In this document: one piece after another, positions 1-64,000 of the stretch | Layout of the letters: each line of letters opens with the position of its first letter | How positions within the stretch are numbered: position 1 is the stretch's first letter | Origin: Microcaldota archaeon | GTDB lineage: Archaea > Micrarchaeota > Micrarchaeia > Micrarchaeales > Micrarchaeaceae | DNA: 64,000 nt | NCBI GenBank assembly: GCA_021799635.1 | Contig: JAJZAB010000001.1 | Span: 1-64,000, forward strand | Direction of reading: 5' to 3' | Position numbers and translations under genes: made by a program | Notes under the pieces: generated by a model | The model's database searches: none | Told to the model about the DNA's origin: nothing | Seen by the model: only the letters and a program-made list of their open reading frames with translations

Positions 1-138
1 GCAGGCGTTGCCGCCGAAGGTGGTGCCGCTGAATATTCCCAGTTCAAAGAGGGCGCCGAGGACTACGGCGACTATGAGTATAGCCCAGCCGTAGGTCATG
101 AGGTATTCCATCGCGCTCTGCGATTTTAGTCTGTTCAT
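1..138 (-). CDS. Pilin-like class III signal peptide protein (3' part outside window)
   Basis: Only the first 46 codons are inside the window and the gene runs off the left edge. The N-terminus has a short basic stretch (MNRLK), then SQSAMEYLMTYGWAI and a long hydrophobic helix. This is the archaeal class III (type IV pilin-like) signal: prepilin peptidase cuts before the SQSAMEY segment and the helix packs into a pilus or adhesin fibre. Family assignment rests on this strongly conserved motif; the mature domain cannot be seen. It would need a secretion ATPase such as the one at 62028-63344, but that gene is far away and the link is inference. Confidence 0.85.
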   Translation of the reverse strand, partial: MNRLKSQSAMEYLMTYGWAILIVAVVLGALFELGIFSGTTFGGNAC

Positions 139-333
139 TCCAACAGTCACAAGTCAACATTATTCAACAGTTCAAAGTATTAATACATAGATAGTTTGCA
201 ATAATATTATTTTGTATCAAAATACCATCAACAGTAATCTATAAATATGCAGGCATATTATAAAATGGAACTTATCGAGGATATTTGACACTTCCGCTTT
301 TCCAGCTATGTAAAATGACGTTGTCCATGTAAG

Positions 334-343
334 CTTTAAATAT
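334..343 (+). promoter_or_regulatory. TATA-like box upstream of zinc-ribbon gene
   Basis: The A/T-rich element ctttaaatat lies about 90 nt before the start at 432, so the transcript would have a leader of roughly 60 nt ending in the ribosome-binding sequence GGGGTG. The rest of 139-431 holds no convincing ORF on either strand. Another A/T-rich stretch near 195-225 probably serves the divergent pilin-like gene. Confidence 0.4.
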
Positions 344-431
344 CTAGAAATTAGAATGCTATTGTGGAATTTAAAGGATAGGGATTAAAAGACAGGTAAG
401 CGCTTTAAGTTCGGCGCTAGGGGGTGTGAGA

Positions 432-809
432 ATGGGGAAAAATGGTGGAACCGATATAGAAAGATGCGATAGGTGTGGAGCACAAGTATATCAATTCTCT
501 AAGAAGCTTGCACAAAGCAACGGAAGGTACTTTTGTGTAAGATGTGCGGAAGAGCTAGACAGAGACTATCTTATAAAGAACAGCTGCTCGGTATGTGGGA
601 AGATAGTTGGTAAGTATGAGGTAAAATTTGTGCTTCCGTCATCGATGTACGGCTCAAGTCTGCTGCCTCTTATGGACAGGCTTGCGTGTACTTCCTGCTA
701 CGACAAGCTGCGCAAAAAGAATGTAACAAGGTTGATATCAACACAGAAATCTGTTACAAATGTTTTTAGGGAGAGCTTGAAAAAGCAGATTGCAAAGAGC
801 CTTGCCTGA
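432..809 (+). CDS. Small zinc-ribbon protein, function unknown
   Basis: The protein has about 125 residues and two treble-clef-like Cys clusters: CDRC near the N-terminus with a later CVRC, and a central CSVC followed by a CTSC. These suggest two zinc sites. The C-terminal third is Lys/Arg-rich, which would suit nucleic-acid or ribosome binding. ATG 432 is chosen over GTG 426 because GGGGTG sits five nucleotides before it, the spacing seen across this window. It stands alone between the pilin-like gene and a divergent small ORF. I do not recognise the family, and no specific function is claimed. Confidence 0.75.
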   Translation: MGKNGGTDIERCDRCGAQVYQFSKKLAQSNGRYFCVRCAEELDRDYLIKNSCSVCGKIVGKYEVKFVLPSSMYGSSLLPLMDRLACTSCYDKLRKKNVTRLISTQKSVTNVFRESLKKQIAKSLA

Positions 810-994
810 AAAACATGCTTCGCATCGAAGGTAGCACAATAAGCCACAGCTGGCAGAATATTATAAACCAACACTAGCTGCTGCTATAAAACATTCGGTA
901 TCAAATACGGCAGGAGCCTGCGCCATTCATGGAATGACATATAGCATATGAATACCAATCTAGAAATCACATGCGGCTCAGATGCCATCAGTTG

Positions 995-1237
995 CTAGCA
1001 TATTGTATGCTCTTCCTCATCCTCACCTTCGTATCCCCACTCTCCCTTCCTGAGTTTTGGAGGTTCCACAACACCGGATTTCAGGTACGCCTTCTCGCTA
1101 TCTCCTTCGTATACTGTGGGTGCATTCCTATTTTCATCTCTAAATAATTCCGCTCCGCAACCATATACCTTCTCCTCAACTGGTTTAGCCCCTTTAGGGC
1201 ATTTGTCAGTTTCTTTTGCACTTCTTTTTGATACCAT
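995..1237 (-). CDS. Small acidic Cys-containing hypothetical protein
   Basis: This is an 80-residue ORF. It has three scattered Cys (KCPKG, YGCGAE and the very last residue), a PPKLRKGEWGYEG segment and an acidic tail. Support for its being real: GGTC lies five nucleotides before the ATG, close to the usual GGTG spacing here, and a TATA-like stretch (tattatttatat-type, near 1268-1285 on the minus strand) lies upstream. No family is recognised. The terminal Cys is unusual and could be a lipid or metal attachment point, but that is speculation. Confidence 0.5.
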   Translation of the reverse strand: MVSKRSAKETDKCPKGAKPVEEKVYGCGAELFRDENRNAPTVYEGDSEKAYLKSGVVEPPKLRKGEWGYEGEDEEEHTIC

Positions 1238-1463
1238 TTTATGACCCGTTATGCTTTTCTCCTAGATAATATAAATATTATTTTTTAAACCGCCGATTAG
1301 CGGAAGGCTAATCCATTTGGAATGCATATTATTCCTGTGAAGTCAGTGTCATCAGCTTAGGCTGTCTTGGCATCCATCCCATTCGCGTTCCTATAGTATT
1401 ATTTATTGTGCTGCCTATAGGAAATGCTTAAATCTGTTTAGGCGCAAGTAGTGTTGATGCTTT

Positions 1464-2525
1464 ATGGATGTTGAAACAAAAATGGCGCTGGCAAAAGCTG
1501 AGCCTTTCGAAGAGGCTATAACTGAAAGCGATCTTAGGTCGCTGTTTGAAACAAAGGAGCATCCGCGCCACTACAATGGTCTGGAAATAAGCGGCATGCC
1601 ACACATAGGCCACCTGCTTGTGGGCGGGAAGAAAATAAATGACCTAAACAAGGCCGGAGTAAAGACACAAATCCTGCTTGCAGACTGGCACACCATAGCG
1701 AACGGAAAGTTTGGAGGGGACTGGAGTAAGATAATCAAAGCAGCTGGATTCTACAAGAGGATGTTTTCCATCTTTTGCCCCGAAACAAAGGTGATCCTTG
1801 GATCGGATCTTTACAAGGGCAATGATGACTACTGGAAGCTCATTATGTCAATGTCTACAAAGGTCACAATGGCCAGGGCCACCAGGACCCTTATAATAGA
1901 GGGAAGAAGCCAGAAGGACACCCTTCACGTTTCCCAGTACATTTACCCCATAATGCAAGCTGCAGATATACATGCGTTGGGAGCGGATATACCACACGCC
2001 GGGATTGATCAACGGCGCGTTCATGTGCTTGCTAAGGAACTGTTCAAAGAGCTGAAAATGGAGACAATAGTACCGCTTCACCATCACCTTGTGCCTTCCA
2101 TGAACTCCAGGCTGGTTTTCGCCGAGGGCGAGAGCAAGGAGGAAAAGGTAGCCGATATGAAGATGAGCAAATCAAAACCGGGTTCATTCATATCCGTAGT
2201 CGCCACTGATGATGAGATAAGAAAAATAATGAGCGGTGCTTGGTGCGAAAGCAGGGTTGTTGAAGGAAACCCCGTCCTGATGCTATGTAGATATATAATC
2301 ATGCCGATAGAATCAAAGCTTATGGTGGAAAGGAAAAGGGAGCATGGTGGCGATATTGAGTACAATGCGTACGCAGACATCGAGGCTGACTTCAGGGATG
2401 GCAAGCTCCACCCCGCAGACCTCAAATCGGCTGCTGCGGAGGCGATCTCCAAGATAATAAGCCCGGTGAGGTCTGAGCTGCTCAGAGACAGCGAGCTTAT
2501 CGCGATGCTGAAGAGCGCAAATTAG
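1464..2525 (+). CDS. tyrS: Tyrosyl-tRNA synthetase, archaeal type
   Basis: This class I aminoacyl-tRNA synthetase charges tRNA-Tyr in the cytosol. The HIGH signature is at residues 47-50 (PHIGHL) and the KMSKS loop is exact, near residue 235 (MKMSKSKPG). The tyrosine pocket segment YIYPIMQAADI and the ADIPHAGIDQRR segment match archaeal/eukaryal TyrRS. At 353 residues it has normal length for an archaeal enzyme without an added C-terminal domain. The last 29 bp overlap the end of the convergent glycosyltransferase gene. The cognate tRNA-Tyr(GTA) is in the same window at 50684. Confidence 0.96.
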   Translation: MDVETKMALAKAEPFEEAITESDLRSLFETKEHPRHYNGLEISGMPHIGHLLVGGKKINDLNKAGVKTQILLADWHTIANGKFGGDWSKIIKAAGFYKRMFSIFCPETKVILGSDLYKGNDDYWKLIMSMSTKVTMARATRTLIIEGRSQKDTLHVSQYIYPIMQAADIHALGADIPHAGIDQRRVHVLAKELFKELKMETIVPLHHHLVPSMNSRLVFAEGESKEEKVADMKMSKSKPGSFISVVATDDEIRKIMSGAWCESRVVEGNPVLMLCRYIIMPIESKLMVERKREHGGDIEYNAYADIEADFRDGKLHPADLKSAAAEAISKIISPVRSELLRDSELIAMLKSAN

Positions 2526-3762
2526 GCTTTGGAAGTACCCCGCTTTCATGCAGGGACCTCAGCGCCTCGGCATATGCATCCATCTGCCTCTCCTTGTTAT
2601 ACTCATCGGCTATTTCTTTCGACAGTGAAGAAAGCATTTTTTGCAGCCGCTTATCCGTGAAAAACTTTTCTATTTTATCCCGTAGCTGCTTGGCATCAAG
2701 CGGATTAAAAAGGTAGAGCCTGCTTCCGAATTCTTCCTTTATGTCTTCGTTTATGCTGGATTCTGAGAGCAGCAGCCCGGCACCAAAATAAGCGGCCTCT
2801 ATCGATGTTGCATTGAAGGATTCCCACAGCGAAGGCAGTACGTAAAGGTCAGCAGCGGAGTAGTAGTATGCGAGATCCTCCTCCGGCACCCTCCCGAGTA
2901 TCATAATCCTATCATCTCCAAGAGACATCTTTTCATATAGATGCCTTGACTTGCCTTCACCTACTATCAGCAGCTTAACTTTTCTGGACTTCAGGAGCCT
3001 GAAGGCTGATATTAATGTGCTTACGTTTTTTTGGGCTTCGGAAAGCCTGCCCAGGTACAACACTACGCCATCTTTTTCTATCCCTAGCCTTTTCTTAAAC
3101 CCCACCAGTTTCTTTTGGTCTATCTTCACATTATCTATCAGCGTACTGCTGTGTATTATAGTGACATTTCTGTTGTACTTGCTTGCGTTCATGAATTGTG
3201 TTCTATTTAGCGCTATAACCCCATCAAAAAAGCTGAAGAACCTCTTCCTGGCTTTTTCCAGCCCCACAAACGGGCCTGTGCCGAATGTGAGCCCTACAAT
3301 ATTGTAGTCAAAGGCGCTCCTGTAGCTACCCGAGGCGTTTGCGTGTTCTATATAAATGAGCTTTGCGCGGCCCAGGTGCTTTTTCAACGCCTTCAACACT
3401 ATGTAGTCCTGTATGGAGCTGGCCAACACCACATCCGGCTTTACTTTGGAAAGCCACTTTTCCACATTCTCTATATTCAGGCCGGAAAGCGAATAAAAGG
3501 AATAGTACGCAATCCTCGAAGGTATGCTATCAAGCACCCAGCCCAGCCTATTAGCTTCAAAAGATCTCTTTATGCCCCGCTGCGCAGATTTTGCGCTTAT
3601 GAAGAAGGCATTCCAATCATTCTTTATGTAATCGGTCCTGTATCCAATGTAGTAGGTGCTGATTCCCCTCTTCCTCAATTCATAAAACAGGTTGCCTGCC
3701 ACTCTCTGCGCTCCGCCAATGGCCCCCATCTTAGAGCTCGTATCAAATATCAATACCTTCAT
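2497..3762 (-). CDS. Glycosyltransferase family 4 (GT-B fold)
   Basis: The 421-residue protein has a typical GT4 layout. The N-terminal Rossmann half begins MKVLIFDTSSKMGAIGGAQR, with the glycine-rich acceptor loop. The C-terminal half carries VLYLGRLSEAQKNVSTLI, LLIVGEG, and the donor-binding segment YVLPSLWESFNATSIEAAYFG, which has the E-x7-E type nucleotide-sugar motif. The predicted role is transfer of a sugar to a lipid or protein-linked glycan on the cytoplasmic face. It lies 42 bp downstream of the phosphodiesterase gene on the same strand, so the two probably form an operon for surface glycan or glycolipid metabolism. Donor and acceptor cannot be read from sequence. Confidence 0.9.
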   Translation of the reverse strand: MKVLIFDTSSKMGAIGGAQRVAGNLFYELRKRGISTYYIGYRTDYIKNDWNAFFISAKSAQRGIKRSFEANRLGWVLDSIPSRIAYYSFYSLSGLNIENVEKWLSKVKPDVVLASSIQDYIVLKALKKHLGRAKLIYIEHANASGSYRSAFDYNIVGLTFGTGPFVGLEKARKRFFSFFDGVIALNRTQFMNASKYNRNVTIIHSSTLIDNVKIDQKKLVGFKKRLGIEKDGVVLYLGRLSEAQKNVSTLISAFRLLKSRKVKLLIVGEGKSRHLYEKMSLGDDRIMILGRVPEEDLAYYYSAADLYVLPSLWESFNATSIEAAYFGAGLLLSESSINEDIKEEFGSRLYLFNPLDAKQLRDKIEKFFTDKRLQKMLSSLSKEIADEYNKERQMDAYAEALRSLHESGVLPKPNLRSSASR

Positions 3763-3804
3763 ATTCTTACCTGATCAAAGCCAACGGGCTTTGGTTTGTT
3801 GCAG

Positions 3805-5340
3805 TCACTGGAATATTGCGCTATACCTACTGTCATTGTGCGGGTTGAGCCCAAAATACCTCATTATTGTTGGCTGCACATTGTAAACATAAAGCTTCTT
3901 TCTGCTTATCTTCCCGTAGTCAATACTCCTATTGTAGCTCATCACGCCGAATATGCCGTTGCGCTGGTGATCGCCGCTTTTGGCCATCTCCGGATCTATA
4001 GTAAGCCCGCCGCTCTTAAGATAACCAAATGCATCCAGTATGTATCCATCACGTATCTCAGCGAATATGTCAGGGGCTATGAAAAGCTTTGTGCCCTCAT
4101 AGTATTCATCGGCGTCCCAAACGTTTATTATTAGTTTTTTCCCGTCTTTATCCTTTATCTTCGCGAGGTCTTCCATTAGCCTCTTTTTGATACGTGGTCT
4201 CTCCATTTTGGTAACTATACCACTTTCAAACCTGTTGTCGTTTATGAAAATAGTGGTTACCGGGCAGTTGGCTATGCTAGCGAAAGCCACGGTTTTTTTC
4301 ATGTCATAATCAAAATCATGTATCCTAGTGTAGTCTTCGGGGGATGTGCCAGACAGCATCTTCGATATGGTAGACTTGGCGATCCCCTTTAGCGATGGAG
4401 GCAGCTTGTCATAAAGCAGCTTCCTTGATCCGCTCTTGCTTACAGAGCTTAGGAGCTTCTCCCTTACCACGTACCTCATCACTCCCTTATTTGTATTTAT
4501 GCCCTCTTCTATCGCCTTTGTAAAAGCCGCATATTTTTTGTGGACAAGCCAGCCGTTCATAAGAAACTTTTTCTCTATGGGCTGCGCCCCGTGGTCTGAA
4601 ACCACCATAACCGTTGACCTCTCACGGCGCGCCCTCTCTTCAACCCAGAGCATAAAATCAGATATTGACTCGTACAGCGGCAGTATATAATCGCGCCATC
4701 TTTGATTGTTTAGCGAGAAGTGCTGCAGCCTGTCCTGCTCGGTAAAGCAGATAAAAGACAGGTCATACTCATTATTATTGATCAGCTCCTTTGACATGCG
4801 GCTCCTAGTATCGATCGATTCTTTGTAGATGGACGAGGCCTTTTGCAGCGATACCTCGCCGCTTTTCATTTTTGTCTCTATTTCAGGCTCACCATTGTAG
4901 TGATACTTGTCCGCAATGGCCTTTATCCTCTTGGAACTGCACTTGGATTGCAGCGGGAATCCGGTAATCATGTCTACGTTTGGCTCTGTTGACGGTTCAA
5001 CGAGCATTGCCGGCGTAATGACAAGGCTCTTCAGGCCATTCTGCGAGAGTGAATCCCAGAACGGCGCCTTTATTTTTGGATCGTAGTATACCACGCTCTT
5101 CGTGTAGTTGGGTTCCATCTTCAGGAATTCTGGCACCCCGTGCTCCCCTGGCCTGAATCCGGTGTATATGCTTGGCCATGAGGGCCCTGTCATAGGCGGC
5201 ATTGTTGATTCCATGTTGGTTAAGGCACCATTTTTAATAAATTCCTCGAACCCACCCATCCTGCCGCGTTTGCAAAAATTCTGTATAATCCACAATGGCG
5301 CCGAGTCTATCCCTATCAAATAAAGCTTTTCTGCTTTTAT
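3805..5340 (-). CDS. Alkaline-phosphatase-superfamily phosphodiesterase, possible AUA start
   Basis: The protein resembles type I phosphodiesterase/nucleotide pyrophosphatases. The first metal-site strand is LIGIDSAPLW, the nucleophile region is TMPPMTGPSWPSIYTGF (Thr expected as nucleophile), and further metal ligands appear as VVSDHGAQP and SGDHQRNGIFG. No signal peptide or membrane helix is seen, so it is probably cytosolic. The first usual start is TTG at 5319, but that cuts into the first beta strand. Seven codons upstream an ATA at 5340 lies exactly five nucleotides after GGTG (5349-5346) and restores IKAEKLYLIGID. The coordinates follow that choice; TTG 5319 is the conservative alternative. 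It likely works with the glycosyltransferase downstream. Confidence 0.85.
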   Translation of the reverse strand: MKAEKLYLIGIDSAPLWIIQNFCKRGRMGGFEEFIKNGALTNMESTMPPMTGPSWPSIYTGFRPGEHGVPEFLKMEPNYTKSVVYYDPKIKAPFWDSLSQNGLKSLVITPAMLVEPSTEPNVDMITGFPLQSKCSSKRIKAIADKYHYNGEPEIETKMKSGEVSLQKASSIYKESIDTRSRMSKELINNNEYDLSFICFTEQDRLQHFSLNNQRWRDYILPLYESISDFMLWVEERARRERSTVMVVSDHGAQPIEKKFLMNGWLVHKKYAAFTKAIEEGINTNKGVMRYVVREKLLSSVSKSGSRKLLYDKLPPSLKGIAKSTISKMLSGTSPEDYTRIHDFDYDMKKTVAFASIANCPVTTIFINDNRFESGIVTKMERPRIKKRLMEDLAKIKDKDGKKLIINVWDADEYYEGTKLFIAPDIFAEIRDGYILDAFGYLKSGGLTIDPEMAKSGDHQRNGIFGVMSYNRSIDYGKISRKKLYVYNVQPTIMRYFGLNPHNDSRYSAIFQ

Positions 5341-5644
5341 TGTATCACCATCTGCAGCTGGACATGCCGCTATGTCAATACGGTAAGCTGTTTACAATAT
5401 AAATGTGACAATAGGATTATAACTTAATCGCTATAAAACATGCAAAGCCGGGCTTCAATGCTGAGATTCAATCCGAAGAGCAGCTGCGCAGTGGGAGGCC
5501 TAGCAAAAGGTTTATAAATGTTCCTAAATTTTCGTAAGAACATATAAATATCAATTCGCACCATAATCCTTTGCGTTTGTTGCAAAAGACCAGTGCCTTG
5601 TTTAGGCAAACCATTATTTATATTATTATTAGAATTTTAAACGT
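5341..5644. other. Intergenic region with promoter-like elements
   Basis: No supported gene lies here. It holds the GGTG ribosome-binding site of the minus-strand phosphodiesterase, A/T-rich TATA-like stretches near 5510-5520 and 5538-5547, and one at about 5613-5622 (attatttatatt) at the right distance to drive tRNA-Leu. A weak hairpin TGCC/GGCA occurs near 5590-5605. A short untranslated RNA from the 5510 box is possible but unsupported. Confidence 0.4.
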
Positions 5645-5740
5645 GCAGGGATGGCGGAGCTTGGTCAAACGCGACGGACTCAAGATCCGTTGGCTTAGGC
5701 CTACGGGAGTTCAAAATTTGAACAAATCTCCCTCCCTGCA
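5645..5740 (+). tRNA. tRNA-Leu(CAA) with an 11-nt insertion in the T-loop
   Basis: The acceptor stem GCAGGGA (5645-5651) pairs with TCCCTGC (5733-5739) and A is the discriminator. The anticodon stem is ACGGA/TCCGT with loop CTCAAGA, giving anticodon CAA at 5681-5683. A long variable arm (5691-5704) fits a class II leucine tRNA. The T-stem GGGAG (5705-5709)/CTCCC (5728-5732) encloses 18 nt instead of 7. Removing 11 nt restores TTCAAAT, so a minimal non-canonical intron in the T-loop is the best reading. CCA is not encoded. A TATA-like box lies about 25-30 bp upstream. Confidence 0.9.
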
Positions 5741-5759
5741 TTTTGGGTATGGTGAATAA

Positions 5760-6431
5760 ATGGCAAATGACAAAAAAAGAAGTAAATCAAATACAAAACA
5801 AAAAAGACCCAAGCTCAAGGAAGCCAAGATGTTTGACATACCAAACTATGCGCAGACGGAGGAATTTACTAGCTCTGCGGCTTCGGCTTTGATGGTGCTC
5901 AAGTTCATAAACAAGAAAACTTCCCTAAAGAAAGAGGCAGAATTCGACATCTGGCAGGAAGCGGTAAGTGGCAGCGTATGGCACGGATCCAGATACGGGC
6001 TTGCCTACGCTCTTGCCAAGCGCGGCGCCAAAGTCCAAATATTCTGCAATGTAAAGGATGAGGGATACGAAAAGAAGCTGGCGGTGTACGAAGGCATAAA
6101 TCTAGATACCTTGAGCGCATCTTTCAATGAGATAAGGGAGAAGGCCAAGAGTTTCCACATAAAGGAAAACTACGCCACGGCGAGCATAAACACAATAAAA
6201 AAAGTGCTGAATTCCAGGAAGATACCGATAGTGCTAGTTAACGCAAACATAATAAACCCATATCTAGAGAGTTCACCGCACTGGGTAGTGGTTAAGGGAT
6301 ACGACAAGGACACATTCTATATAAATGACCCATATTCCGACAGCACTGTAACGATGGAACCTGATGCATTCAAGAGTGCAATAGGTTATGAAAACGAGTT
6401 CCATATGATAGCTGTAGATTCCAGGAAGTAA
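5760..6431 (+). CDS. Peptidase C39-like fold protein with Ser in place of catalytic Cys
   Basis: A basic, disordered N-terminus (about 23 residues) is followed by a papain-like C39_2-type domain. The segment FDIPNYAQTEEFTSSAASAL aligns with the family pattern Q-x4-T-C-G-P-A, but residue 38 is Ser where the nucleophilic Cys should be. The conserved His (SPHWVVVKGY) and Asp (INDPYSD) remain. Without Cys it may be a pseudo-protease that binds peptides, or a Ser variant; sequence alone cannot decide. ATG 5760 follows GGTG by five nucleotides and starts 19 bp after the tRNA. An intact-Cys relative lies at 9878, beyond the ABC-2 exporter. Confidence 0.7.
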   Translation: MANDKKRSKSNTKQKRPKLKEAKMFDIPNYAQTEEFTSSAASALMVLKFINKKTSLKKEAEFDIWQEAVSGSVWHGSRYGLAYALAKRGAKVQIFCNVKDEGYEKKLAVYEGINLDTLSASFNEIREKAKSFHIKENYATASINTIKKVLNSRKIPIVLVNANIINPYLESSPHWVVVKGYDKDTFYINDPYSDSTVTMEPDAFKSAIGYENEFHMIAVDSRK

Positions 6432-6474
6432 AGCACCACTTCATTATCGCTCATCTTTACATTTTCCTTGCCCA

Positions 6475-6558
6475 TCAGTTCTTCCTTCTAAGGGCGTGCA
6501 GGGCCTTGCCTAAAATCTGCTTGTGCGTTTTCTTGCCTATTTTGAGCCCCTTGGTCAT
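6475..6558 (-). pseudogene. Possible gene remnant: 27-codon basic ORF
   Basis: The ORF reads MTKGLKIGKKTH followed by KQILGKALHALRRKN and a stop. The amino-acid make-up (Lys/Arg-rich amphipathic helix) looks like a real protein end. There is no GGTG before the ATG and a stop lies just upstream in frame, so it may be the surviving tail of a broken gene rather than an independent small protein. Confidence is low. Confidence 0.2.
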
Positions 6559-6720
6559 GCTGAAGCAGGAGGTAGGGGGAACTCAAGAAATCGACGATAT
6601 TAGGATACCATGTGAAATTTCCGATAATGTGCTGGATTGGTGCTAAGGTCGATACTCGAAGGGATGCAAGCGCATCCCGTGGCGTCGGAACTGCGAGGCA
6701 AAGGTCAGCCAACAGAAATC

Positions 6721-6730
6721 TATAAATATT
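6721..6730 (+). promoter_or_regulatory. TATA box of the ABC-2 exporter operon
   Basis: The element tataaatatt is the only strong archaeal TATA-like sequence upstream of the three-gene exporter operon. Transcription should begin near 6755, giving a leader of about 110 nt. Confidence 0.45.
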
Positions 6731-6866
6731 GCTTGCGACGTAATATATTAGGTGTCTGCTATGGAGAAAATATCTTATCCTAATGCCTGATATTTAGCGG
6801 ACGCTTGATGCCCTGGCTATTTATTCCCTTTTCAGAGACGGTGTAGGGCAAAACAGGCATGATGTC

Positions 6867-7862
6867 ATGCACGCGAGCAATAATGATGCCATAATAGAGG
6901 TTAAGAACGTAAGGAAAAGGTTCAAGACCTACAAAGTCAGAGGCAGCGGAGCCCTGGGCATACTGTTCAACAGGCAACATTTTTACAAGAAGGCGCTGCA
7001 GGGCGTGAGCATCACTGTAAAGAGCGGCGAGATAGTCGCGCTGCTCGGCAAGAACGGGAGCGGCAAGTCCACCCTAATTAAGATAATGACCGGCATAATA
7101 CATCCAGACAGCGGCGACGTGAGGCTCTTCGGCATGCGCCCGTGGGAGGACAGGATAAAGATAGCATCGCAGATAGGCGTAGTGCTCGGCGCGACCCACT
7201 CCCAGTTATATTGGGATCTGCCGCCTTTCGATACCTTCCTTCTCATGAAGGAAATATATGGCATAGATGACAAGACGTTCCGCGCCAGGCTCCGCCATTT
7301 TGTGGAGCTGCTGGAAATAAAGGACGTCTACAATAGGCAGACAAGGACGCTTTCCCTAGGGGAGCGCATGAAGTGCGAGCTCCTTTCACAGATACTACAC
7401 ATGCCGAGGATAGTCTTCATGGACGAGCCCACAATAGGTGTCGACCTGCCGTCAAGGCTTGCACTAAAGGAGGCGATGAATAAGATAAGGGCCGAGAACG
7501 GCACCACCTTCATGATAACCACCCATGTGGTGGAGGACGTGACAGACGTGGACAGGATAATACTCATGGACAGGGGGAGGGTGCTGTTCGATGACACGCA
7601 GGAGCGCCTACGGTCCCTTTTCGCGAAGGGACTGCACGTCACAGTATATTCCAGGGTAGACCTATTGGGGAAATGCAAGAGATACGGCAACATCACAGAA
7701 GTAGGCCCAGGGTTTGTGAAGTTCACCATAAAGCCATCAATCCTGAAGAGGCGCAGCTTCCAGAACTTTATCACAGGGAGCAAGGTGAGCGACTTCAGGA
7801 TAAGCGAGCCCACCATGGGTGAGCTGCTCAGGTCCCTGTACAGCAGGGCAAGGAGAAGATGA
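6867..7862 (+). CDS. ABC-2 type exporter, ATP-binding subunit
   Basis: This 331-residue ABC ATPase has Walker A ALLGKNGSGKSTLIK (about residues 58-72), a shortened signature LSLGERMKCELL, Walker B RIVFMDEPTIGVD and the switch His in ITTHVVEDV. The extended N-terminus with the KRFKTYKVRGSGALG insert, and the two DUF990-like permeases that follow, match the COG4586/4587/3694 exporter group. It powers export through the 7867 and 8672 permeases, probably as one ATPase dimer with a heteromeric channel. The substrate is unknown. C39-fold genes lie on both sides of the operon. Confidence 0.93.
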   Translation: MHASNNDAIIEVKNVRKRFKTYKVRGSGALGILFNRQHFYKKALQGVSITVKSGEIVALLGKNGSGKSTLIKIMTGIIHPDSGDVRLFGMRPWEDRIKIASQIGVVLGATHSQLYWDLPPFDTFLLMKEIYGIDDKTFRARLRHFVELLEIKDVYNRQTRTLSLGERMKCELLSQILHMPRIVFMDEPTIGVDLPSRLALKEAMNKIRAENGTTFMITTHVVEDVTDVDRIILMDRGRVLFDDTQERLRSLFAKGLHVTVYSRVDLLGKCKRYGNITEVGPGFVKFTIKPSILKRRSFQNFITGSKVSDFRISEPTMGELLRSLYSRARRR

Positions 7863-7866
7863 TTGT

Positions 7867-8670
7867 ATGGCTGCGAATCTCCGAAGCTACGTAGGGTACC
7901 TCAAGATAGGACTTAAGAGCCAGTTCGCCTATAAGGCGGACAAGTTCATGAGCGTGCTGCTGACCCTGATAGGCCCATTCATATCGATAATAGTGTGGTA
8001 TGTAATATTCAGCGCATCGCGGAGCGCAACGATAGCAGGCTTCAACTTCACAGACCTGTCAGCGTACTTCCTAATCGTGGCGGGACTCAACATATTAAAT
8101 ACGCCCGGCTTCATAGATGTGATGCAGGGAGCTGTGAAGGAGGGCAGCATAGTTAACTACTTCACCAAGCCTGCAAGGCTACTACCGCAGATGTTCCTCG
8201 TTGGACTGCCAGAAGTCTTGGTAGAATCTGCCATAATAATGCTTCCAATAGTTTTGGTAGCGATGTACCTGCTGCACGCAAGCCTCGGCACATACACTGT
8301 GCTTCTGTTTATAATGGAGGCGGGCATGGCGTTTGTTATGCTACAGCTCATAAGCGGGCTGATTGGCGTACTGGCAGTATACACTACTGAGATATGGGGA
8401 ATATTCTCGATTGTTGACTGGATAGTGTACTTGCTTGGAGGTGGGCTGCTGCCAATCAGCATGTTCCCTCCCGGCATAGCCCACTTCCTCTTGGTCCTGC
8501 CGTTCAGCTTAGTGTTCTATCTGCCCGCCGCTACGCTGATAGGAATGATACCGCTACAGGAGTCGCTTGCATATACGTTATTGATGCTCGGATGGCTTGC
8601 AGCTCTAGCGGCTGCCCTAAACTTCGAGTGGAAGTCCGCTGTCAGGAGAATAAGTGTAGTTGGTGTTTGA
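7867..8670 (+). CDS. ABC-2 type permease (DUF990-like), first subunit
   Basis: This 267-residue membrane protein has about six helices (for example FMSVLLTLIGPFISIIVWYVIF, VLVESAIIMLPIVLVAMYLL and the C-terminal TLLMLGWLAALAAALNF). The conserved segment EGSIVNYFTKPARLLPQMF between helices is typical of this exporter permease family. ATG 7867 starts four bases after the ATPase stop; an in-frame upstream extension overlaps the ATPase gene and is rejected. It should pair with the next gene to form the transmembrane path. Confidence 0.9.
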   Translation: MAANLRSYVGYLKIGLKSQFAYKADKFMSVLLTLIGPFISIIVWYVIFSASRSATIAGFNFTDLSAYFLIVAGLNILNTPGFIDVMQGAVKEGSIVNYFTKPARLLPQMFLVGLPEVLVESAIIMLPIVLVAMYLLHASLGTYTVLLFIMEAGMAFVMLQLISGLIGVLAVYTTEIWGIFSIVDWIVYLLGGGLLPISMFPPGIAHFLLVLPFSLVFYLPAATLIGMIPLQESLAYTLLMLGWLAALAAALNFEWKSAVRRISVVGV

Positions 8671-8671
8671 G

Positions 8672-9466
8672 ATGTCGCACCTTATACCTAGAAGCATTCG
8701 GCTCTTCATGAAGATCCAGAAGTACGGCTGGGTATCCATGCTGGCCTACAGGCTCCAGGTCATAATGTGGATTGTGACATCATCGTTCTCAACTATAATG
8801 TCTTACGCCGTAGTGACCGTTATATACAATGTATCCAGCGGCATACCTGGGTGGAGTTACTTCCAGCTGCTCGCCCTATCGGCAACGGCCAACCTGATGT
8901 ACGGCGTCTCTTTCTACTTAGTGAACCCGTATAACACTGCGAAGAGTCTAAGGACCGGCGGCATTGACGTGTATATAACGAAACCGTACAATCCAGTCCT
9001 CAGTATGCTTGCGCGCTCCGGCAACCTAAGCAACATAGGCAATGTTGCTGGAGGTGTCATACTTCTTGCCTACGCGATGATGAACCTAAGCCCCTCCACA
9101 GCCGCCGTGGCTGCGTTCGCGGCAATCTTCATCCTTGGACTAGCCGTAGCGCCCCTCTTCGTACTGTTCTTCACCATACTGATGTACGTGATCTTCAAGA
9201 GCGGCAACTTCATCAACTGGTTCATGACAAATGTAAGGACCGCCGTCTCGTACCCGATAGGGGTATACGGGATAATCGGCACCCTGATATTCACTGTGCT
9301 GCTGCCCTTCGGGCTTGCCACGTTCTACCCGTCCTCTGCATTGTTGGCTAGAATAAGCTACATCTCGGTGCTAGCCGTGGCTGCGTTCGAGGTGGCGCTG
9401 ATTGTTATGTTCTATAAGGGCTCCCTGTGGCTCATAAAAAACCATTACCAGAGCGGCGGAGGCTGA
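8672..9466 (+). CDS. ABC-2 type permease, second subunit
   Basis: This is a roughly 264-residue polytopic protein with about six helices. The internal GGIDVYITKPYNPVLSML matches the TKP motif also found in the partner permease (NYFTKPARLL), so the two subunits are homologous. ATG 8672 follows the previous stop by one base and has GGTG six bases before it, indicating translational coupling. It is the last gene of the exporter operon; base composition drops sharply in GC after its stop. Confidence 0.9.
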   Translation: MSHLIPRSIRLFMKIQKYGWVSMLAYRLQVIMWIVTSSFSTIMSYAVVTVIYNVSSGIPGWSYFQLLALSATANLMYGVSFYLVNPYNTAKSLRTGGIDVYITKPYNPVLSMLARSGNLSNIGNVAGGVILLAYAMMNLSPSTAAVAAFAAIFILGLAVAPLFVLFFTILMYVIFKSGNFINWFMTNVRTAVSYPIGVYGIIGTLIFTVLLPFGLATFYPSSALLARISYISVLAVAAFEVALIVMFYKGSLWLIKNHYQSGGG

Positions 9467-9498
9467 CCTGAACAATCCAGCATAAAGCCTGAGGATCG

Positions 9499-9765
9499 GT
9501 GTTAGCTATATACCTATGGAGACCAATTAACTCAACCTTTGGAAATGATAAAGTGCTTACTTATTTCAGTGAAGTTCCAATAGGATTTACTGCGAGAGAT
9601 GCTTATAATGTATTAGACCCAGCTTTATATCCAGTATATAGGAAAAAATATATACCTAAAATGCTTGTTAAGGAATTATGGCATTCGCAAGAATTTAGCG
9701 AAAAGATATATGATATGGTTAAAAAGCATATCATAGAAGGACCATACCATATTTTAAGGTTTTAG
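9499..9765 (+). CDS. AT-rich hypothetical protein, 88 aa
   Basis: The GTG-initiated ORF reads MLAIYLWRPINS and ends EGPYHILRF. It is rich in Tyr, Lys and aromatic residues, with no signal peptide or clear membrane helix. Codons are much more A/T-ending than in the exporter genes just upstream, and the same is true of the C39-like gene downstream, so the pair looks like a separately acquired unit. No family is recognised. As neighbour of a protease-like gene it might be a partner or substrate, but nothing in the sequence proves that. Confidence 0.5.
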   Translation: MLAIYLWRPINSTFGNDKVLTYFSEVPIGFTARDAYNVLDPALYPVYRKKYIPKMLVKELWHSQEFSEKIYDMVKKHIIEGPYHILRF

Positions 9766-9877
9766 ACCACAGGAGTTATATCAGAAGGGCTGTTACAGAG
9801 ATTCCTAATGAAGAATAGGTAATGCCTTTATAGTAGTTTTCATTTCAGAAACATCGGTAGGTTAAAGAGGGACTAAA

Positions 9878-10417
9878 ATGGTAAAAAAACCATTTAGCAG
9901 AGTTCAAAATACAGCTGAGACTTGCTTACCGATATGCTTAATGACACTTCTCGATCATAAGTCAATAAAAGTCAAAGACACTGAAGAAATGAACATACTA
10001 ATAAATGGATTAGAGATAACCAGACTAGATTATGCATTTGGACAACTGAAGTATGTTGTAGAGAAATACGGAGTCTCGATAGATGCAGCTATAGAAAATA
10101 CGTTATTCTATAATAAATTGTCCAAGCTAAAACATCCATCTGGGCTGAAATTAGAAAACAAGAAGGTAGATAAAAAGCTTATAGCAGACATAACTAGTAG
10201 GACAAATCCTATAGTCTATATAGATAGATTTTATCTGGGCGGAGATTATCATTATCCTCATTTTGTGGTAGTAACATCTTTTGACAATAACAAAACGAGA
10301 ATATTTGACCCTTGGATTGGCGGGGAAATGCTCGTGGATACCAAAAGATTTATCAGGGCAATAGAGGGACTAAGAAACAACCTTAAACTATCCCCAAAGC
10401 TCATCTTTATTCGTTAG
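9878..10417 (+). CDS. Peptidase C39-like cysteine protease (AT-rich)
   Basis: This 179-residue protein has a C39_2-type papain-like pattern: the oxyanion Gln and nucleophile in VQNTAETCLPIC (Q10, C16), then His in YHYPHFVVV and Asp in IFDPWIGGE. Unlike the relative at 5760, all three catalytic residues are present. The domain fills the whole protein, with no transporter part, signal peptide or membrane anchor. In bacteria, C39 domains trim leader peptides during export. The ABC-2 exporter 400 bp upstream makes a processing/export link plausible but unproven. Base composition is visibly lower in GC than flanking genes, suggesting transfer. Confidence 0.65.
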   Translation: MVKKPFSRVQNTAETCLPICLMTLLDHKSIKVKDTEEMNILINGLEITRLDYAFGQLKYVVEKYGVSIDAAIENTLFYNKLSKLKHPSGLKLENKKVDKKLIADITSRTNPIVYIDRFYLGGDYHYPHFVVVTSFDNNKTRIFDPWIGGEMLVDTKRFIRAIEGLRNNLKLSPKLIFIR

Positions 10418-10461
10418 ATTTTTACAGCTATATTGTAAGAAAGTAAACATATGCTATAATC

Positions 10462-11055
10462 ATGCATAAACTAGGCAGATTTCCGCAGAAGGGGATAAGG
10501 ACATACAATGAGATAGTAGCACTGAGCAAGAAAAAGAGGAACCTCAACAAAACGGAAACGAAACGGCTCCTCGGGATGAACATCGCCCTAAATTCAATAG
10601 TGCACGATTTTGTGGCGGCGGACCTGCGCGCGATGTATCCATTATCGGTTCTGGACATAGGATGTGGCGATGGAAGGTTACTGGCGAAACTCGCAAGAAC
10701 CAAAGGCTTCAAAGGCTCCAGACTGTTCGGGATTGACAGGTCTCAGAAGGCGATAAATAAGGCAAGGAAGCGCCATGGCAGAATGAAGAGGCTAATAAAC
10801 TTCAGTACCGGCACCAACACCAAAATACCTTACCCGGAAAAGTTTGATTTGATAATCACGTGCCTCTCCTTCCACGAGTGGAAAGACAGGAGGAGTAGTA
10901 TACCCTACATATTAAGCAGGCTGAACGAAAGGGGATCCTTCATCTTATATGATACGCTGCCGATAAACGAAAGGGTGTTTAGAAGTTATTGGGATATAAA
11001 ACCTAACGTGCAGAAAAACAAAGTCATGGTCAGGGTTGTTTATCAGCTTCGATAG
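10462..11055 (+). CDS. Class I SAM-dependent methyltransferase
   Basis: This 197-residue protein has the Rossmann methyltransferase core: motif I VLDIGCGDGRLLAKLA (about residues 69-84), motif II acidic end LFGIDRSQKAI, motif IV DLIITCLSFHEW and post-motif GSFILYDTLP. The N-terminal 60 residues are basic and helical. The Cys/Ser region of motif IV (TCLSFHEW) resembles small-molecule or lipid methyltransferases more than RNA enzymes. The target is unknown. GC content returns to the local norm here. Confidence 0.85.
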   Translation: MHKLGRFPQKGIRTYNEIVALSKKKRNLNKTETKRLLGMNIALNSIVHDFVAADLRAMYPLSVLDIGCGDGRLLAKLARTKGFKGSRLFGIDRSQKAINKARKRHGRMKRLINFSTGTNTKIPYPEKFDLIITCLSFHEWKDRRSSIPYILSRLNERGSFILYDTLPINERVFRSYWDIKPNVQKNKVMVRVVYQLR

Positions 11056-11111
11056 ATTCTGCGCGCTGATGTCCAGATAAATATACTAACAAACGCACTG
11101 GCTACTTGCAT

Positions 11112-11214
11112 AGCCTGGAGAGGGAATTGAACCCTCAACCTCATGCTTTCCGTGCTTTTGAATAGGTATCCAAAAACCTACAAGGCAAGCGCTCTGCCAT
11201 TGAGCTACCCAGGC
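11112..11214 (-). tRNA. tRNA-Thr(TGT) with a ~31-nt intron
   Basis: On the minus strand the acceptor GCCTGGG pairs with TCCAGGC, the D-arm is GCTC/GAGC, the T-arm is GAGGG TTCAATT CCCTC, and U is the discriminator, as in archaeal tRNA-Thr. The anticodon loop begins CTTGTA, giving TGT. The gene is 103 nt, about 31 more than needed, and the excess lies after position 37, where archaeal introns usually sit. The intron can fold TAGGT/ACCTA. The 3' anticodon-stem strand GCATG gives one U-U mismatch with CTTGC, which is odd, so the exact splice sites are uncertain. Confidence 0.8.
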
Positions 11215-11265
11215 ACGAATCATATTTGGTCGGCTATTTTTAAATACTCTTCTGGAGCGGCCCTA

Positions 11266-12570
11266 TTACCTCTTGTAGCCACTCCTTCTCCTGTGCCTGA
11301 ATCCTCCTACGTCACCGCCACGCTCACGAGATTCCCAGCCACTTCGCCTATCTCCCCTGAAGCTCCCATGCGGCCTCCTTCCTATGTATCCTCCGCCTTC
11401 CCTGGCCCGAATGCGCCCTTCGCCAAGGTGGTTAAGCACCTCCGCATTCTGGTACTTCGCTATGTCTAGGTTTATCTGGCTCATCCTGACGTTGGCCTCG
11501 TACTCAATCGCCCTTACAAGATCCTTCTCATCATATCCGAAAAGGGTGAACGCCCTTCCTTCCTTGCCCATTCGAGCGCTCCTACCTACCCTGTGCACAT
11601 AGTTGTACGGGCTTTCTGGCGCATCGAAATTTATTATGTCAGTAACATTGTCGATGTCAAGCCCCCTCGCCGCCACGTTTGTTGATATAAGGAACCTTGC
11701 CCCTTTCCTGAACCTGTCAAGAGATTTTTCCCTCCTAGCTTGCGTAAGGCCCCCGTGCATCAGTATGGCGTCGTATCCCTCCTTGACCAGGACCATGTGT
11801 ATTATGTCTGCCGCATTTTTTGTCCTGGAAAATATTATGGCTTTTTTCGGTGAGTATTGCTTTATGTATGCTAGCATGGCTGCGAACTTCATCCTTCCCT
11901 TTGCGAAGAAGTACGTGTGTGTTATGGTATCTACAGTAAGCTCCTCCTCCTTGCCAACGCTTATATTCTCATAATCCTGATTCATGTGCCGCTTTGCTAT
12001 GTCAACTATCTGCTTCGGCATGGTGGCTGAGAAGAGTAGCGTTTGCCTAGTCATCGGCGTCATCGAAAGTATGTACTCTATGTCATCTATGAATCCCATG
12101 TCTAGCATAGTGTCCGCCTCGTCAAGCACGACAAACCGCACCCTGTCGAGCCTCAGCGCGCCCCTTTCGATTAAATCTATTACCCTGCCAGGGGTGCCTA
12201 CTATTATGCTCGCGCCGTTCTCTATAGCCCTGATCTGCACATTCATGGATGCGCCTCCATACACTGTGGCCACGTTGAACCTGAGCGGTGTGCCAAGCCT
12301 CCCAGCAACCGTAGATATCTGCAGCGCCAGCTCCCTGGTAGGCACTATTATCAACGCGCACGGGTCCCTGGAGGGGCTTATGCTCTGCATTATTGGGACG
12401 AGGAAGGCGCCGGTCTTCCCCGTGCCGGTCTTTGCCCTGACTATCACATCCTTTCTCTTCAATACTGTTGGTATGGTGCGTTCCTGCACCTCTGTCGTTT
12501 TTATGAAACCTATCCTCCTGAGTGATTCCACAAGCTCGGGTTTCAGCCCAATATCTTTGAATTCTATCAA
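11266..12570 (-). CDS. DEAD-box RNA helicase
   Basis: The 434-residue ATP-dependent RNA helicase carries all core motifs: Q motif region FKDIGLKPELVESL, Walker A AKTGTGKTG, Ia PTRELALQ, Ib GTPGR, II DEAD, III SAT, and VI HRVGRSARMG. The last 50 residues are rich in Arg and Gly (RRPHGSFRGDRRSGW and similar), an RNA-binding tail like that of cold-shock helicases and ribosome-assembly factors. The expected role is unwinding structured RNA during ribosome assembly or decay. It ends about 50 bp from the tRNA-Thr gene on the same strand. Confidence 0.95.
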   Translation of the reverse strand: MIEFKDIGLKPELVESLRRIGFIKTTEVQERTIPTVLKRKDVIVRAKTGTGKTGAFLVPIMQSISPSRDPCALIIVPTRELALQISTVAGRLGTPLRFNVATVYGGASMNVQIRAIENGASIIVGTPGRVIDLIERGALRLDRVRFVVLDEADTMLDMGFIDDIEYILSMTPMTRQTLLFSATMPKQIVDIAKRHMNQDYENISVGKEEELTVDTITHTYFFAKGRMKFAAMLAYIKQYSPKKAIIFSRTKNAADIIHMVLVKEGYDAILMHGGLTQARREKSLDRFRKGARFLISTNVAARGLDIDNVTDIINFDAPESPYNYVHRVGRSARMGKEGRAFTLFGYDEKDLVRAIEYEANVRMSQINLDIAKYQNAEVLNHLGEGRIRAREGGGYIGRRPHGSFRGDRRSGWESRERGGDVGGFRHRRRSGYKR

Positions 12571-12686
12571 TAAATTACCTATTTTACATTAACTGCATTA
12601 CAATAAAGCAAGAAAAAGCTTTACATAAAGAATACTTTCCCTGATTTACTGTATTATTATAAGTACATTTAAATATATAGCTTTTG

Positions 12687-14279
12687 CTAAGCTCCGCCTC
12701 TTAGGAACATTTTTGAATAATTGACAAATACGTCGGTAATCAGGTGCAGCGGGCCCAGCCTTTTGCCGACATTGCCTATGAAATCAATGTTTTTACGCCC
12801 AACCGCCATTGTAGCGCAGAGCAGCGGAGGGAAAATCGCAAGCGCTACTACAATATCAACAGGTATTGCATAAACGCGCTGGCCCATGGCGTAGGATATG
12901 GCGAAAAGTATTACGCCGGCTGCCACCGATGAAACCGCAATGCGGGCAACGCCTCCCATCCTGTGCCTGATCTTGAACTGCTCCTTGAGCGCCATTATGT
13001 ATATTATGTCGAGCACTATCGGAGTCACCACGAAGAGAGCGACTATGACGCCGAGCGCCTTGTAGAGTGGAGTAAGTACAACCAAAAGGGCTATCTGCAT
13101 TGCCACTGCAAATACCTGATACCTCATGAAGCGCCGCGTGTCGCCATTCCCTATTATCAGGCTGCTGGCGTAGGTGCCAATCATCCCTACTGCCATGCCT
13201 GCTATTATTATCGAGAAAAAGAGAGGCGCCGTAGTGTAGCTGGATGAAAAAAGCAGCTTCACTATGGGCTCTGAGAGGGCGATGCCGAACGCAACCAGGG
13301 GGAGCATGAACAGTGATGTATAGTATATGCTGTTGTTGTATATGCTTTCCATCTTTTCAGATACGCTCTTTTTTGACAGCGCGCTGGAGAAGGTGGCGAG
13401 CAGTATGAAGTTTATTGAGGTGACCGTCAGCTCCACAAACCTGCCAAGCCTGAACGCAGAGCTATAATTTCCCACCACCTGCGCTGCGGCGAACGCGCCA
13501 AGAAGCAGAACCGAAAGGCTGGATGCACCCTGCACAGCAATGTTAGACGCTACCACTGGCGCAGAGAAAGCGGTGATTTCCTTTGCTGCCCTTTTGTCAA
13601 TCCCTGTAAAAAGGAACCTTGCTTTCCTGAAAGCGTAGAACAGCCCTACCGCGGCTCCGACAACCAAACCTATCAGCATGCCTGATACAGCTCCTGCCAC
13701 GCCAAAACCCAAAAGGACCAGGATCACTGAGCCTGCAAGGTAGAATATTGAATATAGGGTGTTTGCTATGGTCGCTTCCTTGACCAAACCAAACCCAACC
13801 AGGGCTGCCTGGGTAAGATTGAACGCAACAGATACAAACTCGACCAACGCGGCTATTTCAAGAGCCACGGCAAGCGTTGGGTTGTGGTAAATTGAGTTTG
13901 ATATAACGCCGCTTAGGAGGAAACCAGCAACGGCTATGACTATGCCAACAGACAATGATATGTAGTAGCCATTGGATACTATCCTGCGCGCCCTTTCTAT
14001 TTCCCCGCTCCTGAGGCCTGGCAACATTTTCCTGAACGCGGTTCCCATCCCGAAGTTGCTTGCAATCCCAAGAAAGCCTGCAAAAGATATTGCTATGCTG
14101 TAGAGACCAAACGCGGCAGGCTGCAGCACCCTGGTCAGGAATATCAGTAGTACAAGCACTATTACCGATGTACCGATCTCGCCGCCAACGTATATGAAAC
14201 CCTTCTTCGCTGTGCTTATCCCCAGTTCCTTCACTTCGTCGCTAGGGTCCTGGTCTTCATATGCCATTCTATCATCCAA
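12687..14279 (-). CDS. Polysaccharide flippase (Wzx/MATE-like)
   Basis: This 530-residue integral membrane protein has about 12-14 helices and the family's first-helix pattern TAKKGFIYVGGEIGTSVIVLVLLIFLTRVLQPAAFGLYSIA. It belongs to the MOP flippases that move lipid-linked sugars across the membrane for surface glycan or N-glycan assembly. It would act after glycosyltransferases such as those at 2497 and 39190, although they are not adjacent. It begins only a few bases after the trpS stop on the same strand, so the two may be co-transcribed. Confidence 0.88.
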   Translation of the reverse strand: MDDRMAYEDQDPSDEVKELGISTAKKGFIYVGGEIGTSVIVLVLLIFLTRVLQPAAFGLYSIAISFAGFLGIASNFGMGTAFRKMLPGLRSGEIERARRIVSNGYYISLSVGIVIAVAGFLLSGVISNSIYHNPTLAVALEIAALVEFVSVAFNLTQAALVGFGLVKEATIANTLYSIFYLAGSVILVLLGFGVAGAVSGMLIGLVVGAAVGLFYAFRKARFLFTGIDKRAAKEITAFSAPVVASNIAVQGASSLSVLLLGAFAAAQVVGNYSSAFRLGRFVELTVTSINFILLATFSSALSKKSVSEKMESIYNNSIYYTSLFMLPLVAFGIALSEPIVKLLFSSSYTTAPLFFSIIIAGMAVGMIGTYASSLIIGNGDTRRFMRYQVFAVAMQIALLVVLTPLYKALGVIVALFVVTPIVLDIIYIMALKEQFKIRHRMGGVARIAVSSVAAGVILFAISYAMGQRVYAIPVDIVVALAIFPPLLCATMAVGRKNIDFIGNVGKRLGPLHLITDVFVNYSKMFLRGGA

Positions 14280-14283
14280 AGGA

Positions 14284-15432
14284 TTAGTCAGTTACCATGA
14301 ACCTGTCAATTTGCTTCTTGGTCTCTGCTACCCTATCCCTATGCTCTTTAAGGAAGCGGTTTATCCTCGTGGCAAGGTCCTTCTTGTGCTCGCCGGCTAG
14401 TATCGTGCCGTTTCTTTCCGCATCAAATATCTTCTCCAGCTTAATATCGTCAGGCTCGAAAAGGAATTTGTAGTACTGGCAAACCATGCATCTGTCCGGG
14501 TCACCGCCGTACTTTTTCTGCAGCTCAGCGGTTGCCTGCTGTCCCGTAAGCGCCATTCCCACCTTCTTAAACACGGTTTCCTCCGAATCGTCCAGGAATA
14601 TCACTCCTGTCTTGTTATCTGACGACTGCGACATCTTATCATCGCCCTGAAGGCCGGGCAGGAACTTGCTGTGCAGTATGGCGGGCTTGTAGTACCCAAG
14701 CTTGCCCATCACATCCCTCGCTACCCTGAAGTGAACGTCCTGATCCACTCCAAGCGGTATCAGGCAGGGTACGTTGTGGCCTACCTCCACGGACTTGAGG
14801 AACGCAGGCACAGCCTGCATGCTTGTGTAAAATATCCAGCCTATGTTTGCGCTGTTGTCCATTCCAAATGCGTCCTTTACGGTTGAGAAGGTTATCCTGC
14901 TGGCTACCCGGACCGCCTGCTTGTACAGCGTCTTGGCGTAGTCGGTATCTATGAATATTTTGGTCTTTTTGGGGTCGAAGCCAAGAGCGGCTATATTCAA
15001 AGCCGCATTTTCTGCCAGATTGTGGTATTCCTCCAGTGGCAGTTTTGCATCGCCCTTAAATGAATGGAAAAGGAACTTTTCCTCATCGGGGATCTGTATG
15101 TAAACTTCTGCGCCGAACTTCTCCTGGAACCACTTTGTCAGCATGAAGGGCAGCAGATGCCCTATGTGCATACCACCAGACGGTGCAATGCCTGTATAAA
15201 GATAAAAATTGTTGCCTTTCTCATATTCATCGAGCAGCCAGCCAAGCTCCCGCTGCGCGAACACTATCCTCCTCCTTATGAAAGGATGCAGCACTTTCGT
15301 ATGCTTCTCAATCCTTTCGATAAGCCCGCGGTCGAGGTCCTTTATGCCAAACTGCTTCTCAAGGGCGGCATAATCAATCTTGCCCTCGACCTGCCAAGGC
15401 GTCACTACGAAAGAGCCTTCCATATGGATCAT
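14284..15432 (-). CDS. trpS: Tryptophanyl-tRNA synthetase, archaeal/eukaryal type
   Basis: This class I synthetase has 382 residues. HIGH-type motif: PSGGMHIGHLLPF (about residues 84-96). The KMSKS-type motif appears as DDKMSQSSDN, a normal archaeal/eukaryal TrpRS variant. IPLGVDQDVHFRVARD and the tryptophan-pocket segment YTSMQ also match. A second ATG three codons in (MEGSFVV) is an equally likely start. Downstream is the flippase; upstream, 24 bp away on the same strand, is the CDGSH gene. Confidence 0.95.
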   Translation of the reverse strand: MIHMEGSFVVTPWQVEGKIDYAALEKQFGIKDLDRGLIERIEKHTKVLHPFIRRRIVFAQRELGWLLDEYEKGNNFYLYTGIAPSGGMHIGHLLPFMLTKWFQEKFGAEVYIQIPDEEKFLFHSFKGDAKLPLEEYHNLAENAALNIAALGFDPKKTKIFIDTDYAKTLYKQAVRVASRITFSTVKDAFGMDNSANIGWIFYTSMQAVPAFLKSVEVGHNVPCLIPLGVDQDVHFRVARDVMGKLGYYKPAILHSKFLPGLQGDDKMSQSSDNKTGVIFLDDSEETVFKKVGMALTGQQATAELQKKYGGDPDRCMVCQYYKFLFEPDDIKLEKIFDAERNGTILAGEHKKDLATRINRFLKEHRDRVAETKKQIDRFMVTD

Positions 15433-15455
15433 AGCCTTTATGCCAACAAAGGCTT

Positions 15456-15734
15456 TTATTCATTGTGTGCGTTAGGGAGGTCTGTTTCCTTGTAGTGCGG
15501 ATCGATGCAGGACTGGTTCTTTTTGCTGTCGTAGCTGTAGATTCTGCCCTCTTCCTCATTCTGCGTCGCCTTGTGGGAGCCATCGCAGAATGGCTTGTTG
15601 TTAGACAGCCCACACGCACAGATATGTATCTCATAGCCGAGCACCTTTTCATCCTTTGTCAGGCTTGGCATTCCTGGCAGGTCCCCGAGCCTGACCCTGA
15701 ACGGGTGCTTCATGTCGTGTCTAATCAATCTCAT
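15456..15734 (-). CDS. CDGSH-type iron-sulfur protein
   Basis: This small protein of about 92 residues has a single CDGSH signature, CACGLSNNKPFCDGSHK. The three Cys and one His bind a [2Fe-2S] cluster, typically used for electron or cluster transfer. No membrane anchor is visible, in contrast to mitochondrial mitoNEET. The ORF could be extended 17 codons upstream (CCCCR region), but ATG 15734 gives a normal N-terminus before the conserved HPFRVRLGDLPGMPSL region. Partners are not evident from neighbours (trpS). Confidence 0.88.
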   Translation of the reverse strand: MRLIRHDMKHPFRVRLGDLPGMPSLTKDEKVLGYEIHICACGLSNNKPFCDGSHKATQNEEEGRIYSYDSKKNQSCIDPHYKETDLPNAHNE

Positions 15735-15859
15735 AAAATCAACTATTACACGACAACAGCAACATTTAATAATCTTATCCATCATAGACTATTGCTCTTT
15801 ATATAAAGGGGTAAATTGAGACCCGTAATCAGGAGTTTAAACAAAGGCGGTGCTTAAAA

Positions 15860-16012
15860 ATGGGAAAATTTCCCTTGGCTGATGCCGAGATATCAAAGAT
15901 AGTAATATGCAAAAGATGCAAGGCCAGGAACAGGGCCGGAGTTGAAAAATGCAGAAAATGCGGCTATACGTACCTGAGGCCGAAGAGAAAGGATATTAAA
16001 ATCAAGAAATAG
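15860..16012 (+). CDS. rpl40e: Ribosomal protein L40e
   Basis: A 50-residue protein reading MGKFPLADAEISK, then ICKRCKARNRAG, then CRKCGYTYLRPKRKD. The two CxxC pairs form the L40e zinc finger, and the short length matches archaeal L40e, which lacks the ubiquitin fusion of eukaryotes. It is a component of the large ribosomal subunit. It heads a same-strand cluster with a winged-helix protein, an unknown protein and a zinc-ribbon protein. The start has GGTG seven bases upstream. Confidence 0.95.
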   Translation: MGKFPLADAEISKIVICKRCKARNRAGVEKCRKCGYTYLRPKRKDIKIKK

Positions 16013-16029
16013 CTTAACGCGGTGAAAAA

Positions 16030-16251
16030 ATGGCTGAACTTAATCCGATGGAGGAGTTGATTGTGAAGGCGATGCAGGAGCTTGGCGCTACAAAGGATAC
16101 TGCAATAAAGACATCAGACGACATAGCCAAGAAAAGCAACAGACCAAAGGGCATGGTAAACAACACCCTGGTGTCACTTGTGCAGAAGGGAGTCATAAAG
16201 AGGGTAGCCAGGGAAAAAGCATCAGGTTACTATATAATTGCAGGCAAGTGA
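16030..16251 (+). CDS. Small winged-helix protein (MarR/S25e-like size)
   Basis: The 73-residue single winged-helix domain has helix 1 ELIVKAMQELGA, a helix-turn-helix from TSDDIAKKSNRPKGMVNNTLVSLVQKG, and a wing VIKRVAREKASGYYIIAG. There is nothing else in the protein. It may be a DNA-binding regulator, or a ribosome-linked protein given its place 17 bp after L40e and its resemblance in size and fold to S25e. ATG 16030 follows GGTG by five nucleotides. Confidence 0.75.
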   Translation: MAELNPMEELIVKAMQELGATKDTAIKTSDDIAKKSNRPKGMVNNTLVSLVQKGVIKRVAREKASGYYIIAGK

Positions 16252-16255
16252 GCCA

Positions 16256-16729
16256 ATGGAAGAGCCTAGCGAATACATAGACTTCATGGCCAAGTATAAA
16301 GACTGGATATCAATAAAAAGGATGGGCATATACGGAGATACGAGGCCTGAGGAGGTTGTTTTTCACATGGCGCTGATACGCTCTACTATAGATAACAAGG
16401 CGTTCGAGCTCCTGGGCATAAAAACAGATGTGCTCGACACAGCGGCCGGAGTGGTGACGGCAGGAAAGAAGAGTGGCTATTCGTCCCTTGCCGAGGCGAT
16501 TTCCGCCCTGGACTCTCCAGATACAAAGAAAGCCATAGCCGAAGCATGCGGCGAAAAGGGAGACCTCAGCCCGGTGGCCAAGATATACCTGCTTGGTAAG
16601 GTGCTTAACAACCTGAATTTTGACTCTGGCATAAACCAGAAGGTCCTTTCAAAAATATACCCTGATTTGAAGATAAAGAAGCCAATGGGCAGGTTTGGGA
16701 GCAAGAAGAAGGCTGCGGAAAGTGATTGA
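16256..16729 (+). CDS. Conserved archaeal protein, possibly DUF2666
   Basis: This is a 157-residue, mostly helical soluble protein. The N-terminal EYIDFMAKYKDWISIKRM followed by RPEEVVFHMALIRSTIDNKAFELLGI recalls the DUF2666 family of ARMAN/Methanocaldococcus-type archaea; that assignment is from memory and tentative. A Lys-rich C-terminus (SKKKAAESD) ends it. The ATG is preceded by GTG + 5 nt and lies four bases after the previous stop. Its TGA stop is followed in the same frame, without any gap, by the zinc-ribbon reading frame. Confidence 0.75.
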   Translation: MEEPSEYIDFMAKYKDWISIKRMGIYGDTRPEEVVFHMALIRSTIDNKAFELLGIKTDVLDTAAGVVTAGKKSGYSSLAEAISALDSPDTKKAIAEACGEKGDLSPVAKIYLLGKVLNNLNFDSGINQKVLSKIYPDLKIKKPMGRFGSKKKAAESD

Positions 16730-16924
16730 ATCACAAGCGTTAGGCTCAGATGCCCAAAGTGCAAAACACATTTCAACTATTCCTTCGTCATCGGCGTGCC
16801 TGTCAACACTATAAAAACTTGGAACTACAGGTATATGGAGTGCCCGAAGTGCGGGCACTGGTCCAACTTCAAGCTAGTGGGAAAGGGTGTGCACGCCACG
16901 CCGGGCCGCAGGGCTAGAACCTAG
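16730..16924 (+). CDS. Small zinc-ribbon protein, apparent AUC start
   Basis: The frame encodes ITSVRLRCPKCKTHFNYSF, then ITKTWNYR-like residues, then YMECPKCGHWSNFKLVGKG: two CPKC knuckles forming a complete zinc ribbon, 64 codons. The frame opens directly after the TGA (16727-16729) of the preceding gene, and no ATG, GTG or TTG occurs before the first CPKC. ATC 16730 lies five nucleotides after GTG (16722-16724), the standard spacing here, so AUC initiation is the best reading; readthrough of TGA is the alternative. The end overlaps the convergent HMG-CoA synthase gene by 11 bp. The role is probably ribosome or nucleic-acid related. Confidence 0.75.
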   Translation: MTSVRLRCPKCKTHFNYSFVIGVPVNTIKTWNYRYMECPKCGHWSNFKLVGKGVHATPGRRART

Positions 16925-18635
16925 GGACAACATCCCGCTGCTTCCCATCTCCATCTACATATACTCCTTCCCAGGTGCCGTCGCTGTGCCTCCTCACTAG
17001 ATTAAAGCCACGCGGCAGCCTGCCGTCAAGAAAATTCATGTTCATCTCGACCAGGCTTCCATCTGTCATGGTTCTCATCGCGTCACCCCTAACCAGCCTG
17101 GTGTGCAGCTGGACATACTGGTCTGCGCTTATAGGTATATCTTGGTTCCTCTCCATGGATATGATCAGGTGCTCCCTTGACCTTTGCGTAGCCTTTATCT
17201 CTACCAAGAACGCTTTCGCTACAAGCCCACTGCCGTAGAAGGCCAGCACCGCATGCTTCGGCTCTTCTACATTGTGGTGCGAGTCGGTGACGTGCCTCAG
17301 GAGGCTTGCAAGCGCAACGGGGAGGGATGTGGTGTACGAGTTGCCTACTACTGAGGGCAACTCCAGCGCCTCGTTTATGTGCAGCCTATCTATGAAGGCA
17401 TCAAATTCTTGCTGCTTCATAAGCCTCTTCACCCACGCGAGCTCTGCTTTTATTTCCTTATCGTTCTCGAGATAACCTACCAGATCCTTCTCCCTGGAGC
17501 CGCTGAAGCTGGCAAGCTTCTCGGTTATCACGTCGGTGAGCTTCCTCCCTTCCAGCGGGTCTGCGCCAACCCCATCCCTCTTTTGGATATCATCCAAAAG
17601 CTTGGGGTTGAATCTCTTCAGGTAGTGCGCGAAGAGGTATCCAGCTGACTCCCGGGCCTGCTTTGGGTATGGAACGTGGCTTACAAATGCGTACATGTTG
17701 CTGAATGATACGCCATCAATACCAGGGTTTATCTTCTTTGTTATAGAACCAATCACGCTCTTAATTCGCTCAGGTATCACGTTGCTCCTGAGCAGCACGT
17801 TTACAGCCTCGGGCTTCGCCGAATACGCAGCCTCCAGTTTTTCAACCGCCTGCGCGACGGCGTATATGTACGCTATGTTCGACGCTTCGCCGTAAACCTT
17901 CGGCGTATTGTAGCCGAACTTGGTGAAGTCTGGGAAAGGCATGCTGAATCTTCCGTATCCTCTGCTGTATTTTATTTCAACAAGCTCCGGGTCCTTTGTT
18001 ATCCACATCAGCGTCGCCGCGGCGCCCTGCGTCTTTTCCGCGTTCTTCGCTCTCGTCGGGTCGTATACCGCAGTGTCTGCGGTTATTATTATCTCAGATT
18101 CGCTCCTGCCAAAATCATGTGCGACTTTGACCTCGGCGACCGCGTCCGACATCGCGAGCCCCCCGCCTGCGCATGCGAAGGTCCTTTGGCCTGGCTCGGT
18201 TTCCCTGAACACGTTTAGGTACTTCCTGTACCTGGCCTCGTCCTCGTTTAACAGCTTCGACAGCGCCATGCCAAGGGCTGGAGTCACCTCCGGCCTGCTG
18301 AAGTCGTCATTGCTCTCAGTACCAAAGTGTATGTGTTTTGGCGGCTCGGCGAAGAACTTTGCCTCAATATCAGGCCACGCCGATACCCTCTTTATAAATT
18401 CATATATGGCATCCGCAACCATAGTCATGTTGCTCTGCGAAAGCGTTGGCAGCCTCTGCTTCTTGACTCCGAAGTGCTCTATCTTGCTAACTTCCTCTCC
18501 TGTAACCTTGGACAACTCGGAGGAACTCATGTAAGTTGTGGGGGATATCACAACCATCATGTTTATTCCTATCTTCACGCTCTCGCTGTCATTCAGCTTA
18601 TCCCTTCCTGCGCTTTTTGTCGTCATATTTGTCAC
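16914..18635 (-). CDS. Hydroxymethylglutaryl-CoA synthase family protein, long form
   Basis: The thiolase-fold enzyme condenses acetyl-CoA and acetoacetyl-CoA into HMG-CoA, the entry to the mevalonate pathway for archaeal lipids. Visible catalytic parts: Glu in FGTESNDDFSRPEV, nucleophilic Cys in TFACAGGGLAMSDAV, His in FVSHVPYPKQA, and the C-terminal GNSYTTSLPVALASLL. At 573 residues it is far longer than the roughly 350-residue archaeal enzymes. A stretch around DPLEGRKLTDVITEKL and a C-terminal extension after AKAFLVEI have no counterpart in the short form. The length is closer to eukaryal/bacterial mvaS, so the origin may be non-archaeal. A role as another ketoacyl synthase cannot be excluded. 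Confidence 0.82.
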   Translation of the reverse strand: MTNMTTKSAGRDKLNDSESVKIGINMMVVISPTTYMSSSELSKVTGEEVSKIEHFGVKKQRLPTLSQSNMTMVADAIYEFIKRVSAWPDIEAKFFAEPPKHIHFGTESNDDFSRPEVTPALGMALSKLLNEDEARYRKYLNVFRETEPGQRTFACAGGGLAMSDAVAEVKVAHDFGRSESEIIITADTAVYDPTRAKNAEKTQGAAATLMWITKDPELVEIKYSRGYGRFSMPFPDFTKFGYNTPKVYGEASNIAYIYAVAQAVEKLEAAYSAKPEAVNVLLRSNVIPERIKSVIGSITKKINPGIDGVSFSNMYAFVSHVPYPKQARESAGYLFAHYLKRFNPKLLDDIQKRDGVGADPLEGRKLTDVITEKLASFSGSREKDLVGYLENDKEIKAELAWVKRLMKQQEFDAFIDRLHINEALELPSVVGNSYTTSLPVALASLLRHVTDSHHNVEEPKHAVLAFYGSGLVAKAFLVEIKATQRSREHLIISMERNQDIPISADQYVQLHTRLVRGDAMRTMTDGSLVEMNMNFLDGRLPRGFNLVRRHSDGTWEGVYVDGDGKQRDVVPRF

Positions 18636-18721
18636 ACGATGCAGGACATCCCATGCAAGTTTCTTAAATGACGCATGTGTGTTGGACGATTGACGACTTA
18701 AGTACTATTGTAAATATGAAA

Positions 18722-18794
18722 TGCGATAGCCGGGATTTGAACCCGGGTTACTGCCTTGGCAAGGCAATGTCCTACCAGGCTAGACTACTATCGC
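18722..18794 (-). tRNA. tRNA-Gly(GCC)
   Basis: On the minus strand the acceptor GCGATAG/CTATCGC, D-arm GTC/GAC type, anticodon stem TTGCC/GGCAG region with loop TTGCCAA (anticodon GCC), and T-arm CCGGG TTCAAAT CCCGG form a complete cloverleaf with discriminator A. There is no intron and CCA is not encoded. Confidence 0.93.
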
Positions 18795-18900
18795 ATGCGC
18801 TGGAGTATTATTGAGGAATGTAAAATAATATTAAATATAACTTTTTAGTACAGAAGTTTATAATACGTTTGCGGTTCAGTTATAATTACAGGGTATTTTT

Positions 18901-20238
18901 ATGGGTAAGCTTGACGAACTGCTGCTGGAGAGTCCATCAAAAATCAGCAAGAGGATAACGCGGATCTCTGAACTCAAAGATTATGATGGCAAGGATGTGT
19001 TTATAAGGGGGTGGGTGTATAGGCAGAGGGCAGGTTCGTCACTGAGTTTCGTGATTGTAAGGGATGGCACCGGGGTTGTACAGTGCGCCGTAAAAAAGCA
19101 GGAGGTTGCTGAAGAAACCTGGAAGATGGCCAATGATGTTTTCCTAGAGTCTGTGGTCTACGCCTACGGCACCGTAGCCAAGGACGAAAGGGCGCCGGAC
19201 GGCTATGAACTGAGAGCTAAGGAACTGATGGTAGTATTCAAGGGCGAAGCCTTCCCGATATCAAAAGACCAAAGCACCGAGTTCCTGCTCGACGTGAGGC
19301 ACCTCTGGGTAAGATCGCAGCCAATATTGAACGTTTTGAGGTTCAAGGCCTACATCATGAAGGCTGCAAGGGAGTTTTTGGATGACAGGGGATTTTTGGA
19401 GGTCCAGCCCCCGATGCTGACTTCCTCTGCGGCAGAGGGTGGCGCAACAGTTTTTGAAGTAAAGTATTTTGACAAAGTGGCTTACCTTTCCCAGACCGCG
19501 CAGCTGTACAGCGAGGCGTTGATACACGGATATCCGCTCGTGTACGCCTTTGCACCATCTTTCAGGGCGGAGCCTAGCAGGACTCCAAGGCACCTAACAG
19601 AATTCTGGCAGCTTGAGCCTGAGATGGCATTCTACGATCAGGATATGAACATGAGTCTTCAGGGTGAATTGGTTGAGTATATATGCCATTACGCTGCAAA
19701 GAAGCATCCGGACCTGCTCAAAAAATATGGCAGGGACCCGAAGGACCTGCTCGATATAAGCGCGCCTTTCAAGTCGATTACCTACGAAAAGGCCATAGCA
19801 GAGCTCAACAGAAAGGGACTTCACCTAAAGTGGGGTGACGGCATAGGCTTGGATGAAGAGAAAGTGCTGGTAAGGGAGATGACACAGCCGATATTCCTGG
19901 TGAACCAGCCGAAGGAGATGCGGGCTTTCTATATGAAAATAAATCCCGATGACCCAAGGACCGTGCTCGACGGCGATCTTCTCGCGCCTGAGGGCATCGG
20001 CGAGATAATAGGAGGCAGCGAAAGGGTGTCCGACTACAAGGAGCTGGTAGCAAGGCTGCATGAGTCTGGGCTGAAGGAGAAGGACTATAGCTGGTATATA
20101 GAACTGAGAAAATACGGCAGTGTGCAGCATTCCGGTTTCGGCATGGGGTCGGAAAGGCTGGTCAGGTGGCTGCTAAAACTGGATACGATAAGAGACGCAA
20201 TACCATTCCCAAGGACGATGAACAGGCTGGAACCGTAG
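18901..20238 (+). CDS. asnS: Asparaginyl-tRNA synthetase
   Basis: This class IIb synthetase has an N-terminal OB fold (about residues 28-130, VFIRGWVYRQRAGSSLSFVIVRDG) that binds the anticodon. The catalytic core has motif 2 PSFRAEPSRTPRHLTEFWQLEPEM and motif 3 GFGMGSERLVRWLL. MRAFYMKINP and LLAPEGIGEIIGGSER place it in the AsnRS/archaeal AspRS group. The separate aspS at 32630 makes AsnRS the best call here. Its presence implies direct charging of tRNA-Asn. A TATA-like box (agtttataat, about 18855-18864) lies upstream. Confidence 0.93.
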   Translation: MGKLDELLLESPSKISKRITRISELKDYDGKDVFIRGWVYRQRAGSSLSFVIVRDGTGVVQCAVKKQEVAEETWKMANDVFLESVVYAYGTVAKDERAPDGYELRAKELMVVFKGEAFPISKDQSTEFLLDVRHLWVRSQPILNVLRFKAYIMKAAREFLDDRGFLEVQPPMLTSSAAEGGATVFEVKYFDKVAYLSQTAQLYSEALIHGYPLVYAFAPSFRAEPSRTPRHLTEFWQLEPEMAFYDQDMNMSLQGELVEYICHYAAKKHPDLLKKYGRDPKDLLDISAPFKSITYEKAIAELNRKGLHLKWGDGIGLDEEKVLVREMTQPIFLVNQPKEMRAFYMKINPDDPRTVLDGDLLAPEGIGEIIGGSERVSDYKELVARLHESGLKEKDYSWYIELRKYGSVQHSGFGMGSERLVRWLLKLDTIRDAIPFPRTMNRLEP

Positions 20239-20252
20239 CCTAAACTACGCGC

Positions 20253-20594
20253 TTACAGTATCAATGGACCAGGCTTCATCCTTTCCCACAACACCTCCTG
20301 GCTATCGTTCTGGGCCGCCTTTATGTTCTTTGTCTCTCCACACTTCAGGCATTTGTGACTTATAAGATAATACGTCCTGTTGTAGGTAACAGAAACAGGC
20401 TTCATCAGCCCACCGCAATCCGATCTTCTGTCGCCAGGCTTCACATCAACGTGCCTGCTCCAGAGGCATTTTGGGCAGTGGTTTGTATATCCATTACCGC
20501 TGACCACGGTGTGGCATATGTCGCATTCAAAGTTCTCTCTAACCCTGCTGAAGTTCTTATCCTCAAGCACAAAGGCTTGGCTCTCTAGATTCAT
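20253..20594 (-). CDS. RNHCP domain zinc protein
   Basis: The protein of about 113 residues has FECDICHTVVSGNGYTNHCP, then CLWSRHVD, PGDRRSDCGGLM, and later HKCLKCGETKN. The NHCPxCLWSxHVDxxPGDR block is the signature of the RNHCP family, a zinc-binding module of unknown function. ATG 20594 follows GGTG by five nucleotides; a longer frame reaching 20654 is less likely. The gene is convergent with asnS, separated by 14 bp. Confidence 0.88.
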   Translation of the reverse strand: MNLESQAFVLEDKNFSRVRENFECDICHTVVSGNGYTNHCPKCLWSRHVDVKPGDRRSDCGGLMKPVSVTYNRTYYLISHKCLKCGETKNIKAAQNDSQEVLWERMKPGPLIL

Positions 20595-20746
20595 TTGGTC
20601 ACCAACGCTTATTATTACTAATTTATGTGCAAAAAATATTAAAAGGGGTTGCATTTTATTTGGTAAATCAAGTATTTGAATTCTGAGAGGAATAGAAAAG
20701 AAATCCAGCCTAACGTGGTATGTTTTATCTGGAAGATGGCTTTAAA

Positions 20747-20848
20747 TGCCGCAAGCAGGATTTGAACCTGCGACATTCCGGTTTTTGATAAAACTCAATG
20801 AATGAGTTTCAGCTTCAGCCGGACGCTCTCCCACTGAGCTATTGCGGC
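20747..20848 (-). tRNA. tRNA-Phe(GAA) with a 30-nt intron
   Basis: On the minus strand the acceptor GCCGCAA/TTGCGGC, D-arm GCTC/GAGC, anticodon stem TCCGG/CCGGA and T-arm GCAGG TTCAAAT CCTGC are complete, with discriminator A. The loop begins CTGAAG, giving anticodon GAA. Thirty extra nucleotides follow position 37 and contain a perfect AAACTCA/TGAGTTT hairpin, consistent with a bulge-helix-bulge intron at the canonical 37/38 site. Confidence 0.93.
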
Positions 20849-21126
20849 GCACGCAGTTGCAGACAATTATTAGATAGAAAATATTAATAAGTATTGAGCC
20901 TTGCGCTGCGGAATGCGGAGCGGCAAAATCACTCCTGGTAATTTCAGCATTCACGATTAAAACTGCAGATAAAGAGTGGAAACAACTGCACATAGCAATC
21001 AGCAGAAAAACGCACATGATATTTAATGTATAGGCTACGTGTGGTAGTGCCGTCTCGCATAAAAACAAATTGCGTCAAAATGAAAAGCTAATTAAATGAG
21101 ATATTTAAATAATATATCTGGTGTTC
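20849..21126. other. Intergenic region between tRNA-Phe and Hef-like helicase
   Basis: No gene is supported. An A/T-rich box at about 20868-20892 suits the minus-strand tRNA-Phe, and tatttaaataatatat at about 21103-21118 suits the helicase gene. The middle has mixed composition and no clear ORF with a ribosome-binding site. Confidence 0.35.
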
Positions 21127-22686
21127 ATGGCGTCTTGGGATGACATCGGAGAGTGCCGCAACCTCCTAAACTTGGATGGGATGGAGCCGCGGGGGTATCA
21201 GGTGAACATAGCCAAAAGCGTATGCGGCGGCTCCAATTCGCTTGTAGTGCTGCCCACCGGCCTTGGCAAGACTATGATAGCAATGATAGCAATTGCACAA
21301 TCGGTCTACAGCGGCAAGAAGGCTATAATGCTGTCGCCTACCAAGCCGCTTAGCGAACAGCACTACGCCACGGCGCTTGGACTTCTGAACATGGAAAAGG
21401 AACTGATAATGCTTCTGACAGGCAGCATGCCTGGCAGGGAAAGAAGGGAGAGGGAGAACGAAGCAAAGGTGATAATAGCCACGCCGCAGACTGTGGCCAA
21501 CGATATCAAGTCAGGCAGGCTTTCCCTAGACGGCTTCGGCGTAGTGGTATTCGATGAGTGCCACAGGGCTGTAGGCAAGTACGCCTATACATATATAGCA
21601 GATGAATGCAAGCTGCGAGGCATACAGCTGATAGGGCTCACCGCATCCCCGGGCAGCAGGAGGGATAGGGTAAAGGCGCTGGTGGCGGAGCTCGGTGTTG
21701 AGAACATAGAGATAAGGACGTCGGCCGACACCGATGTTGCCCCGTACGTGATGGACAAAACAATCACAACCATAATGACTGAGAAGAACAGCCAGATGGA
21801 TGCGGTTCTATCGAAGCTCAAGTCAGTAATAGATGAACATATGGAAAAGCTGTACCGGTACGGCCTGAGCCCTTTCAAGACCTTCGAAAACATGCCGAAG
21901 GGCAGGTTCCTACAGGTCGGGGACAATATAAGCAGGCTGCAGGCTCAGAACTACAAGCACATGGCTACTTTTAATTATGTATATGTGCTTAACCTAACCC
22001 ACGCCTACGATCTGCTCAGCACAGAGGGATTCGACCCTTTCATAAAATATTTTGAATCCCTCGAGGCCAGGGAGAAAAAGAGCAGGGTGCTAAACAGCAT
22101 ACTGGGCAATCCAAGCGTGAGGAGCGCCCTCATCGAAGCGAGGGGATACGCCGGGGAAGGCGTGGAGCATCCGAAAGTCTTCAAGATAATAGAGCTGCTC
22201 GGCGGCAGGCTGAAGGACAAGACGATAATAATATTCGCGCAGTACCGCTCCACAATAAAAATGATAGTGAAGATCCTCAACCAGTACGGCATACCGGCAG
22301 AGTCGTTCGTTGGCAAGAAGGAAGGAGTAACCCAAGCAGGGCAGAAGGTGGTTATAGAGAGGTTCAGGGCCGGGGAATTCAGGGTATTGGTGTCGACATC
22401 AATAGGCGAGGAAGGGCTGGACATACCGAGCGTTGACGCAGTGGTTTTTTACGAGCCCATACCAAGCGAGATAAGGAACATACAGAGAAAGGGGCGCGCG
22501 GGCAGGATAAAGCTTGGCGAGATAGTTATGCTGGTCACAAAAGGCACGAAGGATGAGGTATACCTCATGATATCAAGGATAAAGGAGAAGCGCATGCACG
22601 AGCTTGTTGCTGGCGTCAAGAAGGAGGTCGAAAGGCGCGCCATACACGAAGGCGCAGATGTCGATAACAGACAGAGATACTTGTGA
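21127..22686 (+). CDS. Hef/FANCM-type helicase without nuclease domain
   Basis: This superfamily 2 DNA helicase has Q-like region PRGYQVNIAKSV, Walker A LPTGLGKTMIA, Ia SPTKPLSEQH, Walker B VVFDECHRA, III GLTASPG, the helical insertion typical of Hef/MDA5 (about residues 220-340), and motifs V-VI VSTSIGEEGLDIPSVD and IQRKGRAGR. Full-length Hef of euryarchaea adds an XPF-type nuclease and HhH domain; here the protein stops at 519 residues after the helicase part, as in Thermoplasma-type short Hef. The expected role is fork and Holliday-junction remodelling. Hjc resolvase lies 1.4 kb downstream on the same strand. Confidence 0.92.
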   Translation: MASWDDIGECRNLLNLDGMEPRGYQVNIAKSVCGGSNSLVVLPTGLGKTMIAMIAIAQSVYSGKKAIMLSPTKPLSEQHYATALGLLNMEKELIMLLTGSMPGRERRERENEAKVIIATPQTVANDIKSGRLSLDGFGVVVFDECHRAVGKYAYTYIADECKLRGIQLIGLTASPGSRRDRVKALVAELGVENIEIRTSADTDVAPYVMDKTITTIMTEKNSQMDAVLSKLKSVIDEHMEKLYRYGLSPFKTFENMPKGRFLQVGDNISRLQAQNYKHMATFNYVYVLNLTHAYDLLSTEGFDPFIKYFESLEAREKKSRVLNSILGNPSVRSALIEARGYAGEGVEHPKVFKIIELLGGRLKDKTIIIFAQYRSTIKMIVKILNQYGIPAESFVGKKEGVTQAGQKVVIERFRAGEFRVLVSTSIGEEGLDIPSVDAVVFYEPIPSEIRNIQRKGRAGRIKLGEIVMLVTKGTKDEVYLMISRIKEKRMHELVAGVKKEVERRAIHEGADVDNRQRYL

Positions 22687-22690
22687 TAAT

Positions 22691-24007
22691 ATGATAAACG
22701 CCAACCTCATATTCATCTTTTTTGCCGGGATAGCCTTCCTGGGTTTCATACTGAACGCGCTTTTCGATAGGATAAAGGTAGCCTCCATACTCCCGCTTAT
22801 GCTCATAGGGCTTACTGTGGGGCCGCTGCTGAACCTCGTTGCCGTGGGCCAGTCCAGCATAATACCAGTCCTTACCCCTTTCATAACTGCGATTGCGATA
22901 TCATTCATACTTTTTGACGTAGGGCTGAACATGGACTTTGGAAACCTGGCCAAGGTGATAGGCAGGACAAGCTTTTTTACGTTCTCTCTGGTCTCTGCTA
23001 CAGCCCTGCTGCTTACGCCTGCTGTGCTTTTCATATTCAGATGGGGGCTGCTTGAGTCCCTGATATTCTCCCTTGCCATAGCTGGGCCCAGCAGCGTGAT
23101 AGTGCCAACTCTCATGAGGGTCACCAAGATATCGAAAGACCTCAAAACCGCAATGCTCTACGAAAGCATCTCCTCTGATATTGTAACCTTCATGCTCCCG
23201 CTAGTTCTCATAGGTTTCATAGGAATATCCGGCGCCTCGCCGTTTGCCGTGGCGTCTACAATATTCTATGATATATTTGGATCCGTTATTTTGGGGTGCC
23301 TCTCAGCCGTATTCTGGCTTTACATACTAAACAGGTTTCCGACATACAGCAGGAACTATAGCTGGATGCTTACAATAAGCATGGTTGTGGCAACCTACGG
23401 CCTGGCGCAGGAGTTGGCTCTAAACGGCGCCATAACATCATTCATTTTCGGCCTGATACTCGCAAATATAGGTATGCTGAAGTCTGGCATAGCTAGAAAC
23501 GGCGCAAAAAATGGCTTCAGCAAGTACATAGCATCGTGGGGCGGAATAAAGCACATAAAGGGCTACCAGTCAGAGATAGTTTTCTTTGTGAGCACCTTTT
23601 TCTTCGTCTATATTGGCCTGCTCTTCAACATATCGCAGATAAACTACGGCACTGTAATATCAGCCATACTGATATCGGTGCTGATACTTATGACTAGGTA
23701 CCTGTTCATACCGATGATAAAGGGATTTATGTCAAAGGATGACGCGGCGTTAAAAGCGGACAGCTCGGTCGCCACATTCAACGTAGCCAGGGGCATAACC
23801 CCTGCCATAATAGCCACAGTGCCTCTCTCGCTTGGCATAATCATACCGTATTTCCTAGACCAGATATTCCTTATAATACTCATAACAAATATCATATCCA
23901 CGGCAGGCATCCTTTTATTGTACAGACCCGTCACAGACAAGGCTGGCAGGGACGCATCTGGACCAGGTGGCGCCACACCTTCAGGCCCAAAGCGCAGCGG
24001 TGCATGA
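22691..24007 (+). CDS. Cation/proton antiporter (CPA2, KefB/NapA-like)
   Basis: This is a roughly 438-residue membrane protein with about 12 helices. Family markers are SFILFDVGLNMDFGNL in helix 4, AIAGPSSVIVPTLMRVT (unwound helix), the ES-D motif region MLYESISSDIVTFMLPLVL, and LNGAITSFIFGLILAN. It exchanges Na+ or K+ for protons across the membrane, a useful pH-homeostasis function. The start is ATG 22691, four bases after the helicase stop; a longer frame overlapping the helicase is rejected. The C-terminal tail is soluble and Gly/Pro-rich. Confidence 0.88.
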   Translation: MINANLIFIFFAGIAFLGFILNALFDRIKVASILPLMLIGLTVGPLLNLVAVGQSSIIPVLTPFITAIAISFILFDVGLNMDFGNLAKVIGRTSFFTFSLVSATALLLTPAVLFIFRWGLLESLIFSLAIAGPSSVIVPTLMRVTKISKDLKTAMLYESISSDIVTFMLPLVLIGFIGISGASPFAVASTIFYDIFGSVILGCLSAVFWLYILNRFPTYSRNYSWMLTISMVVATYGLAQELALNGAITSFIFGLILANIGMLKSGIARNGAKNGFSKYIASWGGIKHIKGYQSEIVFFVSTFFFVYIGLLFNISQINYGTVISAILISVLILMTRYLFIPMIKGFMSKDDAALKADSSVATFNVARGITPAIIATVPLSLGIIIPYFLDQIFLIILITNIISTAGILLLYRPVTDKAGRDASGPGGATPSGPKRSGA

Positions 24008-24011
24008 TAGG

Positions 24012-24021
24012 CTTTTAATAT
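24012..24021 (+). promoter_or_regulatory. TATA box of hjc (leaderless transcript)
   Basis: The element cttttaatat sits 20-29 bp before the hjc ATG, so transcription should begin at or next to the start codon. No ribosome-binding sequence precedes it, as expected for a leaderless mRNA. Confidence 0.45.
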
Positions 24022-24040
24022 TTTATTGCAATAATCATCC

Positions 24041-24430
24041 ATGGCGATCCAGAGGTATTCTAAGGGTGCAAGAGGAGAAAGGGAGCTCCTGAACGCACTC
24101 TACGACAAGGGCTTTTCCGTAGTGAGGGCGGCCGGAAGCGGGGTAAATTCCATAAGCCCAGACATAATAGCAGTCAAGTCCGGAAGGGGTATGGTGTTTG
24201 AATGCAAGGCGTGGGACAGGGGCAGCCTATCGATAGACCATGAAAAGTTCGAGTCCCTGAGAAGCTGGAGGGACAACGCCCTCATGGAGACCTACATGGC
24301 CTGGCGCATGAACGGCCAGGGATGGTATTTCATCAAACTGGAGGAAATGACCAGGAACGACAGAAGCTACACGGTTACAAAAAAGCGCGCTGTTGATATA
24401 GGTAGGAGGCTGGATTCGCTGGTCCAATAG
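24041..24430 (+). CDS. hjc: Archaeal Holliday junction resolvase Hjc
   Basis: The 129-residue PD-(D/E)XK nuclease carries the Hjc signature: KGARGERELLNALYDKGF with the catalytic Glu, AAGSG, SPDIIAVKSGRG (catalytic Asp) and VFECKAW (E-x-K). It cuts four-way junctions symmetrically as a dimer during recombination repair. Length is normal. It sits between an antiporter and dnaG, and downstream of a Hef-like helicase with which Hjc acts in other archaea. Confidence 0.95.
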   Translation: MAIQRYSKGARGERELLNALYDKGFSVVRAAGSGVNSISPDIIAVKSGRGMVFECKAWDRGSLSIDHEKFESLRSWRDNALMETYMAWRMNGQGWYFIKLEEMTRNDRSYTVTKKRAVDIGRRLDSLVQ

Positions 24431-24661
24431 GTGCAGGCAATCTATTTATATCTATTCAAACAGTATATATAAGGATAAAAGTCATCGCAGTCAAACAGGG
24501 GTAAAAAGCGTATGCAAATTAATACTTGCTTATTTAGTGATATGGGTAAAGTGCCAAGCACAGCCGATAAGCCAAGAATAATCTAGCGTCAGCACAACGT
24601 AAATTCCTGTTCCTGCAGACTTTTGCCTGCATTGCCGCGCGCAATGAAATGTAGTGATGTA

Positions 24662-26149
24662 ATGGCAAAAACATACGTTGATATTGTAAAGTATATGGTA
24701 GAAGCGAAGTTTGATATATCAGGAAGCGTTGAGAAGCCTGACATAATAGGCGCTGTTTTCGGGCAGACGGAAGGGCTGCTGGGCAGCGACCTGGACCTCA
24801 GGGAACTGCAGAAGAACGGTAAGATAGGCAGGATAGAGATAGACAGCAGCACATCTGGAAACAAGACCTACGGCAAGCTTTTCCTGCCAAGTTCGCTTGG
24901 CAGGGTAGAGACGTGCATTCTCGCAGCTGCGATAGAATCTGTTGACAGGGTTGGTCCATTCGAGACCGAATTCAGGATACTTAAGGTGGAGGATACAAGG
25001 AACGAGAAACGCAAAAAGATCATAACCAGGGCCAAGGACCTTGTGAAGACGCTGCTGGTCACAGAGCTGCCTGACAGCAGGGAGATAAGCGACTTGGTCG
25101 AGGCTGATGTCAAGTCGAGCACGGTAGGAATTTACGGGCCGGAAGAGTTGCCGGCTGGTCCTGACATAGAAAAGGACGATGAGGTCCTGCTGGTTGAGGG
25201 AAGGGCTGACGTCATCAACCTGCTAAGGAATGACATAACCAACTGCATAGCGGTAGGAGGCGCCTCGGGTTCTATACCAAAGACAATAATATCTCTTTGC
25301 GCTGCCAAGGAAGCTACGCTGTTCGTTGACGGGGACCGCGGCGGTGACATGATAATAAGGAGTATAACCAACGTAGCCGACATAGACTACGTCGCCAAAG
25401 CACCCGATGGCAAGGAGGTGGAGGAGCTTACAAGGAAGGAGATAATAAAGGCGTTAAGATCAAGGGTGCCGATTGAGCAGATACTTGCAAACAACAAGAA
25501 GCAGATTGATAGGCAGGACCAGAGGCAATACCAGAGATACGGTAGGCAGCCGGAGTACCGGGAGCCGCAGCAGGAGGCGAAGCGCCAGCAGCCTCAGGAG
25601 CAGAAGAAGGAGATACTTAGTCCATCCGAGATAGCCAGCAACCTACAGAGGGAAAAGATGCGCGAGCCGCGCCAGTATGGGAAGGAAGAAGCTTTCGGCG
25701 GCGCACCAGCAGAGCTGGGCATAAAGGACATAAACGGCAATGATGAGCCAGAAGGAATAGATAGCATACCTGTGATAGAGCAGATGAAGACCAAGCCAGC
25801 CCAGCCGGCAGGAAACGTTCAAGGCCCGCAGGCAGCCTCGGCGCCAAACCGCGCCTTCCTGGAGTCGCTCACAGAGCTCAAAAACACCCTGCGCGGCAGG
25901 CTGTATGATGAGAACGGCGGTGCCATGACCGTAGACGGCAAAAGCGAGATACCGGTTCGGGAGCTGATACAGACCATCCAGGGGACGCAGAACATACACT
26001 CCATAGTATTTGACGGGATAATAACGCAGAGGCTTGTGGATCTGGCCTATAGGCAGGGGGTAAAGGAGATATACGGGATGAGGGCAAACCAGATAATAAG
26101 AAAGTACCCCGAGTTGCTGCTTTACACGGCTGAGCATGGCTTTGTATGA
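24662..26149 (+). CDS. dnaG: DnaG-type primase (archaeal TOPRIM protein)
   Basis: The 495-residue protein starts MAKTYVDIVKYMVEAKFDI, the conserved archaeal DnaG N-terminus (exosome-binding region). A TOPRIM domain follows at about residues 160-250: VLLVEGRADVINLL, with the acidic pair FVDGDRGGD. A long Gln/Arg/Pro-rich linker (about 285-400) precedes a C-terminal alpha/beta region ending YTAEHGFV. In archaea this protein acts mainly with the RNA exosome and can prime DNA. ATG 24662 has GTG five bases before it; the frame extends 13 codons upstream without support. Confidence 0.93.
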   Translation: MAKTYVDIVKYMVEAKFDISGSVEKPDIIGAVFGQTEGLLGSDLDLRELQKNGKIGRIEIDSSTSGNKTYGKLFLPSSLGRVETCILAAAIESVDRVGPFETEFRILKVEDTRNEKRKKIITRAKDLVKTLLVTELPDSREISDLVEADVKSSTVGIYGPEELPAGPDIEKDDEVLLVEGRADVINLLRNDITNCIAVGGASGSIPKTIISLCAAKEATLFVDGDRGGDMIIRSITNVADIDYVAKAPDGKEVEELTRKEIIKALRSRVPIEQILANNKKQIDRQDQRQYQRYGRQPEYREPQQEAKRQQPQEQKKEILSPSEIASNLQREKMREPRQYGKEEAFGGAPAELGIKDINGNDEPEGIDSIPVIEQMKTKPAQPAGNVQGPQAASAPNRAFLESLTELKNTLRGRLYDENGGAMTVDGKSEIPVRELIQTIQGTQNIHSIVFDGIITQRLVDLAYRQGVKEIYGMRANQIIRKYPELLLYTAEHGFV

Positions 26150-26253
26150 ATTTCCTCATTGAATAAACCAGGCTGCTGCATGCGCACACCGGACGCGGGA
26201 GGCTGGGGGTGCGCTCACGGAAGTTTCTGCCCAAATCAAGTATCTGCCGAAGT

Positions 26254-26264
26254 CTTTATATATG
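26254..26264 (+). promoter_or_regulatory. TATA box of the PadR-ABC-2 operon
   Basis: The element ctttatatatg lies about 25 bp upstream of the palindrome at 26279-26300, so the transcription start should fall inside the palindrome. Confidence 0.5.
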
Positions 26265-26278
26265 TGCGGCTTGCATAA

Positions 26279-26316
26279 TATAGTTTATATTTAAACTATA
26301 TCTCTTTTAAACTATA
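26279..26316 (+). promoter_or_regulatory. Palindromic operator with an added half-site, likely PadR-binding
   Basis: A perfect 9-bp inverted repeat, TATAGTTTA (26279-26287), spacer TATT, TAAACTATA (26292-26300), is followed by a third copy TAAACTATA at 26308-26316, 16 bp after the second. The site overlaps the expected transcription start of the operon whose first gene is a PadR-like regulator. The arrangement predicts autorepression; binding itself is inference. Confidence 0.65.
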
Positions 26317-26356
26317 TTTGGCAAACGGCGCGGTTTGGCGCCGGCAAGGTGTAACT

Positions 26357-26713
26357 TTGAAGGGGCAAACGCAACGTAGGAACGACTTCATGCCGATGGA
26401 GGCAAAGCGCATAATACTCAAGATACGCATACTTGGAAGGCTGAAGCTAGGCGGGCCGATCTATTCATACGCTCTGATCAAGGAATTCAACAAGGAAGGT
26501 TTTGCCAAATTCTATGGCATAACACTGAAGAACGACCTATACAATGCCCTCAGGGTACTTGAGAAATCTGGCTACATAAAAGTGGCATCAAAGGTGGAGC
26601 GCGGGAAGGTGAAGAACTACTACACCATAACAAAAAGGGGGTCGGTGGCATTGGGCTCAGTTGGAAAAATGATTATAAAGTCGATCGGCAAGGCGGCCAA
26701 GCTGTTTAGGTGA
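26357..26713 (+). CDS. PadR-family transcriptional regulator
   Basis: The winged-helix protein has about 118 residues. The PadR-like core is RIILKIRILGRLKLGGPIYSYALIKEFN, recognition region YGITLKNDLYNALRVLEKSGYIKV, wing RGKVKNYYTITKRGSVAL. The TTG at 26357 has GGTG exactly five bases upstream and is taken as start; ATG 26390 would give a shorter N-terminus with the domain intact. It probably represses its own operon through the palindrome upstream. The downstream ABC ATPase frame begins in the bases around its stop codon, so the genes are coupled. Confidence 0.83.
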   Translation: MKGQTQRRNDFMPMEAKRIILKIRILGRLKLGGPIYSYALIKEFNKEGFAKFYGITLKNDLYNALRVLEKSGYIKVASKVERGKVKNYYTITKRGSVALGSVGKMIIKSIGKAAKLFR

Positions 26714-26717
26714 TGAT

Positions 26718-27704
26718 ATCTCAGATATAATCAAAATAGACAACGTTGTAAAAAAATTCGGCGACTTTACCGCTGTCAACGATATAACACTTAGCGTCAA
26801 GGAGGGGGAGATATTCGGGCTCCTTGGGCCGAACGGCGCAGGGAAGACCACAACCATAAATATGCTTCTCACCCTGCTAAACCCCACTTCAGGCAGGATA
26901 ACCGTGGACGGGCTGGATGTGACCAAGAACCATGAAAAGGTCAAGAAGCTGATGGGGCTAATGACCCAGGAGACGGTAGTTGAAGCGGACCTGACAGCGA
27001 GGCAGAACCTGGAGCTGTTCGCCCACCTTTACCACATCACGGCCGAGCAGAGAGAGAAAAGGATAAAGGAGGCGCTGGGTGAGGCGGAGCTTGAGAAGTT
27101 TGCTGATGTTAAGGCCGGTACCTTCTCCGGGGGAATGCAGAGAAGGCTAGGGCTCGTGAGGGCAATGATCCAGGAGCCGAGGATACTAGTTCTTGATGAG
27201 CCGACAACCGGATTGGACGTGCAGAACAGAACGACGATGTGGGGCAGGATAAAGCAGATGAACAAAAGCGGCACTACCATACTATTGACAACCCAGTACT
27301 TAGAGGAGGCTGACGAACTCTGCGATAGGATAGCGATAATAGACCACGGCAAGGTCATCGCGCTAGGCACCCCTTCAGAAGTGAAAAGGATTGCCGGTAC
27401 GGGCAGGGTACTTGAGGTGATTGTGAAACCGGAGGACACCGCCAGGGTCCTATCGTTGCTAAAGTCAAGGTTTGGGCTGAGCGGCGCGGCGAAGGGCGAC
27501 AGGATAATAGCTGCGCTTGAGAAAGGCAGTGAATCCGAATTTACAAAGATATCGGCCATGCTTGACAGGGAGAAGGTTACCGTGCTTTCGATAGGCGCCC
27601 ACCTTCCCACCTTAGACGATGTTTTCATCAAGCTGACGGGGTCGGGGATGAGGGACGCTTCTGGCGAGATGCAGGGCGGAAGGGCAAACATGAGGTGGAG
27701 ATGA
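26718..27704 (+). CDS. ABC-2 ATPase, apparent AUC start codon
   Basis: The ABC protein has ISDIIKIDNVVKKFGDFTAV, Walker A LLGPNGAGKTTTI, signature FSGGMQRRLGL, Walker B ILVLDEPTTGLD, and switch His replaced by Gln in LLTTQYLEEADEL, a common DrrA/NodI-type feature. No ATG, GTG or TTG is in frame between a stop at 26676-26678 and the ATG after Walker A, so a normal start would delete the nucleotide-binding loop. ATC 26718 lies five nucleotides after GGTG (26709-26712), exactly the local rule, and gives a normal N-terminus. It partners with the permease that starts two bases after its stop. Confidence 0.92.
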   Translation: MSDIIKIDNVVKKFGDFTAVNDITLSVKEGEIFGLLGPNGAGKTTTINMLLTLLNPTSGRITVDGLDVTKNHEKVKKLMGLMTQETVVEADLTARQNLELFAHLYHITAEQREKRIKEALGEAELEKFADVKAGTFSGGMQRRLGLVRAMIQEPRILVLDEPTTGLDVQNRTTMWGRIKQMNKSGTTILLTTQYLEEADELCDRIAIIDHGKVIALGTPSEVKRIAGTGRVLEVIVKPEDTARVLSLLKSRFGLSGAAKGDRIIAALEKGSESEFTKISAMLDREKVTVLSIGAHLPTLDDVFIKLTGSGMRDASGEMQGGRANMRWR

Positions 27705-27705
27705 A

Positions 27706-28827
27706 ATGAGCCTGCTCTCGGATTCTATATCATTATACAAAAGGGAAATGCTTATATTTAGGGCTAACATAAGGTCAAACGTAGTCAGGACTGCGATCTT
27801 CCCGTTCGTCATACTTATCTTCTTCAGTTTCCTCGGGGCGGCGGTGACAAACGTGCCGGTGGCGGTTGTGAACTACGCAAACAACCCACAGTCTGCACAG
27901 CTCGTTGATTCGTTCAGTTCGCAGAATCTTATGCAGGTCTATTCGGTTACAGATGAAAGCCAGGCGCTGGCTATGCTTGGGGCAGGAAACATCGATTTTG
28001 TGATTGTTATATTACCAACATTTCCGTCATTAGGGCCGGTTCCAGCCGTGCAGGTATACTACAACAACGTGCAGTTCAGCACTACGGAGGTCGTGCTGCC
28101 TGCAATCCAGCAGGACGTAGCAGAGCTTTCTTCAAAAAACAACTTCCAGAGCCAGCAGTACCTCCCGCCGTCCAATCCTGCAGCATCGCTTGACACGCCG
28201 GTGACTGGGGCGAACGGCGACTACGAAGACTTCCTGTTTTCAGGAGTCATAGGTATGATAATAGTCTTCGGCGCGATTTTCAGCTCCGGCCTCTCTTTGA
28301 TTACCGACAAGCTCGGGGGCAACATTAAGACATTCCTCATAACTCCAATAAACAAGTCTGCAATACTGCTTGGCAGGGTGTTCTCAAGCGCTGTCCAGTC
28401 CATCTTCTCCATAGCGATTGTGATAGTCATAGGCCTGCTCCTTGGCAACACTATAGCAATGGGCGCAGAGGGGATATTCTGGATACTGGTGCTCGGCATC
28501 CTCCTTTCTGTATGCATGTCTGCTATATCACTCATAGTGGCGTCAAGGCTAAAGAACCTCCAGGCCTTTCAGATATTCGGGCAGACCATAGCGCTGCCGC
28601 TGTGGTTCATCTCAGGCGGCATATTCCCGGTCTCCAGCTTCCCGCCCGTGCTTCAGGCCGTGAGCATTTTCGACCCTATGACCTACGCGCTCAACGGCTT
28701 TAGGTTTGTGGTTTTGGAGGGGGTATACCCGCTTGCCAGCATAGTTACAGATGTAAGCGTACTTGCGATATTCGCGATTGTTACCACTGCAATAAGCATA
28801 CGCATGTTCAAAAGCACTATCGATTGA
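27706..28827 (+). CDS. ABC-2 type permease (DrrB/YhgE-like)
   Basis: The 373-residue protein has one N-terminal helix (NVVRTAIFPFVILIFFSFLGAAV), a roughly 150-residue extracytoplasmic domain with Gln/Asn-rich stretches, and five or six C-terminal helices including PLWFISGGIFPVSSFPPVL, the conserved ABC-2 motif. This layout resembles YadH/LinK-type exporters with a large outer loop. Together with the ATPase it likely exports a lipid, drug or surface component; the PadR control suggests inducible export. ATG lies one base after the ATPase stop. Confidence 0.9.
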   Translation: MSLLSDSISLYKREMLIFRANIRSNVVRTAIFPFVILIFFSFLGAAVTNVPVAVVNYANNPQSAQLVDSFSSQNLMQVYSVTDESQALAMLGAGNIDFVIVILPTFPSLGPVPAVQVYYNNVQFSTTEVVLPAIQQDVAELSSKNNFQSQQYLPPSNPAASLDTPVTGANGDYEDFLFSGVIGMIIVFGAIFSSGLSLITDKLGGNIKTFLITPINKSAILLGRVFSSAVQSIFSIAIVIVIGLLLGNTIAMGAEGIFWILVLGILLSVCMSAISLIVASRLKNLQAFQIFGQTIALPLWFISGGIFPVSSFPPVLQAVSIFDPMTYALNGFRFVVLEGVYPLASIVTDVSVLAIFAIVTTAISIRMFKSTID

Positions 28828-28847
28828 TGATTATAAAATGTGATAAA

Positions 28848-30455
28848 ATGGATAAAGATGCAAGATTTTTAGCTGGAGTATTCTTGGTGCTGGCTGCGAT
28901 GATGATGGTTCAGCTGGCAGGCGCGCAGAGCTCTACCACGCCGCAGGGTGCCCTGTCGCTTACCAACTTGGTGGTTTCGCCGCAGCCAGTGGTATCTGGT
29001 GAGAACATAACCATAACATTCGGGCTGTACAATTCCTACGGGTCAACGCTGAACAACGTTGACCTTCAGCTCCTCGCCTCCAGCCAGTTGATAAACGTAT
29101 CGCCATCAGACACGTACTTAATAGATGGCATAGGCACCGGCTCCTACGGCGGCGCCGGTTACGATGTGTTCACGTACAAGGTGCACGTCCCTTCAACGCT
29201 ACAGGAAGGTGTGTACACTATAGACGTTATTGCAGACTACCAGACAACCCAGAGCAACGGTGAGGTCAACTACAACGTCGCTGCAGAGTCGGTGATGCCG
29301 ATCAACATCTACGTATACGGAGTGCCGCAGATAAGCCTGAACGCACTTCCGTCAACCCAAATAATCCCTGGCCACCAGTTCACAATGGACCTTAGTGCAG
29401 TCAATTCCGGATCCGGCCAGGCTAGGGACGTAAGCCTCAGGCTCCTCAATTCCAGCAGCTTCAGCGCCGACGGCGCAGAGGAGTTCAACCTTGGCATCAT
29501 ACCTAGCGGAGCTTCCCAGGAGGCCACCGTCTCCCTTTTTGCAGCAGCTAACATATCCGGCGGCACAAACGTGCTTCCTGTGCAGGTGAATTATACCTCC
29601 GATGCAGGCATATCGTACAATTCCATACAGGAAATTCCAATAAACATACTTCTCAACAGGCCGGACATAGTGGCGAGCATAGTGGGAGCAGTGCCTACGG
29701 AACTTAGTCCGGGCTCGAACCAGACTGAAACAATAGCCATACAAAACATAGGTACTGGGCAGGCGAACAACGTAAGCGTCCAGTTCCTAAATGGTAGTGG
29801 GGTGAGCGCAAGCGGCTCTGCATCGTCCTTCTTCATAGGATCGCTTCCCCAGAACGCACAGGTAACGGAGACGGTCTTTGTAAGCGCGAACAGGTATGCA
29901 AACCAGACAGACTACTCGCTCCCTGTTACAATATCGTACACCTACGCCAACTATGGGAATAGTACAGTGCTGCATGAAAGCATACCAATAAAGGTGCAGA
30001 GCGGCGCGATTTTCAACATAACCGCAATAAGCTCTTCGCTTTTGCCCGGCTCTACTTACAGGCCGGTTACGGTAACAGTAAAAAACATAGGCAACGAGGA
30101 AGCGCAGCAGATTACTCTCAGCCTTCAGTCCATATATCCGATAACTCCGGTAACGCCAGACGCATACCTCGAATCACTATCGCCAGGGCAGCAGGAGAAC
30201 GTGACGTTCTACGTAAGCGTCAGCAGTTCTGGCAAGCCTGGGACATACCCAATAACGCTGTACGAACAGTGGAGGCAGCCAGACGGCTCGATAAACCAGC
30301 AGTACTCCGGGTCAAACAGCTACTACGCTCAGGTCGGCGGAGCAGGAGGCTCTGGATACACCTACACCGCGGTCCTAGCCGTGGTTGTTGTAGTGGTGAT
30401 TGTAGCCGCTTATAGGTTTGGAATGAAGAGGATTGGCAAGAAAAGAAAGGCATAA
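28848..30455 (+). CDS. Secreted CARDB-like repeat protein with C-terminal membrane anchor
   Basis: The protein of about 535 residues has a signal peptide (FLAGVFLVLAAMMMVQLAGAQSS), at least four Ig-like CARDB/NEW3-type repeats (each with N-I-G-x-G/A-x-A-x-N/D-V or similar, such as VNSGSGQARDVSLRLL, IQNIGTGQANNVSVQFL, VKNIGNEEAQQITLSL), then a C-terminal helix of about 22 residues and a basic stop-transfer tail KRIGKKRKA. Many N-x-S/T sequons suggest N-glycosylation. It is the last gene of the PadR-ABC-2 operon and probably works at the cell surface next to the exporter, as a scaffold or adhesin. GTG + 5 nt supports ATG 28848. Confidence 0.82.
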   Translation: MDKDARFLAGVFLVLAAMMMVQLAGAQSSTTPQGALSLTNLVVSPQPVVSGENITITFGLYNSYGSTLNNVDLQLLASSQLINVSPSDTYLIDGIGTGSYGGAGYDVFTYKVHVPSTLQEGVYTIDVIADYQTTQSNGEVNYNVAAESVMPINIYVYGVPQISLNALPSTQIIPGHQFTMDLSAVNSGSGQARDVSLRLLNSSSFSADGAEEFNLGIIPSGASQEATVSLFAAANISGGTNVLPVQVNYTSDAGISYNSIQEIPINILLNRPDIVASIVGAVPTELSPGSNQTETIAIQNIGTGQANNVSVQFLNGSGVSASGSASSFFIGSLPQNAQVTETVFVSANRYANQTDYSLPVTISYTYANYGNSTVLHESIPIKVQSGAIFNITAISSSLLPGSTYRPVTVTVKNIGNEEAQQITLSLQSIYPITPVTPDAYLESLSPGQQENVTFYVSVSSSGKPGTYPITLYEQWRQPDGSINQQYSGSNSYYAQVGGAGGSGYTYTAVLAVVVVVVIVAAYRFGMKRIGKKRKA

Positions 30456-30498
30456 ATTAAAAACATGAGTAAGTTGAAGCAAAGGGAGGCTGTAGTGC

Positions 30499-31371
30499 AT
30501 GGAAGCGATATACAAGCGCATAGTTGACAGCACGATGAAGAGATACGGCGTGCCCGAGGACCTGCGCCCGTTTATATACAGGTACGCCAAAAATAGCAAT
30601 GTCGATGCAATAAGACAGGCGATCAGCTTCATAAACATAAGGAGGAAGAAGGGAGAGATCACCTCGAAATATGTGAAGCTCCCCAACGGCGTGTCTTTCG
30701 ACATAGAAGACGTAGTGCATGTATTAAACCAGTTCCACTACGGGTTGGAAGCTATGGCTAGGCTTGCACGGGAATGGGCCGCAGACCGCGCTGGATACGA
30801 AGACCCCAAAATTTCGATGTGCTTCTCGGCAATATCAAAATCAAGGGAAAAACAGGCAAGGGCCCTGAGGAACTTGGTGGAGGGGCTGCGCTACACAACC
30901 GGCAACCCAACAGAAGAGATAGTTGATGTTTTCGGCAAGGTCGGCGCGCTGACAGAGCTGCCCGACAGGATGATTGCGACCAACGTAATAATAAAGGGCG
31001 CGTATTCCCGCCCTTTCGGGTTTATACTGTACAAGGTATTTTACCCCGTATCGTCTGAGTTCATGAGGTCCCTTGGTAAGATATTCGAGAATGATGGAGC
31101 GCAAGATGCGTGGATCGATTCACGCATCAGGGAGCTGCTTTCGAACAGCCAGCAAGCTAGGGACCGCGCCATAGCTCTTTCCGAAAGGCTGCTGCCAGCA
31201 ATCTACCTCTCAATTGAGCGCGAGAGGAAATTCGTAAAGAGCATTGGGGTACTCAATGAAACCAAACTGATGCGCGACATATCGATCGCGTATCCACTAA
31301 GCATCCTGAGGGAGATGGGAGTAGATGTAAATGTTGAAGAAGAATTCAGGAATATAGTGGATAAAGTATGA
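30499..31371 (+). CDS. Helical protein of unknown function, 290 aa
   Basis: No family is recognised. The sequence is almost all alpha-helical and charged, with no signal peptide or membrane helix. Helix pairs around residues 70-130 (FHYGLEAMARLAREW, SREKQARALRNLVEGL) contain E/H pairs reminiscent of four-helix ferritin-like bundles, but metal ligands are not clearly arranged. It follows the CARDB-like gene by 43 bp on the same strand and might be read from the same transcript. Confidence 0.7.
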   Translation: MEAIYKRIVDSTMKRYGVPEDLRPFIYRYAKNSNVDAIRQAISFINIRRKKGEITSKYVKLPNGVSFDIEDVVHVLNQFHYGLEAMARLAREWAADRAGYEDPKISMCFSAISKSREKQARALRNLVEGLRYTTGNPTEEIVDVFGKVGALTELPDRMIATNVIIKGAYSRPFGFILYKVFYPVSSEFMRSLGKIFENDGAQDAWIDSRIRELLSNSQQARDRAIALSERLLPAIYLSIERERKFVKSIGVLNETKLMRDISIAYPLSILREMGVDVNVEEEFRNIVDKV

Positions 31372-31437
31372 CATTTGGTCAGGCTGGACTGCGGGGAGGC
31401 GTGGAGGCGGCCTCCGGCGCTGTCGCGCAATCAAATG

Positions 31438-31558
31438 ATTTAAATATTTTAACCATGTATACTAACCAGACAACAACAAACAACATGCCGCGCTCCCTGT
31501 TTCTGAAATGATAGGTTATGGCGCAGAAAATCACGATAAACCGCAACAAGTGAATAAC
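31438..31558 (+). promoter_or_regulatory. Promoter and ~90-nt leader of the tandem Alba gene
   Basis: The TATA-like stretch atttaaatatttt at 31438-31450 predicts a start near 31470, about 90 nt before ATG 31559. A leader of that size is unusual in this window and could be a target for regulation by the RNA-binding Alba protein itself. A GGAGGC/GCCTCC hairpin just before the TATA box may end the upstream transcript. Confidence 0.35.
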
Positions 31559-32176
31559 ATGGTAGATAATCAAGCAAACCCGCAAGGAGCGAAAGGACTG
31601 AGTGATACAGTAGTTTACATAGGGAAGAAGCCGACCATGAACTACGTGCTTGCAGTTGTTACCCAGTTCAACAACGGCGCAAAGGAGGTTGCGATAAAGG
31701 CTAGGGGCAACGCGATATCTAGGGCTGTTGATGTTGCAGAGATAGTAAGGAAGCGTTTTCTACAGGATGCCAAGGACCCAAGTCACGATAACATTAGAAT
31801 AGGCTCTGAGGAGCTGATGAATGAGGATGGGACGAAATCTAAGGTAAGCTACATACAGATATCGGCGTACTCCGGTGGAGCCCAGCCGCAGCAGCAGCCG
31901 CAGGATGGAGTGATATACATAGGGAAGAAGCCGACCATGAACTACGTGCTTGCAGTTGTTACCCAGGTAAACAGCGGCATGCCGGGCGTGATGATAAAGG
32001 CTAGGGGCAACGCGATATCAAAAGCAGTTGACGTTGTCGAGATAACAAGGAGCAGGTTTCTACCAATTATAAAAGATCCGAGCAGCGAAGGGATACAGAT
32101 AAAATCTGAGGAGCTGATGAATGAGGATGGGACGAAGTCCAAGATAAGCTCCATACAGATAACAATAAAGAGATAG
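31559..32176 (+). CDS. Tandem Alba-domain chromatin/RNA-binding protein
   Basis: Alba proteins are small (about 90 aa) dimers that coat DNA and RNA. Here two complete Alba domains are fused: [20 protein letters not shown] ... [21 protein letters not shown] and again [20 protein letters not shown] ... [21 protein letters not shown]. Each has the GKKP (acetylatable Lys) loop and the RGNAI nucleic-acid motif. A Gln/Pro linker joins them. The DNA repeats with an exact 300-bp period, with identical blocks of up to about 50 bp. ATG 31559 has GTG six bases before it. The fusion probably forms an intramolecular Alba dimer. Confidence 0.93.
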
Positions 32177-32181
32177 CTTGG

Positions 32182-32550
32182 TCACACCAGCTTCGTGGAG
32201 CTTATAGTCCCGATGCATAGCATGTTGCGCCTGGAATCTACTACAGGAAGCCGCGATAGTCCTGTGCTTATGACTATGGCCCTTGCGTCTTCTATGCACG
32301 ACCCCCTGTCCACAAACACCGGCTTCATCATTATTTTTTTCACAGGCGTGCTTGCTGATTTTTCTTTGATGCACCTGCCCAGCTGTTCCTCTGAGACTAT
32401 ACCGACAAGCTTGCGGCTCTGAAGTACAGGCATCAGGCCGGCCTTTGATATTATTGCAAGCTTGTGCGCAGCTTTAGCCGTTGTTGCTGGCGACACAGCA
32501 ACTATATTCCTATCCATCACATCAAAGACATTGCCGTTACGTCTTCTCAA
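32182..32550 (-). CDS. Two-CBS-domain protein
   Basis: The 122-residue protein consists only of a CBS pair: VFDVMDRNIVAVSPATTAKAAHKL / GLMPVLQSRKLVGIVSEEQL, and VKKIMMKPVFVDRGSCIEDA / GLSRLPVVDSRRNMLCIGTISS. Such Bateman modules bind adenine nucleotides and act as energy sensors, often regulating a separate partner. The start is TTG 32550 with GTG six bases upstream. It is convergent with the Alba gene (5 bp apart) and divergent from aspS. Confidence 0.88.
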   Translation of the reverse strand: MRRRNGNVFDVMDRNIVAVSPATTAKAAHKLAIISKAGLMPVLQSRKLVGIVSEEQLGRCIKEKSASTPVKKIMMKPVFVDRGSCIEDARAIVISTGLSRLPVVDSRRNMLCIGTISSTKLV

Positions 32551-32629
32551 TCAATCCACAGCTGTGCTATTGTAGTATATTTATTTATAGCCTTTCATAA
32601 AAATGTAATATTGCTCAGTCCGTGATTAT

Positions 32630-33919
32630 ATGCTAAGGACCCACTATGTGGATGAAATAGGAGCTGATATGGACGGCATGAAGGTAACCATTGGAGGGTG
32701 GGCCCACGAGATCAGGGAGACCTCGAAGATAACCTTCCTGATACTGAGGGACAGCACCGGGTTGGCACAGGTGATAGGAAAGGCTGGAGAGGCTAAGCCA
32801 GAAGTAATAAAAAAGATGTCAGTGCCAAAGGAGAGCGTGCTGCTAGTCCGTGGCACAATAAAGGCCAACAAAGAATCCATGGGTGGATTTGAGATAGTAC
32901 CAGAGGAGATAGAGAATCTAAATCCGCTAAGCGCAAGGATACCTTTTGAGGTAACCGGCAAGGTCCCTGCAGAAATAGATGTAAGGCTTAACTACAGGTA
33001 TATAGACCTCAGAAGGCCACAGGCTAGGGCTGTGTTCAGCATAGAATCGACCATACTAAACACCTTTACGCAATACCTATCCGGCAAGGGGTTTACGCAG
33101 ATAAGGACGCCGTGCATCATATCCGAGGCAAGCGAGGGTGGCGCCGAAGTGTTTGAGATAAAGTACTTCGACAGAAAGGCCTTCCTGGCGCAGTCCCCGC
33201 AGCTCTACAAGCAGCTCTCAGTGATAGGCGGGCTGGATAGGGTCATGATGGTGGTGCCAGTAATGCGCGCGGAGAAGTCAAATACCGCATACCACCTTAC
33301 TGAGTGCACGCAGATGGATATAGAAATGGCTTTCGCGGATGCGGACGATGTCATAGAGATACTGGAAGGTACTGTGCTGTACACGATAAAAAGCGTGATG
33401 GAGGAGAACGCCGATGATCTGAAGAGCCTGGGGGTCAAGCTTGAGCTGCCGCAGATCAGGCGAGTGACCTACACCGAAGCCGTGGACAGGCTGGCAAAGC
33501 ACGGCCACAAGATAGAGCACGGCGATGACTTCTCCAAGCAGCACGAAGGTGCTCTGCAGGAGCTGTATGGAGATGCGGTAGTTGTAAAAGATTTTCCTGC
33601 TAAGGCAAGGGCATTCTACTCCATGCCGAAGGAGGGAAACGAAGAGCTGACAAACAGCTTTGATTTTATATACAAAGGATTTGAGATATGCAGCGGCGCG
33701 CAGAGAATACATGACCCTGAGATGCTGATCAAATCCCTGAAAAAGAAGGGGATAGACCATAAGGGGTTTGATTTTTACATAAACGCTTTCAGGTGCGGGG
33801 CGCCTCCCCATGCTGGGTGGAGCATAGGCCTCGAACGATTCGGGATGTGTATATGCGGCTTGAGCAACATAAGAGAGGCCTCTCTTTTCCCAAGGGATCC
33901 GAAGAGAATAAACCCGTAG
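32630..33919 (+). CDS. aspS: Aspartyl-tRNA synthetase, archaeal type
   Basis: Class IIb synthetase, 429 residues. The N-terminal OB fold (TIGGWAHEIRETSKITFLILRD) binds the anticodon. Motif 2 is VMRAEKSNTAYHLTECTQMDIEM, motif 3 is SIGLERFGMCICGL. MRAEKSNTAYHLTE and IRRVTYTEAVDRL fit archaeal AspRS rather than AsnRS. The flipping loop and small size are typical. ATG 32630 has GTG five bases upstream. tRNA-Asp(GTC) is at 51238. Confidence 0.94.
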   Translation: MLRTHYVDEIGADMDGMKVTIGGWAHEIRETSKITFLILRDSTGLAQVIGKAGEAKPEVIKKMSVPKESVLLVRGTIKANKESMGGFEIVPEEIENLNPLSARIPFEVTGKVPAEIDVRLNYRYIDLRRPQARAVFSIESTILNTFTQYLSGKGFTQIRTPCIISEASEGGAEVFEIKYFDRKAFLAQSPQLYKQLSVIGGLDRVMMVVPVMRAEKSNTAYHLTECTQMDIEMAFADADDVIEILEGTVLYTIKSVMEENADDLKSLGVKLELPQIRRVTYTEAVDRLAKHGHKIEHGDDFSKQHEGALQELYGDAVVVKDFPAKARAFYSMPKEGNEELTNSFDFIYKGFEICSGAQRIHDPEMLIKSLKKKGIDHKGFDFYINAFRCGAPPHAGWSIGLERFGMCICGLSNIREASLFPRDPKRINP

Positions 33920-33959
33920 GCTTACGGATTGGAACATGCAAGAAGCAACTAGCGTTCAG

Positions 33960-35198
33960 CTAGACTAGGGTTCCATAGCCGGTCAGCCTCCATCTTTTCG
34001 CTATGTTCCTGAGTACCGCCATCTTTATGTTTTTCTCAGCGCATATCGGAGAACCCAGCATTATGTCTATCCTGTCCCTCTTTGCCTTCCTTACGTGGCC
34101 GATGACTGTAGCGGTGCCGACGCCGAGAATTAGCGATTCGTTTTCCTGTATCGACTGGTTCGGCACGTCGCTCCTCTCTATCCTGCTGTACTTTATGCTG
34201 ATTGAAGTTGAGCTCTCTGGCAGCTTGCCAACGTGCCCAACCAGATTGCCTGCGATGTTGTCCGCCTTTGTAAACGCAGGGTCTATTTCAGTAGACAGAC
34301 CGATCAGGCCTCCGGGGTGGGCGCTGTCTATTGTTTCAGTGCCGTTGCTTATGCCGGTTATGACTGTTATGATGGGCTTATAGGCGCCCTTTTCGGAATC
34401 CTTGCCGCCCATCTTTGTGCCTGGCCGTATCTCTATTTCATCTCCGGTCCTGAACACGCCTTTCTTTATCGCCCCTCCTATTACCCCTCCGTTAAGCTTT
34501 GTCACATCGCTTCCAGGCTTGTTTACATCGAAAGACCGCACTACATACATGATTGGGTCTGAGTTCAAATCCCTTTCAGGCTTTGGCATCTCGGCTATCC
34601 GCTGCAGCAGTATGTCTATATTAACCCCTTGGTTGGTCATGACAGGCACAACCGGCGCATTTTCTATAACGCTCCCCTTGACAAAGCTCTTTATCTGGTG
34701 GTAGTGCTTTATGGCAGCTTCCCGGCCAACAATGTCTACCTTGCTCTGCACGATTATGGTGTTCTTTACGCCAAGCAGGTTTATTATCATGAGGTGCTCC
34801 TTGGTCTGTTGCATAGGGCAAGGCTCGTTTGCGGCTATCACGAATAGTATGGCATCTATAACGCTTGCACCAGCTATGGCTGTGGCCATCAGGGTCTCGT
34901 GGCCCGGTGCATCAAGCATAGATATCCTGAAAAGCGGCTTGGCCTCAGACCCGTCCTTCCTGCACGTCGGCTCTGTGGTGTAAGCTGCTGCGCCCTCACA
35001 CTTCTCGCATTTTCTTATAACGGCGTCGGCGTAGCCGAGCTTTATCGTCATGTTCCTCTTGAGGCTTTCGCTGTGCCTGTCAGTCCATATGTGCGTTATC
35101 GCCCTTGTGATTGATGTTTTACCATGGTCTATGTGACCCAGGGTGCCTATGTTCATAACACTCTGCTTTAGTTCATCCAATTCCAGTTCACCGCTCAA
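33960..35198 (-). CDS. Translation initiation factor aIF2 gamma subunit
   Basis: The GTPase brings initiator Met-tRNA to the small ribosomal subunit. G1 NIGTLGHIDHGKTS, switch region NMTIKLGYAD, zinc knuckle KCEKCEG ... EPTC, G3 LDAPGHETLMATAIAGA, then EF-Tu-like domains II and III ending WRLTGYGTLV. The G4 box reads VQSKVD instead of the usual NKID, with Asn replaced by Ser. TTG 35198 overlaps the S6e stop by four bases (TTGA), indicating coupled translation. The aIF2 alpha and beta genes are not in the window. Confidence 0.95.
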   Translation of the reverse strand: MSGELELDELKQSVMNIGTLGHIDHGKTSITRAITHIWTDRHSESLKRNMTIKLGYADAVIRKCEKCEGAAAYTTEPTCRKDGSEAKPLFRISMLDAPGHETLMATAIAGASVIDAILFVIAANEPCPMQQTKEHLMIINLLGVKNTIIVQSKVDIVGREAAIKHYHQIKSFVKGSVIENAPVVPVMTNQGVNIDILLQRIAEMPKPERDLNSDPIMYVVRSFDVNKPGSDVTKLNGGVIGGAIKKGVFRTGDEIEIRPGTKMGGKDSEKGAYKPIITVITGISNGTETIDSAHPGGLIGLSTEIDPAFTKADNIAGNLVGHVGKLPESSTSISIKYSRIERSDVPNQSIQENESLILGVGTATVIGHVRKAKRDRIDIMLGSPICAEKNIKMAVLRNIAKRWRLTGYGTLV

Positions 35199-35623
35199 GC
35201 AGGCTTTGCCTTGGCCGGCTTCTCTGAAGCCTCGGCGCCACCCTCCTTCTTCTTCTCACTCTTCGGGAAGAGCGCATCCAAATCCGCAGTTCCATGGTCA
35301 GTGATTACCGCATTCAATAGCTCTATGTCCTGACTAACAGTGTTGCCCCTCACCGTCCTCCTTTCGAATACTCCCTTGGTCCTGCCTGAACTGCTGAGCA
35401 GCCTGAGCACATTTGTCTTTATGGTGCCCTGTATGCTTCTCTCCATAGGGAAACCGCTCCTGTCGCTGCCTCCGGTTATCTTGAGCTTGCAACCAGGCAT
35501 GCCTATCAGGTTGCCATCAATTGCATCGCCTATCTTATAGTTTAGGAAAAGCGCAGACCTGTCCTTATCCAACTCTATCTGCTTGCTCCTTCCGCTCTTC
35601 GGATCTGAATATACTATCTTCAA
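35195..35623 (-). CDS. rps6e: Ribosomal protein S6e
   Basis: The 142-residue small-subunit protein reads MKIVYSDPKSGRSKQIELD, then LIGMPGCKLKITGGSDRSGFPM, ending in an Ala/Lys/Glu-rich tail. The KITGGSDRSGFPM block is the S6e signature. The start is TTG with GGTG six bases before it. It is the first gene of an S6e-aIF2 gamma pair, a gene order common in archaea. Confidence 0.95.
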   Translation of the reverse strand: MKIVYSDPKSGRSKQIELDKDRSALFLNYKIGDAIDGNLIGMPGCKLKITGGSDRSGFPMERSIQGTIKTNVLRLLSSSGRTKGVFERRTVRGNTVSQDIELLNAVITDHGTADLDALFPKSEKKKEGGAEASEKPAKAKPA

Positions 35624-35847
35624 TTAAATCACCTATTAGAATAACGGCAAAACAGCGCTAACTGATAAAAATGCCCTGCAAACGCAGCCTTATCTAATCA
35701 ATATATTAGCGTGTGCAAATAATAAAAATACATATGATTGAGCTGGAATCCTGTGCATCAATGCTAGAGCAGCCGCTACCATATCAAGCACATCCTAAAA
35801 AACAGAATAGAATAAGCCTGCCACAAGGAAAACAGTGCAGTCCTATT

Positions 35848-36015
35848 TCACTTCCTTAGAATGCCAAGCATGCGGTCCCTTATGCTCTCCCATGGATGAT
35901 AGTCATAGCTGGCATCAGATTTCTCTTTCTCTGCTGCTGGCCTGGCTGCAGTGTTTTTGCTGGTATAATTGCCGTCAACCCTGCCCACATGTTCGTTTTT
36001 GCTTTTTTCAGTCAT
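35848..36015 (-). CDS. Small hypothetical protein, 55 aa
   Basis: The ORF begins MTEKSKNEHVGRVDGNY, has a disordered Ala/Lys/Glu-rich middle, and ends DYHPWESIRDRMLGILRK, a well-formed amphipathic helix. GTG lies seven bases before the ATG. The contrast of disordered body and aromatic/basic C-terminal helix is seen in short interaction peptides. No family is recognised. The next gene upstream on the strand is the 71-residue protein at 36081. Confidence 0.55.
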   Translation of the reverse strand: MTEKSKNEHVGRVDGNYTSKNTAARPAAEKEKSDASYDYHPWESIRDRMLGILRK

Positions 36016-36080
36016 GCTGTAGCACTATACAAAAGCAGCCATTTCGCATGGCAGCTGGCACTGGATTTAATCAAGTAGCT

Positions 36081-36296
36081 TCAGGCCTTAATTTCGCACT
36101 GCTGCCTTAGAAGCGAATAATAATTCCTGTACTCAGGGTACTTGCTCAAATCAACTACATTAACTGAGGTTTTAGACCTTTCCGGATTTTCCTTCATTAC
36201 CTGCCTGTATACGGCTTCTGGGTCATCGACCTTCTTGAATACTGGGCCCACAAATGTGCTGGCCGGTACATCCTTTACTTTCTGTGTGTTTCTCAT
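36081..36296 (-). CDS. Small hypothetical protein, 71 aa
   Basis: This soluble 71-residue protein begins MRNTQKVKDVPASTFVGPVF and contains DLSKYPEYRNYYSLLRQQCE near the end. It has no membrane or zinc motif. The start has GGTG exactly five nucleotides upstream, the best ribosome site in this area, so the gene is likely real. No family is recognised. It may be co-transcribed with the 55-residue ORF 65 bp downstream. Confidence 0.6.
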   Translation of the reverse strand: MRNTQKVKDVPASTFVGPVFKKVDDPEAVYRQVMKENPERSKTSVNVVDLSKYPEYRNYYSLLRQQCEIKA

Positions 36297-36402
36297 ATTA
36301 ACACCATGTATAATATATTGGGTCTTTTAAGATATTTATATCTTCCTGTTCCTGGACTTTGTCCAATAATTTAAGGGGCATGCGGAGCCAATTTGTAGGA
36401 AA

Positions 36403-36504
36403 TGGACTCTGCGGGAATTGAACCCGCAACCTTCCGCTTTTTTGATGGAACTTTTTCTAAAAGTTCCTTGCAAAGCGGACGCTCTACCGTTGAGCCAAGA
36501 GCCC
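36403..36504 (-). tRNA. tRNA-Ala(TGC) with a 30-nt intron
   Basis: On the minus strand the acceptor GGGCTCT/AGAGTCC (one G-T pair), D-arm GCTC/GAGC, anticodon stem TCCGC/GCGGA and T-arm GCGGG TTCAATT CCCGC are complete, with discriminator A. The loop starts TTTGCA, giving TGC. Thirty extra nucleotides after position 37 contain a GGAACTTTT/AAAAGTTCC hairpin, consistent with a canonical-position archaeal intron. Confidence 0.93.
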
Positions 36505-36550
36505 TAAGGAATAGAAACGCATGTCACATTTTAATTTGTTTGCATATTTG

Positions 36551-36922
36551 CTATCTTTTCCTTTTGCGCGCCGCTTTGGTTGATGAATTGCCCTTTTTCT
36601 TTTTGACGTGCATGCTTACCTTTATCTTTGTCTTCCCACGTGTTTTCCTGATTTTCACGCTTTTCTTCTTTTTTATCTCGTCTCCGGCGCTGTATTTTGT
36701 TAACCTCTCTATTATCTCTATGTCCTTATCTGACCCCTTCCCTATGTTAAGGTTGTCCATCATGTTCTCTATTGTGGTATCGCTGACTATCTCCGAATCT
36801 TTTGCAGAGTTTGACAGAAGCGCGTTTTCTATGTCTCCTTTCTTAAGGACGCTGTTTATCGACTTTAACATCTTTATCCTTTCCAGCTCCTTGCTGTATT
36901 TGTTTGACATTCTTTTTGGCAT
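36551..36922 (-). CDS. Lys-rich hypothetical protein, 123 aa
   Basis: The protein has an N-terminal helical half (SKELERIKMLKSINSVLKKGDIENALL) and a strongly basic C-terminal tail (KKKKSVKIRKTRGKTK, KKKKGNSSTKAARKRKR). This charge pattern suggests binding to nucleic acid or ribosomes. No family is recognised. A TATA-like stretch at about 36983-36993 (minus strand) is a likely promoter. A 36-bp piece of this gene is duplicated, with two changes, at about 37062-37097. Confidence 0.65.
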   Translation of the reverse strand: MPKRMSNKYSKELERIKMLKSINSVLKKGDIENALLSNSAKDSEIVSDTTIENMMDNLNIGKGSDKDIEIIERLTKYSAGDEIKKKKSVKIRKTRGKTKIKVSMHVKKKKGNSSTKAARKRKR

Positions 36923-37119
36923 AATATCATTCTCGTTTATCCAAATTCTGGTTTGAAACTGTGGGTGAATATATCACTTCTGAATCTATTTATAACTTTT
37001 GCGCGCAGCGTAATACACAAATAAACCATTGGCTGCACTGCTGTAGGGCTCCAGGACCATCTCCAAATCTTTTGCGGAGTTTGACAGAAGCGAGCAATGC
37101 TGGATTGCTACACCCTTTT

Positions 37120-38430
37120 TCATACATCGTATTCATTCTTCAATCCTGGGACGGTTGCCTTGTATCTTGCTGATAGATAAGACTGAAAATCCCTGGACTT
37201 GCTTATTTCGCCGTGGACTATGAAGACATTCTCCAGGTCCTTCACCCTGCCTGCAAGCATTTCTAGCTGCGGCCTGTCAGCATGGGCTGAAAGGTGATAG
37301 GTCTCTACATCGAGCTCAACCTTTAGTTCGGAGCCATTTAGCAGCACTTTCCTAGCCCCCTCCTGCAGCTCCCTCCCCATCGTGCCGATTGCCTGATATC
37401 CGACTAGCAGAAGCTTGTTGGAAGACCCTTTGGACAGCTTTGACAGGTAGAACATGACAGGCCCGCCGGTCATCATTCCGCTGGTAGTCACTATTATGCT
37501 GCTCTCATCCTCGCTCACTATCTTGCTCCTCATGCTCTTTTTGTCCACCGGGATGAAGTTCTTGCTTTTGAACGGATCGTAGTCGCTCATCAGTATCTTG
37601 CTCTGCAGCTCCTTCCTGCAGTATATGACGTTGTGCCTGTATATCCTAAGGGCTTTGTTTATCATGCCGTCAACGTACACCGGCACCTTTGGCACTACTC
37701 CGGAGTTTATGTAGTCGTCCAGCAGGAACAGGACCTCCTGCGCCCTTCCGACGGCGAAGCTTGGTATTATGACCTTCCCGCCAAGCTGTATGGTATCCTT
37801 TATGCTTTTCAGCATGCCACCGACTACGTTTTTTTCATTAGGGAAAACATCCTGCTTTGCCCCGTAGGTGCTCTCTGTTATCAGGGTCTGTGCCTTTAGG
37901 CTCTTGATGTCTGCGCCGTCAAGCAGCCTTGACTTTGCAAGGTTTATATCACCGGTATATACGATGCTCTCCCTGCCATCGCTTACTTCTATTAGAGCAC
38001 TCCCGAGTATGTGCCCGGCTGGTATAAATCGTATGTTTAGGTCCCTGAATCTTATGTCTTTTCTGTAATCGACTATTGTGGCGTGCTTTGAAAGCTCCTC
38101 CATCCCCTTTTTCGTTACCGTCTTTGGGTTGGATATCCTTAGATAGTCGCTTAATAGGACGTTTGTGAGTTCCAACGTAGGCTTGGTTGCGTATACTTTG
38201 CCTTTGTATCCGGAACTGAATATGTGCGGCAGGTAGCCTACGTGGTCGAGATGCGCGTGCGATATGAATATTCCATCAACAGCCCTTATCTGGTCATTGC
38301 TTATCAACGGATGCTCCTCAACCTCACCGAGCTTCACTCCGCTATCAAGTAGTATATTGGTATCTTTTGTTGATACCATTATGCAACTGCGGCCTACCTC
38401 ACCTGCTCCTCCAAAAAACGTGATTTTCAT
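37120..38430 (-). CDS. Beta-CASP metallo-beta-lactamase RNase (aCPSF2/RNase J-like)
   Basis: The 436-residue protein starts MKITFFGGAGEVGRSCI. The metallo-beta-lactamase HxHxDH motif is SHAHLDHVGYLP, with later ligands AGHILGSA and YTGDIN. The beta-CASP part carries IIPSFAVGRAQEVL, SGMMTGGPV and the C-terminal YHLSAHADRP motif. No KH domains are present, so this is the short aCPSF2-like class that processes or degrades RNA. The protein at 52573 is a paralog. ATG 38430 has GTG six bases before it. It follows the coiled-coil gene by 21 bp on the same strand. Confidence 0.92.
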   Translation of the reverse strand: MKITFFGGAGEVGRSCIMVSTKDTNILLDSGVKLGEVEEHPLISNDQIRAVDGIFISHAHLDHVGYLPHIFSSGYKGKVYATKPTLELTNVLLSDYLRISNPKTVTKKGMEELSKHATIVDYRKDIRFRDLNIRFIPAGHILGSALIEVSDGRESIVYTGDINLAKSRLLDGADIKSLKAQTLITESTYGAKQDVFPNEKNVVGGMLKSIKDTIQLGGKVIIPSFAVGRAQEVLFLLDDYINSGVVPKVPVYVDGMINKALRIYRHNVIYCRKELQSKILMSDYDPFKSKNFIPVDKKSMRSKIVSEDESSIIVTTSGMMTGGPVMFYLSKLSKGSSNKLLLVGYQAIGTMGRELQEGARKVLLNGSELKVELDVETYHLSAHADRPQLEMLAGRVKDLENVFIVHGEISKSRDFQSYLSARYKATVPGLKNEYDV

Positions 38431-38451
38431 TTTAAACACTTTATTCTAATT

Positions 38452-39084
38452 TTATTTTGATGCTTCATCTGAATTCTTGCTTTGCTCTGGCTGCTGTTTG
38501 CTTTCCTTTTTCTTTATCACTACTATGTCCTCCAGGTTTATGTCCTGCTGGACCTTGGGTTGCGGCTTTGGCTTGGTAGCCTGCTTGGGCTTGTATCTGG
38601 ATACGCCCAGTATCTTCCTGACATTCGAATATAGGGCGTCGAGCTTGTAGTCTACCTCGGTTATCGCCTTCGCATTCTCCGCCAAGGCCGCATTGTAGCC
38701 TACTATATCTCCGCTTATGAGGCTGCTTTTCCTTTCCAGTCTCGTGAGTTTCATCGCTGCATCAATCTTTGAACTTATCTCATTTATTTTCATAACTGTC
38801 ATCTTCTCCTGCTGGAGATTCATCGATTCTGTGGAAATCTTGAACTCTAGCGATCTCTGCATCCTCTTCAGTTTACCTATATTATCATGCCTTGGTTTCT
38901 TTTTCTCTATTTCTATGAGCTTTGATATCGCTTCCTGTTCTGTAGTCTTGTAGTACAGCTTGTGCTGGAGCTCCTTCATTTTGATTATGTATCCGAGCCG
39001 CTGCTTCTTGAGCTTGTCTAACTCCTGGCTTATCTCCTGCACTTTGGGGTCTACCGATTCTTTTATGAGGCTATTTATGCTCAC
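38452..39084 (-). CDS. Coiled-coil protein, unknown function
   Basis: The protein has about 210 residues with two long helices (about 15-65 and 70-115) rich in K/E/Q heptads, followed by a Lys/Pro/Gln tail (KQATKPKPQPKVQQD). It is likely a structural or scaffolding protein. GTG 39084 lacks a good ribosome site. The same frame is open back to the stop of the upstream glycosyltransferase, and a CTG at 39189 lies five bases after a GGCG, so the N-terminus may be up to 35 residues longer. No family is recognised. Confidence 0.65.
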   Translation of the reverse strand: MSINSLIKESVDPKVQEISQELDKLKKQRLGYIIKMKELQHKLYYKTTEQEAISKLIEIEKKKPRHDNIGKLKRMQRSLEFKISTESMNLQQEKMTVMKINEISSKIDAAMKLTRLERKSSLISGDIVGYNAALAENAKAITEVDYKLDALYSNVRKILGVSRYKPKQATKPKPQPKVQQDINLEDIVVIKKKESKQQPEQSKNSDEASK

Positions 39085-39189
39085 CGTGTTTCCGGTCCCG
39101 TTATTCCTGGATTTCTGAGGAGCAGGTTGGCTTAAATTTTTATCCTTGCTTTCGAGATTATTTGTGTTATCGCTTTGTTCCGTGGTCAG

Positions 39190-40407
39190 CTAATCGCCTT
39201 GGCTTTTGCTCTTTGATATCTTATGATCTAAATATCGTTCAGGATTTGAATCATGAATCAGCTCCCTGTAAACATCCAATAGCATGTCGGTTGTTTTTTT
39301 CACAGAGTACTTTTTGGCAGTTTCTACTGTTTCTTTATATGAATCTATGTTATTTATAACCCTTTCTATCATTTTGGCACATGATTTACTATCACCGGGC
39401 TTGAACTTCTCCCCATTCCTGCCGTTCTTTACGATCTCCTTTATCGCAAGCGCATCGGCGCCGACTACTGGTTTGCCCAGCGCCATTGCTTCGAGCAGCA
39501 CGACTCCCTGGGTTTCGAAGGTAGACGCGGTGCAGAACACGTCTGAAGCCGCGTAATACTTCGGCAGCATGCTGGATTCTACAAATCCGGTAAAGTGCGT
39601 GCTCTCTCCAAGCCCGTATCTAGCAGCCATGCTGGTGTAGTGATTAAGCGACGGACCGCTCCCGACAAAAACAAATTTTATGTTTCTGCCCTGCAGCCTC
39701 TTTGCCGCCCTCAGTATTACGTCTATCCTCTTCTCTTTGCTCATCCTGCCAAGGTACATCACTATCTTGCCGTCTTTGCCATTCAGTAGCTTTTCCCTGA
39801 GCTTTTCCCCGCTTACGGACGGGTTGAACTTCTTCAGATCCACGCTGTTGGGCACCACGACCGTATTTTCTATTCCGTGCTTACTCAGTACGCCCATAGT
39901 AACGTGGCTCGGTGCTATTACCCTGTTGCACTTGGTGTAAAAAAATCTTGCGTACGGCCACGAATACTTTATCATCATTTTTTTCCCGAATTCATTGTTG
40001 GTTCCGTATTCGTCCAGCACCTTCTTGTCTGTGAAGAAGGTGTGGAACGTGCCGACTATCGGTATGCGGTTGATTTTAGCCAAAAGCAGCGCGGAGAGCC
40101 CCATCATAAATGGGGTGTGGGAGTGTATTATGTCAGGCTTTATCTCATTCAGTTTAACTGAGCTGAGGAATGGGAATATGGCCAGCCGGTACTGTGGATA
40201 TTTCTTGAATTTGACCCCAGGGACAGCAAATACGTTTTTTTCTATTTCTACTATCGGCCTGGCGCTCCTGTCCCCGCTTGTAAATATGTATATCTCGTGG
40301 CCCCTTCTGGTAAGCTCCTCCCTGGAGTTTATTATAGATGTTACAACGCCGTCGACTGCTGGTAGATAGGTATCGGTATAGAATGCTATCTTTAGTTTTT
40401 CCGCCAT
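39190..40407 (-). CDS. Glycosyltransferase family 4 (lipid-glycan type)
   Basis: The 405-residue GT-B protein begins LKIAFYTDTYLPAVDGVVTS, typical of PimB/GT4 enzymes that act on lipid acceptors. IIHSHTPFMMGLSALLLAK and VPNSVDLKKF follow. The donor half has MYLGRMSKEKRIDVILRA, FVFVGSGP and the E-x7-E segment FETQGVVLLEAMALGKPVVG. It probably adds a hexose to a phospholipid or dolichol-type carrier. It is the first of three same-strand genes with the coiled-coil and beta-CASP genes, though a functional link is not obvious. Confidence 0.92.
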   Translation of the reverse strand: MAEKLKIAFYTDTYLPAVDGVVTSIINSREELTRRGHEIYIFTSGDRSARPIVEIEKNVFAVPGVKFKKYPQYRLAIFPFLSSVKLNEIKPDIIHSHTPFMMGLSALLLAKINRIPIVGTFHTFFTDKKVLDEYGTNNEFGKKMMIKYSWPYARFFYTKCNRVIAPSHVTMGVLSKHGIENTVVVPNSVDLKKFNPSVSGEKLREKLLNGKDGKIVMYLGRMSKEKRIDVILRAAKRLQGRNIKFVFVGSGPSLNHYTSMAARYGLGESTHFTGFVESSMLPKYYAASDVFCTASTFETQGVVLLEAMALGKPVVGADALAIKEIVKNGRNGEKFKPGDSKSCAKMIERVINNIDSYKETVETAKKYSVKKTTDMLLDVYRELIHDSNPERYLDHKISKSKSQGD

Positions 40408-40467
40408 GCCAGATTACCTATCAATTTGATGAATTTTATGAATTTGATTTATTTGATGATGCTGCTA

Positions 40468-40869
40468 CTATGCCACTATGGGCTCTCCTCCCGCATCCCT
40501 TATCTTTTTCATTGCGGTCTTTGAAAACCCGGTAGCTTTTACAGTAATCGGCCTTGTAATGATGCCGTTGCTTAGCACCTTGCAGTTCTTCAGGACTATT
40601 GTCGGCTTCTCTTCTGGCAGGTTCTTGGCCATCTGCTCTATCTGCCGCAGGCTGACGCAGTCCACCTTTTTGCTTTTCCACGGGGTGAAGCCGTGCTTCC
40701 TCATCAGCTCCCTCTCCTTTGTCACCATCCTTGTAAACTTGTGCTTCCTTGCGCCGGCCCTGCCTACCCCTCCCCTGTCTCCAGCCCCCCTGGCATTCTT
40801 TATGTTGCCTACTCCCCACCTTCTTGAACCGAGATACTTCCTTGCCCTCTTTTGTTTTCTTACCACCAA
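40468..40869 (-). CDS. rpl15: Ribosomal protein L15 (uL15)
   Basis: The 133-residue large-subunit protein has the Gly/Arg-rich N-terminus KYLGSRRWGVGNIKNARGAG, and C-terminal ITVKATGFSKTAMKKI. Glycine-rich loops and basic charge match archaeal/eukaryal L15 (L27a). The start is TTG 40869 with GGTG six bases upstream. It follows L30 directly, preserving the end of the spc-type operon order L30-L15. Confidence 0.94.
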   Translation of the reverse strand: MVVRKQKRARKYLGSRRWGVGNIKNARGAGDRGGVGRAGARKHKFTRMVTKERELMRKHGFTPWKSKKVDCVSLRQIEQMAKNLPEEKPTIVLKNCKVLSNGIITRPITVKATGFSKTAMKKIRDAGGEPIVA

Positions 40870-41295
40870 TTACTTCACCATCCTTTGTATCAGTTTGTTT
40901 ATATCCTGGCCCATGTATCCCAGCGAACCGCCCTGGTTTACGCTCCTTTTCGTGCTTTTGTATCCGTGCCTTGGAGGATGCAGCCTGAACGGGAGCTTCT
41001 TCTTTAATTCCTCTGCATCATACTTTCCAGAGAGCAGGTCCTCAACGTTCATATCGACCTTGCCGTTCTCGACCAGTTTCTTTAGCGTATCCTTGTCCAC
41101 CTCTCCGTATGCTACGTAGTTGCTGCATGCCTTTATCATGCCGTAGTTCGAGTCGTTAGCCTTTATTACCGTGCAGTTGTTTACCCTCTTAAGCCTGAGC
41201 CTGTCAAGAGTTTCATTTATATCCCGCCTCACGTTCACTCTGCCTCTGATCCTGACTATTGCTACTAGCCTGCCCTGTATAGGATTATTCTTCAT
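40870..41295 (-). CDS. rpl30: Ribosomal protein L30 (uL30), archaeal long form
   Basis: The 141-residue protein begins MKNNPIQGRLVAIVRIRGRVNVRRDINETLDRLRL, the L30 fold with the archaeal C-terminal extension ending FRLHPPRHGYKSTKRSVNQGGSLGYMG. The HPPRHG...GGSLGYMG part is typical of archaeal L30. ATG 41295 has GTG five bases upstream; a longer frame to 41331 is unlikely. It is translationally coupled to L15, whose TTG follows the stop immediately. Confidence 0.94.
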   Translation of the reverse strand: MKNNPIQGRLVAIVRIRGRVNVRRDINETLDRLRLKRVNNCTVIKANDSNYGMIKACSNYVAYGEVDKDTLKKLVENGKVDMNVEDLLSGKYDAEELKKKLPFRLHPPRHGYKSTKRSVNQGGSLGYMGQDINKLIQRMVK

Positions 41296-41547
41296 AAAAA
41301 CACGCAAATGCTTGAATATGTTGCCGTGCACTCTGTGATATCTGCATCTATATTAGCCAAGGTAAATATTTTAAATCATCGCATATTATCAGATAATTGG
41401 CGCCCGCATCGGTATTGCGTAAAGTAACGCCGGCTCTTGCGGATGCTGCTAATTGATTAGCTGATGTTCCGCTAATACTTATTGTACAATATATTTTTAA
41501 ATATTCCATTTCAAGTTAGTGATTGCGACCTGAAGCTTTGTGATCCG

Positions 41548-41862
41548 ATGTATTATAACGAATTCAAGAAGATAGAGAGGATGCGCTCTATCCTGGAAAA
41601 GATTGCTTACTTCTCTGTGGGACTTGATTTCTTTGTGGCGATAGCCACGCTTCTGGTGGCTAAGGGTTTCAAGTATTCAACCGTCATGCTTATGTGGGGA
41701 GGCTATCTCCTATTTGCCGAGGTTGTGCTTACCGGAATGCTCTTCGGCGTGCTTATCTGGCTCAAGCACTACAACAGGATTATAAACAATATCGCAATGC
41801 TGGCTTTCAGAACTAGGCACTCCGGTACAAGAATAAACTCTGCGTTTGGCATAATTAATTAG
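41548..41862 (+). CDS. Small two-helix membrane protein
   Basis: This 104-residue protein has helices at about 18-40 (ILEKIAYFSVGLDFFVAIATLLVA) and 47-73 (VMLMWGGYLLFAEVVLTGMLFGVLIWL), and a basic C-terminus. ATG 41548 follows GTG by five bases; an upstream extension is not supported. It is a single gene between the L30-L15 operon and the PHP gene. No family is recognised. Confidence 0.7.
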   Translation: MYYNEFKKIERMRSILEKIAYFSVGLDFFVAIATLLVAKGFKYSTVMLMWGGYLLFAEVVLTGMLFGVLIWLKHYNRIINNIAMLAFRTRHSGTRINSAFGIIN

Positions 41863-41898
41863 AATTCCATTGGGCCAGGCAGGCGTGCTCGCATACCA

Positions 41899-43167
41899 CT
41901 ACTTGTTTCCTGAAGTAAAAAGGCTGCGCTGCCCCGCGGTCCCATCTTCTCGTTTCGTCCTGTTGAGCAGGTCTATTTCCCCGAATACCCCTGCGTAGCC
42001 TGGCTTTATGGTTATGTTGCCATTTCTCATGTTTGCTATCGCCTGTGAAATCTCGGGGCCTGCGATGGCGGCGATGTCTTCATCATTTGCGTTCATTAAT
42101 ATGTCAAGTTCGGTGCCAATGCTTGAGATTAGGTCAGAGTACGTGCGGCCTACGGCTACAGAATATACTCCCTTCCTGGTGGCGTTTGCTATCACCTCCC
42201 GCAACGGAACAAGCTTGACAAAAGGGACCGCGCCTTTGGGCACGAACCCAGGAGGTCGGTCCGCCAGGTCGTTGATTCTGTGCAGCACCCCTATTACTAG
42301 ACTCCTTGCGCATACCGGGCATTTTTTCAGTTGGCTCTTTTCCGGGTCAACAGAAAAACCGCACTGCCTGTGCCCATCGTAGTGGTACTTGCCTTCCTCT
42401 GGGTAAAACTCGATAGTGCTCTTCAATACGCCGCTCCCTTTTTCCTTCATGGCGCCGGTTATTGATTTGTATGACAGCTTGCCGCTTTCGACGTCGAAAA
42501 TGTTTGCCTCCCTCCCAAGCTTGTCCAATGAATGCATATCGCTGTTTGATATTATTGAGTACTTGTCAATCATTGAGAGCCTCCAGTTCATTGCAGGGTC
42601 GCTGCTTAGGCCGCTCTCCAGCGCGTGTATGTGTTTTTCTTGATCTTCGTAGGCCTCCTTCATGGAGTCAAACCCTGTAAGGGCGCCGAATACTCCAAAG
42701 TAAGGGGTCCAGGCGTGTGCTGGTAGCACGAACGCGTCGGCCTCCGAATTAAATATCTCCTCAACCAACTCCGCGGCTGACATTGACAGCTGCGGCCTTC
42801 CATCTGACATCAGGTCCCCGTGTTTTGACAGCCTTTCGTTTACAGCATAGGCTGCTTCGAAGCTAGGCAGTAGCATGAGATGGTGGATGCGGCGCTGCTT
42901 TCCGTCTTTGTTAAACACGGTGGAAACCTCACCGCTGAGGATGAACCTTGTACCGCCAGGCGAGCCCTTGACCTTGAAAAGCCCGGGCTCTGCAGGTTCT
43001 AGGTTTTCCTTTAGCTCCTTGAGCCACTCTGGATGGGTTAGATCCCCTGTACCAACCAGATTAATACCTTTCTGTACAGAAGCCTGCTCTATACCAAGAA
43101 CCGTTATCTTAGAACTGCACGCCATAGAGAATCTTGAATGCACGTGCAGATCCGATATTATTTTCAT
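41899..43167 (-). CDS. PHP-domain phosphoesterase with zinc ribbon (COG1379-like)
   Basis: The protein of about 422 residues starts MKIISDLHVHSRFSMACS, the PHP metal-binding HxH motif. Further ligands appear in LVGTGDLTHPEW, ILSGEVSTVF, LPAHAWTPYFGVFG and ISNSDMHS. A zinc-ribbon-like insert HRQCGFSVDPEK, then KKCPVCARSL, lies at about residues 285-310. The C-terminus has HhH-like AIAGPEISQAIANMRNG. COG1379 proteins are widespread in archaea with poorly known function, perhaps DNA repair; here it lies near two endonuclease III genes. Confidence 0.88.
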   Translation of the reverse strand: MKIISDLHVHSRFSMACSSKITVLGIEQASVQKGINLVGTGDLTHPEWLKELKENLEPAEPGLFKVKGSPGGTRFILSGEVSTVFNKDGKQRRIHHLMLLPSFEAAYAVNERLSKHGDLMSDGRPQLSMSAAELVEEIFNSEADAFVLPAHAWTPYFGVFGALTGFDSMKEAYEDQEKHIHALESGLSSDPAMNWRLSMIDKYSIISNSDMHSLDKLGREANIFDVESGKLSYKSITGAMKEKGSGVLKSTIEFYPEEGKYHYDGHRQCGFSVDPEKSQLKKCPVCARSLVIGVLHRINDLADRPPGFVPKGAVPFVKLVPLREVIANATRKGVYSVAVGRTYSDLISSIGTELDILMNANDEDIAAIAGPEISQAIANMRNGNITIKPGYAGVFGEIDLLNRTKREDGTAGQRSLFTSGNK

Positions 43168-43263
43168 ATTATCATTCCAAAGGGAGATCTGCACACACAG
43201 AATGGCGCACTGGCTGCAGCGCCGGCTCTTTGATGTAGCATGGTGCGGATCTTTGTCACATCA

Positions 43264-43923
43264 TCACTTGCTATTTGAAACGCCGTTTTTCTGGCACGAC
43301 GAAGCGACTGCGCACTTGCTGCATATTGGTATTGGTGCCCTGCATACTGCGCGGCCGTGAAACTTTATGACGTACGCTATCCTGCCCCAGTCCTTTTTAT
43401 CAACAAGCTTCATGAGGCTTGCCTCAACTTCGTCAGGCTGCTGGCTGTCTGCTAATCCCAGCCTGTACGAAACCCTTATTACATGGGTATCTGCAGGTAT
43501 GCCCTCAGCCTTACCGAATGCGTTTATTAGTATGGTGTTGGCGGATTTCCTGCCTATGCCTGGCAGCTCTACAAGCTTGCTCATTTCCGATGGGACCCTG
43601 CCACCATACTTGTCCTCGATTATCCTGCACGAGCCTATTATGCTCTTGGCCTTGTTGCTGGCGAACATTATGCCGTGTATGTACTTGAGTATGTCTTCGG
43701 GTTTTGCTGAAGCATAATCCTTGGCTGTGCGGTAACGCTTGAATAGCTCCGCGGTGCACGCGTTCACTGCCTCGTCTTTGGACCTGGCGGCCAGTATTAT
43801 TGATACCATCATCTCCAGTGGATTTGAGAAATTAAGGATCTCCCTCGCATCCGGATATTCATTCTTCAGCTTTTCGATGACCTCCCTTGCGGGCCGCTCT
43901 TCCAGGAGCCTGGGTTTATCCAT
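43264..43923 (-). CDS. nth: Endonuclease III homolog (first of two)
   Basis: The 219-residue HhH-GPD DNA glycosylase/AP lyase has the HhH loop VELPGIGRKSANTILINAFG with catalytic Lys, Asp in GIPADTHVIRVSYRLG, and a [4Fe-4S] cluster C-x6-C-x2-C-x5-C at the end (VCRAPIPICSKCAVASSC). It removes oxidised pyrimidines. The N-terminal region (SIILAARSKDEAVNACTAELF) differs from the canonical SAQT(T/S)D pocket, so substrate preference may differ from the paralog at 44219. The two genes are divergent. Confidence 0.93.
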   Translation of the reverse strand: MDKPRLLEERPAREVIEKLKNEYPDAREILNFSNPLEMMVSIILAARSKDEAVNACTAELFKRYRTAKDYASAKPEDILKYIHGIMFASNKAKSIIGSCRIIEDKYGGRVPSEMSKLVELPGIGRKSANTILINAFGKAEGIPADTHVIRVSYRLGLADSQQPDEVEASLMKLVDKKDWGRIAYVIKFHGRAVCRAPIPICSKCAVASSCQKNGVSNSK

Positions 43924-44218
43924 AATTATTGATAGTAGTATAAATATTTATCAATATCCAATTATCAGAATGATGCAATGGAGGGTTTCATCCTTGTTGG
44001 ACAACCCGGGGCGGAGTATGAGAAAGCCGCTCGCACCGGTGCCAGTTATGATGACTGCGGGCTGAAACCACTTACTGGCAAACCTTGCTGCTGCATTCCT
44101 TGGCTCGACATTGGGCGGGGCTTGGCATGGCCAGGCCATGGCGCGGCTTTGAGAAATAGGAAATTGTGTGATTTGGAAGGCATTCAATTATTCAAACCAT
44201 CTTTTGGTGACATTCACC
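43924..44218. ncRNA. Candidate structured RNA between two divergent nth genes
   Basis: The segment 43970-44160 is GC-rich and full of inverted repeats: TGCCAGT (44040-44046) with ACTGGCA (44074-44080), GGTTTC (43984-43989) with GAAACC (44064-44069) crossing it, GCACCGGTGC, and CATGGCC-A-GGCCATG. A TATA-like box lies at 43939-43950. An 86-codon plus-strand ORF fills the region but resembles no protein I know. A structured RNA or the leader of the downstream nth is possible; no known RNA family is recognised. Confidence 0.3.
43939..43950 (-). promoter_or_regulatory. Near-symmetric TATA box between nth genes
   Basis: The sequence tataaatattta is almost its own reverse complement. It lies 16-27 bp before the minus-strand nth ATG (43923), fitting a near-leaderless transcript. 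It could also fire to the right, towards the GC-rich region. Confidence 0.4.
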
Positions 44219-44869
44219 ATGAAAAAAATAATCAATAATGACATAGTGCGGCTTGTTGTTTCCAGGCTAAAAAAGAGATACGGTAATGAGATGGTCACCT
44301 CCCTCAGGCATTCCAATCCATGGGAACTGCTTGTTGCCACCATGCTCTCCGCCCAATCGCAGGACTCCCAGGTAAACAAGATTACCCCAAAGATGTTCAA
44401 AAGATACAGGACTGTGACCGATTTCGCGCTGCTCAAGCCTGTCGAGCTGCAGCGATATATAAAAACCCTTGGGCTTTACAGAAACAAATCGAAGAACATA
44501 ATCAATGCTGCAAGGAGCATCAAGAAAAACTTCAATGGAAAAGTTCCAAACAGCATGGAAGGAATGCTGATGCTGCCTGGCGTTGGGAGGAAGACTGCTA
44601 ACGTGGTGTTGGCAAACGCATTCGGAATCCATGATGGCATAGCCATAGACACCCACTGCATAACAGTCTCAAACAGGCTGTTCCTGCTCGACACCAAGGA
44701 CCCGGAAAAGATAGAGGCTGAGCTTATGAAGTACGTGAAGAGGAGCGACTGGGGCAACATTACACACCTTTTCATAGCCCTAGGCAGGGACGTCTGCACA
44801 GCCAGGAGAAAGTTTTGCGGGGAGTGTGTGCTTAGGGATATATGCCCTTCAAGCACAGAGAGGAGTTGA
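44219..44869 (+). CDS. nth: Endonuclease III homolog (second of two)
   Basis: The 216-residue HhH-GPD glycosylase/lyase matches canonical Nth closely: WELLVATMLSAQSQDSQVNK near the N-terminus, HhH loop MLPGVGRKTANVVLANAFG with Lys, catalytic Asp in GIAIDTHCITVSNRL, and iron-sulfur cluster VCTARRKFCGECVLRDICP (C-x6-C-x2-C-x5-C). It is the more standard of the two paralogs. It overlaps no neighbour; dph6 begins four bases after its stop. Confidence 0.95.
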   Translation: MKKIINNDIVRLVVSRLKKRYGNEMVTSLRHSNPWELLVATMLSAQSQDSQVNKITPKMFKRYRTVTDFALLKPVELQRYIKTLGLYRNKSKNIINAARSIKKNFNGKVPNSMEGMLMLPGVGRKTANVVLANAFGIHDGIAIDTHCITVSNRLFLLDTKDPEKIEAELMKYVKRSDWGNITHLFIALGRDVCTARRKFCGECVLRDICPSSTERS

Positions 44870-44873
44870 TGCC

Positions 44874-45539
44874 ATGCTTGCGTGCCTGTATAGCGGCGGG
44901 AAAGATTCCACTTTGGCCATACACAGGGTGCATGGGTCTGGAGGCAGCGTGGAGCTGCTTATAACCATGGTGCCGAAAAACGACTACAGCTACATGTTCC
45001 ATAAGCCTAACGTGCGCTACACCTCGCTTCAGGCCGAGGCGCTTGGGATAAGGCATATAATTTCTGAGACCGCAGGCGAGAAGGAGAAAGAGCTGGTGGA
45101 CCTGGAACAGGCGCTGAAGGCGAATGGTGTAGATGAGCTTGTGACAGGCGCAGTGGCGAGCATGTATCAGAAGGACAGGATTGACAGGATATGCAGGAAG
45201 CTCGGCATAAAGCACATCTCCCCGTTGTGGGGCATGGACCAGCTGTCAGAGCTTAGGGAGATATCTGAAAAATTCAACGCCATAGTAACCAGCGTATCTG
45301 CGGAGGGCCTTGATGAAAGCTTCCTCGGAGCCAGGATAAACAGCCGGCTCATAGAAAAGCTTATTAAAATAAACAGCAGATATGGCATCAATATGTCTTT
45401 TGAAGGAGGTGAGGCGGAGTCGTTTGTCCTTGACGCTCCACTTTTCAGAAAGTCGATAGGGATACTCAGGGCCCATTGCGTGTGGTCTGGTGCGTCTGGG
45501 GTTTACGTGATAGATGAAGCTGCGCTTGAGAAAAAATAG
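44874..45539 (+). CDS. dph6: Diphthine-ammonia ligase (Dph6-like ATP-PPase)
   Basis: The 221-residue protein starts MLACLYSGGKDSTLAIHRV, with the PP-loop SGGKDS that binds ATP. YTSLQAEALGI, TGAVASMYQKDRIDRIC, HISPLWGMDQLSELREI and SFEGGEAESFVLDAPLF are the Dph6/MJ0570 family blocks. It amidates diphthine on elongation factor 2, the last step of diphthamide synthesis in archaea and eukaryotes. ATG 44874 excludes a 16-codon extension into nth. Confidence 0.93.
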   Translation: MLACLYSGGKDSTLAIHRVHGSGGSVELLITMVPKNDYSYMFHKPNVRYTSLQAEALGIRHIISETAGEKEKELVDLEQALKANGVDELVTGAVASMYQKDRIDRICRKLGIKHISPLWGMDQLSELREISEKFNAIVTSVSAEGLDESFLGARINSRLIEKLIKINSRYGINMSFEGGEAESFVLDAPLFRKSIGILRAHCVWSGASGVYVIDEAALEKK

Positions 45540-45546
45540 TGTTGTT

Positions 45547-46776
45547 ATGAATATACTTTCAAAAAGGAGCAGGTTTGCATCAAACCCTATACACGAAGAA
45601 GACGACTTGGCGGAGAGGCTGAAGAGGTCTGGAAGGAATATAATAAAGCTGAGCACCGGGGACCCAGCGGTCTACTTTCCTACGCCAAAATACATAATAA
45701 AAGCTTATATCGAAGCGCTGAGGGAGGGCAGGACCTATTATTCCAGGGCTGAGGGCACCGAAGCGCTTGTTGACGCGGTATCGAGCCGGTACAGGAGGAT
45801 GTACCGGATAGACCTAAACCAGAAAGACATAATAGTAACACAGGGACTATCCGAAGCGCTGTATTTCATAAACAGCTCGATTATAGATGAAGGCAATACT
45901 GCATTCATATTCAGGCCCTACTATCCCGCATACATGTCAAATCTTTACTTGTGCGGCGGCAGATGCGCTTTGGGCGACTATGATGAAGGCAGAGGCTGGA
46001 GCATAGACGTACAGAAGGCAGCAGCCAGCATAAAGAGGCTGAAAAAAACCAGCAGGGGCAAGGGCCTAAAGTACATTATAATAACCAACCCAAACAATCC
46101 AACCGGCACTGTCCTACAGAAGAAGGCCCTGGAAGACATAGTATCTCTCGCGAACGAGAGCGGGCTTCTTTTGATAAGCGATGAGATTTATGATGAGATA
46201 ATTTTCAACAACGCACGCTTTACCAGCGTATCGAAGCTTGCGGCTGGAATCCCCCACATGATACTCAATGGGGCATCTAAAAATTTTGATGCTACAGGAT
46301 TCAGGATAGGTTTTGTCATAATTCCTGAGAGCGACCCGCAATCCGAAAAGATTAAGGAGAAGATAGGAGAATACGCTAAGGTAAGGCTATCATCCAACAC
46401 CCCTGCCGAGTTCGCTTGCGCTGAAGCTATGAACAATGTGGTTGAGCACAGGAGGTCGATCCGGTACATGGTGGCGCAGATATCTGATAGGGTAAACCAC
46501 GCAGTGAAGCTGCTAGATGAAAACAGTCACATTGATACAGTGAGACCAAACGGGGCCTTTTACCTTTTTCCAAAGGTGGACTTCGGAAGAATGCGCCTGA
46601 AAGACGATGTCGATTTCGCAAAAAAGCTGCTGCTTGAGGAAAGCCTCCAGGTGACAAGAGGCTCAGGCTTCGGATCCCCGGGGCATATTAGGATAGTGTC
46701 CCTTGCACCAAAAAAGATATTAGAGTATGCAATAGATAGGATTAACCAATTCTGCATAAAGAATTCAAAACGCTAA
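45547..46776 (+). CDS. Class I/II PLP-dependent aminotransferase
   Basis: The 409-residue fold-type I enzyme has GDPAVYFPTP near the N-terminus, aromatic stacking region TQGLSEALYFI, ITNPNNPTGTV (substrate carboxylate/cofactor loop), ISDEIYDEIIF (cofactor Asp), and the PLP Lys in LNGASKNFDATGFRIGF. The motif is that of aspartate/alanine/aromatic aminotransferases; exact specificity is not readable. ATG 45547 follows GTG by five bases and lies eight bases after dph6. tRNA-Val follows on the same strand. Confidence 0.92.
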   Translation: MNILSKRSRFASNPIHEEDDLAERLKRSGRNIIKLSTGDPAVYFPTPKYIIKAYIEALREGRTYYSRAEGTEALVDAVSSRYRRMYRIDLNQKDIIVTQGLSEALYFINSSIIDEGNTAFIFRPYYPAYMSNLYLCGGRCALGDYDEGRGWSIDVQKAAASIKRLKKTSRGKGLKYIIITNPNNPTGTVLQKKALEDIVSLANESGLLLISDEIYDEIIFNNARFTSVSKLAAGIPHMILNGASKNFDATGFRIGFVIIPESDPQSEKIKEKIGEYAKVRLSSNTPAEFACAEAMNNVVEHRRSIRYMVAQISDRVNHAVKLLDENSHIDTVRPNGAFYLFPKVDFGRMRLKDDVDFAKKLLLEESLQVTRGSGFGSPGHIRIVSLAPKKILEYAIDRINQFCIKNSKR

Positions 46777-46781
46777 TCTTG

Positions 46782-46853
46782 GAGCCCGTGGTCCAGCGGT
46801 TAAGATGCCAGCTTTACAAGCTGGAGACAGGAGTTCAACTCTCCTCGGGCTCA
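46782..46853 (+). tRNA. tRNA-Val(TAC)
   Basis: The acceptor GAGCCCG (46782-46788) pairs with CGGGCTC (46846-46852), discriminator A. The anticodon arm CCAGC TTTACAA GCTGG gives TAC. The T-arm is GGAG TTCAACT CTCC type. The gene has no intron and begins five bases after the aminotransferase stop. Confidence 0.94.
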
Positions 46854-46933
46854 CCTGAACCCCGACAATGAATCCCACACTTTTTGGAGGGAGCAAGCAA
46901 AAACCTTATTAAATTAAGCTGTGATTGGTTAGT

Positions 46934-47437
46934 ATGTCAAAACTGCACAAAATCCTTGATGTCTTGGACAAGGCAATCAAAATCGAGACTGCATATGGGC
47001 ACTGCGACATACCGTGCGGAATATACGACCCGTACGCTGCCCAGGTTGCTGCACATACGGTCATACGCATGGACATGCTGATAGCCGATCTGGTCAAGTC
47101 CGGAGGGCAGACGGCAGACGACAGGAACAAAATGACCAGGTATATTATGATAAAGGAGCAGCACGCGGAGATCGTTAAGCACGAGATAAGAGTGTTGTGG
47201 GGGGACTATTTCAAGCCTGAGCACGCTAAGGCAAACCCACAGCTGCACACCATCGTATGGGATACCCTCAAGGCAGCATCCAAGGCGAAGCAGAGCACGA
47301 ACATTGCGGATGCAGAGGCCCTACTTGCCGATGTGCACAAGATGGCTGAGGCGTTTTGGAGCACCAAGAACATTGCAACCTCAAAGGTAAAGGCTCCATA
47401 CCCGACAGAAAGGGAGATGGTTCTGCCAAAACTCTGA
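46934..47437 (+). CDS. sodN: Nickel superoxide dismutase precursor
   Basis: The 167-residue protein has a 22-residue leader followed by HCDIPCGIYDP, the nickel hook of NiSOD (N-terminal His plus two Cys). The four-helix body has IKEQHAEIVKHEIRVLWGDYFKPEHAKANPQLHTIVWDTLKAAS, a close match to NiSOD. The leader must be removed between Gly22 and His23 so that the free His N-terminus can bind nickel; the protease is encoded next door (47466). It destroys superoxide. NiSOD is mainly known from Streptomyces, cyanobacteria and marine bacteria, so this copy looks acquired. Confidence 0.95.
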   Translation: MSKLHKILDVLDKAIKIETAYGHCDIPCGIYDPYAAQVAAHTVIRMDMLIADLVKSGGQTADDRNKMTRYIMIKEQHAEIVKHEIRVLWGDYFKPEHAKANPQLHTIVWDTLKAASKAKQSTNIADAEALLADVHKMAEAFWSTKNIATSKVKAPYPTEREMVLPKL

Positions 47438-47465
47438 TGCTGCAAAAACCGGTGCGATTGGTCTT

Positions 47466-47762
47466 ATGCTGTTTGGGCTATTCAAGGTTCGCGACAGGAG
47501 CATGCTGCCTAAAATCAAGGATGGAGATTATTTAATCGTCAGCATGATACCATATTTGTTCAGGAGGCCTTCCGTAAATGACATAATAGTCTTAAGGCAT
47601 CCAAAAAAAACGATCTTCTTGGTAAAGAGGATAGCAAGGGCATCAAAAAAGCACTACTACGTTGAGGGCGACAACAGGGAGCACAGCGAGGATAGCAGGA
47701 GCTTTGGATGGGTATCCGGAGGATTGATACTTGGAAAGGTTCTTTACGTGGTTAGGGCGTAG
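47466..47762 (+). CDS. sodX: NiSOD maturation protease (SodX-like, S26 signal peptidase family)
   Basis: The 98-residue S26-family protein has the catalytic Ser in RDRSMLPKIKDGDYLIV and Lys in FLVKRIARA, followed by the family box VEGDNREHSEDSRSFGWV. No N-terminal membrane anchor is visible, which fits the intracellular SodX type rather than a general signal peptidase. It starts 28 bp after sodN and should cut the NiSOD leader. The pairing matches the bacterial sodN-sodX unit. Confidence 0.92.
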   Translation: MLFGLFKVRDRSMLPKIKDGDYLIVSMIPYLFRRPSVNDIIVLRHPKKTIFLVKRIARASKKHYYVEGDNREHSEDSRSFGWVSGGLILGKVLYVVRA

Positions 47763-47789
47763 ACGGCATGGCTGGCGGGAAGGATGCGC

Positions 47790-50558
47790 TTACCTTTCCC
47801 CGTATTTCGAATAAAAGGAGAGATACTGAGCCACTATGCTGTCCGGAGCCGATGGTTTTACCTTTTTAATTATCTCGTTGAGTATGTCCATGCCGACCTT
47901 CTCCTCGTTCGAAGACTTCAGGCTTTTCTCCAGAGCGGCGGTCTTGGCCTCCCTGCATACGTGGGAGATGTCCGCGCCGGTAAAACCGCTGGTCTGATTT
48001 GCAAGCTCATCAAAATCTACGTCATCGTCAAGAGGCACCTTCTTCAGGTTGCTTTTGAACATCTCAGCACGGTACTGCTTGTTGGGAGGCTTCACGAACA
48101 CGAGCTTGTCAAACCTGCCAGGTCTGAGCGCGGCCGGATCTATCGCATCTGGCCTGTTCGTGGTTGCGATTACCACTATGTTTTCAACCTTGTTTATGCC
48201 GTCTATCTCCCTCAGCATTTCTGTTGTAAGCTGTGATGAAAACTCGCTGGCCTGGCTCCTTTTTAGGATCAGGTTCTCCGCTTCGTCCAGCATTATTATG
48301 GCAGGCGCGTTCTCCCTCGCCCTGTTGAATGTTTCTTTTATAGACGCTGTGGCGCGCTCTATTCCCTCCTCGGCCAGGTCTGCGCCGTTTATCTCCAACA
48401 TCGAAACCCCCTTGAGGTCGTTGTACAACGCCTTTATCAGCAGCGTCTTGCCACAACCGGGTGGCCCGAATAGCAGTATTCCGTTTATGTTTTTGATGTC
48501 ATATTTTTTGACCAGCTCCCTGTGCAGCAGCGGAATCTCAACCGCCTGATAGATCGCCTTCTTCGCCTCATCAGTACCTATTACGTCCTCATCAACGCTG
48601 ATCTTTTCCCTGCTGTCCTCACCAGCCTCGCCGTGCACGCTCCTTTCGAAATCGAGCCTAAACTTGTTATACGCGTCTATCTGTGCGAGCGAGACGGAGG
48701 GCTTTATGGTATTTATCATGTTCAGTATGTCATTCTCGTTAATCTCTAGTACCTTGTGCTTCACTACAGCTTCCTGCGCTACAGTCTGCGCCACGCTTTC
48801 GCAGAGCACCTTTATATCGGCGCCGGTGTACCTCTGTGTTTTTTCAGCAAGTACGTCTACATTAAAAGATTTTGAAATTGGCAGTTTCTTGAGGTACATG
48901 CCAAATATCAGCTTCCTGGCGTTTAAGTCAGGCGGGGGCATGTATATCACCTTGTCGAACCTGCCTGGCCTGGTTATCGCCTTGTCCAGTATGTTGGGTA
49001 CGTTGGTAGCTCCAACAATTATTACATTGGTGGTCTTCTGGAACCCGTCCATTTCTACGAGCAGCTGGGAGAGAGCCTGCCTTGTAGTCTCGCTGACGCT
49101 AGCGTTGCTCCTGCTGGAGGCTATCGAATCTATCTCATCGAAGAAAAGTATGCATGGGGCGTGCTTCTTTGCTATTGAGAATATGTTTGATATCATCTTC
49201 TCGGTTTCCCCTGGAAAAGCTGAGATTAGGTTTGATGCCTTTACGTAATAGAAGCCTGCGTGTATCTCGTTTGCCAGCGCCCTCATCATCATAGTCTTTC
49301 CGGTGCCTGGCGGTCCGAAAAACAGTATCCCCTTCACCGGCTTTACGTTGTACGCCTTTGATATGCCCTTCCTTTCTATCGGTCCAAGAACCGCATCCTT
49401 AAGCTCCCTCTTGGTATTTTCATAGTTCCCTATGTCAGAAAACCTTTCTGTTACGTTGCTGGACTCAAGGTCTTCAAACGCCTCCCCGAATTTCATCCTG
49501 AGGTCCTGCTTCCTTATATCTAGAGACTTCACTATGCTGACGTTGAAAAACTCCAACACGAAGATGCTAAGAGGGGCCAGGAGAAAGCTTGCAAATGGTA
49601 TGATGGTGAACACCGGGGATGGGGCAAGGCTGTTGAATATTGATATTGATACGGCAGCGGCCGGGTAGCCTATCCCTATTATGCTCGCCTTGGAGCCGTG
49701 GTACTTGGACCTGCTTATTATAACCGCGTTGTCTATGAAAAGGACTAGGACTACAAGCACTATAAGCTCGATGAGGTAGCTGAAGGGCCTGATTCCAAGA
49801 GACGTTATCATTGCCGCTACTATGCTTGATATGTTGTTTGCTATCGAACTGTTTGAGAAGTTTGAGTACGCTATTGACAGTCCCTTGGAGAATGTCAGTA
49901 TTGTAAACCCTTGCCTATTCGGTGTTGTGTACTGCGTCACCTGGCTGCTTATGGTGGAGTGGGCGTAGTATGCGTTGTACACTATGAATGAGTAGTTCTG
50001 CACGCCGGATATGGCTGAGAGCGACACCACGGCAAAAACGAAAACCAGGGTAAGCAGTATAGCCCTCTTGTACCCTATAAGGAGTATGCCAAGTATGAAC
50101 ATTGGTATTGCGAGCACGTAGCCGAGCTGCGAGAAGGATAGGGTTATGAGCAGGTATATTAGGGTTATAGTACGATAGTGAATGCGGCCGTATATTAGTG
50201 ATATGCTTGCGATTATGATAAACAAAAATGACAGCGCGGGCATCTGGTACATCAGCAGCGGGAATATGAGCACCATGAGGAGTATGAGGCCAAGAAAGGG
50301 CTTTTTTACCGTCAGTCCGAAAAGCAGGATTCCAAATGCCAGTATTAATATTACCGGATAGAAGTGAAGCGATGCCGAAGCTGCAAGGAATACCAGTGTC
50401 ACAAGCAACGCATCAAGGAAGCCGGGATTGCTTACAAGGGCGGAAAGCCTCTCGTTTATTGTGTACAGCCCTATTGGAGTCCTGTGCACCTTTCTTATTA
50501 TATCCTCTAGTCTTTTGTCTTTAGCATTTTTTAGGTCTCCAAAACTGTAGTCCGCCAT
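47790..50558 (-). CDS. Membrane-integrated double AAA+ ATPase (Cdc48/VAT-like)
   Basis: The roughly 922-residue protein has a first 50 soluble residues, then about ten membrane helices (about residues 50-350) with a Ser/Asn/Tyr-rich 70-residue outer loop, then two AAA+ domains. D1: FGPPGTGKTMMM, ILFFDEIDSIASSR, GATNVPNILDKAITRPGRFD. D2: FGPPGCGKTLLI, IIMLDEAENLIL, ATTNRPDAIDPAALRPGRFD. Both have intact Walker motifs and Arg fingers. The AAA parts are typical of Cdc48/VAT unfoldases, but the usual N-domain is replaced by the membrane part. It may extract or unfold membrane proteins. It is convergent with sodX. Confidence 0.9.
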   Translation of the reverse strand: MADYSFGDLKNAKDKRLEDIIRKVHRTPIGLYTINERLSALVSNPGFLDALLVTLVFLAASASLHFYPVILILAFGILLFGLTVKKPFLGLILLMVLIFPLLMYQMPALSFLFIIIASISLIYGRIHYRTITLIYLLITLSFSQLGYVLAIPMFILGILLIGYKRAILLTLVFVFAVVSLSAISGVQNYSFIVYNAYYAHSTISSQVTQYTTPNRQGFTILTFSKGLSIAYSNFSNSSIANNISSIVAAMITSLGIRPFSYLIELIVLVVLVLFIDNAVIISRSKYHGSKASIIGIGYPAAAVSISIFNSLAPSPVFTIIPFASFLLAPLSIFVLEFFNVSIVKSLDIRKQDLRMKFGEAFEDLESSNVTERFSDIGNYENTKRELKDAVLGPIERKGISKAYNVKPVKGILFFGPPGTGKTMMMRALANEIHAGFYYVKASNLISAFPGETEKMISNIFSIAKKHAPCILFFDEIDSIASSRSNASVSETTRQALSQLLVEMDGFQKTTNVIIVGATNVPNILDKAITRPGRFDKVIYMPPPDLNARKLIFGMYLKKLPISKSFNVDVLAEKTQRYTGADIKVLCESVAQTVAQEAVVKHKVLEINENDILNMINTIKPSVSLAQIDAYNKFRLDFERSVHGEAGEDSREKISVDEDVIGTDEAKKAIYQAVEIPLLHRELVKKYDIKNINGILLFGPPGCGKTLLIKALYNDLKGVSMLEINGADLAEEGIERATASIKETFNRARENAPAIIMLDEAENLILKRSQASEFSSQLTTEMLREIDGINKVENIVVIATTNRPDAIDPAALRPGRFDKLVFVKPPNKQYRAEMFKSNLKKVPLDDDVDFDELANQTSGFTGADISHVCREAKTAALEKSLKSSNEEKVGMDILNEIIKKVKPSAPDSIVAQYLSFYSKYGER

Positions 50559-50683
50559 TATAACTACCATTCACCCGTACAATAAATTTGGTTCCGACTA
50601 ATATTTATACATCGCCTAGCCAGGAAGGCTACTCTATAAACGTAAATAATTATATAAATATTATTAGGTATAAAGGATTACTA

Positions 50684-50781
50684 CCCGTTGTAGCTCAATG
50701 GCAGAGCGGCCGGCTGTAGTCTGATGCTCTAACAACAGGTTAGATACCGGCAGGTTGGGAGTTCGACTCTCTCCAACGGGA
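50684..50781 (+). tRNA. tRNA-Tyr(GTA) with a 26-nt intron
   Basis: The acceptor CCCGTTG (50684-50690) pairs with CAACGGG (50774-50780), with C1-G72 as expected for archaeal tRNA-Tyr, discriminator A. The anticodon stem is GCCGG/CCGGC and the loop begins CTGTAG (GTA). Twenty-six extra nucleotides after position 37 (TCTGATGCTC onwards) form the intron. The T-arm is GGGAG TTCGACT CTCTC. Confidence 0.93.
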
Positions 50782-50792
50782 TTTGTGATGCA

Positions 50793-51212
50793 ATGGTAGA
50801 TAGTGGCTGCATATTCTGCAGTATTGTTAGAGGGGAGGTTCCGTGCTACAAGGTGTACGAGGATGGCGATGTGATTGCCTTCCTTGATATAGAGCCAATA
50901 AGCGAGGGGCATACGCTTGTTGTCCCAAAAAGGCACTGCAGCGACATATATGACATACCAGACGACCTGCTCTGCAAGGTGATGACCGCCGCGAGGAAGA
51001 TCGCAATGGAGTACCGGTCGTCCCTCGGCGCAAAGGCGGTAAACCTGCTAAATGCATCTGGAATGGAGGCCGGGCAGAGTGTGTTTCACTTCCACGTTCA
51101 CGTAGTGCCGGCGTATGATTACATGAAGAACCGAATAAGCTTCAGGCACGACGCCTCAGCAAAAAGCAATATAGAGAAGACCCAGAAAAGGATAAATGGC
51201 GAAGTGCTTTAA
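50793..51212 (+). CDS. HIT-family nucleotide hydrolase
   Basis: The 139-residue protein has an N-terminal zinc-binding pattern CIFCSIVRGEVPCYKVYED, and the histidine triad FHFHVHVVPAYDY. It is a Hint/HinT-like purine nucleoside phosphoramidase, a cytosolic housekeeping enzyme. ATG 50793 has GTG five bases upstream and lies 12 bp after tRNA-Tyr. tRNA-Asp follows. Confidence 0.94.
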   Translation: MVDSGCIFCSIVRGEVPCYKVYEDGDVIAFLDIEPISEGHTLVVPKRHCSDIYDIPDDLLCKVMTAARKIAMEYRSSLGAKAVNLLNASGMEAGQSVFHFHVHVVPAYDYMKNRISFRHDASAKSNIEKTQKRINGEVL

Positions 51213-51237
51213 TTAGTTGATTGGTATTGATATTCAT

Positions 51238-51310
51238 GCCTTGGTAGTGTAGTGGTCTAGCATACGAGCCTGTCACGCTTGTGACCCGGGTTCGAATCCC
51301 GGCCAAGGCG
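51238..51310 (+). tRNA. tRNA-Asp(GTC)
   Basis: The acceptor GCCTTGG (51238-51244) pairs with CCAAGGC (51303-51309) and discriminator G is as expected for Asp. The anticodon loop CTGTCAC gives GTC; the T-arm is CCGGG TTCGAAT CCCGG. There is no intron, and CCA is not encoded. Confidence 0.94.
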
Positions 51311-51352
51311 CTTTATTTTTATATTTTTGATTAGAGCATATTCCGTGGTGTC

Positions 51353-51775
51353 ATGTCAGACGATTCAAAAGACAAAAAGAAAGGATTATCAAAGGAAGAG
51401 ATAGCCGCGATGAAGGAATACCTTAAAGAGAAAAACTCAAAGACCAATGGCGAAAAAGCCGTGCTCGATGCTATAGCAAAGATGCCAGAACCAGATCGTA
51501 GCATGTCAAAGCGGCTGCACGCCTTGATTAAGGCTACAGCGCCGAATCTTGTTCCCAGAACATGGTACGGAATGCCGGCATATTCGAAGGATAACAAAGT
51601 TATCTGCTTTTTACAACCAGCGAGTAAGTTTAAGGTTAGGTACATGACTTTGGGATTCAGCGATGAAGCAAACCTCGATGACGGCAACATATGGCCAGTC
51701 ACATTTGCGCTGATGAAGTTGACTGCAGCGGAAGAGGCGAAGGTCGTTGCGCTTCTGAAGAAAGCAATGGGTTGA
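51353..51775 (+). CDS. DUF1801-like protein
   Basis: The 140-residue soluble protein has LHALIKATAPNLVPRTWYGMPAY, KVICFLQPASKFKVRYMTLGF and DEANLDDGNIWPVTFAL, the blocks of the DUF1801 (YdhG-like) family. The N-terminus is highly charged. The family is common in bacteria and rare in archaea, and its function is poorly defined, with an iron-chaperone-like role proposed for a distant relative. It is likely a transferred gene. GGTG lies close to the ATG. Confidence 0.85.
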   Translation: MSDDSKDKKKGLSKEEIAAMKEYLKEKNSKTNGEKAVLDAIAKMPEPDRSMSKRLHALIKATAPNLVPRTWYGMPAYSKDNKVICFLQPASKFKVRYMTLGFSDEANLDDGNIWPVTFALMKLTAAEEAKVVALLKKAMG

Positions 51776-52007
51776 ATTAGCACATTCGAAGAATATATGT
51801 TGAATATACAAGTGTCAGAATCCGCGCAGTGGCGTTCTTCTTTTGGAGAAATACTTTCCTTTTGGGCTAAACACCAGGTAGCCATACAATCCTTTATCAA
51901 AGACATTAGAAATCTAGCTTCGTAAACTCTACTACAGCAGGTTTAGGAAAACCGCGCAGGATGCGCAAGTTTTATAACGCTTGCATCTGATATTGATTTT
52001 GTATTTT

Positions 52008-52532
52008 ATGAAAGGCAGACGTAAAATGAAAAATTATGGATTGAAGATATTTTTAAATAATAGGATAATCCCTGCAGTGCTTGCCACTGTTGCGGTTTCA
52101 ATCCTGACTTATATCCTATATTCATTGAACCTTGATATCTCCCGAGCGCAGGGATCATCCGCGATACTGTTTGCGTCGTTCAGCGTAAGCGCTTTTATAC
52201 TATTTATGACCCCGCGATCCAAGGCAGCGCATTTGGACAAATTTATAAAGTCATATGCGCTCGGCACGGCTCTCGGGTATTTTGGGTTATTAATTCTAAG
52301 GTTTCTGCCTCTCTACGTTGTAGCCGGCCTGGTAATGTTCCCGCTTTCCCTGCTTCTCTACGTTACAAGGAGCGAGCACCCTCCGGCAGTAGGAATAGCC
52401 ATGGCGTTTGTCTTGTACCGCGTGGACATATACGGAGTCCTGATAGTGATAGCAGCGGTAATTGTGCTGGCATTGCTTAGGATAGTGCTTGAGAAATTTG
52501 TTTTTATAGTAGAAAACGAACTTGTGAGATAG
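52008..52532 (+). CDS. HPP-family-like membrane protein
   Basis: The protein of about 174 residues has five or six helices. The EHPPAVGIAMAFVLYR segment carries the HPP motif found in the HPP integral membrane family (nitrite-transport-related in plants and cyanobacteria), and SSAILFASFSVSAFILFMTP matches its earlier helix. The short C-terminus is charged. ATG 52008 is about 35 bp downstream of a TATA-like element near 51969-51977; ATG 52026 is an alternative. Transport function is inferred from the motif only. Confidence 0.7.
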   Translation: MKGRRKMKNYGLKIFLNNRIIPAVLATVAVSILTYILYSLNLDISRAQGSSAILFASFSVSAFILFMTPRSKAAHLDKFIKSYALGTALGYFGLLILRFLPLYVVAGLVMFPLSLLLYVTRSEHPPAVGIAMAFVLYRVDIYGVLIVIAAVIVLALLRIVLEKFVFIVENELVR

Positions 52533-52572
52533 GTATGATGATGCGGGCGCCGCAGGCCTTTTGGAACGGCAT

Positions 52573-53829
52573 TCAGTCGTCTATTTTTATTGTTTCGCCA
52601 ATTTTTGGCGCCTTTGCATCAAAGCCTTCATCCGCCAGGTCTGAGGCCAACCTCTTTGCGTTCTCCGTGTCTCCGTGCACGCAAATTACATGATCGGGAT
52701 CGCTCCTCCTTACGTACTCGTGCAGGTCGCTTTTGTCGGAATGAGCGGACAGGTCATAGAAGCTTACCGGGGTGCTTATCTTCCTTTTGGTTCCGTCTAT
52801 GCTTATGTATCCCGAATCCATGAGCGTCCTTCCATTTGTGCCTTCGATTTGGTATCCCGTAAGGAATATGTGCGAGCCCTTGTTCAGCTTTGTTATGTAA
52901 TCGAGAACAGGACCGCCGTTCAGCATGCCTGCGGTTGTCACAATTATCGATGGCCCGTCAAGGGCGTCCTTCCTTGCCGATCTGTCCTCTATGAAGGTGG
53001 TTTCCCTTATGGCTTTTGCCAGGACTTCGGGGTTTCTTATGAATTTCTGGGAGTCTATCACTATTGACGTCGCCTTCTTGGCCATCCCATCTATGAATGC
53101 TGACCCGGTGAGGTTGTTTTGGCCCAGTATGGAAAGTATTTCCTGCGCCCTCCCTACCGCAAATACCGGGAGCAGTGCATTGCCTCCATCCTGAAGCACT
53201 TCTTTTATGCCATTTACAAGGTTGTCTATGGTCTTTGACCTATCGCTATGGTCGTGTGATGCGTATGTTGATTCCATTATCAGCACATCACTTTTAACCA
53301 CATCGGCGCCTTTGTGCAGGGTCTGCTCCTTAAGCTTAAAGTCGCCGGTATACACTATCCTCTTGTTGTTGTGCGCCCTTGCCCTTTCTATCAAAGTTAT
53401 TGAGCTGCCGCATATGTGCCCCGCATCGTACAGCTCGATGTCAAAATTGCCAAAATGGTTAACCGCTTTGTAGTCCATGCTTATGTACTTGCTTGTCAGC
53501 TCCCTTATCTGCTTCTTGTGGAAGTACACCCTGCTGCGCTGTCTTTTTGCTATGTTGAGCGCGTCCTCTATGAGCAGGGTAGACAGCTTTAGAGTGGGCA
53601 GGGTGCCGAATGTAGGGATGCGCAGGTCGTTGTACAGCGCGGCGGCAAACCCGCTGTGGTCAAGGTGCGCATGGCTGAGCAGCAGCCCGTCCACCTTTGG
53701 TATGGATAACGGGTACTGTGTCTTGTGGTCTATCTTGATGCCAAAATCTAGGAGCAGTGACCTGTCGTCCTTAAGCAGTATCGCAGAGCGTCCCACCTCC
53801 TGCGCACCACCCAAAAACTTTATTTGCAT
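52573..53829 (-). CDS. Beta-CASP metallo-beta-lactamase RNase, second paralog
   Basis: The 418-residue protein starts MQIKFLGGAQEVGRSAILL. MBL motif SHAHLDHSGFAA, AGHICGSSITL and YTGDFKL, and beta-CASP parts LLPVFAVGRAQEIL, TAGMLNGGPVLDY and YDLSAHSDKSDL are all present. It is the same class as the protein at 37120, but clearly diverged. Both probably process or degrade RNA, perhaps with different partners. Start ATG 53829 begins the conserved fold; a 25-codon upstream extension is rejected. Confidence 0.92.
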   Translation of the reverse strand: MQIKFLGGAQEVGRSAILLKDDRSLLLDFGIKIDHKTQYPLSIPKVDGLLLSHAHLDHSGFAAALYNDLRIPTFGTLPTLKLSTLLIEDALNIAKRQRSRVYFHKKQIRELTSKYISMDYKAVNHFGNFDIELYDAGHICGSSITLIERARAHNNKRIVYTGDFKLKEQTLHKGADVVKSDVLIMESTYASHDHSDRSKTIDNLVNGIKEVLQDGGNALLPVFAVGRAQEILSILGQNNLTGSAFIDGMAKKATSIVIDSQKFIRNPEVLAKAIRETTFIEDRSARKDALDGPSIIVTTAGMLNGGPVLDYITKLNKGSHIFLTGYQIEGTNGRTLMDSGYISIDGTKRKISTPVSFYDLSAHSDKSDLHEYVRRSDPDHVICVHGDTENAKRLASDLADEGFDAKAPKIGETIKIDD

Positions 53830-53930
53830 CAAAAACCTCAAAAAATGCTGGCGTTGTATATAATTCAACCTTTCCTGAAAATCTATATAAAGATTGCTAT
53901 CCATATTAGAGTGGCGTTTGTAGTGATATG

Positions 53931-54731
53931 ATGGCGGAAGAGATTAATTTGCTTGACCTTATTGCGCTGAGCAGGATAACGCCTGACCTTGTTGTTGAAA
54001 AATTCGGGAGCAAGATAAACTCCTCGTTCTTCGACGCATCAAACATACTGGGAAACCTGAGGATAAAGGGACTTATAGACTTTACCGCAAACTTTCCAGG
54101 GCAGAGCGCGATCACAATAACCGAGGCAGGCAAGCAGCTGCTTGGCGATGCGGAACAGAAGGGGAAGGAGCCATTCGACCCTGTGGATTATGCTATACTC
54201 TTGCAGCTGAAGGCTGGCAAAAGATCTTATATAGATATAGGCAGTGCTGTGAACCTGAGGCCCAGGGACCTCGCAATGCACATATACAAGCTTGGCCAGC
54301 AGCAGTATTCAGTTTATGAGATAAGGAACGGCAGCGTTGACGTTATGCTCACAGAGAAGGGGCTGATGCAGGCCAACAGCGGCATGCCAACCCAGGGCGG
54401 CCAGGCTGCACCCAAAGCTGCGCAGGGGCAGGCACCAGCCGGACAGATGATGCAGCAGCCACAACCAGCACAACCGGAAACTCAGGAGGAAGCGCCTGTA
54501 CAGCAGCCGGACCAGGCGGTGACGGCGACCCAGCCATACCAGAGTGCGGTAGCGCAGCAGGGCGTGGGAGCGGCCGCGGCAGGTAGCCAGGCCGGAGATG
54601 ATGAAAGCACGCTGTCGGACCTCCAGGGAAAAATGAAACCAGCCAATGCAGGTAAAAAGTGGATGATTGTTTTGGTAATAATAGTTATAGTTGTTATAGT
54701 TGGGGCACTATTTTACCTGCACAAGATTTGA
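53931..54731 (+). CDS. Membrane-tethered winged-helix protein
   Basis: The protein has about 266 residues. The N-terminal part (1-145) holds two winged-helix-like domains: LLDLIALSRITPDLVVEKFG with wing TITEAGKQLL, and DYAILLQLKAGKRSYIDIGSAVNL with wing VDVMLTEKGLM. A roughly 95-residue Gln/Pro/Ala-rich linker leads to a single C-terminal helix (KKWMIVLVIIVIVVIVGALFYLHKI). This is a tail-anchored layout that would hold a DNA-binding part at the membrane. ATG 53931 has GTG five bases upstream. No exact family is recognised. Confidence 0.75.
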   Translation: MAEEINLLDLIALSRITPDLVVEKFGSKINSSFFDASNILGNLRIKGLIDFTANFPGQSAITITEAGKQLLGDAEQKGKEPFDPVDYAILLQLKAGKRSYIDIGSAVNLRPRDLAMHIYKLGQQQYSVYEIRNGSVDVMLTEKGLMQANSGMPTQGGQAAPKAAQGQAPAGQMMQQPQPAQPETQEEAPVQQPDQAVTATQPYQSAVAQQGVGAAAAGSQAGDDESTLSDLQGKMKPANAGKKWMIVLVIIVIVVIVGALFYLHKI

Positions 54732-54798
54732 TTTGGTTTGGCTGGTGGATTGCATAGGAAAACTTGCTGCACTGTCCTATAAAAGCACGTGATTGCAG

Positions 54799-55419
54799 AT
54801 GGCACCTCTTGTTGATTATGAGAAAGCTGCCGGGCTGCTTAAGAAATACGGCATAAGCAGCGTGAGAAGTTCTTATGTGGGCTCTGCTGAAGAAGCCTCA
54901 TCCTTTTTGAAAGGCGACGACCCGATAGTCCTCAAGGCTATATCCCAGAAGGCGCTGCACAAATCAAAGAGCGGGCTTGTAAAATTAAACCTAAGGAGCG
55001 AGGAGGAGATACGCAAGGCTTATGCAGACCTTGTAAAAAGGGCAAAGCCGCTTAGGCCGTACAAGATCCTTGCGCAGAGCATGCTTTCTGGAGGCCTGGA
55101 GATGATAATAGGCGGGAGCGTGGATCCACAATTCGGCAAGATGGTGCTGCTCGGCCTTGGCGGCATATATGTAGAGACATTCAAGGATTTTGCACTGAGG
55201 CTCTGCCCTATAAGCACATACGACGCCGCGTCCATGCTTAGGCAGCTCAGGTCAAGGAAGATAATCGCGCCTGACAACAGGTCGGAGAATATGATTGCCG
55301 GGCTGCTGCTCAGGGCGTCCAGGATGTTCACCGAAAGCAACCTTTCCGAAATGGACCTTAACCCGATAATACTCCATGATGGAAGGTATGATGCAGTGGA
55401 CATAAGGCTTCTTGAGTGA
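54799..55419 (+). CDS. acdB: ADP-forming acyl-CoA synthetase, beta subunit
   Basis: The 206-residue ATP-grasp subunit has PIVLKAISQKALHKSKSGLVKLNL, then SMLSGGLEMIIGGSVDPQFGKMVLLGLGGIYVE and NLSEMDLNPIIL (metal-binding region). With the alpha subunit it converts acyl-CoA, ADP and phosphate to acid, CoA and ATP, the archaeal energy-yielding step from fermented amino acids or sugars. The length is typical for the separate beta subunit. Its stop overlaps or abuts the start of acdA. Confidence 0.93.
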   Translation: MAPLVDYEKAAGLLKKYGISSVRSSYVGSAEEASSFLKGDDPIVLKAISQKALHKSKSGLVKLNLRSEEEIRKAYADLVKRAKPLRPYKILAQSMLSGGLEMIIGGSVDPQFGKMVLLGLGGIYVETFKDFALRLCPISTYDAASMLRQLRSRKIIAPDNRSENMIAGLLLRASRMFTESNLSEMDLNPIILHDGRYDAVDIRLLE

Positions 55420-55424
55420 TGCGA

Positions 55425-56837
55425 ATGGCAAAGAAACCGTCAAAAACCAGGAAGTACGTTGACATGAGGTACATAATGAGCCCGAAGAGCGTAGCGATCA
55501 TAGGCGCATCGGAGAAGGCAGGCAAAGTCGGGAATGCGATAATGCAGAACTACGTTGACGTAGGCTTCCAGGGCCGCATATATCCAATAAACATAAATGC
55601 CGAAGGCAGCATAATGGGCTACAAGGCCTACCGCAGCATACTTGATGTGAAGCGCAGCATAGACCTTGTGGTTATAAGCGTGCCGGCCAAGGCTGTGCCT
55701 GGAGTTATGGAGGAATGCTGTAAGGCTGGCGTTAAGGGTATAATAATAGTAAGCGGCGGATTCGCGGAGGTTGGCGAAGTTGAGCTCCAAAAAAGGGTTT
55801 ACGACATTGCACAGAAGTATAATATTCCTGTGCTTGGCCCGAACTGCCTGGGAGTGATGGATACGAGGTCTAGGAATGATACCCTGTTTCTGCCGACGTT
55901 TAAAATAGACAGACCGAAGATAGGGGGAGTCAGCTTTGTATCCCAGAGCGGCTCTGTGGGCAGCTCTACCCTTGACCTGATAAGCGGCGAGGGATTCGGC
56001 CTTGCAAGGTTCATATCGTACGGCAACGCAGTAGTAATTGACGAAGTGGACCTGCTCAACTACCTTGCGCATGACAAGTATACAAAGGTGATAGTGTTTT
56101 ACATAGAGGGTGTGAAGAGGGGCAGGGAATTCATCGAGCTGGCGAAGAAGGTTACAAGGCTGAAGCCTGTCGTAATACTAAAGGGCGGAGTAACGGAGCT
56201 CGGAGCCAGCGCAGCGCATTCCCACACCGCCTCCCTTGCCGGCAGCGCACAGGCCTACGAAGCTGTATTCAGGCAGTACGGTTTCATAGAGGCAAAAAAC
56301 CTTGAGGAGCTGCTCTACTTCGCCAAGGTATTCGACACGCAGCCTCCCTCCAGGGGCAACCGGGTAGCCGTAATAACGAACGGCGGGGGCCACGGGGTGC
56401 TCGCTACAGACGCGCTGTACCTGAACGGCCTTGTACTTCCTGATATCACAGCGGAGAGCAAAGAGAGGCTTAGGAAGACAATGCCGAAAATAGTCAACAT
56501 AAAGATGCCGCTTGACATAGGCGGGGACGCTGGAGAGGAGAGGTTCAGCGCGGCGCTTGATATACTTGAGGATGACCCAAACATTGATTCCATAATGTCC
56601 ATAACCCTGTTCCAGACGCCCGGGGCTGATGAAAAGGTGGCAGACGCGATAATTAGGCACGGGACGGCGAGGAAGAAGCCGCTGGTGGTGGTCAGCACTG
56701 GCAGCACCTATACAAAATCCCATACATCGATAATAGAGGGGGCTGGCGTGCCGGTATATGATTCGCCGGATTCAGCTGCCAGGGCGCTGGCGGCGCTGCT
56801 GTGGTATTCAAATTATAAGAACAAGGTGGTTGAATGA
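55425..56837 (+). CDS. acdA: ADP-forming acyl-CoA synthetase, alpha subunit
   Basis: The 470-residue protein has a CoA-binding Rossmann domain (SVAIIGASEKAGKVGNAIM), then two ligase domains with the phospho-histidine loop AAHSHTASLAGSAQAYEAVF and VITNGGGHGVLATDAL. This is the domain order of archaeal Acd alpha subunits. GTGATGCGAATG places the start at 55425 or at 55419; both give the same core. It is followed with a 4-bp overlap by a class III aminotransferase. Confidence 0.93.
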   Translation: MAKKPSKTRKYVDMRYIMSPKSVAIIGASEKAGKVGNAIMQNYVDVGFQGRIYPININAEGSIMGYKAYRSILDVKRSIDLVVISVPAKAVPGVMEECCKAGVKGIIIVSGGFAEVGEVELQKRVYDIAQKYNIPVLGPNCLGVMDTRSRNDTLFLPTFKIDRPKIGGVSFVSQSGSVGSSTLDLISGEGFGLARFISYGNAVVIDEVDLLNYLAHDKYTKVIVFYIEGVKRGREFIELAKKVTRLKPVVILKGGVTELGASAAHSHTASLAGSAQAYEAVFRQYGFIEAKNLEELLYFAKVFDTQPPSRGNRVAVITNGGGHGVLATDALYLNGLVLPDITAESKERLRKTMPKIVNIKMPLDIGGDAGEERFSAALDILEDDPNIDSIMSITLFQTPGADEKVADAIIRHGTARKKPLVVVSTGSTYTKSHTSIIEGAGVPVYDSPDSAARALAALLWYSNYKNKVVE

Positions 56838-58156
56838 TAAAAATAACTAAAGCTGTGGAAGACGTGATGAAAAGGGACAGAAGGGTCATGTTCACGACAA
56901 CCAAGGAGGATATCCCCTTTGTGGTTCAAAGGGGGGAGAGGGACCATGCCTGGGATATTGCCGGCAACAGGTACATAGATTTTTCAAGCTTCATAGGAGT
57001 ATACAACCTTGGCGTAAACGGCAACGCCGAAATAAGGAAGGCCGCAAAGGAGCAGATAGACAGGCTTATGCACTCTGCTTTCCTGGATTACTACGCCGAG
57101 CTGCCTGTCTCTTTCGCCGAAAGCCTTGTAGGGATGATGCCGAAGGGCTTCGGCAGGGTCTTCTGGTCCAATTCAGGGACAGAAGCCATAGAGGATGCGA
57201 TAAAGCTTGCAAGGATATTCACAAAGAAGTACTACATGATGGGCTTCTACAACAGCTTTCACGGAAGGAGCATGGGGTCGCTTGGCTTGACCTCCTCCAA
57301 GGTGTCTGGCAGGAAACACTTCGGCCCGTTCCCGCACGCCATACATGCTATCTATCCGAATCCGTACAGGCCTATGTTCGGAGCCTCGGACCCGGACGAT
57401 TATGCGATGGCGTGCATAGATTATATAGAGAGGAACATATTTGCAAGGGAGTGCTCTAGCGATGAGATAGCTGCAATTGTGTTCGAGCCAGTTCAGGGGG
57501 AGGGCGGGTACGTTGTGCCTCCGAAACTGTTCATAAAAGAGCTTAGGAAGCTTGCGACTGAAAACAACATACTGCTTGTAGCTGACGAGATACAGTCAGG
57601 TTACATGAGGACAGGGAAGTTCCTGGCTTGCGAGCATTTCGGCATAACCGCGGACATATATGCGATGGCAAAGGCCCTGGGCGGCGGCATGCCTATAGGA
57701 GCTACCATAGCAAAGACAAACCTTGGCGACACCCCGCCGGGATCCCACGCCGGTACCTTCGGGGGCAACCTTGTTTCAATGGCTGCCGGCTATGCATCGA
57801 TAAAGTACCTGCGCAGAAACAAAAGGAATCTGGAGAGCATGGCAAGGGAAAAAGGCAGGTACATGTTGAAAAGGCTGGAGGAGATGAAGGACAGGTACGA
57901 GATGGTGGGGGATGTAAGAGGCCTTGGAATGATGCTGGCTGCAGAGTTGGTGAAGGACAAAAAGAGCAAGGAGCCGGCGATTAAGGAGAGGAAGGAGGTC
58001 CTTATGGAATGCTTCAGGAACGGGTTGGTTATGCTACCGTGCGGAGTCTCAACGATAAGGGTAATACCACCGATAACCATGCTGAAGGAGAATGTAGAGA
58101 AGGGTTTGGACATATTCGAAGACGCGATAGCCAAAGTCAGCGGGCGAAAAAAATAA
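56834..58156 (+). CDS. Class III aminotransferase (GABA/ornithine type or amino-acid racemase)
   Basis: The 440-residue PLP enzyme has VFWSNSGTEAIEDAIKLAR, YNSFHGRSMGSLGLTSS, FEPVQGEGGYVVPP, LLVADEIQSGYMRTGKF and the PLP-Lys loop YAMAKALGGGMPIGATI. Archaeal homologs include 4-aminobutyrate/ornithine aminotransferases and broad amino-acid racemases, so specificity is uncertain. Its ATGA overlap with acdA and GGTG five bases upstream show it belongs to the acd operon, hinting at amino-acid breakdown to acyl-CoA. Confidence 0.92.
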   Translation: MIKITKAVEDVMKRDRRVMFTTTKEDIPFVVQRGERDHAWDIAGNRYIDFSSFIGVYNLGVNGNAEIRKAAKEQIDRLMHSAFLDYYAELPVSFAESLVGMMPKGFGRVFWSNSGTEAIEDAIKLARIFTKKYYMMGFYNSFHGRSMGSLGLTSSKVSGRKHFGPFPHAIHAIYPNPYRPMFGASDPDDYAMACIDYIERNIFARECSSDEIAAIVFEPVQGEGGYVVPPKLFIKELRKLATENNILLVADEIQSGYMRTGKFLACEHFGITADIYAMAKALGGGMPIGATIAKTNLGDTPPGSHAGTFGGNLVSMAAGYASIKYLRRNKRNLESMAREKGRYMLKRLEEMKDRYEMVGDVRGLGMMLAAELVKDKKSKEPAIKERKEVLMECFRNGLVMLPCGVSTIRVIPPITMLKENVEKGLDIFEDAIAKVSGRKK

Positions 58157-58157
58157 T

Positions 58158-58188
58158 ACGGCGCGGCGTTTTTGCGCCTGCGCGCCGT
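58158..58188 (+). terminator. Possible hairpin at the end of the acd operon
   Basis: ACGGCGCG (58158-58165) pairs with CGCGCCGT (58181-58188) around a T-rich loop, beginning one base after the aminotransferase stop. Archaeal termination mostly uses T-runs, so this may instead mark the mRNA end or protect it. A TATA-like aaatatatg near 58240 then starts the S19e operon. Confidence 0.35.
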
Positions 58189-58304
58189 GGCGGACCAGGG
58201 GCCTTGGCTAAGCAAAGATTTTAATAGGTTTTTGGTAGTAAATATATGTTTATACTTGGTTTCTCTTTTGAGTAGCTGCAACCGGCTTATTCGGGGAAAA
58301 TTTT

Positions 58305-58730
58305 ATGGTTAATGCTTATGATGTAAAGGCATCCGAACTTGTAAAGGAGACAGCGAAGCTTCTCAAGGATAGGATAACGAAGCCTGAATACATAAACTAC
58401 GTTAAATCAGGCGCCAACAGGGAGAGGGCGCCTTTGGACCCTGACTTCTGGTATGTGAGGAACGCGTCAATACTCAGGCAGGTGTACCTCAACGGACCAA
58501 TAGGAGTATCAAGGCTCAGGGTACGCTACGGCTCCAGGAAGGAACACAGCGTGCACAGAAGGCACTACACCCCAGGAGGCGGCAGCATAATAAGGGATGC
58601 CCTGCAGGCGCTGGAGAAGATAGAACTGATAAAAAAGACAAAGCAGGGAAGGATTATAACACCAAAGGGTAAGGCGCTGATAGACAAGCTTTCCAGAGAT
58701 ATATCGCAGGGAGGGGACAGGCATGCCTAG
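58305..58730 (+). CDS. rps19e: Ribosomal protein S19e
   Basis: The 141-residue small-subunit protein has the S19e pattern WYVRNASILRQVYLNGPIGVSRLRVRYGSRKEHSVHRRH and a winged-helix core. It starts the conserved archaeal operon S19e-PDCD5-L39e-L31e-aIF6-LX-prefoldin alpha-FtsY. The last eight bases overlap the next gene. Confidence 0.95.
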   Translation: MVNAYDVKASELVKETAKLLKDRITKPEYINYVKSGANRERAPLDPDFWYVRNASILRQVYLNGPIGVSRLRVRYGSRKEHSVHRRHYTPGGGSIIRDALQALEKIELIKKTKQGRIITPKGKALIDKLSRDISQGGDRHA

Positions 58731-59049
58731 CGACTATGCGCAGGACTATGAGGAGGATGAGAACTCCCAGAAGAGGCTGAAGAAGAGGGTCTCCGCTGCG
58801 CTGAGAAACATGCAGATTGAGCAGGAAAAGAAGGAGCTGCTGAAGCAGCTTCTTGATGCAAAGGCCTACGAAAGGATGATGAATATAAGGATATCAAACC
58901 CAGCATTTTATACTCAGATAGTCAATATAATAATATCGTTGGTGCAGACGAACAGGATAAACGGAAAGATGAACGAATCCCAGCTGCTTTCTATACTTGA
59001 CAGGATTACCTCAAAGAAGGAAACCAAAATAGAATACAAACACAAGTGA
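58723..59049 (+). CDS. PDCD5/TFAR19-family DNA-binding protein
   Basis: This 108-residue helical protein has the family order: flexible acidic/Lys N-terminus, then LLKQLLDAKAYERMMNIRISNPAFYTQIVNIIISLVQTNRING and a Lys-rich tail. PDCD5 homologs bind DNA and, in eukaryotes, chaperonin. Its gene order after S19e is typical for archaea. Confidence 0.93.
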   Translation: MPSDYAQDYEEDENSQKRLKKRVSAALRNMQIEQEKKELLKQLLDAKAYERMMNIRISNPAFYTQIVNIIISLVQTNRINGKMNESQLLSILDRITSKKETKIEYKHK

Positions 59050-59054
59050 ACTGA

Positions 59055-59216
59055 ATGACCAAGAAATCTGGGCGTACGAAGATGAGGCTTGGGAAGGAGC
59101 TTAAGAAAGCCAGGAGGATTCCGCTTCTGGCCATAGTCAGGACGCACAGGAAGATACAGACAAACAACTTCGCCAGGAACTGGAGGAGGACGAAGCTTAA
59201 GATAGATAAGGCGTGA
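59055..59216 (+). CDS. rpl39e: Ribosomal protein L39e
   Basis: The 53-residue very basic protein begins MTKKSGRTKMRLGKEL, and ends with the L39e signature TNNFARNWRRTKLKID. It lines the peptide exit tunnel. It lies six bases after PDCD5 and is followed with no real gap by L31e. Too short for many gene callers but unambiguous. Confidence 0.95.
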   Translation: MTKKSGRTKMRLGKELKKARRIPLLAIVRTHRKIQTNNFARNWRRTKLKIDKA

Positions 59217-59218
59217 AA

Positions 59219-59551
59219 ATGGCCAACCGCATGCTACTAACCATAAATATAAGGAAGTACCTTGTCAACCAGCCCAGGGGCAAGAGGGCGAGGAAGGCGG
59301 TAAGCTATGTAAGGGACAGGGTTGCGCACTATACGAAAACGAGCATAGACAACGTCAAGATAAGCCAGGATCTGAACTCGCTCATAGTTAAAAGGGTTGC
59401 AAGGAAAATGACACCGGTAAGGCTCAACGTGAAGATAGAGAACGGGGTCGCGTCTGCCGAGCCGTTCGCTGCCGGAAAGCCGGAGCCGCAGGAAGCAGCT
59501 GGCGTCAAGGGCGGTGAGAAGAAAGCTGCGGCTGCGAAAAAGCAAAAATAG
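59219..59551 (+). CDS. rpl31e: Ribosomal protein L31e
   Basis: The 110-residue protein reads MANRMLLTINIRKYLVNQPRGKRARKAVSYVRDRVA, the L31e core, then a Lys/Ala/Glu-rich tail of about 25 residues (KPEPQEAAGVKGGEKKAAA) that is longer than usual. Large-subunit protein near the exit tunnel. The start ATG lies two bases after the L39e stop. Confidence 0.94.
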   Translation: MANRMLLTINIRKYLVNQPRGKRARKAVSYVRDRVAHYTKTSIDNVKISQDLNSLIVKRVARKMTPVRLNVKIENGVASAEPFAAGKPEPQEAAGVKGGEKKAAAAKKQK

Positions 59552-59569
59552 GATATATGCAGTGTTTTT

Positions 59570-60235
59570 ATGGAAGCCGTTAAATGCCAGATAAACGGCA
59601 GCGATTTCATAGGCGCCTTTGCAACCTGCACTGGGAAGTTCGTGTTCGTTGCCGAGGGAGTCACGGAAAGGGCAAGGGCGCTCTTGAAAAGCACGCTTAA
59701 GGCCGAATGCTTTGGGATGACGATATACGGCACCGACCTGGTCGGGATCTTCATGCGCGGGAATTCCAACGGGATAGCAATATCAAACGTTGCGTCGGAT
59801 TACGAGATTGGAAAGATAAAGGAGCTGGGCCTGGACCTCAACGTAGGGGTAATAACCAGCGACATAAACGCCGTGGGGAACAACGTAATAGTTAATGACA
59901 AGATAGCGATAATAAATCCGGAGTACAGGGATGCGGATGTGGCACAATTTGAGGATATATTTGGAGTGGAGGTGGTAAGGAAACGTATAGGGAATTTCAA
60001 CACTGTAGGCGCAAATAATATACTTACAAACAGTGGCATAGTAATAAATAATCACGCAACTGACGAAGATAAGGAGGGGCTTGACAGGATTACCGGCTTC
60101 GAGTCTGTTAGGACAACGGCCAACACCGGCGCCCTGAGCATAGGCCTTTCAACGATATCGAACTCTGCCGGGGTTGTAGCAGGGTCTGACACCACGGGAT
60201 ATGAGCTTTCCAGGATAATGAACGCTTTGAGCTAA
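59570..60235 (+). CDS. Translation initiation factor aIF6
   Basis: This 221-residue pentein-fold protein has VGNNVIVNDKIAIINPEYRD and GANNILTNSGIVINNHAT, repeats of the five-fold pseudo-symmetric aIF6. It binds the 50S subunit and prevents premature subunit joining. Order L31e-aIF6-LX is the common archaeal arrangement. Confidence 0.95.
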   Translation: MEAVKCQINGSDFIGAFATCTGKFVFVAEGVTERARALLKSTLKAECFGMTIYGTDLVGIFMRGNSNGIAISNVASDYEIGKIKELGLDLNVGVITSDINAVGNNVIVNDKIAIINPEYRDADVAQFEDIFGVEVVRKRIGNFNTVGANNILTNSGIVINNHATDEDKEGLDRITGFESVRTTANTGALSIGLSTISNSAGVVAGSDTTGYELSRIMNALS

Positions 60236-60247
60236 ACAAGTGGTTTG

Positions 60248-60445
60248 ATGGCTAAAAACAAAAAAGGTGTATTTGTAGTGAAGGGGCTGATAAAAAAATC
60301 TCCGGAAAGGAGTTTCAGCGTAGAGGTCACGGCTGAGGGCGAGAGGCACGCCGGGATTATGGCCACAACGCTGCTGGGCAGCAGGCACGGGATAAAATCC
60401 AACAAGATAAAGATAAGCGAAGTGAAGAGGCGGGCGAATGACTGA
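60248..60445 (+). CDS. Ribosomal protein LX (L18a/L20a)
   Basis: This 65-residue protein has GVFVVKGLIKKSPERSFSVEVTAEGERHAGIMATTLLGSRHGIKSNKIKISEV, the LX pattern with GSRHGIKSNKIKI. Large-subunit component. The last eight bases overlap prefoldin alpha, as in other archaea. Confidence 0.93.
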   Translation: MAKNKKGVFVVKGLIKKSPERSFSVEVTAEGERHAGIMATTLLGSRHGIKSNKIKISEVKRRAND

Positions 60446-60872
60446 AAAAAGCCCAGGATCAGGCCAGAGCCAGGAGCAGGATCTTGAGACACTCAGGTAC
60501 CTGCAGCAGCTGTACGAGGGCCAGTACGCTACCATATCTGAAGGGATGAACAGGAGCATCCAGTACATGAGCGAACTCACGCAGGCGCAGCGCACCCTTG
60601 ACAAGATAGAAATTGTTAGGAGCAAGGAATCCCTTATGCACGTAGGCGCAGGCGTTTATTTAAGCGCGAAAACGAACAACGCTGAAAAGGTCACGGTAAA
60701 CATAGGCTCAGGATACATGATAGAGGAGAGCGTGGAAGACGCAAAGAGTTTTATAGCAAGTAGGCTGGAGAAGGCCACTGCGGAGTTCAACAGGCTTGCT
60801 GGGAGCAGGAAGGAGATCGACAATGTGCTGTCAGACATATCGCGCAGGATAGATGCGCTTATCTATAGATAG
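60438..60872 (+). CDS. pfdA: Prefoldin alpha subunit
   Basis: The 144-residue coiled-coil protein has an N-terminal helix LETLRYLQQLYEGQYATISEG, the beta-hairpin region LMHVGAGVYLSAKTNNAEKVTVNIGSGYMIEES and a C-terminal helix ISRRIDALIYR. With the beta subunit it forms the jellyfish-shaped hexamer that passes unfolded proteins to the chaperonin. It is followed 9 bp later by ftsY. Confidence 0.93.
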   Translation: MTEKSPGSGQSQEQDLETLRYLQQLYEGQYATISEGMNRSIQYMSELTQAQRTLDKIEIVRSKESLMHVGAGVYLSAKTNNAEKVTVNIGSGYMIEESVEDAKSFIASRLEKATAEFNRLAGSRKEIDNVLSDISRRIDALIYR

Positions 60873-60881
60873 GTATTTCAA

Positions 60882-61967
60882 ATGTTTGACCTGCTTAGGA
60901 AAAAGGTTTCGAACGCACTGAAGGGCCTCTCGAAAAAGGAGGAGGCTACTGAAGGAGAAGGCGCTGAACGCACCGGAGCAGGGGCTGACAAGCGAGGACA
61001 GGATGACAAGCGGCTGCCGGAGGCGCACGGTGAGGCTGTGCACAAGCCTGAAGCTGATGTTAGGATATCTGCTTCCACCAGGCTGAAGGGCGTAGTCCTA
61101 AACACGGTGCAGCTGAACGATAAGGAGATTGAGGACTTCCTGGATTCCCTCAGGATATCGCTCCTCGAATCTGACGTATCTTACAAGACCACCGAGGATT
61201 TCCTTGGAACGCTTGGCGCTGTGATGAGAGAGACGAGGTTCAGGTCCAGGAACCTCAGAGAAGATATATTAAAAAGTGTTAGGGGGGCAATGCTGGATGT
61301 GCTGAAAAAAAGCGGGGATAAAGTAGATTTTGACGTCATGATAAAACAGATGGTAGGCAAGGAGGACGGCCCGGTTAGGATCCTTTTCATAGGCCCTAAC
61401 GGCACTGGGAAGACCACGACCATGGGGAAGATTGCGTACAGGCTGAAGAAATGCGGCATAGGCTGCGCATTTTCGGCAAGCGATACTTTCAGGGCTGCGG
61501 CGATAGAACAGACCGAATACCACGCGCAGCGCATAGGGGTACCTGTCATAAAGAGCAAATACGGGGCAGACCCTGCCAGCGTAGCCTTCGACACCATAGC
61601 CTACGCCAAGAGCCACGGCATCCCGGTGGTGCTGATAGATACCGCAGGCAGGCAGGAGACAAACAAGAACCTTATCGGTGAGATTATGAAGATGCACAGG
61701 GTCGCAAAGCCCAACCTGACCATATTTGTAGGAGAAAGCACGGCAGGCAATTCCCTGCCCGCGCAGATAAGCGAGTTTTCAAAGCACATGAAGATAGATG
61801 GTATAATACTTACAAAGCTGGACTGCGATGCAAAGGGGGGCAACGCCATATCCATATCTGACGCAACTGGAATACCGATATTGTTTTTTGGCACAGGTGA
61901 ATCCTACGACTCGCTGGTGCCATACAGCCCGGAATTTGTTGTTGACTCCATAGTTCCGAACAACTAG
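60882..61967 (+). CDS. ftsY: Signal recognition particle receptor FtsY
   Basis: The 361-residue GTPase has a charged Lys/Glu/Gly-rich A-domain (about 1-55), helical N domain, and G domain with GPNGTGKTTTMGKIAYRLK (G1), SDTFRAAAIEQTEYHA, IDTAGRQE (G3), TKLDCDAKGGNAI (G4-G5 region). It docks SRP-ribosome complexes at the membrane. It closes the S19e-FtsY operon. Length is slightly longer than the minimal archaeal form. Confidence 0.95.
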   Translation: MFDLLRKKVSNALKGLSKKEEATEGEGAERTGAGADKRGQDDKRLPEAHGEAVHKPEADVRISASTRLKGVVLNTVQLNDKEIEDFLDSLRISLLESDVSYKTTEDFLGTLGAVMRETRFRSRNLREDILKSVRGAMLDVLKKSGDKVDFDVMIKQMVGKEDGPVRILFIGPNGTGKTTTMGKIAYRLKKCGIGCAFSASDTFRAAAIEQTEYHAQRIGVPVIKSKYGADPASVAFDTIAYAKSHGIPVVLIDTAGRQETNKNLIGEIMKMHRVAKPNLTIFVGESTAGNSLPAQISEFSKHMKIDGIILTKLDCDAKGGNAISISDATGIPILFFGTGESYDSLVPYSPEFVVDSIVPNN

Positions 61968-62027
61968 GCAGGCGGATGGGCAACCTATTTTAAGCTTTTT
62001 GATTGATAGAATAATTACTGTGATTTG

Positions 62028-63344
62028 ATGAAGGATGTTCTTTACGAAGTAGAAGGTGAGATAGTAAAACAGCTTACCGGAAAGTTTGCAACCGTAACTA
62101 ACCCGGCGAGGAGGAAGGCGCTCATCACCTACGCAGCAAAGACAATAGACCCCAACATAAGCGATGACGAGATAGCGGAAATAGAGAAGGACCTTGATGA
62201 TTTTTATCCCATAAAGGATGTGCTTGGCGACCAGTATATAGAGGATATAATGGTGAACAACACCGAAAACATATTTGTTTACGACTCAAGGAAGGGGGAG
62301 GAGAAGCTGGATGTAAAGATAAAGAATAAGGAAGAATTGGATAGGTTTGTCAACAAGCTGAAGCTGTATGCAACTAACCAGACAGCAAAGGGGAACATAC
62401 TCGACGTCCACCTTCCGACGGGGAGCAGGGCTAACATAGTCGCATCTCCGATCGGCTATGATATAACGATAAGAAACTTCAGGGGCAAGGCCCTGAGCAT
62501 AATTGACCTGATAAACGCTGGGGAGTTTGATTACCAGATAGCTGCGAGGCTGTGGCTTTATGTTGACGGCTTCTCCGTTAGGCCGGCGAACATGATGATA
62601 AGCGGTATGCCTGCCTCTGGAAAGACAACGCTTCTGAACGCCATGTTCTCCTTTTTCAGGCCAGATGCGAGGATAGTCACCATAGAGGAAACGTACGAGC
62701 TCAACACCGAGACCCAGGACAACTGTGTAAGGCTGGAGACCAGCGAAGAGATGCCGCTGGAGGCTCTGGTAAAGAACGCTCTGAGGATGAGGCCGGATAT
62801 GATAATAATAGGGGAGGTGAGGGGGGCAGAAGCGAACGACATGATAACCGCGATGAACATAGGCAAGATAGTCATGGGGACGATACATGCTTCATCAGCC
62901 AGGGACGTGATAAACAGGCTTGAGCACACTCCGATGAACGTACCGAGGGACATACTTCCTGTGATAGACTCCATAATAGTCATATCCCAGGTTTATGAAA
63001 ACGGGGTGCCGCAGAGGAAAATAGTGCAGATGTCCGAGATATCAGGCATAGAGACCCAGATACTGCTTTCAGACCTGTTCAAGTTCGACTACAAGACCCA
63101 CCAGTCGATGCCAATACTTCCAAGCGTCACATACCGCGACACCATATCCAAGCTCATAGGCGTGGTGCCGCAGGATATACTTGCTGAGGAGCAGGTCAGG
63201 GCTTCGGTGCTTATGGCTATGAACAAAATGGGGATACGCGACCTCAGGAGCATAAACGAGATGGTGAAGGAGTATTACGACAGCCCTGAGACTGCGCTCA
63301 ACAAGCTCGGCCTGGGCCACCTGCACCCGATAATAAGGGTTTGA
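62028..63344 (+). CDS. Type II/IV secretion (FlaI/PilB-like) ATPase
   Basis: The 438-residue protein has Walker A ISGMPASGKTTLLNA, the Asp box TIEETYEL, Walker B MIIIGEVRGAEANDMITAMN and His box TIHASSARDVINRL, typical of FlaI/GspE/TadA hexameric ATPases. An N-terminal domain of about 180 residues precedes. It would power assembly of archaellum or type IV pili, such as the class III signal protein at 1-138. No membrane partner (FlaJ/TadC) is next to it. TTG 62025 is excluded because ATG 62028 has GTG five bases before it. Confidence 0.93.
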   Translation: MKDVLYEVEGEIVKQLTGKFATVTNPARRKALITYAAKTIDPNISDDEIAEIEKDLDDFYPIKDVLGDQYIEDIMVNNTENIFVYDSRKGEEKLDVKIKNKEELDRFVNKLKLYATNQTAKGNILDVHLPTGSRANIVASPIGYDITIRNFRGKALSIIDLINAGEFDYQIAARLWLYVDGFSVRPANMMISGMPASGKTTLLNAMFSFFRPDARIVTIEETYELNTETQDNCVRLETSEEMPLEALVKNALRMRPDMIIIGEVRGAEANDMITAMNIGKIVMGTIHASSARDVINRLEHTPMNVPRDILPVIDSIIVISQVYENGVPQRKIVQMSEISGIETQILLSDLFKFDYKTHQSMPILPSVTYRDTISKLIGVVPQDILAEEQVRASVLMAMNKMGIRDLRSINEMVKEYYDSPETALNKLGLGHLHPIIRV

Positions 63345-63371
63345 GCCTGCGCGCTGCGATGGACTTGACAG

Positions 63372-64000
63372 CTACGGAAGCAGATCCTTGTTCTTGACCT
63401 TCTCCCTTATGTAGTCGCCTACGAACGTGAGCTTCGGCGCCTGGAGAGTGTCCTCTTCCAGCTTGGTTTTTGTCTTTATCACCTTGTTCAGCTCCTCGAC
63501 CCATTCCTTGTGCCTGCTTATCCACGGGTACTGCAGCATCTCCTGCGCCCTCTTAATGTCCACATCGCTGGCCTTCATCACCAGCTTCTTCAGGAAGTCG
63601 TATGTCTCTATGTCCTTCATTGTAACGCCCAGGAACCTGGCCTCCGGTGTGGCTATGTCGCTGCCTATGTATGCAAGGTTTATGCTTCCGGTCTTTATGG
63701 TCCAGTATATATACCACCCCCAGGCGTCGGCATCGTTGAAAACGTACACAGGCAGGTCCAGGTCGGCCAGCTTCCTTATCAGCCGCCTTGCCCCCCTGGA
63801 GGCCTGCCCCTGGGGGGATATGAGTATTATGTTCTCCTTTTTCCAGAAGCCGTCCTCGTTCAGCCTCTGCCATACTGCGTCCTTCTCAACGACAAGGACG
63901 TACTTCGCCTTCACGTCAACGAACTCTATGTCGTTGTCTACGTCGCTCGGTATCGACCATCCGCTCCTGCCCTGCTTGCTCGCATCTATCTCTATCCTTT
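63372..64000 (-). CDS. top6A: DNA topoisomerase VI subunit A (5' part outside window)
   Basis: The visible C-terminal part has the TOPRIM strands: GRSGWSIPSDVDNDIEF region near 63920-63985, AKYVLVVEKDAVWQRL (catalytic Glu), LISPQGQASRGARRLIRKL and YVFNDADAWGWYIY (the acidic metal pair), ending VKNKDLLP. TopoVI relaxes and decatenates DNA by double-strand passage. The gene is on the minus strand and continues beyond 64000, so the active-site Tyr region is not visible. Confidence 0.95.
   Translation of the reverse strand, partial: RIEIDASKQGRSGWSIPSDVDNDIEFVDVKAKYVLVVEKDAVWQRLNEDGFWKKENIILISPQGQASRGARRLIRKLADLDLPVYVFNDADAWGWYIYWTIKTGSINLAYIGSDIATPEARFLGVTMKDIETYDFLKKLVMKASDVDIKRAQEMLQYPWISRHKEWVEELNKVIKTKTKLEEDTLQAPKLTFVGDYIREKVKNKDLLP

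Follow-up and report, generated by a model that had tools for sequence, protein, structure and literature searches.

Putative initiation at AUC in an ABC transporter ATPase gene of Micrarchaeota, and evidence for AUA and related start codons in the lineage

The start of the ABC ATPase gene

Where does translation of the ABC ATPase gene at 26718-27704 (+) begin? The gene lies in a window of 64,000 nucleotides (G000:C4:1-64000), the whole stretch of DNA that was analysed, which is part of the 749-kb genome G000. The reading frame follows an in-frame TAA at 26676-26678 (+), confirmed by sequence check, and is open from 26679 to the TGA stop at 27702-27704, with no ATG, GTG or TTG codon before the ATG at 26862-26864 (+). 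That ATG is residue 49 as counted from an ATC codon at 26718, and the Walker A motif GPNGAGKT is at residues 37-44 (26826-26849, +), and so is kept only with a start upstream of it. As the next ATG lies after Walker A, no alternative start among the canonical codons keeps the motif. The preliminary description of this DNA had reported the upstream stop, the late first canonical start and the loss of the nucleotide-binding loop that its use would entail, and had proposed the ATC at 26718, five nucleotides past the GGTG at 26709-26712, as the natural start; these observations on the frame and the coordinates are all confirmed.

Read from the ATC the product is a protein of 328 amino acids, which in a profile search matches TIGR01188 (drrA) at 327.6 bits, above the cut-off of 312.45, and in which the Pfam ABC_tran domain (PF00005) is complete (profile 1-137/137, beginning at residue 20). 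On the TIGR01188 score and the complete nucleotide-binding domain it is, as judged from sequence, an ABC ATPase of the DrrA-type exporter family, to which we assign no substrate, and it is full when read from the ATC, for which the preliminary description had claimed a family-typical N-terminus. The gene is followed at 27706-28827 (+) by that for its partner, an ABC-2 type permease in the list of open reading frames (PF12698, 130 bits), and is preceded by a padR regulator gene, also a listed open reading frame, at 26318-26713 (+) (PF03551, 39.3 bits, cut-off 27). The Shine-Dalgarno (SD) sequence, AGGTGAT at 26708-26714 (+), matches the genome's own 16S tail, AUCACCU, by perfect complementarity over 7 nt, and the padR stop codon (TGA, 26711-26713) lies inside it. 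The proposed start codon at 26718-26720 (+) differs from AUG in the third base only, and there is no canonical codon that can serve.

We propose that translation of the ATPase starts at this AUC, a near-cognate codon anchored by the SD sequence and read by the ordinary CAU initiator tRNA, and put the probability of this at roughly nine in ten. The case, made from sequence, is based on the lack of any other usable start, the homologous position in relatives, the length and spacing of the SD sequence, selection on the N-terminal codons and the recurrence of such starts.

The start codon in related genomes

The start locus was read in 29 relatives plus the named MAG MAS5.bin21. Comparison of the orthologous locus, the check proposed in the preliminary description, gave a gapless alignment in which six relatives (G001, G002, G003, G006, G008 and MAS5) have their ATG start in the 26718 column. 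The ATG in these six also favours another explanation, that the true codon at 26718 is ATG, its third base being wrong in the assembly, and the preliminary description had itself held that ATG in related genomes would count against an AUC start. This was found, but it is countered by an independent change at the same place and by the recurrence of such starts genome-wide. G026, which is of a different genus and 79% identical, has ATA in the 26718 column at the same spacing (GGGGTGAATAG-ATA-GCC), where an in-frame TAG immediately precedes the ATA and the first canonical codon to follow is 25 codons on. A tree of 19 orthologues places G026 with G049 and MAS5, which both have ATG, and away from G000; G000 and G026 form one group in 0% of bootstrap trees. 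As G026 groups with genomes that have ATG, two separate changes are needed, to ATC in G000 and to ATA in G026. The non-canonical codon of the ATPase gene is not conserved, and among the relatives read only G026 likewise has no canonical start, by its own independent change. Furthermore, 624 genes of the assembly have good homologues and not one of these is frameshifted, and non-canonical starts at SD spacing recur in three genomes with changes only in the third and perhaps the first base, a restriction that errors would not give. Given the independent ATA in G026 and the genome-wide pattern, we consider a base error improbable, and a genuine substitution by far the more likely.

A start at one of the later near-cognate codons, ATA 26727, ATC 26730 or ATA 26736, is more improbable still: these are in frame and also upstream of Walker A, but they are at least 14 nt from GGTG, a spacing without enrichment, and the relatives begin at the 26718 column.

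Initiation at the ATG at 26862 would give a protein without Walker A, from a truncated or decaying gene, and has in its favour that this is the first canonical start in frame. Against it, the dN/dS value for codons 2-48 is 0.05-0.11 in comparison with five relatives (dS being saturated for two more), and these codons are constrained like codons 49-120, while in frame upstream of the ATC the dN/dS comparison with relatives gave no such constraint. The N-terminal codons 2-48 are, on these substitution ratios, under strong purifying selection, equal to that on the rest. The family model is also filled from residue 12 onward and the N-terminus is retained in all relatives read, so that we give this explanation next to no weight. 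A frameshift that would fuse the ATPase frame with padR, or with the out-of-frame ATG at 26713, is suggested by the overlap of that ATG with the padR stop as TGATG (26711-26715). It can be dismissed to much the same degree: the alignment is gapless to relatives in which the genes are separate and the 26718 column has ATG, the 26713 frame reads only MISQI before its stop, and its ATG is not conserved among relatives.

With regard to initiation at the AUC, the padR stop TGA is within the SD sequence in G000, G003 and G026.

A genome-wide test for ATA, ATC and ATT starts

A hexamer coding model was used for gene calling, and G000, read in stretches, gave 754 genes. The ATPase gene ranks first of the 754 for coding sequence before the canonical start (50 nats, 51 codons), the second having 31.7.

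The spacing test covered G000, part of G007 and one contig of G015, and took in sites that follow the upstream stop, precede any canonical start and are at most 10 codons from the coding onset. ATA, ATC or ATT make up 21/61 codons at five nucleotides from GGTG (GGTG+5) as against 43/549 at the remaining spacings in the range 1-15 (p=6e-8), about 5 of the 21 being expected by chance, and in these three genomes the enrichment is confined to GGTG+5. For ATA alone the figures are 15/61 and 14/549 (p=5e-9). ATC alone, at 3/61 and 8/549 (p=0.09), and ATT alone, at 3/61, are not significant at this spacing, and neither are the second-position variants of ATG (AAG, ACG and AGG, together 2/61), while CTG has 4/61 (p=0.02). 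In the same three-genome test AGTG, GGAG and other SD-like motifs gave no enrichment signal. GGTG+5 is also the spacing of canonical starts, as had been stated in the preliminary description: near coding onsets the codons at this position are ATG in 50 cases, TTG in 22, ATA in 9 and GTG in 5. In G000, G007 and G015 alike, UUG outnumbers GUG at GGTG+5 and comes second among the start codons there.

An SD sequence of 6 nt or more is present in 13/21 of the ATA, ATC and ATT starts as against 54/193 of the ATG starts (p=0.002), and that of the ATPase gene, at 7 nt, is longer than is usual in the genome. Termination coupling as a general requirement was considered and rejected, with 8/21 close to an upstream stop as against 95/276. 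A first tally, not limited to sites before the start, had no ATA signal; ATA is common inside genes, which accounts for this, and it was the restriction to sites before the start together with the comparison of spacings that revealed the signal. In a small sample of short loci pooled across other relatives the figures were 2/6 as against 4/73 (p=0.06).

The same test on 400 kb of E. coli, at E. coli SD spacings, was negative (1/57 as against 30/356), the control being bacterial and the pattern having been measured in Micrarchaeota genomes only. In this control infC tops the measure of coding before the canonical start, at 23.

We consider the pooled sequence evidence for AUA starts to be strong. 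For AUC as a class there are few cases, and the ATPase gene is the clearest; the other members are a glycosyltransferase gene of G007, a gene of G034 (L160) and, as a weaker case, one at G000:C3:14683. The proposal in the preliminary description of AUC as a natural start thus stands for the ATPase gene, as the clearest case for AUC, but was too narrow, as AUA appears to be the main non-canonical start in the lineage as a whole. The three codons would best be treated as one non-canonical set across the lineage, with AUA the main member and AUC and AUU rarer.

Other genes with putative non-canonical starts

An ATA start in a gene for a MerA-like flavoenzyme is conserved across nine genomes in seven genera: G015, G040, G049, G041, G046, G043, G037, G047 and G038 (loci L282, L284-L286 and L288-L292 respectively). 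With 300 residues of the protein as query, the best NCBIfam match is TIGR02053, at a score under its cut-off. An in-frame TAA or TGA lies right before the ATA in 9/9 genomes, GGTG is at 5 nt in 7/9, and in 5/9 the first canonical codon to follow, at +29 or +30, is past the FAD-binding GxGxxA motif. Six orthologues (L283, L293, L294, L295, L297 and L298) have ATG at the start codon. In 9/9 the start overlaps the TAG stop of the upstream gene as ATAG, the counterpart of the common ATGA overlap.

A GT4 glycosyltransferase gene has GGTGGTAGN-ATA in G015, -ATA in G033 and -ATC in G007, which are of three genera; there is a TTG or GTG three or four codons further on, but without an SD sequence. The sufS gene of G000 has an ATA start, with an in-frame stop six codons upstream and TIGR01979 covering residues 5-410; with a start at the following canonical codon (+12) the conserved DVxxIxKDFPI stretch would be cut. 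The second case in the window is a phosphodiesterase-family gene at 3805-5340 (-), with an ATA start at 5340 at GGTG+5 and ATG in the same column in G002, G026 and G031.

The largest coding loss in G007 is that of a gene with an RHGE (RHGES) motif at G007:C3:58465 (-), with GGCGAGTCG-ATA and about 100 codons without a canonical start. The ATA, 5 nt after GGCG, suits the N-terminus of the family.

A scan of orthologues in the three genomes gave few cases, adding a CTG start in an S26e-like gene and an ATA with ATG in the G007 orthologue. The S26e-like ribosomal protein gene has its possible CUG start at GGTG+5 (G000:C4:73032 (-), L036:9032), and the G007 orthologue, which is 88% identical, has TTG at the CTG position.

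In the case of gyrA of G000 there is an ATA soon after the upstream stop, and a GTG seven codons on is also a possible start. Four gyrA frames, in G003:C10, G013:C9, G043:C22 and G058:C11, are of 1329-1343 codons, as against about 805 codons elsewhere; in these long frames the match splits at about residue 100-115, and they probably carry inteins at one site.

Relation to known systems

Third-position near-cognate starts are already known at single bacterial genes. In E. coli infC and pcnB start at AUU, and the weak start codon of infC serves autoregulation by IF3 (also cited in PMC13009471). The ATPase gene resembles these two in having a third-position near-cognate start, and infC tops the same measure in 400 kb of its own genome as the ATPase gene does in G000; however, infC is bacterial and has the IF3 loop, whereas the ATPase gene has no sign of a factor-specific loop.

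In S. aureus AUA or AUU starts have been demonstrated for infC, ccpN, citZ and cvfC1, all with extended SD sequences, by initiation profiling and reporters, with about 10% of the yield of AUG (Nat Commun 2026, PMC13009471). In two cases the near-cognate starts are conserved between relatives, and the AUA of citZ is confined to one lineage of S. aureus (PMC13009471). Conservation of the codon is thus usual in such starts but no precondition; in Micrarchaeota it is seen at the MerA-like gene and not at the ATPase gene. The S. aureus set and the ATPase gene are alike in having a third-position near-cognate start and an extended SD sequence. However, the former is bacterial and of few genes, with no AUC case mentioned (PMC13009471), whereas in Micrarchaeota the starts recur across genera and are proposed from sequence.

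For archaea, a review of initiation names AUG, GUG and UUG only (PMC7531240). A census of start codon switches in prokaryotes, which likewise counts changes among close relatives, has 61,358 ancestral AUG starts with one change to AUU and none listed to AUA or AUC (PMC5622118), but its counts depend on annotation, and annotation may conceal starts of this kind. We found no report of AUA, AUC or AUU starts in archaea or Micrarchaeota in the open-licence literature, and recurrent use in archaea is new as far as we could find. AUA and AUU starts have been proven for a few bacterial genes. Recurrent and partly conserved use of AUA, with AUC and AUU, in one phylum of the DPANN would give the first archaeal set known to us.

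In annotation, gene finders usually allow ATG, GTG and TTG only, so that such genes are dropped or truncated, and standard annotation would then misplace or miss gene starts in the Micrarchaeota lineage; for the ATPase gene the cut would take away a catalytic motif. The test of SD spacing at the coding onset can be applied to any genome.

Initiation machinery and proposed mechanism

The 16S rRNA gene of G000 is at C4:427952-429437, with the 3' end ...GGATAGATCACCTC. At L067:5420-5436 the 16S 3' end reads GCGGATAGATCACCTC, the usual form being GGCTGGATCACCTCC. An initiator-type tRNA at C4:278623 has the anticodon CAU, and aIF1 is present; an altered initiator anticodon and a missing aIF1 were both considered as causes and rejected on these grounds. 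With both components present, the simplest view is SD-anchored initiation that, like that in bacteria, tolerates a third-position mismatch. The SD sequence, spacing, CAU initiator tRNA and aIF1 are those of canonical archaeal SD-led initiation.

We suggest that AGGUGAU pairs with the 16S tail, setting the AUC in the P site at the AUG spacing of the genome, where the CAU initiator tRNA would take it with two standard pairs and a mismatch in the third position. The protein would then begin Met-Ser-Asp-Ile-Ile-Lys, with Met presumably inserted at AUC. With the padR stop within the SD sequence, terminating ribosomes may aid initiation. The efficiency of near-cognate initiation is probably reduced. 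In Micrarchaeota generally, third-position near-cognate initiation, mostly at AUA and also at AUC and AUU, would be used by a small share of SD-led genes; ATA may dominate because G to A is a transition.

It is possible, and we put it forward tentatively as somewhat short of an even chance, that Micrarchaeota have a relaxed start set, with AUA regular and AUC and AUU rarer, that its use extends to about 1% of genes with conservation between genera, as in the AUAG overlap of stop and start, and that the machinery has evolved weaker third-position discrimination. If so, one would look for a changed modification of the initiator tRNA, or for changes in aIF1/aIF1A or the 30S P site, and genes with such starts give natural mRNAs on which third-position discrimination by the archaeal initiation complex could be tested.

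With regard to AUA as a sense codon, in most archaea it is read by a modified CAU tRNA. Only one CAU tRNA was found in G000, and there is a tRNA-Ile with a genomic UAU anticodon at G000:C4:268564-268640 (-) (L046:4564-4640).

Follow-up and report, generated by a model that had tools for sequence, protein, structure and literature searches.

The window analysed here is the whole stretch of 64,000 nucleotides at positions 1 to 64,000 of contig JAJZAB010000001.1 from a Microcaldota archaeon (assembly GCA_021799635.1), and it contains on its minus strand a single open frame that runs from a stop at 47790 up to either of two ATG codons, one at 50570 (926 aa) and the other, taken as the start in the initial annotation, at 50558 (922 aa). 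The first of these codons lies 12 nt upstream of the second. Residue 5, the Met at 50558, is retained in almost all homologues and lines up with the first Met of most of them, so that conservation favors 50558 as the probable start. The layout initially read at this locus, namely about ten membrane helices with a large outer loop joined to two AAA domains, is recovered as ten transmembrane (TM) helices in the AlphaFold2 model and as two AAA modules, each with its lid, in Pfam. The features of this protein, hereafter membrane-AAA, are collected in Table 1. Nearby, the protein encoded at window positions 46925-47437 bears HCDIPCGIYDP, a hook characteristic of nickel superoxide dismutase, and the next gene (47466-47762) encodes a small peptidase of the S26 type, a possible processing enzyme for that protein. 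Positions 50682-50782 resemble a tRNA gene, probably tRNA-Tyr(GTA) interrupted by an intron behind the anticodon and unlisted by ARAGORN in bacterial mode.

Table 1. Parts of the membrane-AAA gene and protein, with window positions or residue numbers (aa) and the basis of each assignment.
Feature	Position	Strand	Basis
Whole ORF, 926 aa; likely start 50558 (922 aa)	47790..50570	-	Open frame; Met5 conservation
Ten-TM membrane domain with an interfacial helix at aa 33-46	49548..50474	-	AlphaFold2 pLDDT 95.5, pTM 0.92; positive-inside test
TM1-TM5 spans	aa 50-67, 73-89, 91-109, 111-127, 132-145	-	AlphaFold2 model
TM6-TM10 spans	aa 150-165, 167-188, 262-285, 291-312, 319-341	-	AlphaFold2 model
Y108-Q109-x-P111 motif, outer TM3/TM4 turn	50238..50249	-	Alignment of 57 rows
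Outer loop TM7-TM8 (aa 189-261), sparsely charged, N-x-S/T sequons enriched	49788..50006	-	AlphaFold2 model and charge test
Juxtamembrane helix and linker, aa 349-375, KFGEAFEDL	49446..49526	-	Alignment and AlphaFold2 model
D1 AAA module, aa 376-640	48651..49445	-	Pfam PF00004; tree
D1 Walker A GPPGTGKT, aa 419-426	49293..49316	-	Alignment
D1 pore loop 1 SAFPGETE, aa 450-457, aromatic-x-G	49200..49223	-	Alignment
D1 Walker B ILFFDE, aa 474-479	49134..49151	-	Alignment
D2 AAA module, aa 660-926; the tail helix at the C-terminus ends in YGER, without HbYX	47793..48593	-	Pfam; alignment
D2 Walker A GPPGCGKT, aa 702-709	48444..48467	-	Alignment
D2 Walker B IIMLDE, aa 758-763	48282..48299	-	Alignment

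In 71 Micrarchaeota sequences, both AAA modules keep the Walker A Lys, the Walker B Asp-Glu pair, the sensor-1 Asn, and both Arg-finger positions without variation, one Asp-to-Glu change in D2 being the sole exception, so that the Walker A, Walker B, and Arg-finger motifs reported for both AAA domains of the window protein are conserved in its relatives as well. Among the polytopic proteins of Thermoproteota, the D1 Walker B is degraded in three of the five sequences checked. The pore loop of D1 carries an aromatic-x-G motif in 45/51 sequences of the window's own order, 16/20 of other Micrarchaeota, and 11/11 of the Thermoproteota read, the position being non-aromatic in some family members, whereas D2, unlike that of Cdc48, has no aromatic residue at the corresponding place. 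Threading by other AAA unfoldases depends on this aromatic motif (PMC5511170). Since it is found in D1 and not in D2, the ring with the gripping loop is the one adjoining the membrane.

In the architecture of its motor, membrane-AAA resembles Cdc48, p97, and VAT, with two tandem AAA modules, complete Walker A and B motifs and Arg fingers, lids, and a tail helix, and p97 structures are the best fold matches of the whole model. However, it has a ten-TM N-terminal part and no CDC48_N domain, it lacks HbYX, neither its D1 nor its D2 groups with Cdc48 modules, and it scores below the cut-off of the NCBIfam CDC48 model TIGR01243 (461.3 bits vs 802.65). The source genome, a Micrarchaeota genome of 0.75 Mb, encodes a separate canonical Cdc48 of 720 aa, recognized by Pfam through CDC48_N (7e-26) and CDC48_2 (2e-14); with this protein as positive control, neither domain was detected in aa 1-372 of membrane-AAA. 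In a midpoint-rooted tree of 99 AAA modules, which is not read for the branching order among groups, each module clusters with its counterpart in relatives, away from canonical Cdc48. The D1 modules of Micrarchaeota, of the polytopic Thermoproteota proteins, and of shorter double-AAA proteins of about 600 aa from Sulfolobales (L213, L237-L243) form one group (99/95), and the D2 modules of the same families split off together beyond a branch (100/99) from all Cdc48 modules, although the Sulfolobales proteins have one TM helix in place of ten. The N-domain of a Cdc48 protein had been proposed to be replaced here; CDC48_N is indeed absent, but a Cdc48 with an exchanged N-domain does not agree with the AAA tree and the coexisting canonical Cdc48, which also rule out that this lineage recently gained the layout by fusion with Cdc48. 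Judged by its sequence, membrane-AAA looks like a separate old double-ring AAA lineage that is a relative of Cdc48 without belonging to it. It seems to have escaped surveys of this motor family; a survey of 2016 reported only Cdc48/VAT for archaea (PMC5070193). In eudicot plants, the Spaf-like proteins are double-ring AAA proteins of the Cdc48 group that likewise have a membrane anchor and no N-domain, their anchor being C-terminal and gained within plants (PMC5070193).

Modeled with 57 homologues, the whole protein reached a mean pLDDT of 88.6 in AlphaFold2, and the membrane part alone reached 95.5 with a pTM of 0.92 and exactly ten TM helices. The density of Lys and Arg per 100 residues is 17.0 in the loops predicted inside and 2.0 in those predicted outside within the window's own order (17.1 vs 3.3 in other Micrarchaeota). 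Therefore, the membrane domain is predicted to be N-in/C-in, with the loop of about 73 aa between TM7 and TM8 outside. In this loop, the density of N-x-S/T is about five times that of the AAA part. TM1-6 are short (14-19 residues), and TM7-10 are longer (22-24). The best-kept membrane positions are P72, G94, Y108-Q109-x-P111, G166, and E340; the Y108-Q109-x-P111 stretch is the best conserved of all, with Y and Q present in 55-56 of the 57 aligned rows and P in 53.

The reading that we favor, with restrained confidence and from sequence and model, is that membrane-AAA is a membrane-embedded double-ring unfoldase that extracts membrane proteins into the cytosol. As seen in the sequence and the model, ten TM helices are followed first by the D1 ring, which adjoins the membrane, and then by the more distant D2 ring, and the ATPase sites of both are intact. 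Six subunits would come together with their membrane domains arranged as a collar where substrates enter D1. Membrane or surface proteins that are misfolded, orphaned, or in excess would be recognized by the membrane domain, perhaps in part via the outer loop, the aromatic D1 pore loops would grip an exposed stretch, and ATP hydrolysis would pull the substrate inward, through D1 and then D2, into the cytosol for release to the separate LonB or Cdc48/20S proteases. AAA unfoldases such as Msp1, FtsH, and p97 pull from the face that corresponds to the membrane-proximal D1. Membrane-AAA could then serve the archaeal membrane as Msp1 or the motor of FtsH does elsewhere, without a protease of its own. 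The aromatic D1 pore loop, the intact ATPase sites, and the absence of FtsH fit such an unfoldase or extractor. However, Msp1 and FtsH manage with fewer than ten TM helices, so the membrane part may have another role.

Msp1 and its counterpart ATAD1 have one AAA ring and one TM helix. Membrane-AAA shares with them the membrane anchoring, the aromatic pore loops, the lack of a protease, and, by analogy, a similar proposed extraction mechanism, but it belongs to a different family with ten TM helices and two AAA modules. With FtsH it shares the character of a membrane-anchored AAA motor facing the cytosol, as the model and the charge bias predict for membrane-AAA, but it has two AAA rings instead of one and ten TM helices instead of two, and its C-terminus consists of D2 and a short tail without the M41 peptidase. 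Archaeal LonB is also a membrane-bound ATP-dependent machine, although LonB contains its own protease domain and membrane-AAA contains none.

The surroundings of the gene bear on a second explanation, in which the motor would be a biogenesis or assembly factor for the envelope, acting to remodel, insert, or export proteins like that of the S-layer or the subunits of large membrane complexes. Bcs1 is an assembly factor of this kind for the Rieske protein. In 11 of the 20 Micrarchaeota genomes read from outside the window's order (L115-L134, e.g., L124 and L133), spanning eight families that share ancestry and hence do not count as independent events, the membrane-AAA gene is followed on its own strand by a gene for an S-layer protein (PF05124, with E values of about 1e-14 to 3e-17). 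Counted by family, half of the other Micrarchaeota examined have this order. Since it persists at family-level distances, the adjacency suggests a connection to the cell envelope, and it would fit envelope assembly as well as removal. Moreover, genes for Nuo/Mrp-like antiporter subunits adjoin the gene in part of family f2 of the window's own order, which likewise speaks for biogenesis. However, the 200-560 nt that separate the gene from the S-layer gene do not point to cotranscription, neither kind of neighbor is seen in the family of the window's genome or at the Thermoproteota loci examined, and the order of the rings favors inward pulling, all of which makes a biogenesis factor unlikely. 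As further observations on these loci, the S-layer gene of the same 20-genome set is often followed by a conserved secreted or membrane protein of about 700 aa without a Pfam match, and in about ten genomes of family f2 (L045-L061) the gene adjoins either the antiporter subunit genes or DUF2070-like, dolichol-kinase-like, and polyprenyl-diphosphate synthase-like genes, all named by eye. Across the window's order, there is no conserved operon, and no substrate, adaptor, or protease gene adjoins the membrane-AAA gene.

A third explanation, which we consider improbable, is a membrane-tethered proteasomal ATPase that passes membrane substrates straight into the 20S proteasome. The 20S proteasome, like Lon, was found in 48/48 Micrarchaeota genomes, and related Cdc48 proteins end in HbYX, the proteasome-docking motif (9/11 canonical Cdc48, mostly from the same phylum). 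However, this C-terminus is absent from all 82 members of the membrane-AAA family, which have YGER-like tails or other ends. A relationship with FtsH itself was ruled out, as M41 occurs nowhere in the phylum sample (0/48 Micrarchaeota genomes). FtsH has been described as absent from archaea (PMC4343526). The initial annotation had named FtsH as a possible counterpart and linked proteases as something to look for; no protease is conserved at the loci in the window's own order, in other Micrarchaeota, or in Thermoproteota, and with HbYX lacking too, the parallel with FtsH does not extend to having or docking a protease.

The membrane domain could also be a transporter or channel for lipids, ions, or sugars, with the AAA rings only regulatory. 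Its ten TM helices, well-defined fold, and conserved positions are what such an explanation can draw on, but it resembles no known transporter in Pfam, in the PDB sequences, or clearly in PDB folds. It evolves far faster than the motor, with a class-level identity of 19% compared with 48% for D1 and 43% for D2, unlike a conserved transport site, and the related Sulfolobales proteins keep both AAA rings with only one helix. A transporter is, thus, very improbable. Pfam found no family match in aa 1-372, the PDB sequence search with the membrane domain gave no match, and Foldseek against the PDB returned nothing at E <= 0.001. The best VIA-align Z for this domain, 5.5, lies in the range common for helical bundles, and the membrane parts of ABCA and NosY exporters and UbiA were not trusted as fold relatives, as they reached a Z of 5.0-5.5 over about one third of the domain. 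A new fold is possible, judging from the model. A literature search, covering few subscription papers and preprints, returned no description of the membrane-AAA family or of the Sulfolobales form of about 600 aa. Together with the lack of Pfam and PDB matches, this agrees, within the databases compared, with the earlier statement that no protein with this layout had been described.

The last explanation, a membrane protein gene misassembled with a neighboring Cdc48 gene, is practically negligible, since the same fusion is one open frame in more than 200 separately assembled genomes and the source genome also has its own Cdc48; neither chance nor the misassembly that the initial annotation had considered accounts for such recurrence. 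The full layout is found in 57/60 near relatives, a few of these matching only the later part of the query (fragmented assemblies or a divergent membrane part). A profile of the membrane part detects 236/295 genomes of Micrarchaeota and 86 of the 96 good ones; some good genomes are without the gene, and one of them (G066) shows only Cdc48 and single-AAA modules. A contig scan over 84,980 species was run with a class-level subset (A5) of the membrane alignment, the broad one (A4) being too diverse. Over its full length, the membrane part was matched only by records of Micrarchaeota or of unnamed archaea, and short matches pointed to Thermoproteota.

Whole-genome searches covered Micrarchaeota and Thermoproteota. 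Among 349 sampled Thermoproteota genomes, the polytopic form (876-923 aa) is present in about 16 and the form of about 600 aa, with one N-terminal helix in most of those read, in about 17, so that the DPANN genomes first proposed for the search do not delimit the fusion. The N-terminal parts of the Micrarchaeota and polytopic Thermoproteota proteins align in hhalign from TM1 to about TM5 (probability 95, E 3e-8), compared with probabilities of at most 0.2 for three control membrane families, and on this sequence evidence they are homologous. Subgroup B of the polytopic Thermoproteota proteins gives no significant hhalign match alone and, therefore, its link rests on subgroup A and the AAA tree. 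The Thermoproteota member L267 has the motif PAMAYYSPGLG at the place of PAIAYQSPLLAW in Micrarchaeota. Two sets of matches were rejected: the Asgard sequences matching the polytopic query, when read, were soluble proteins with an N-terminal domain and no TM helix, and those from Myxococcota and Geothermobacter aligned only over a short AAA stretch.

A further proposal, conceivable though doubtful, is that the ten-TM domain forms a protein-conducting, membrane-thinning path, that the family is an ancient second double-ring AAA branch of archaea, and that the Sulfolobales form is its reduced descendant. As to conduction versus anchoring or recognition, the short TM1-6 and the single-helix Sulfolobales form point in opposite ways. 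ERAD splits the work between a retrotranslocon (Hrd1/Derlin) and Cdc48, and if the membrane part does conduct protein, membrane-AAA would be a one-chain counterpart of this extraction machine. The family represents a second widely conserved double-ring family, which extends over Micrarchaeota and Thermoproteota, occurs alongside Cdc48, and is integral to the membrane. It is relevant to the way in which archaea, without FtsH, handle bad membrane proteins, a question made testable by the reduced form in the tractable Sulfolobales.

Several genomes contain further related genes. One genome (G018:C5; L070, L071) has two membrane-AAA copies, each about 50% identical to the window protein, and Thermoproteota genomes with the form of about 600 aa (G426:C2:184790, G335:C1:71870, and five others) often have a second double-AAA open frame of about 590-600 aa. 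In most Micrarchaeota genomes of the AAA scan, one further strong single-AAA open frame of about 500-580 aa is present; the three that were read, one in the window's own genome (C1:34166-34570, L004) together with L229 and L235, have a TPR-like start and form one group in the tree.
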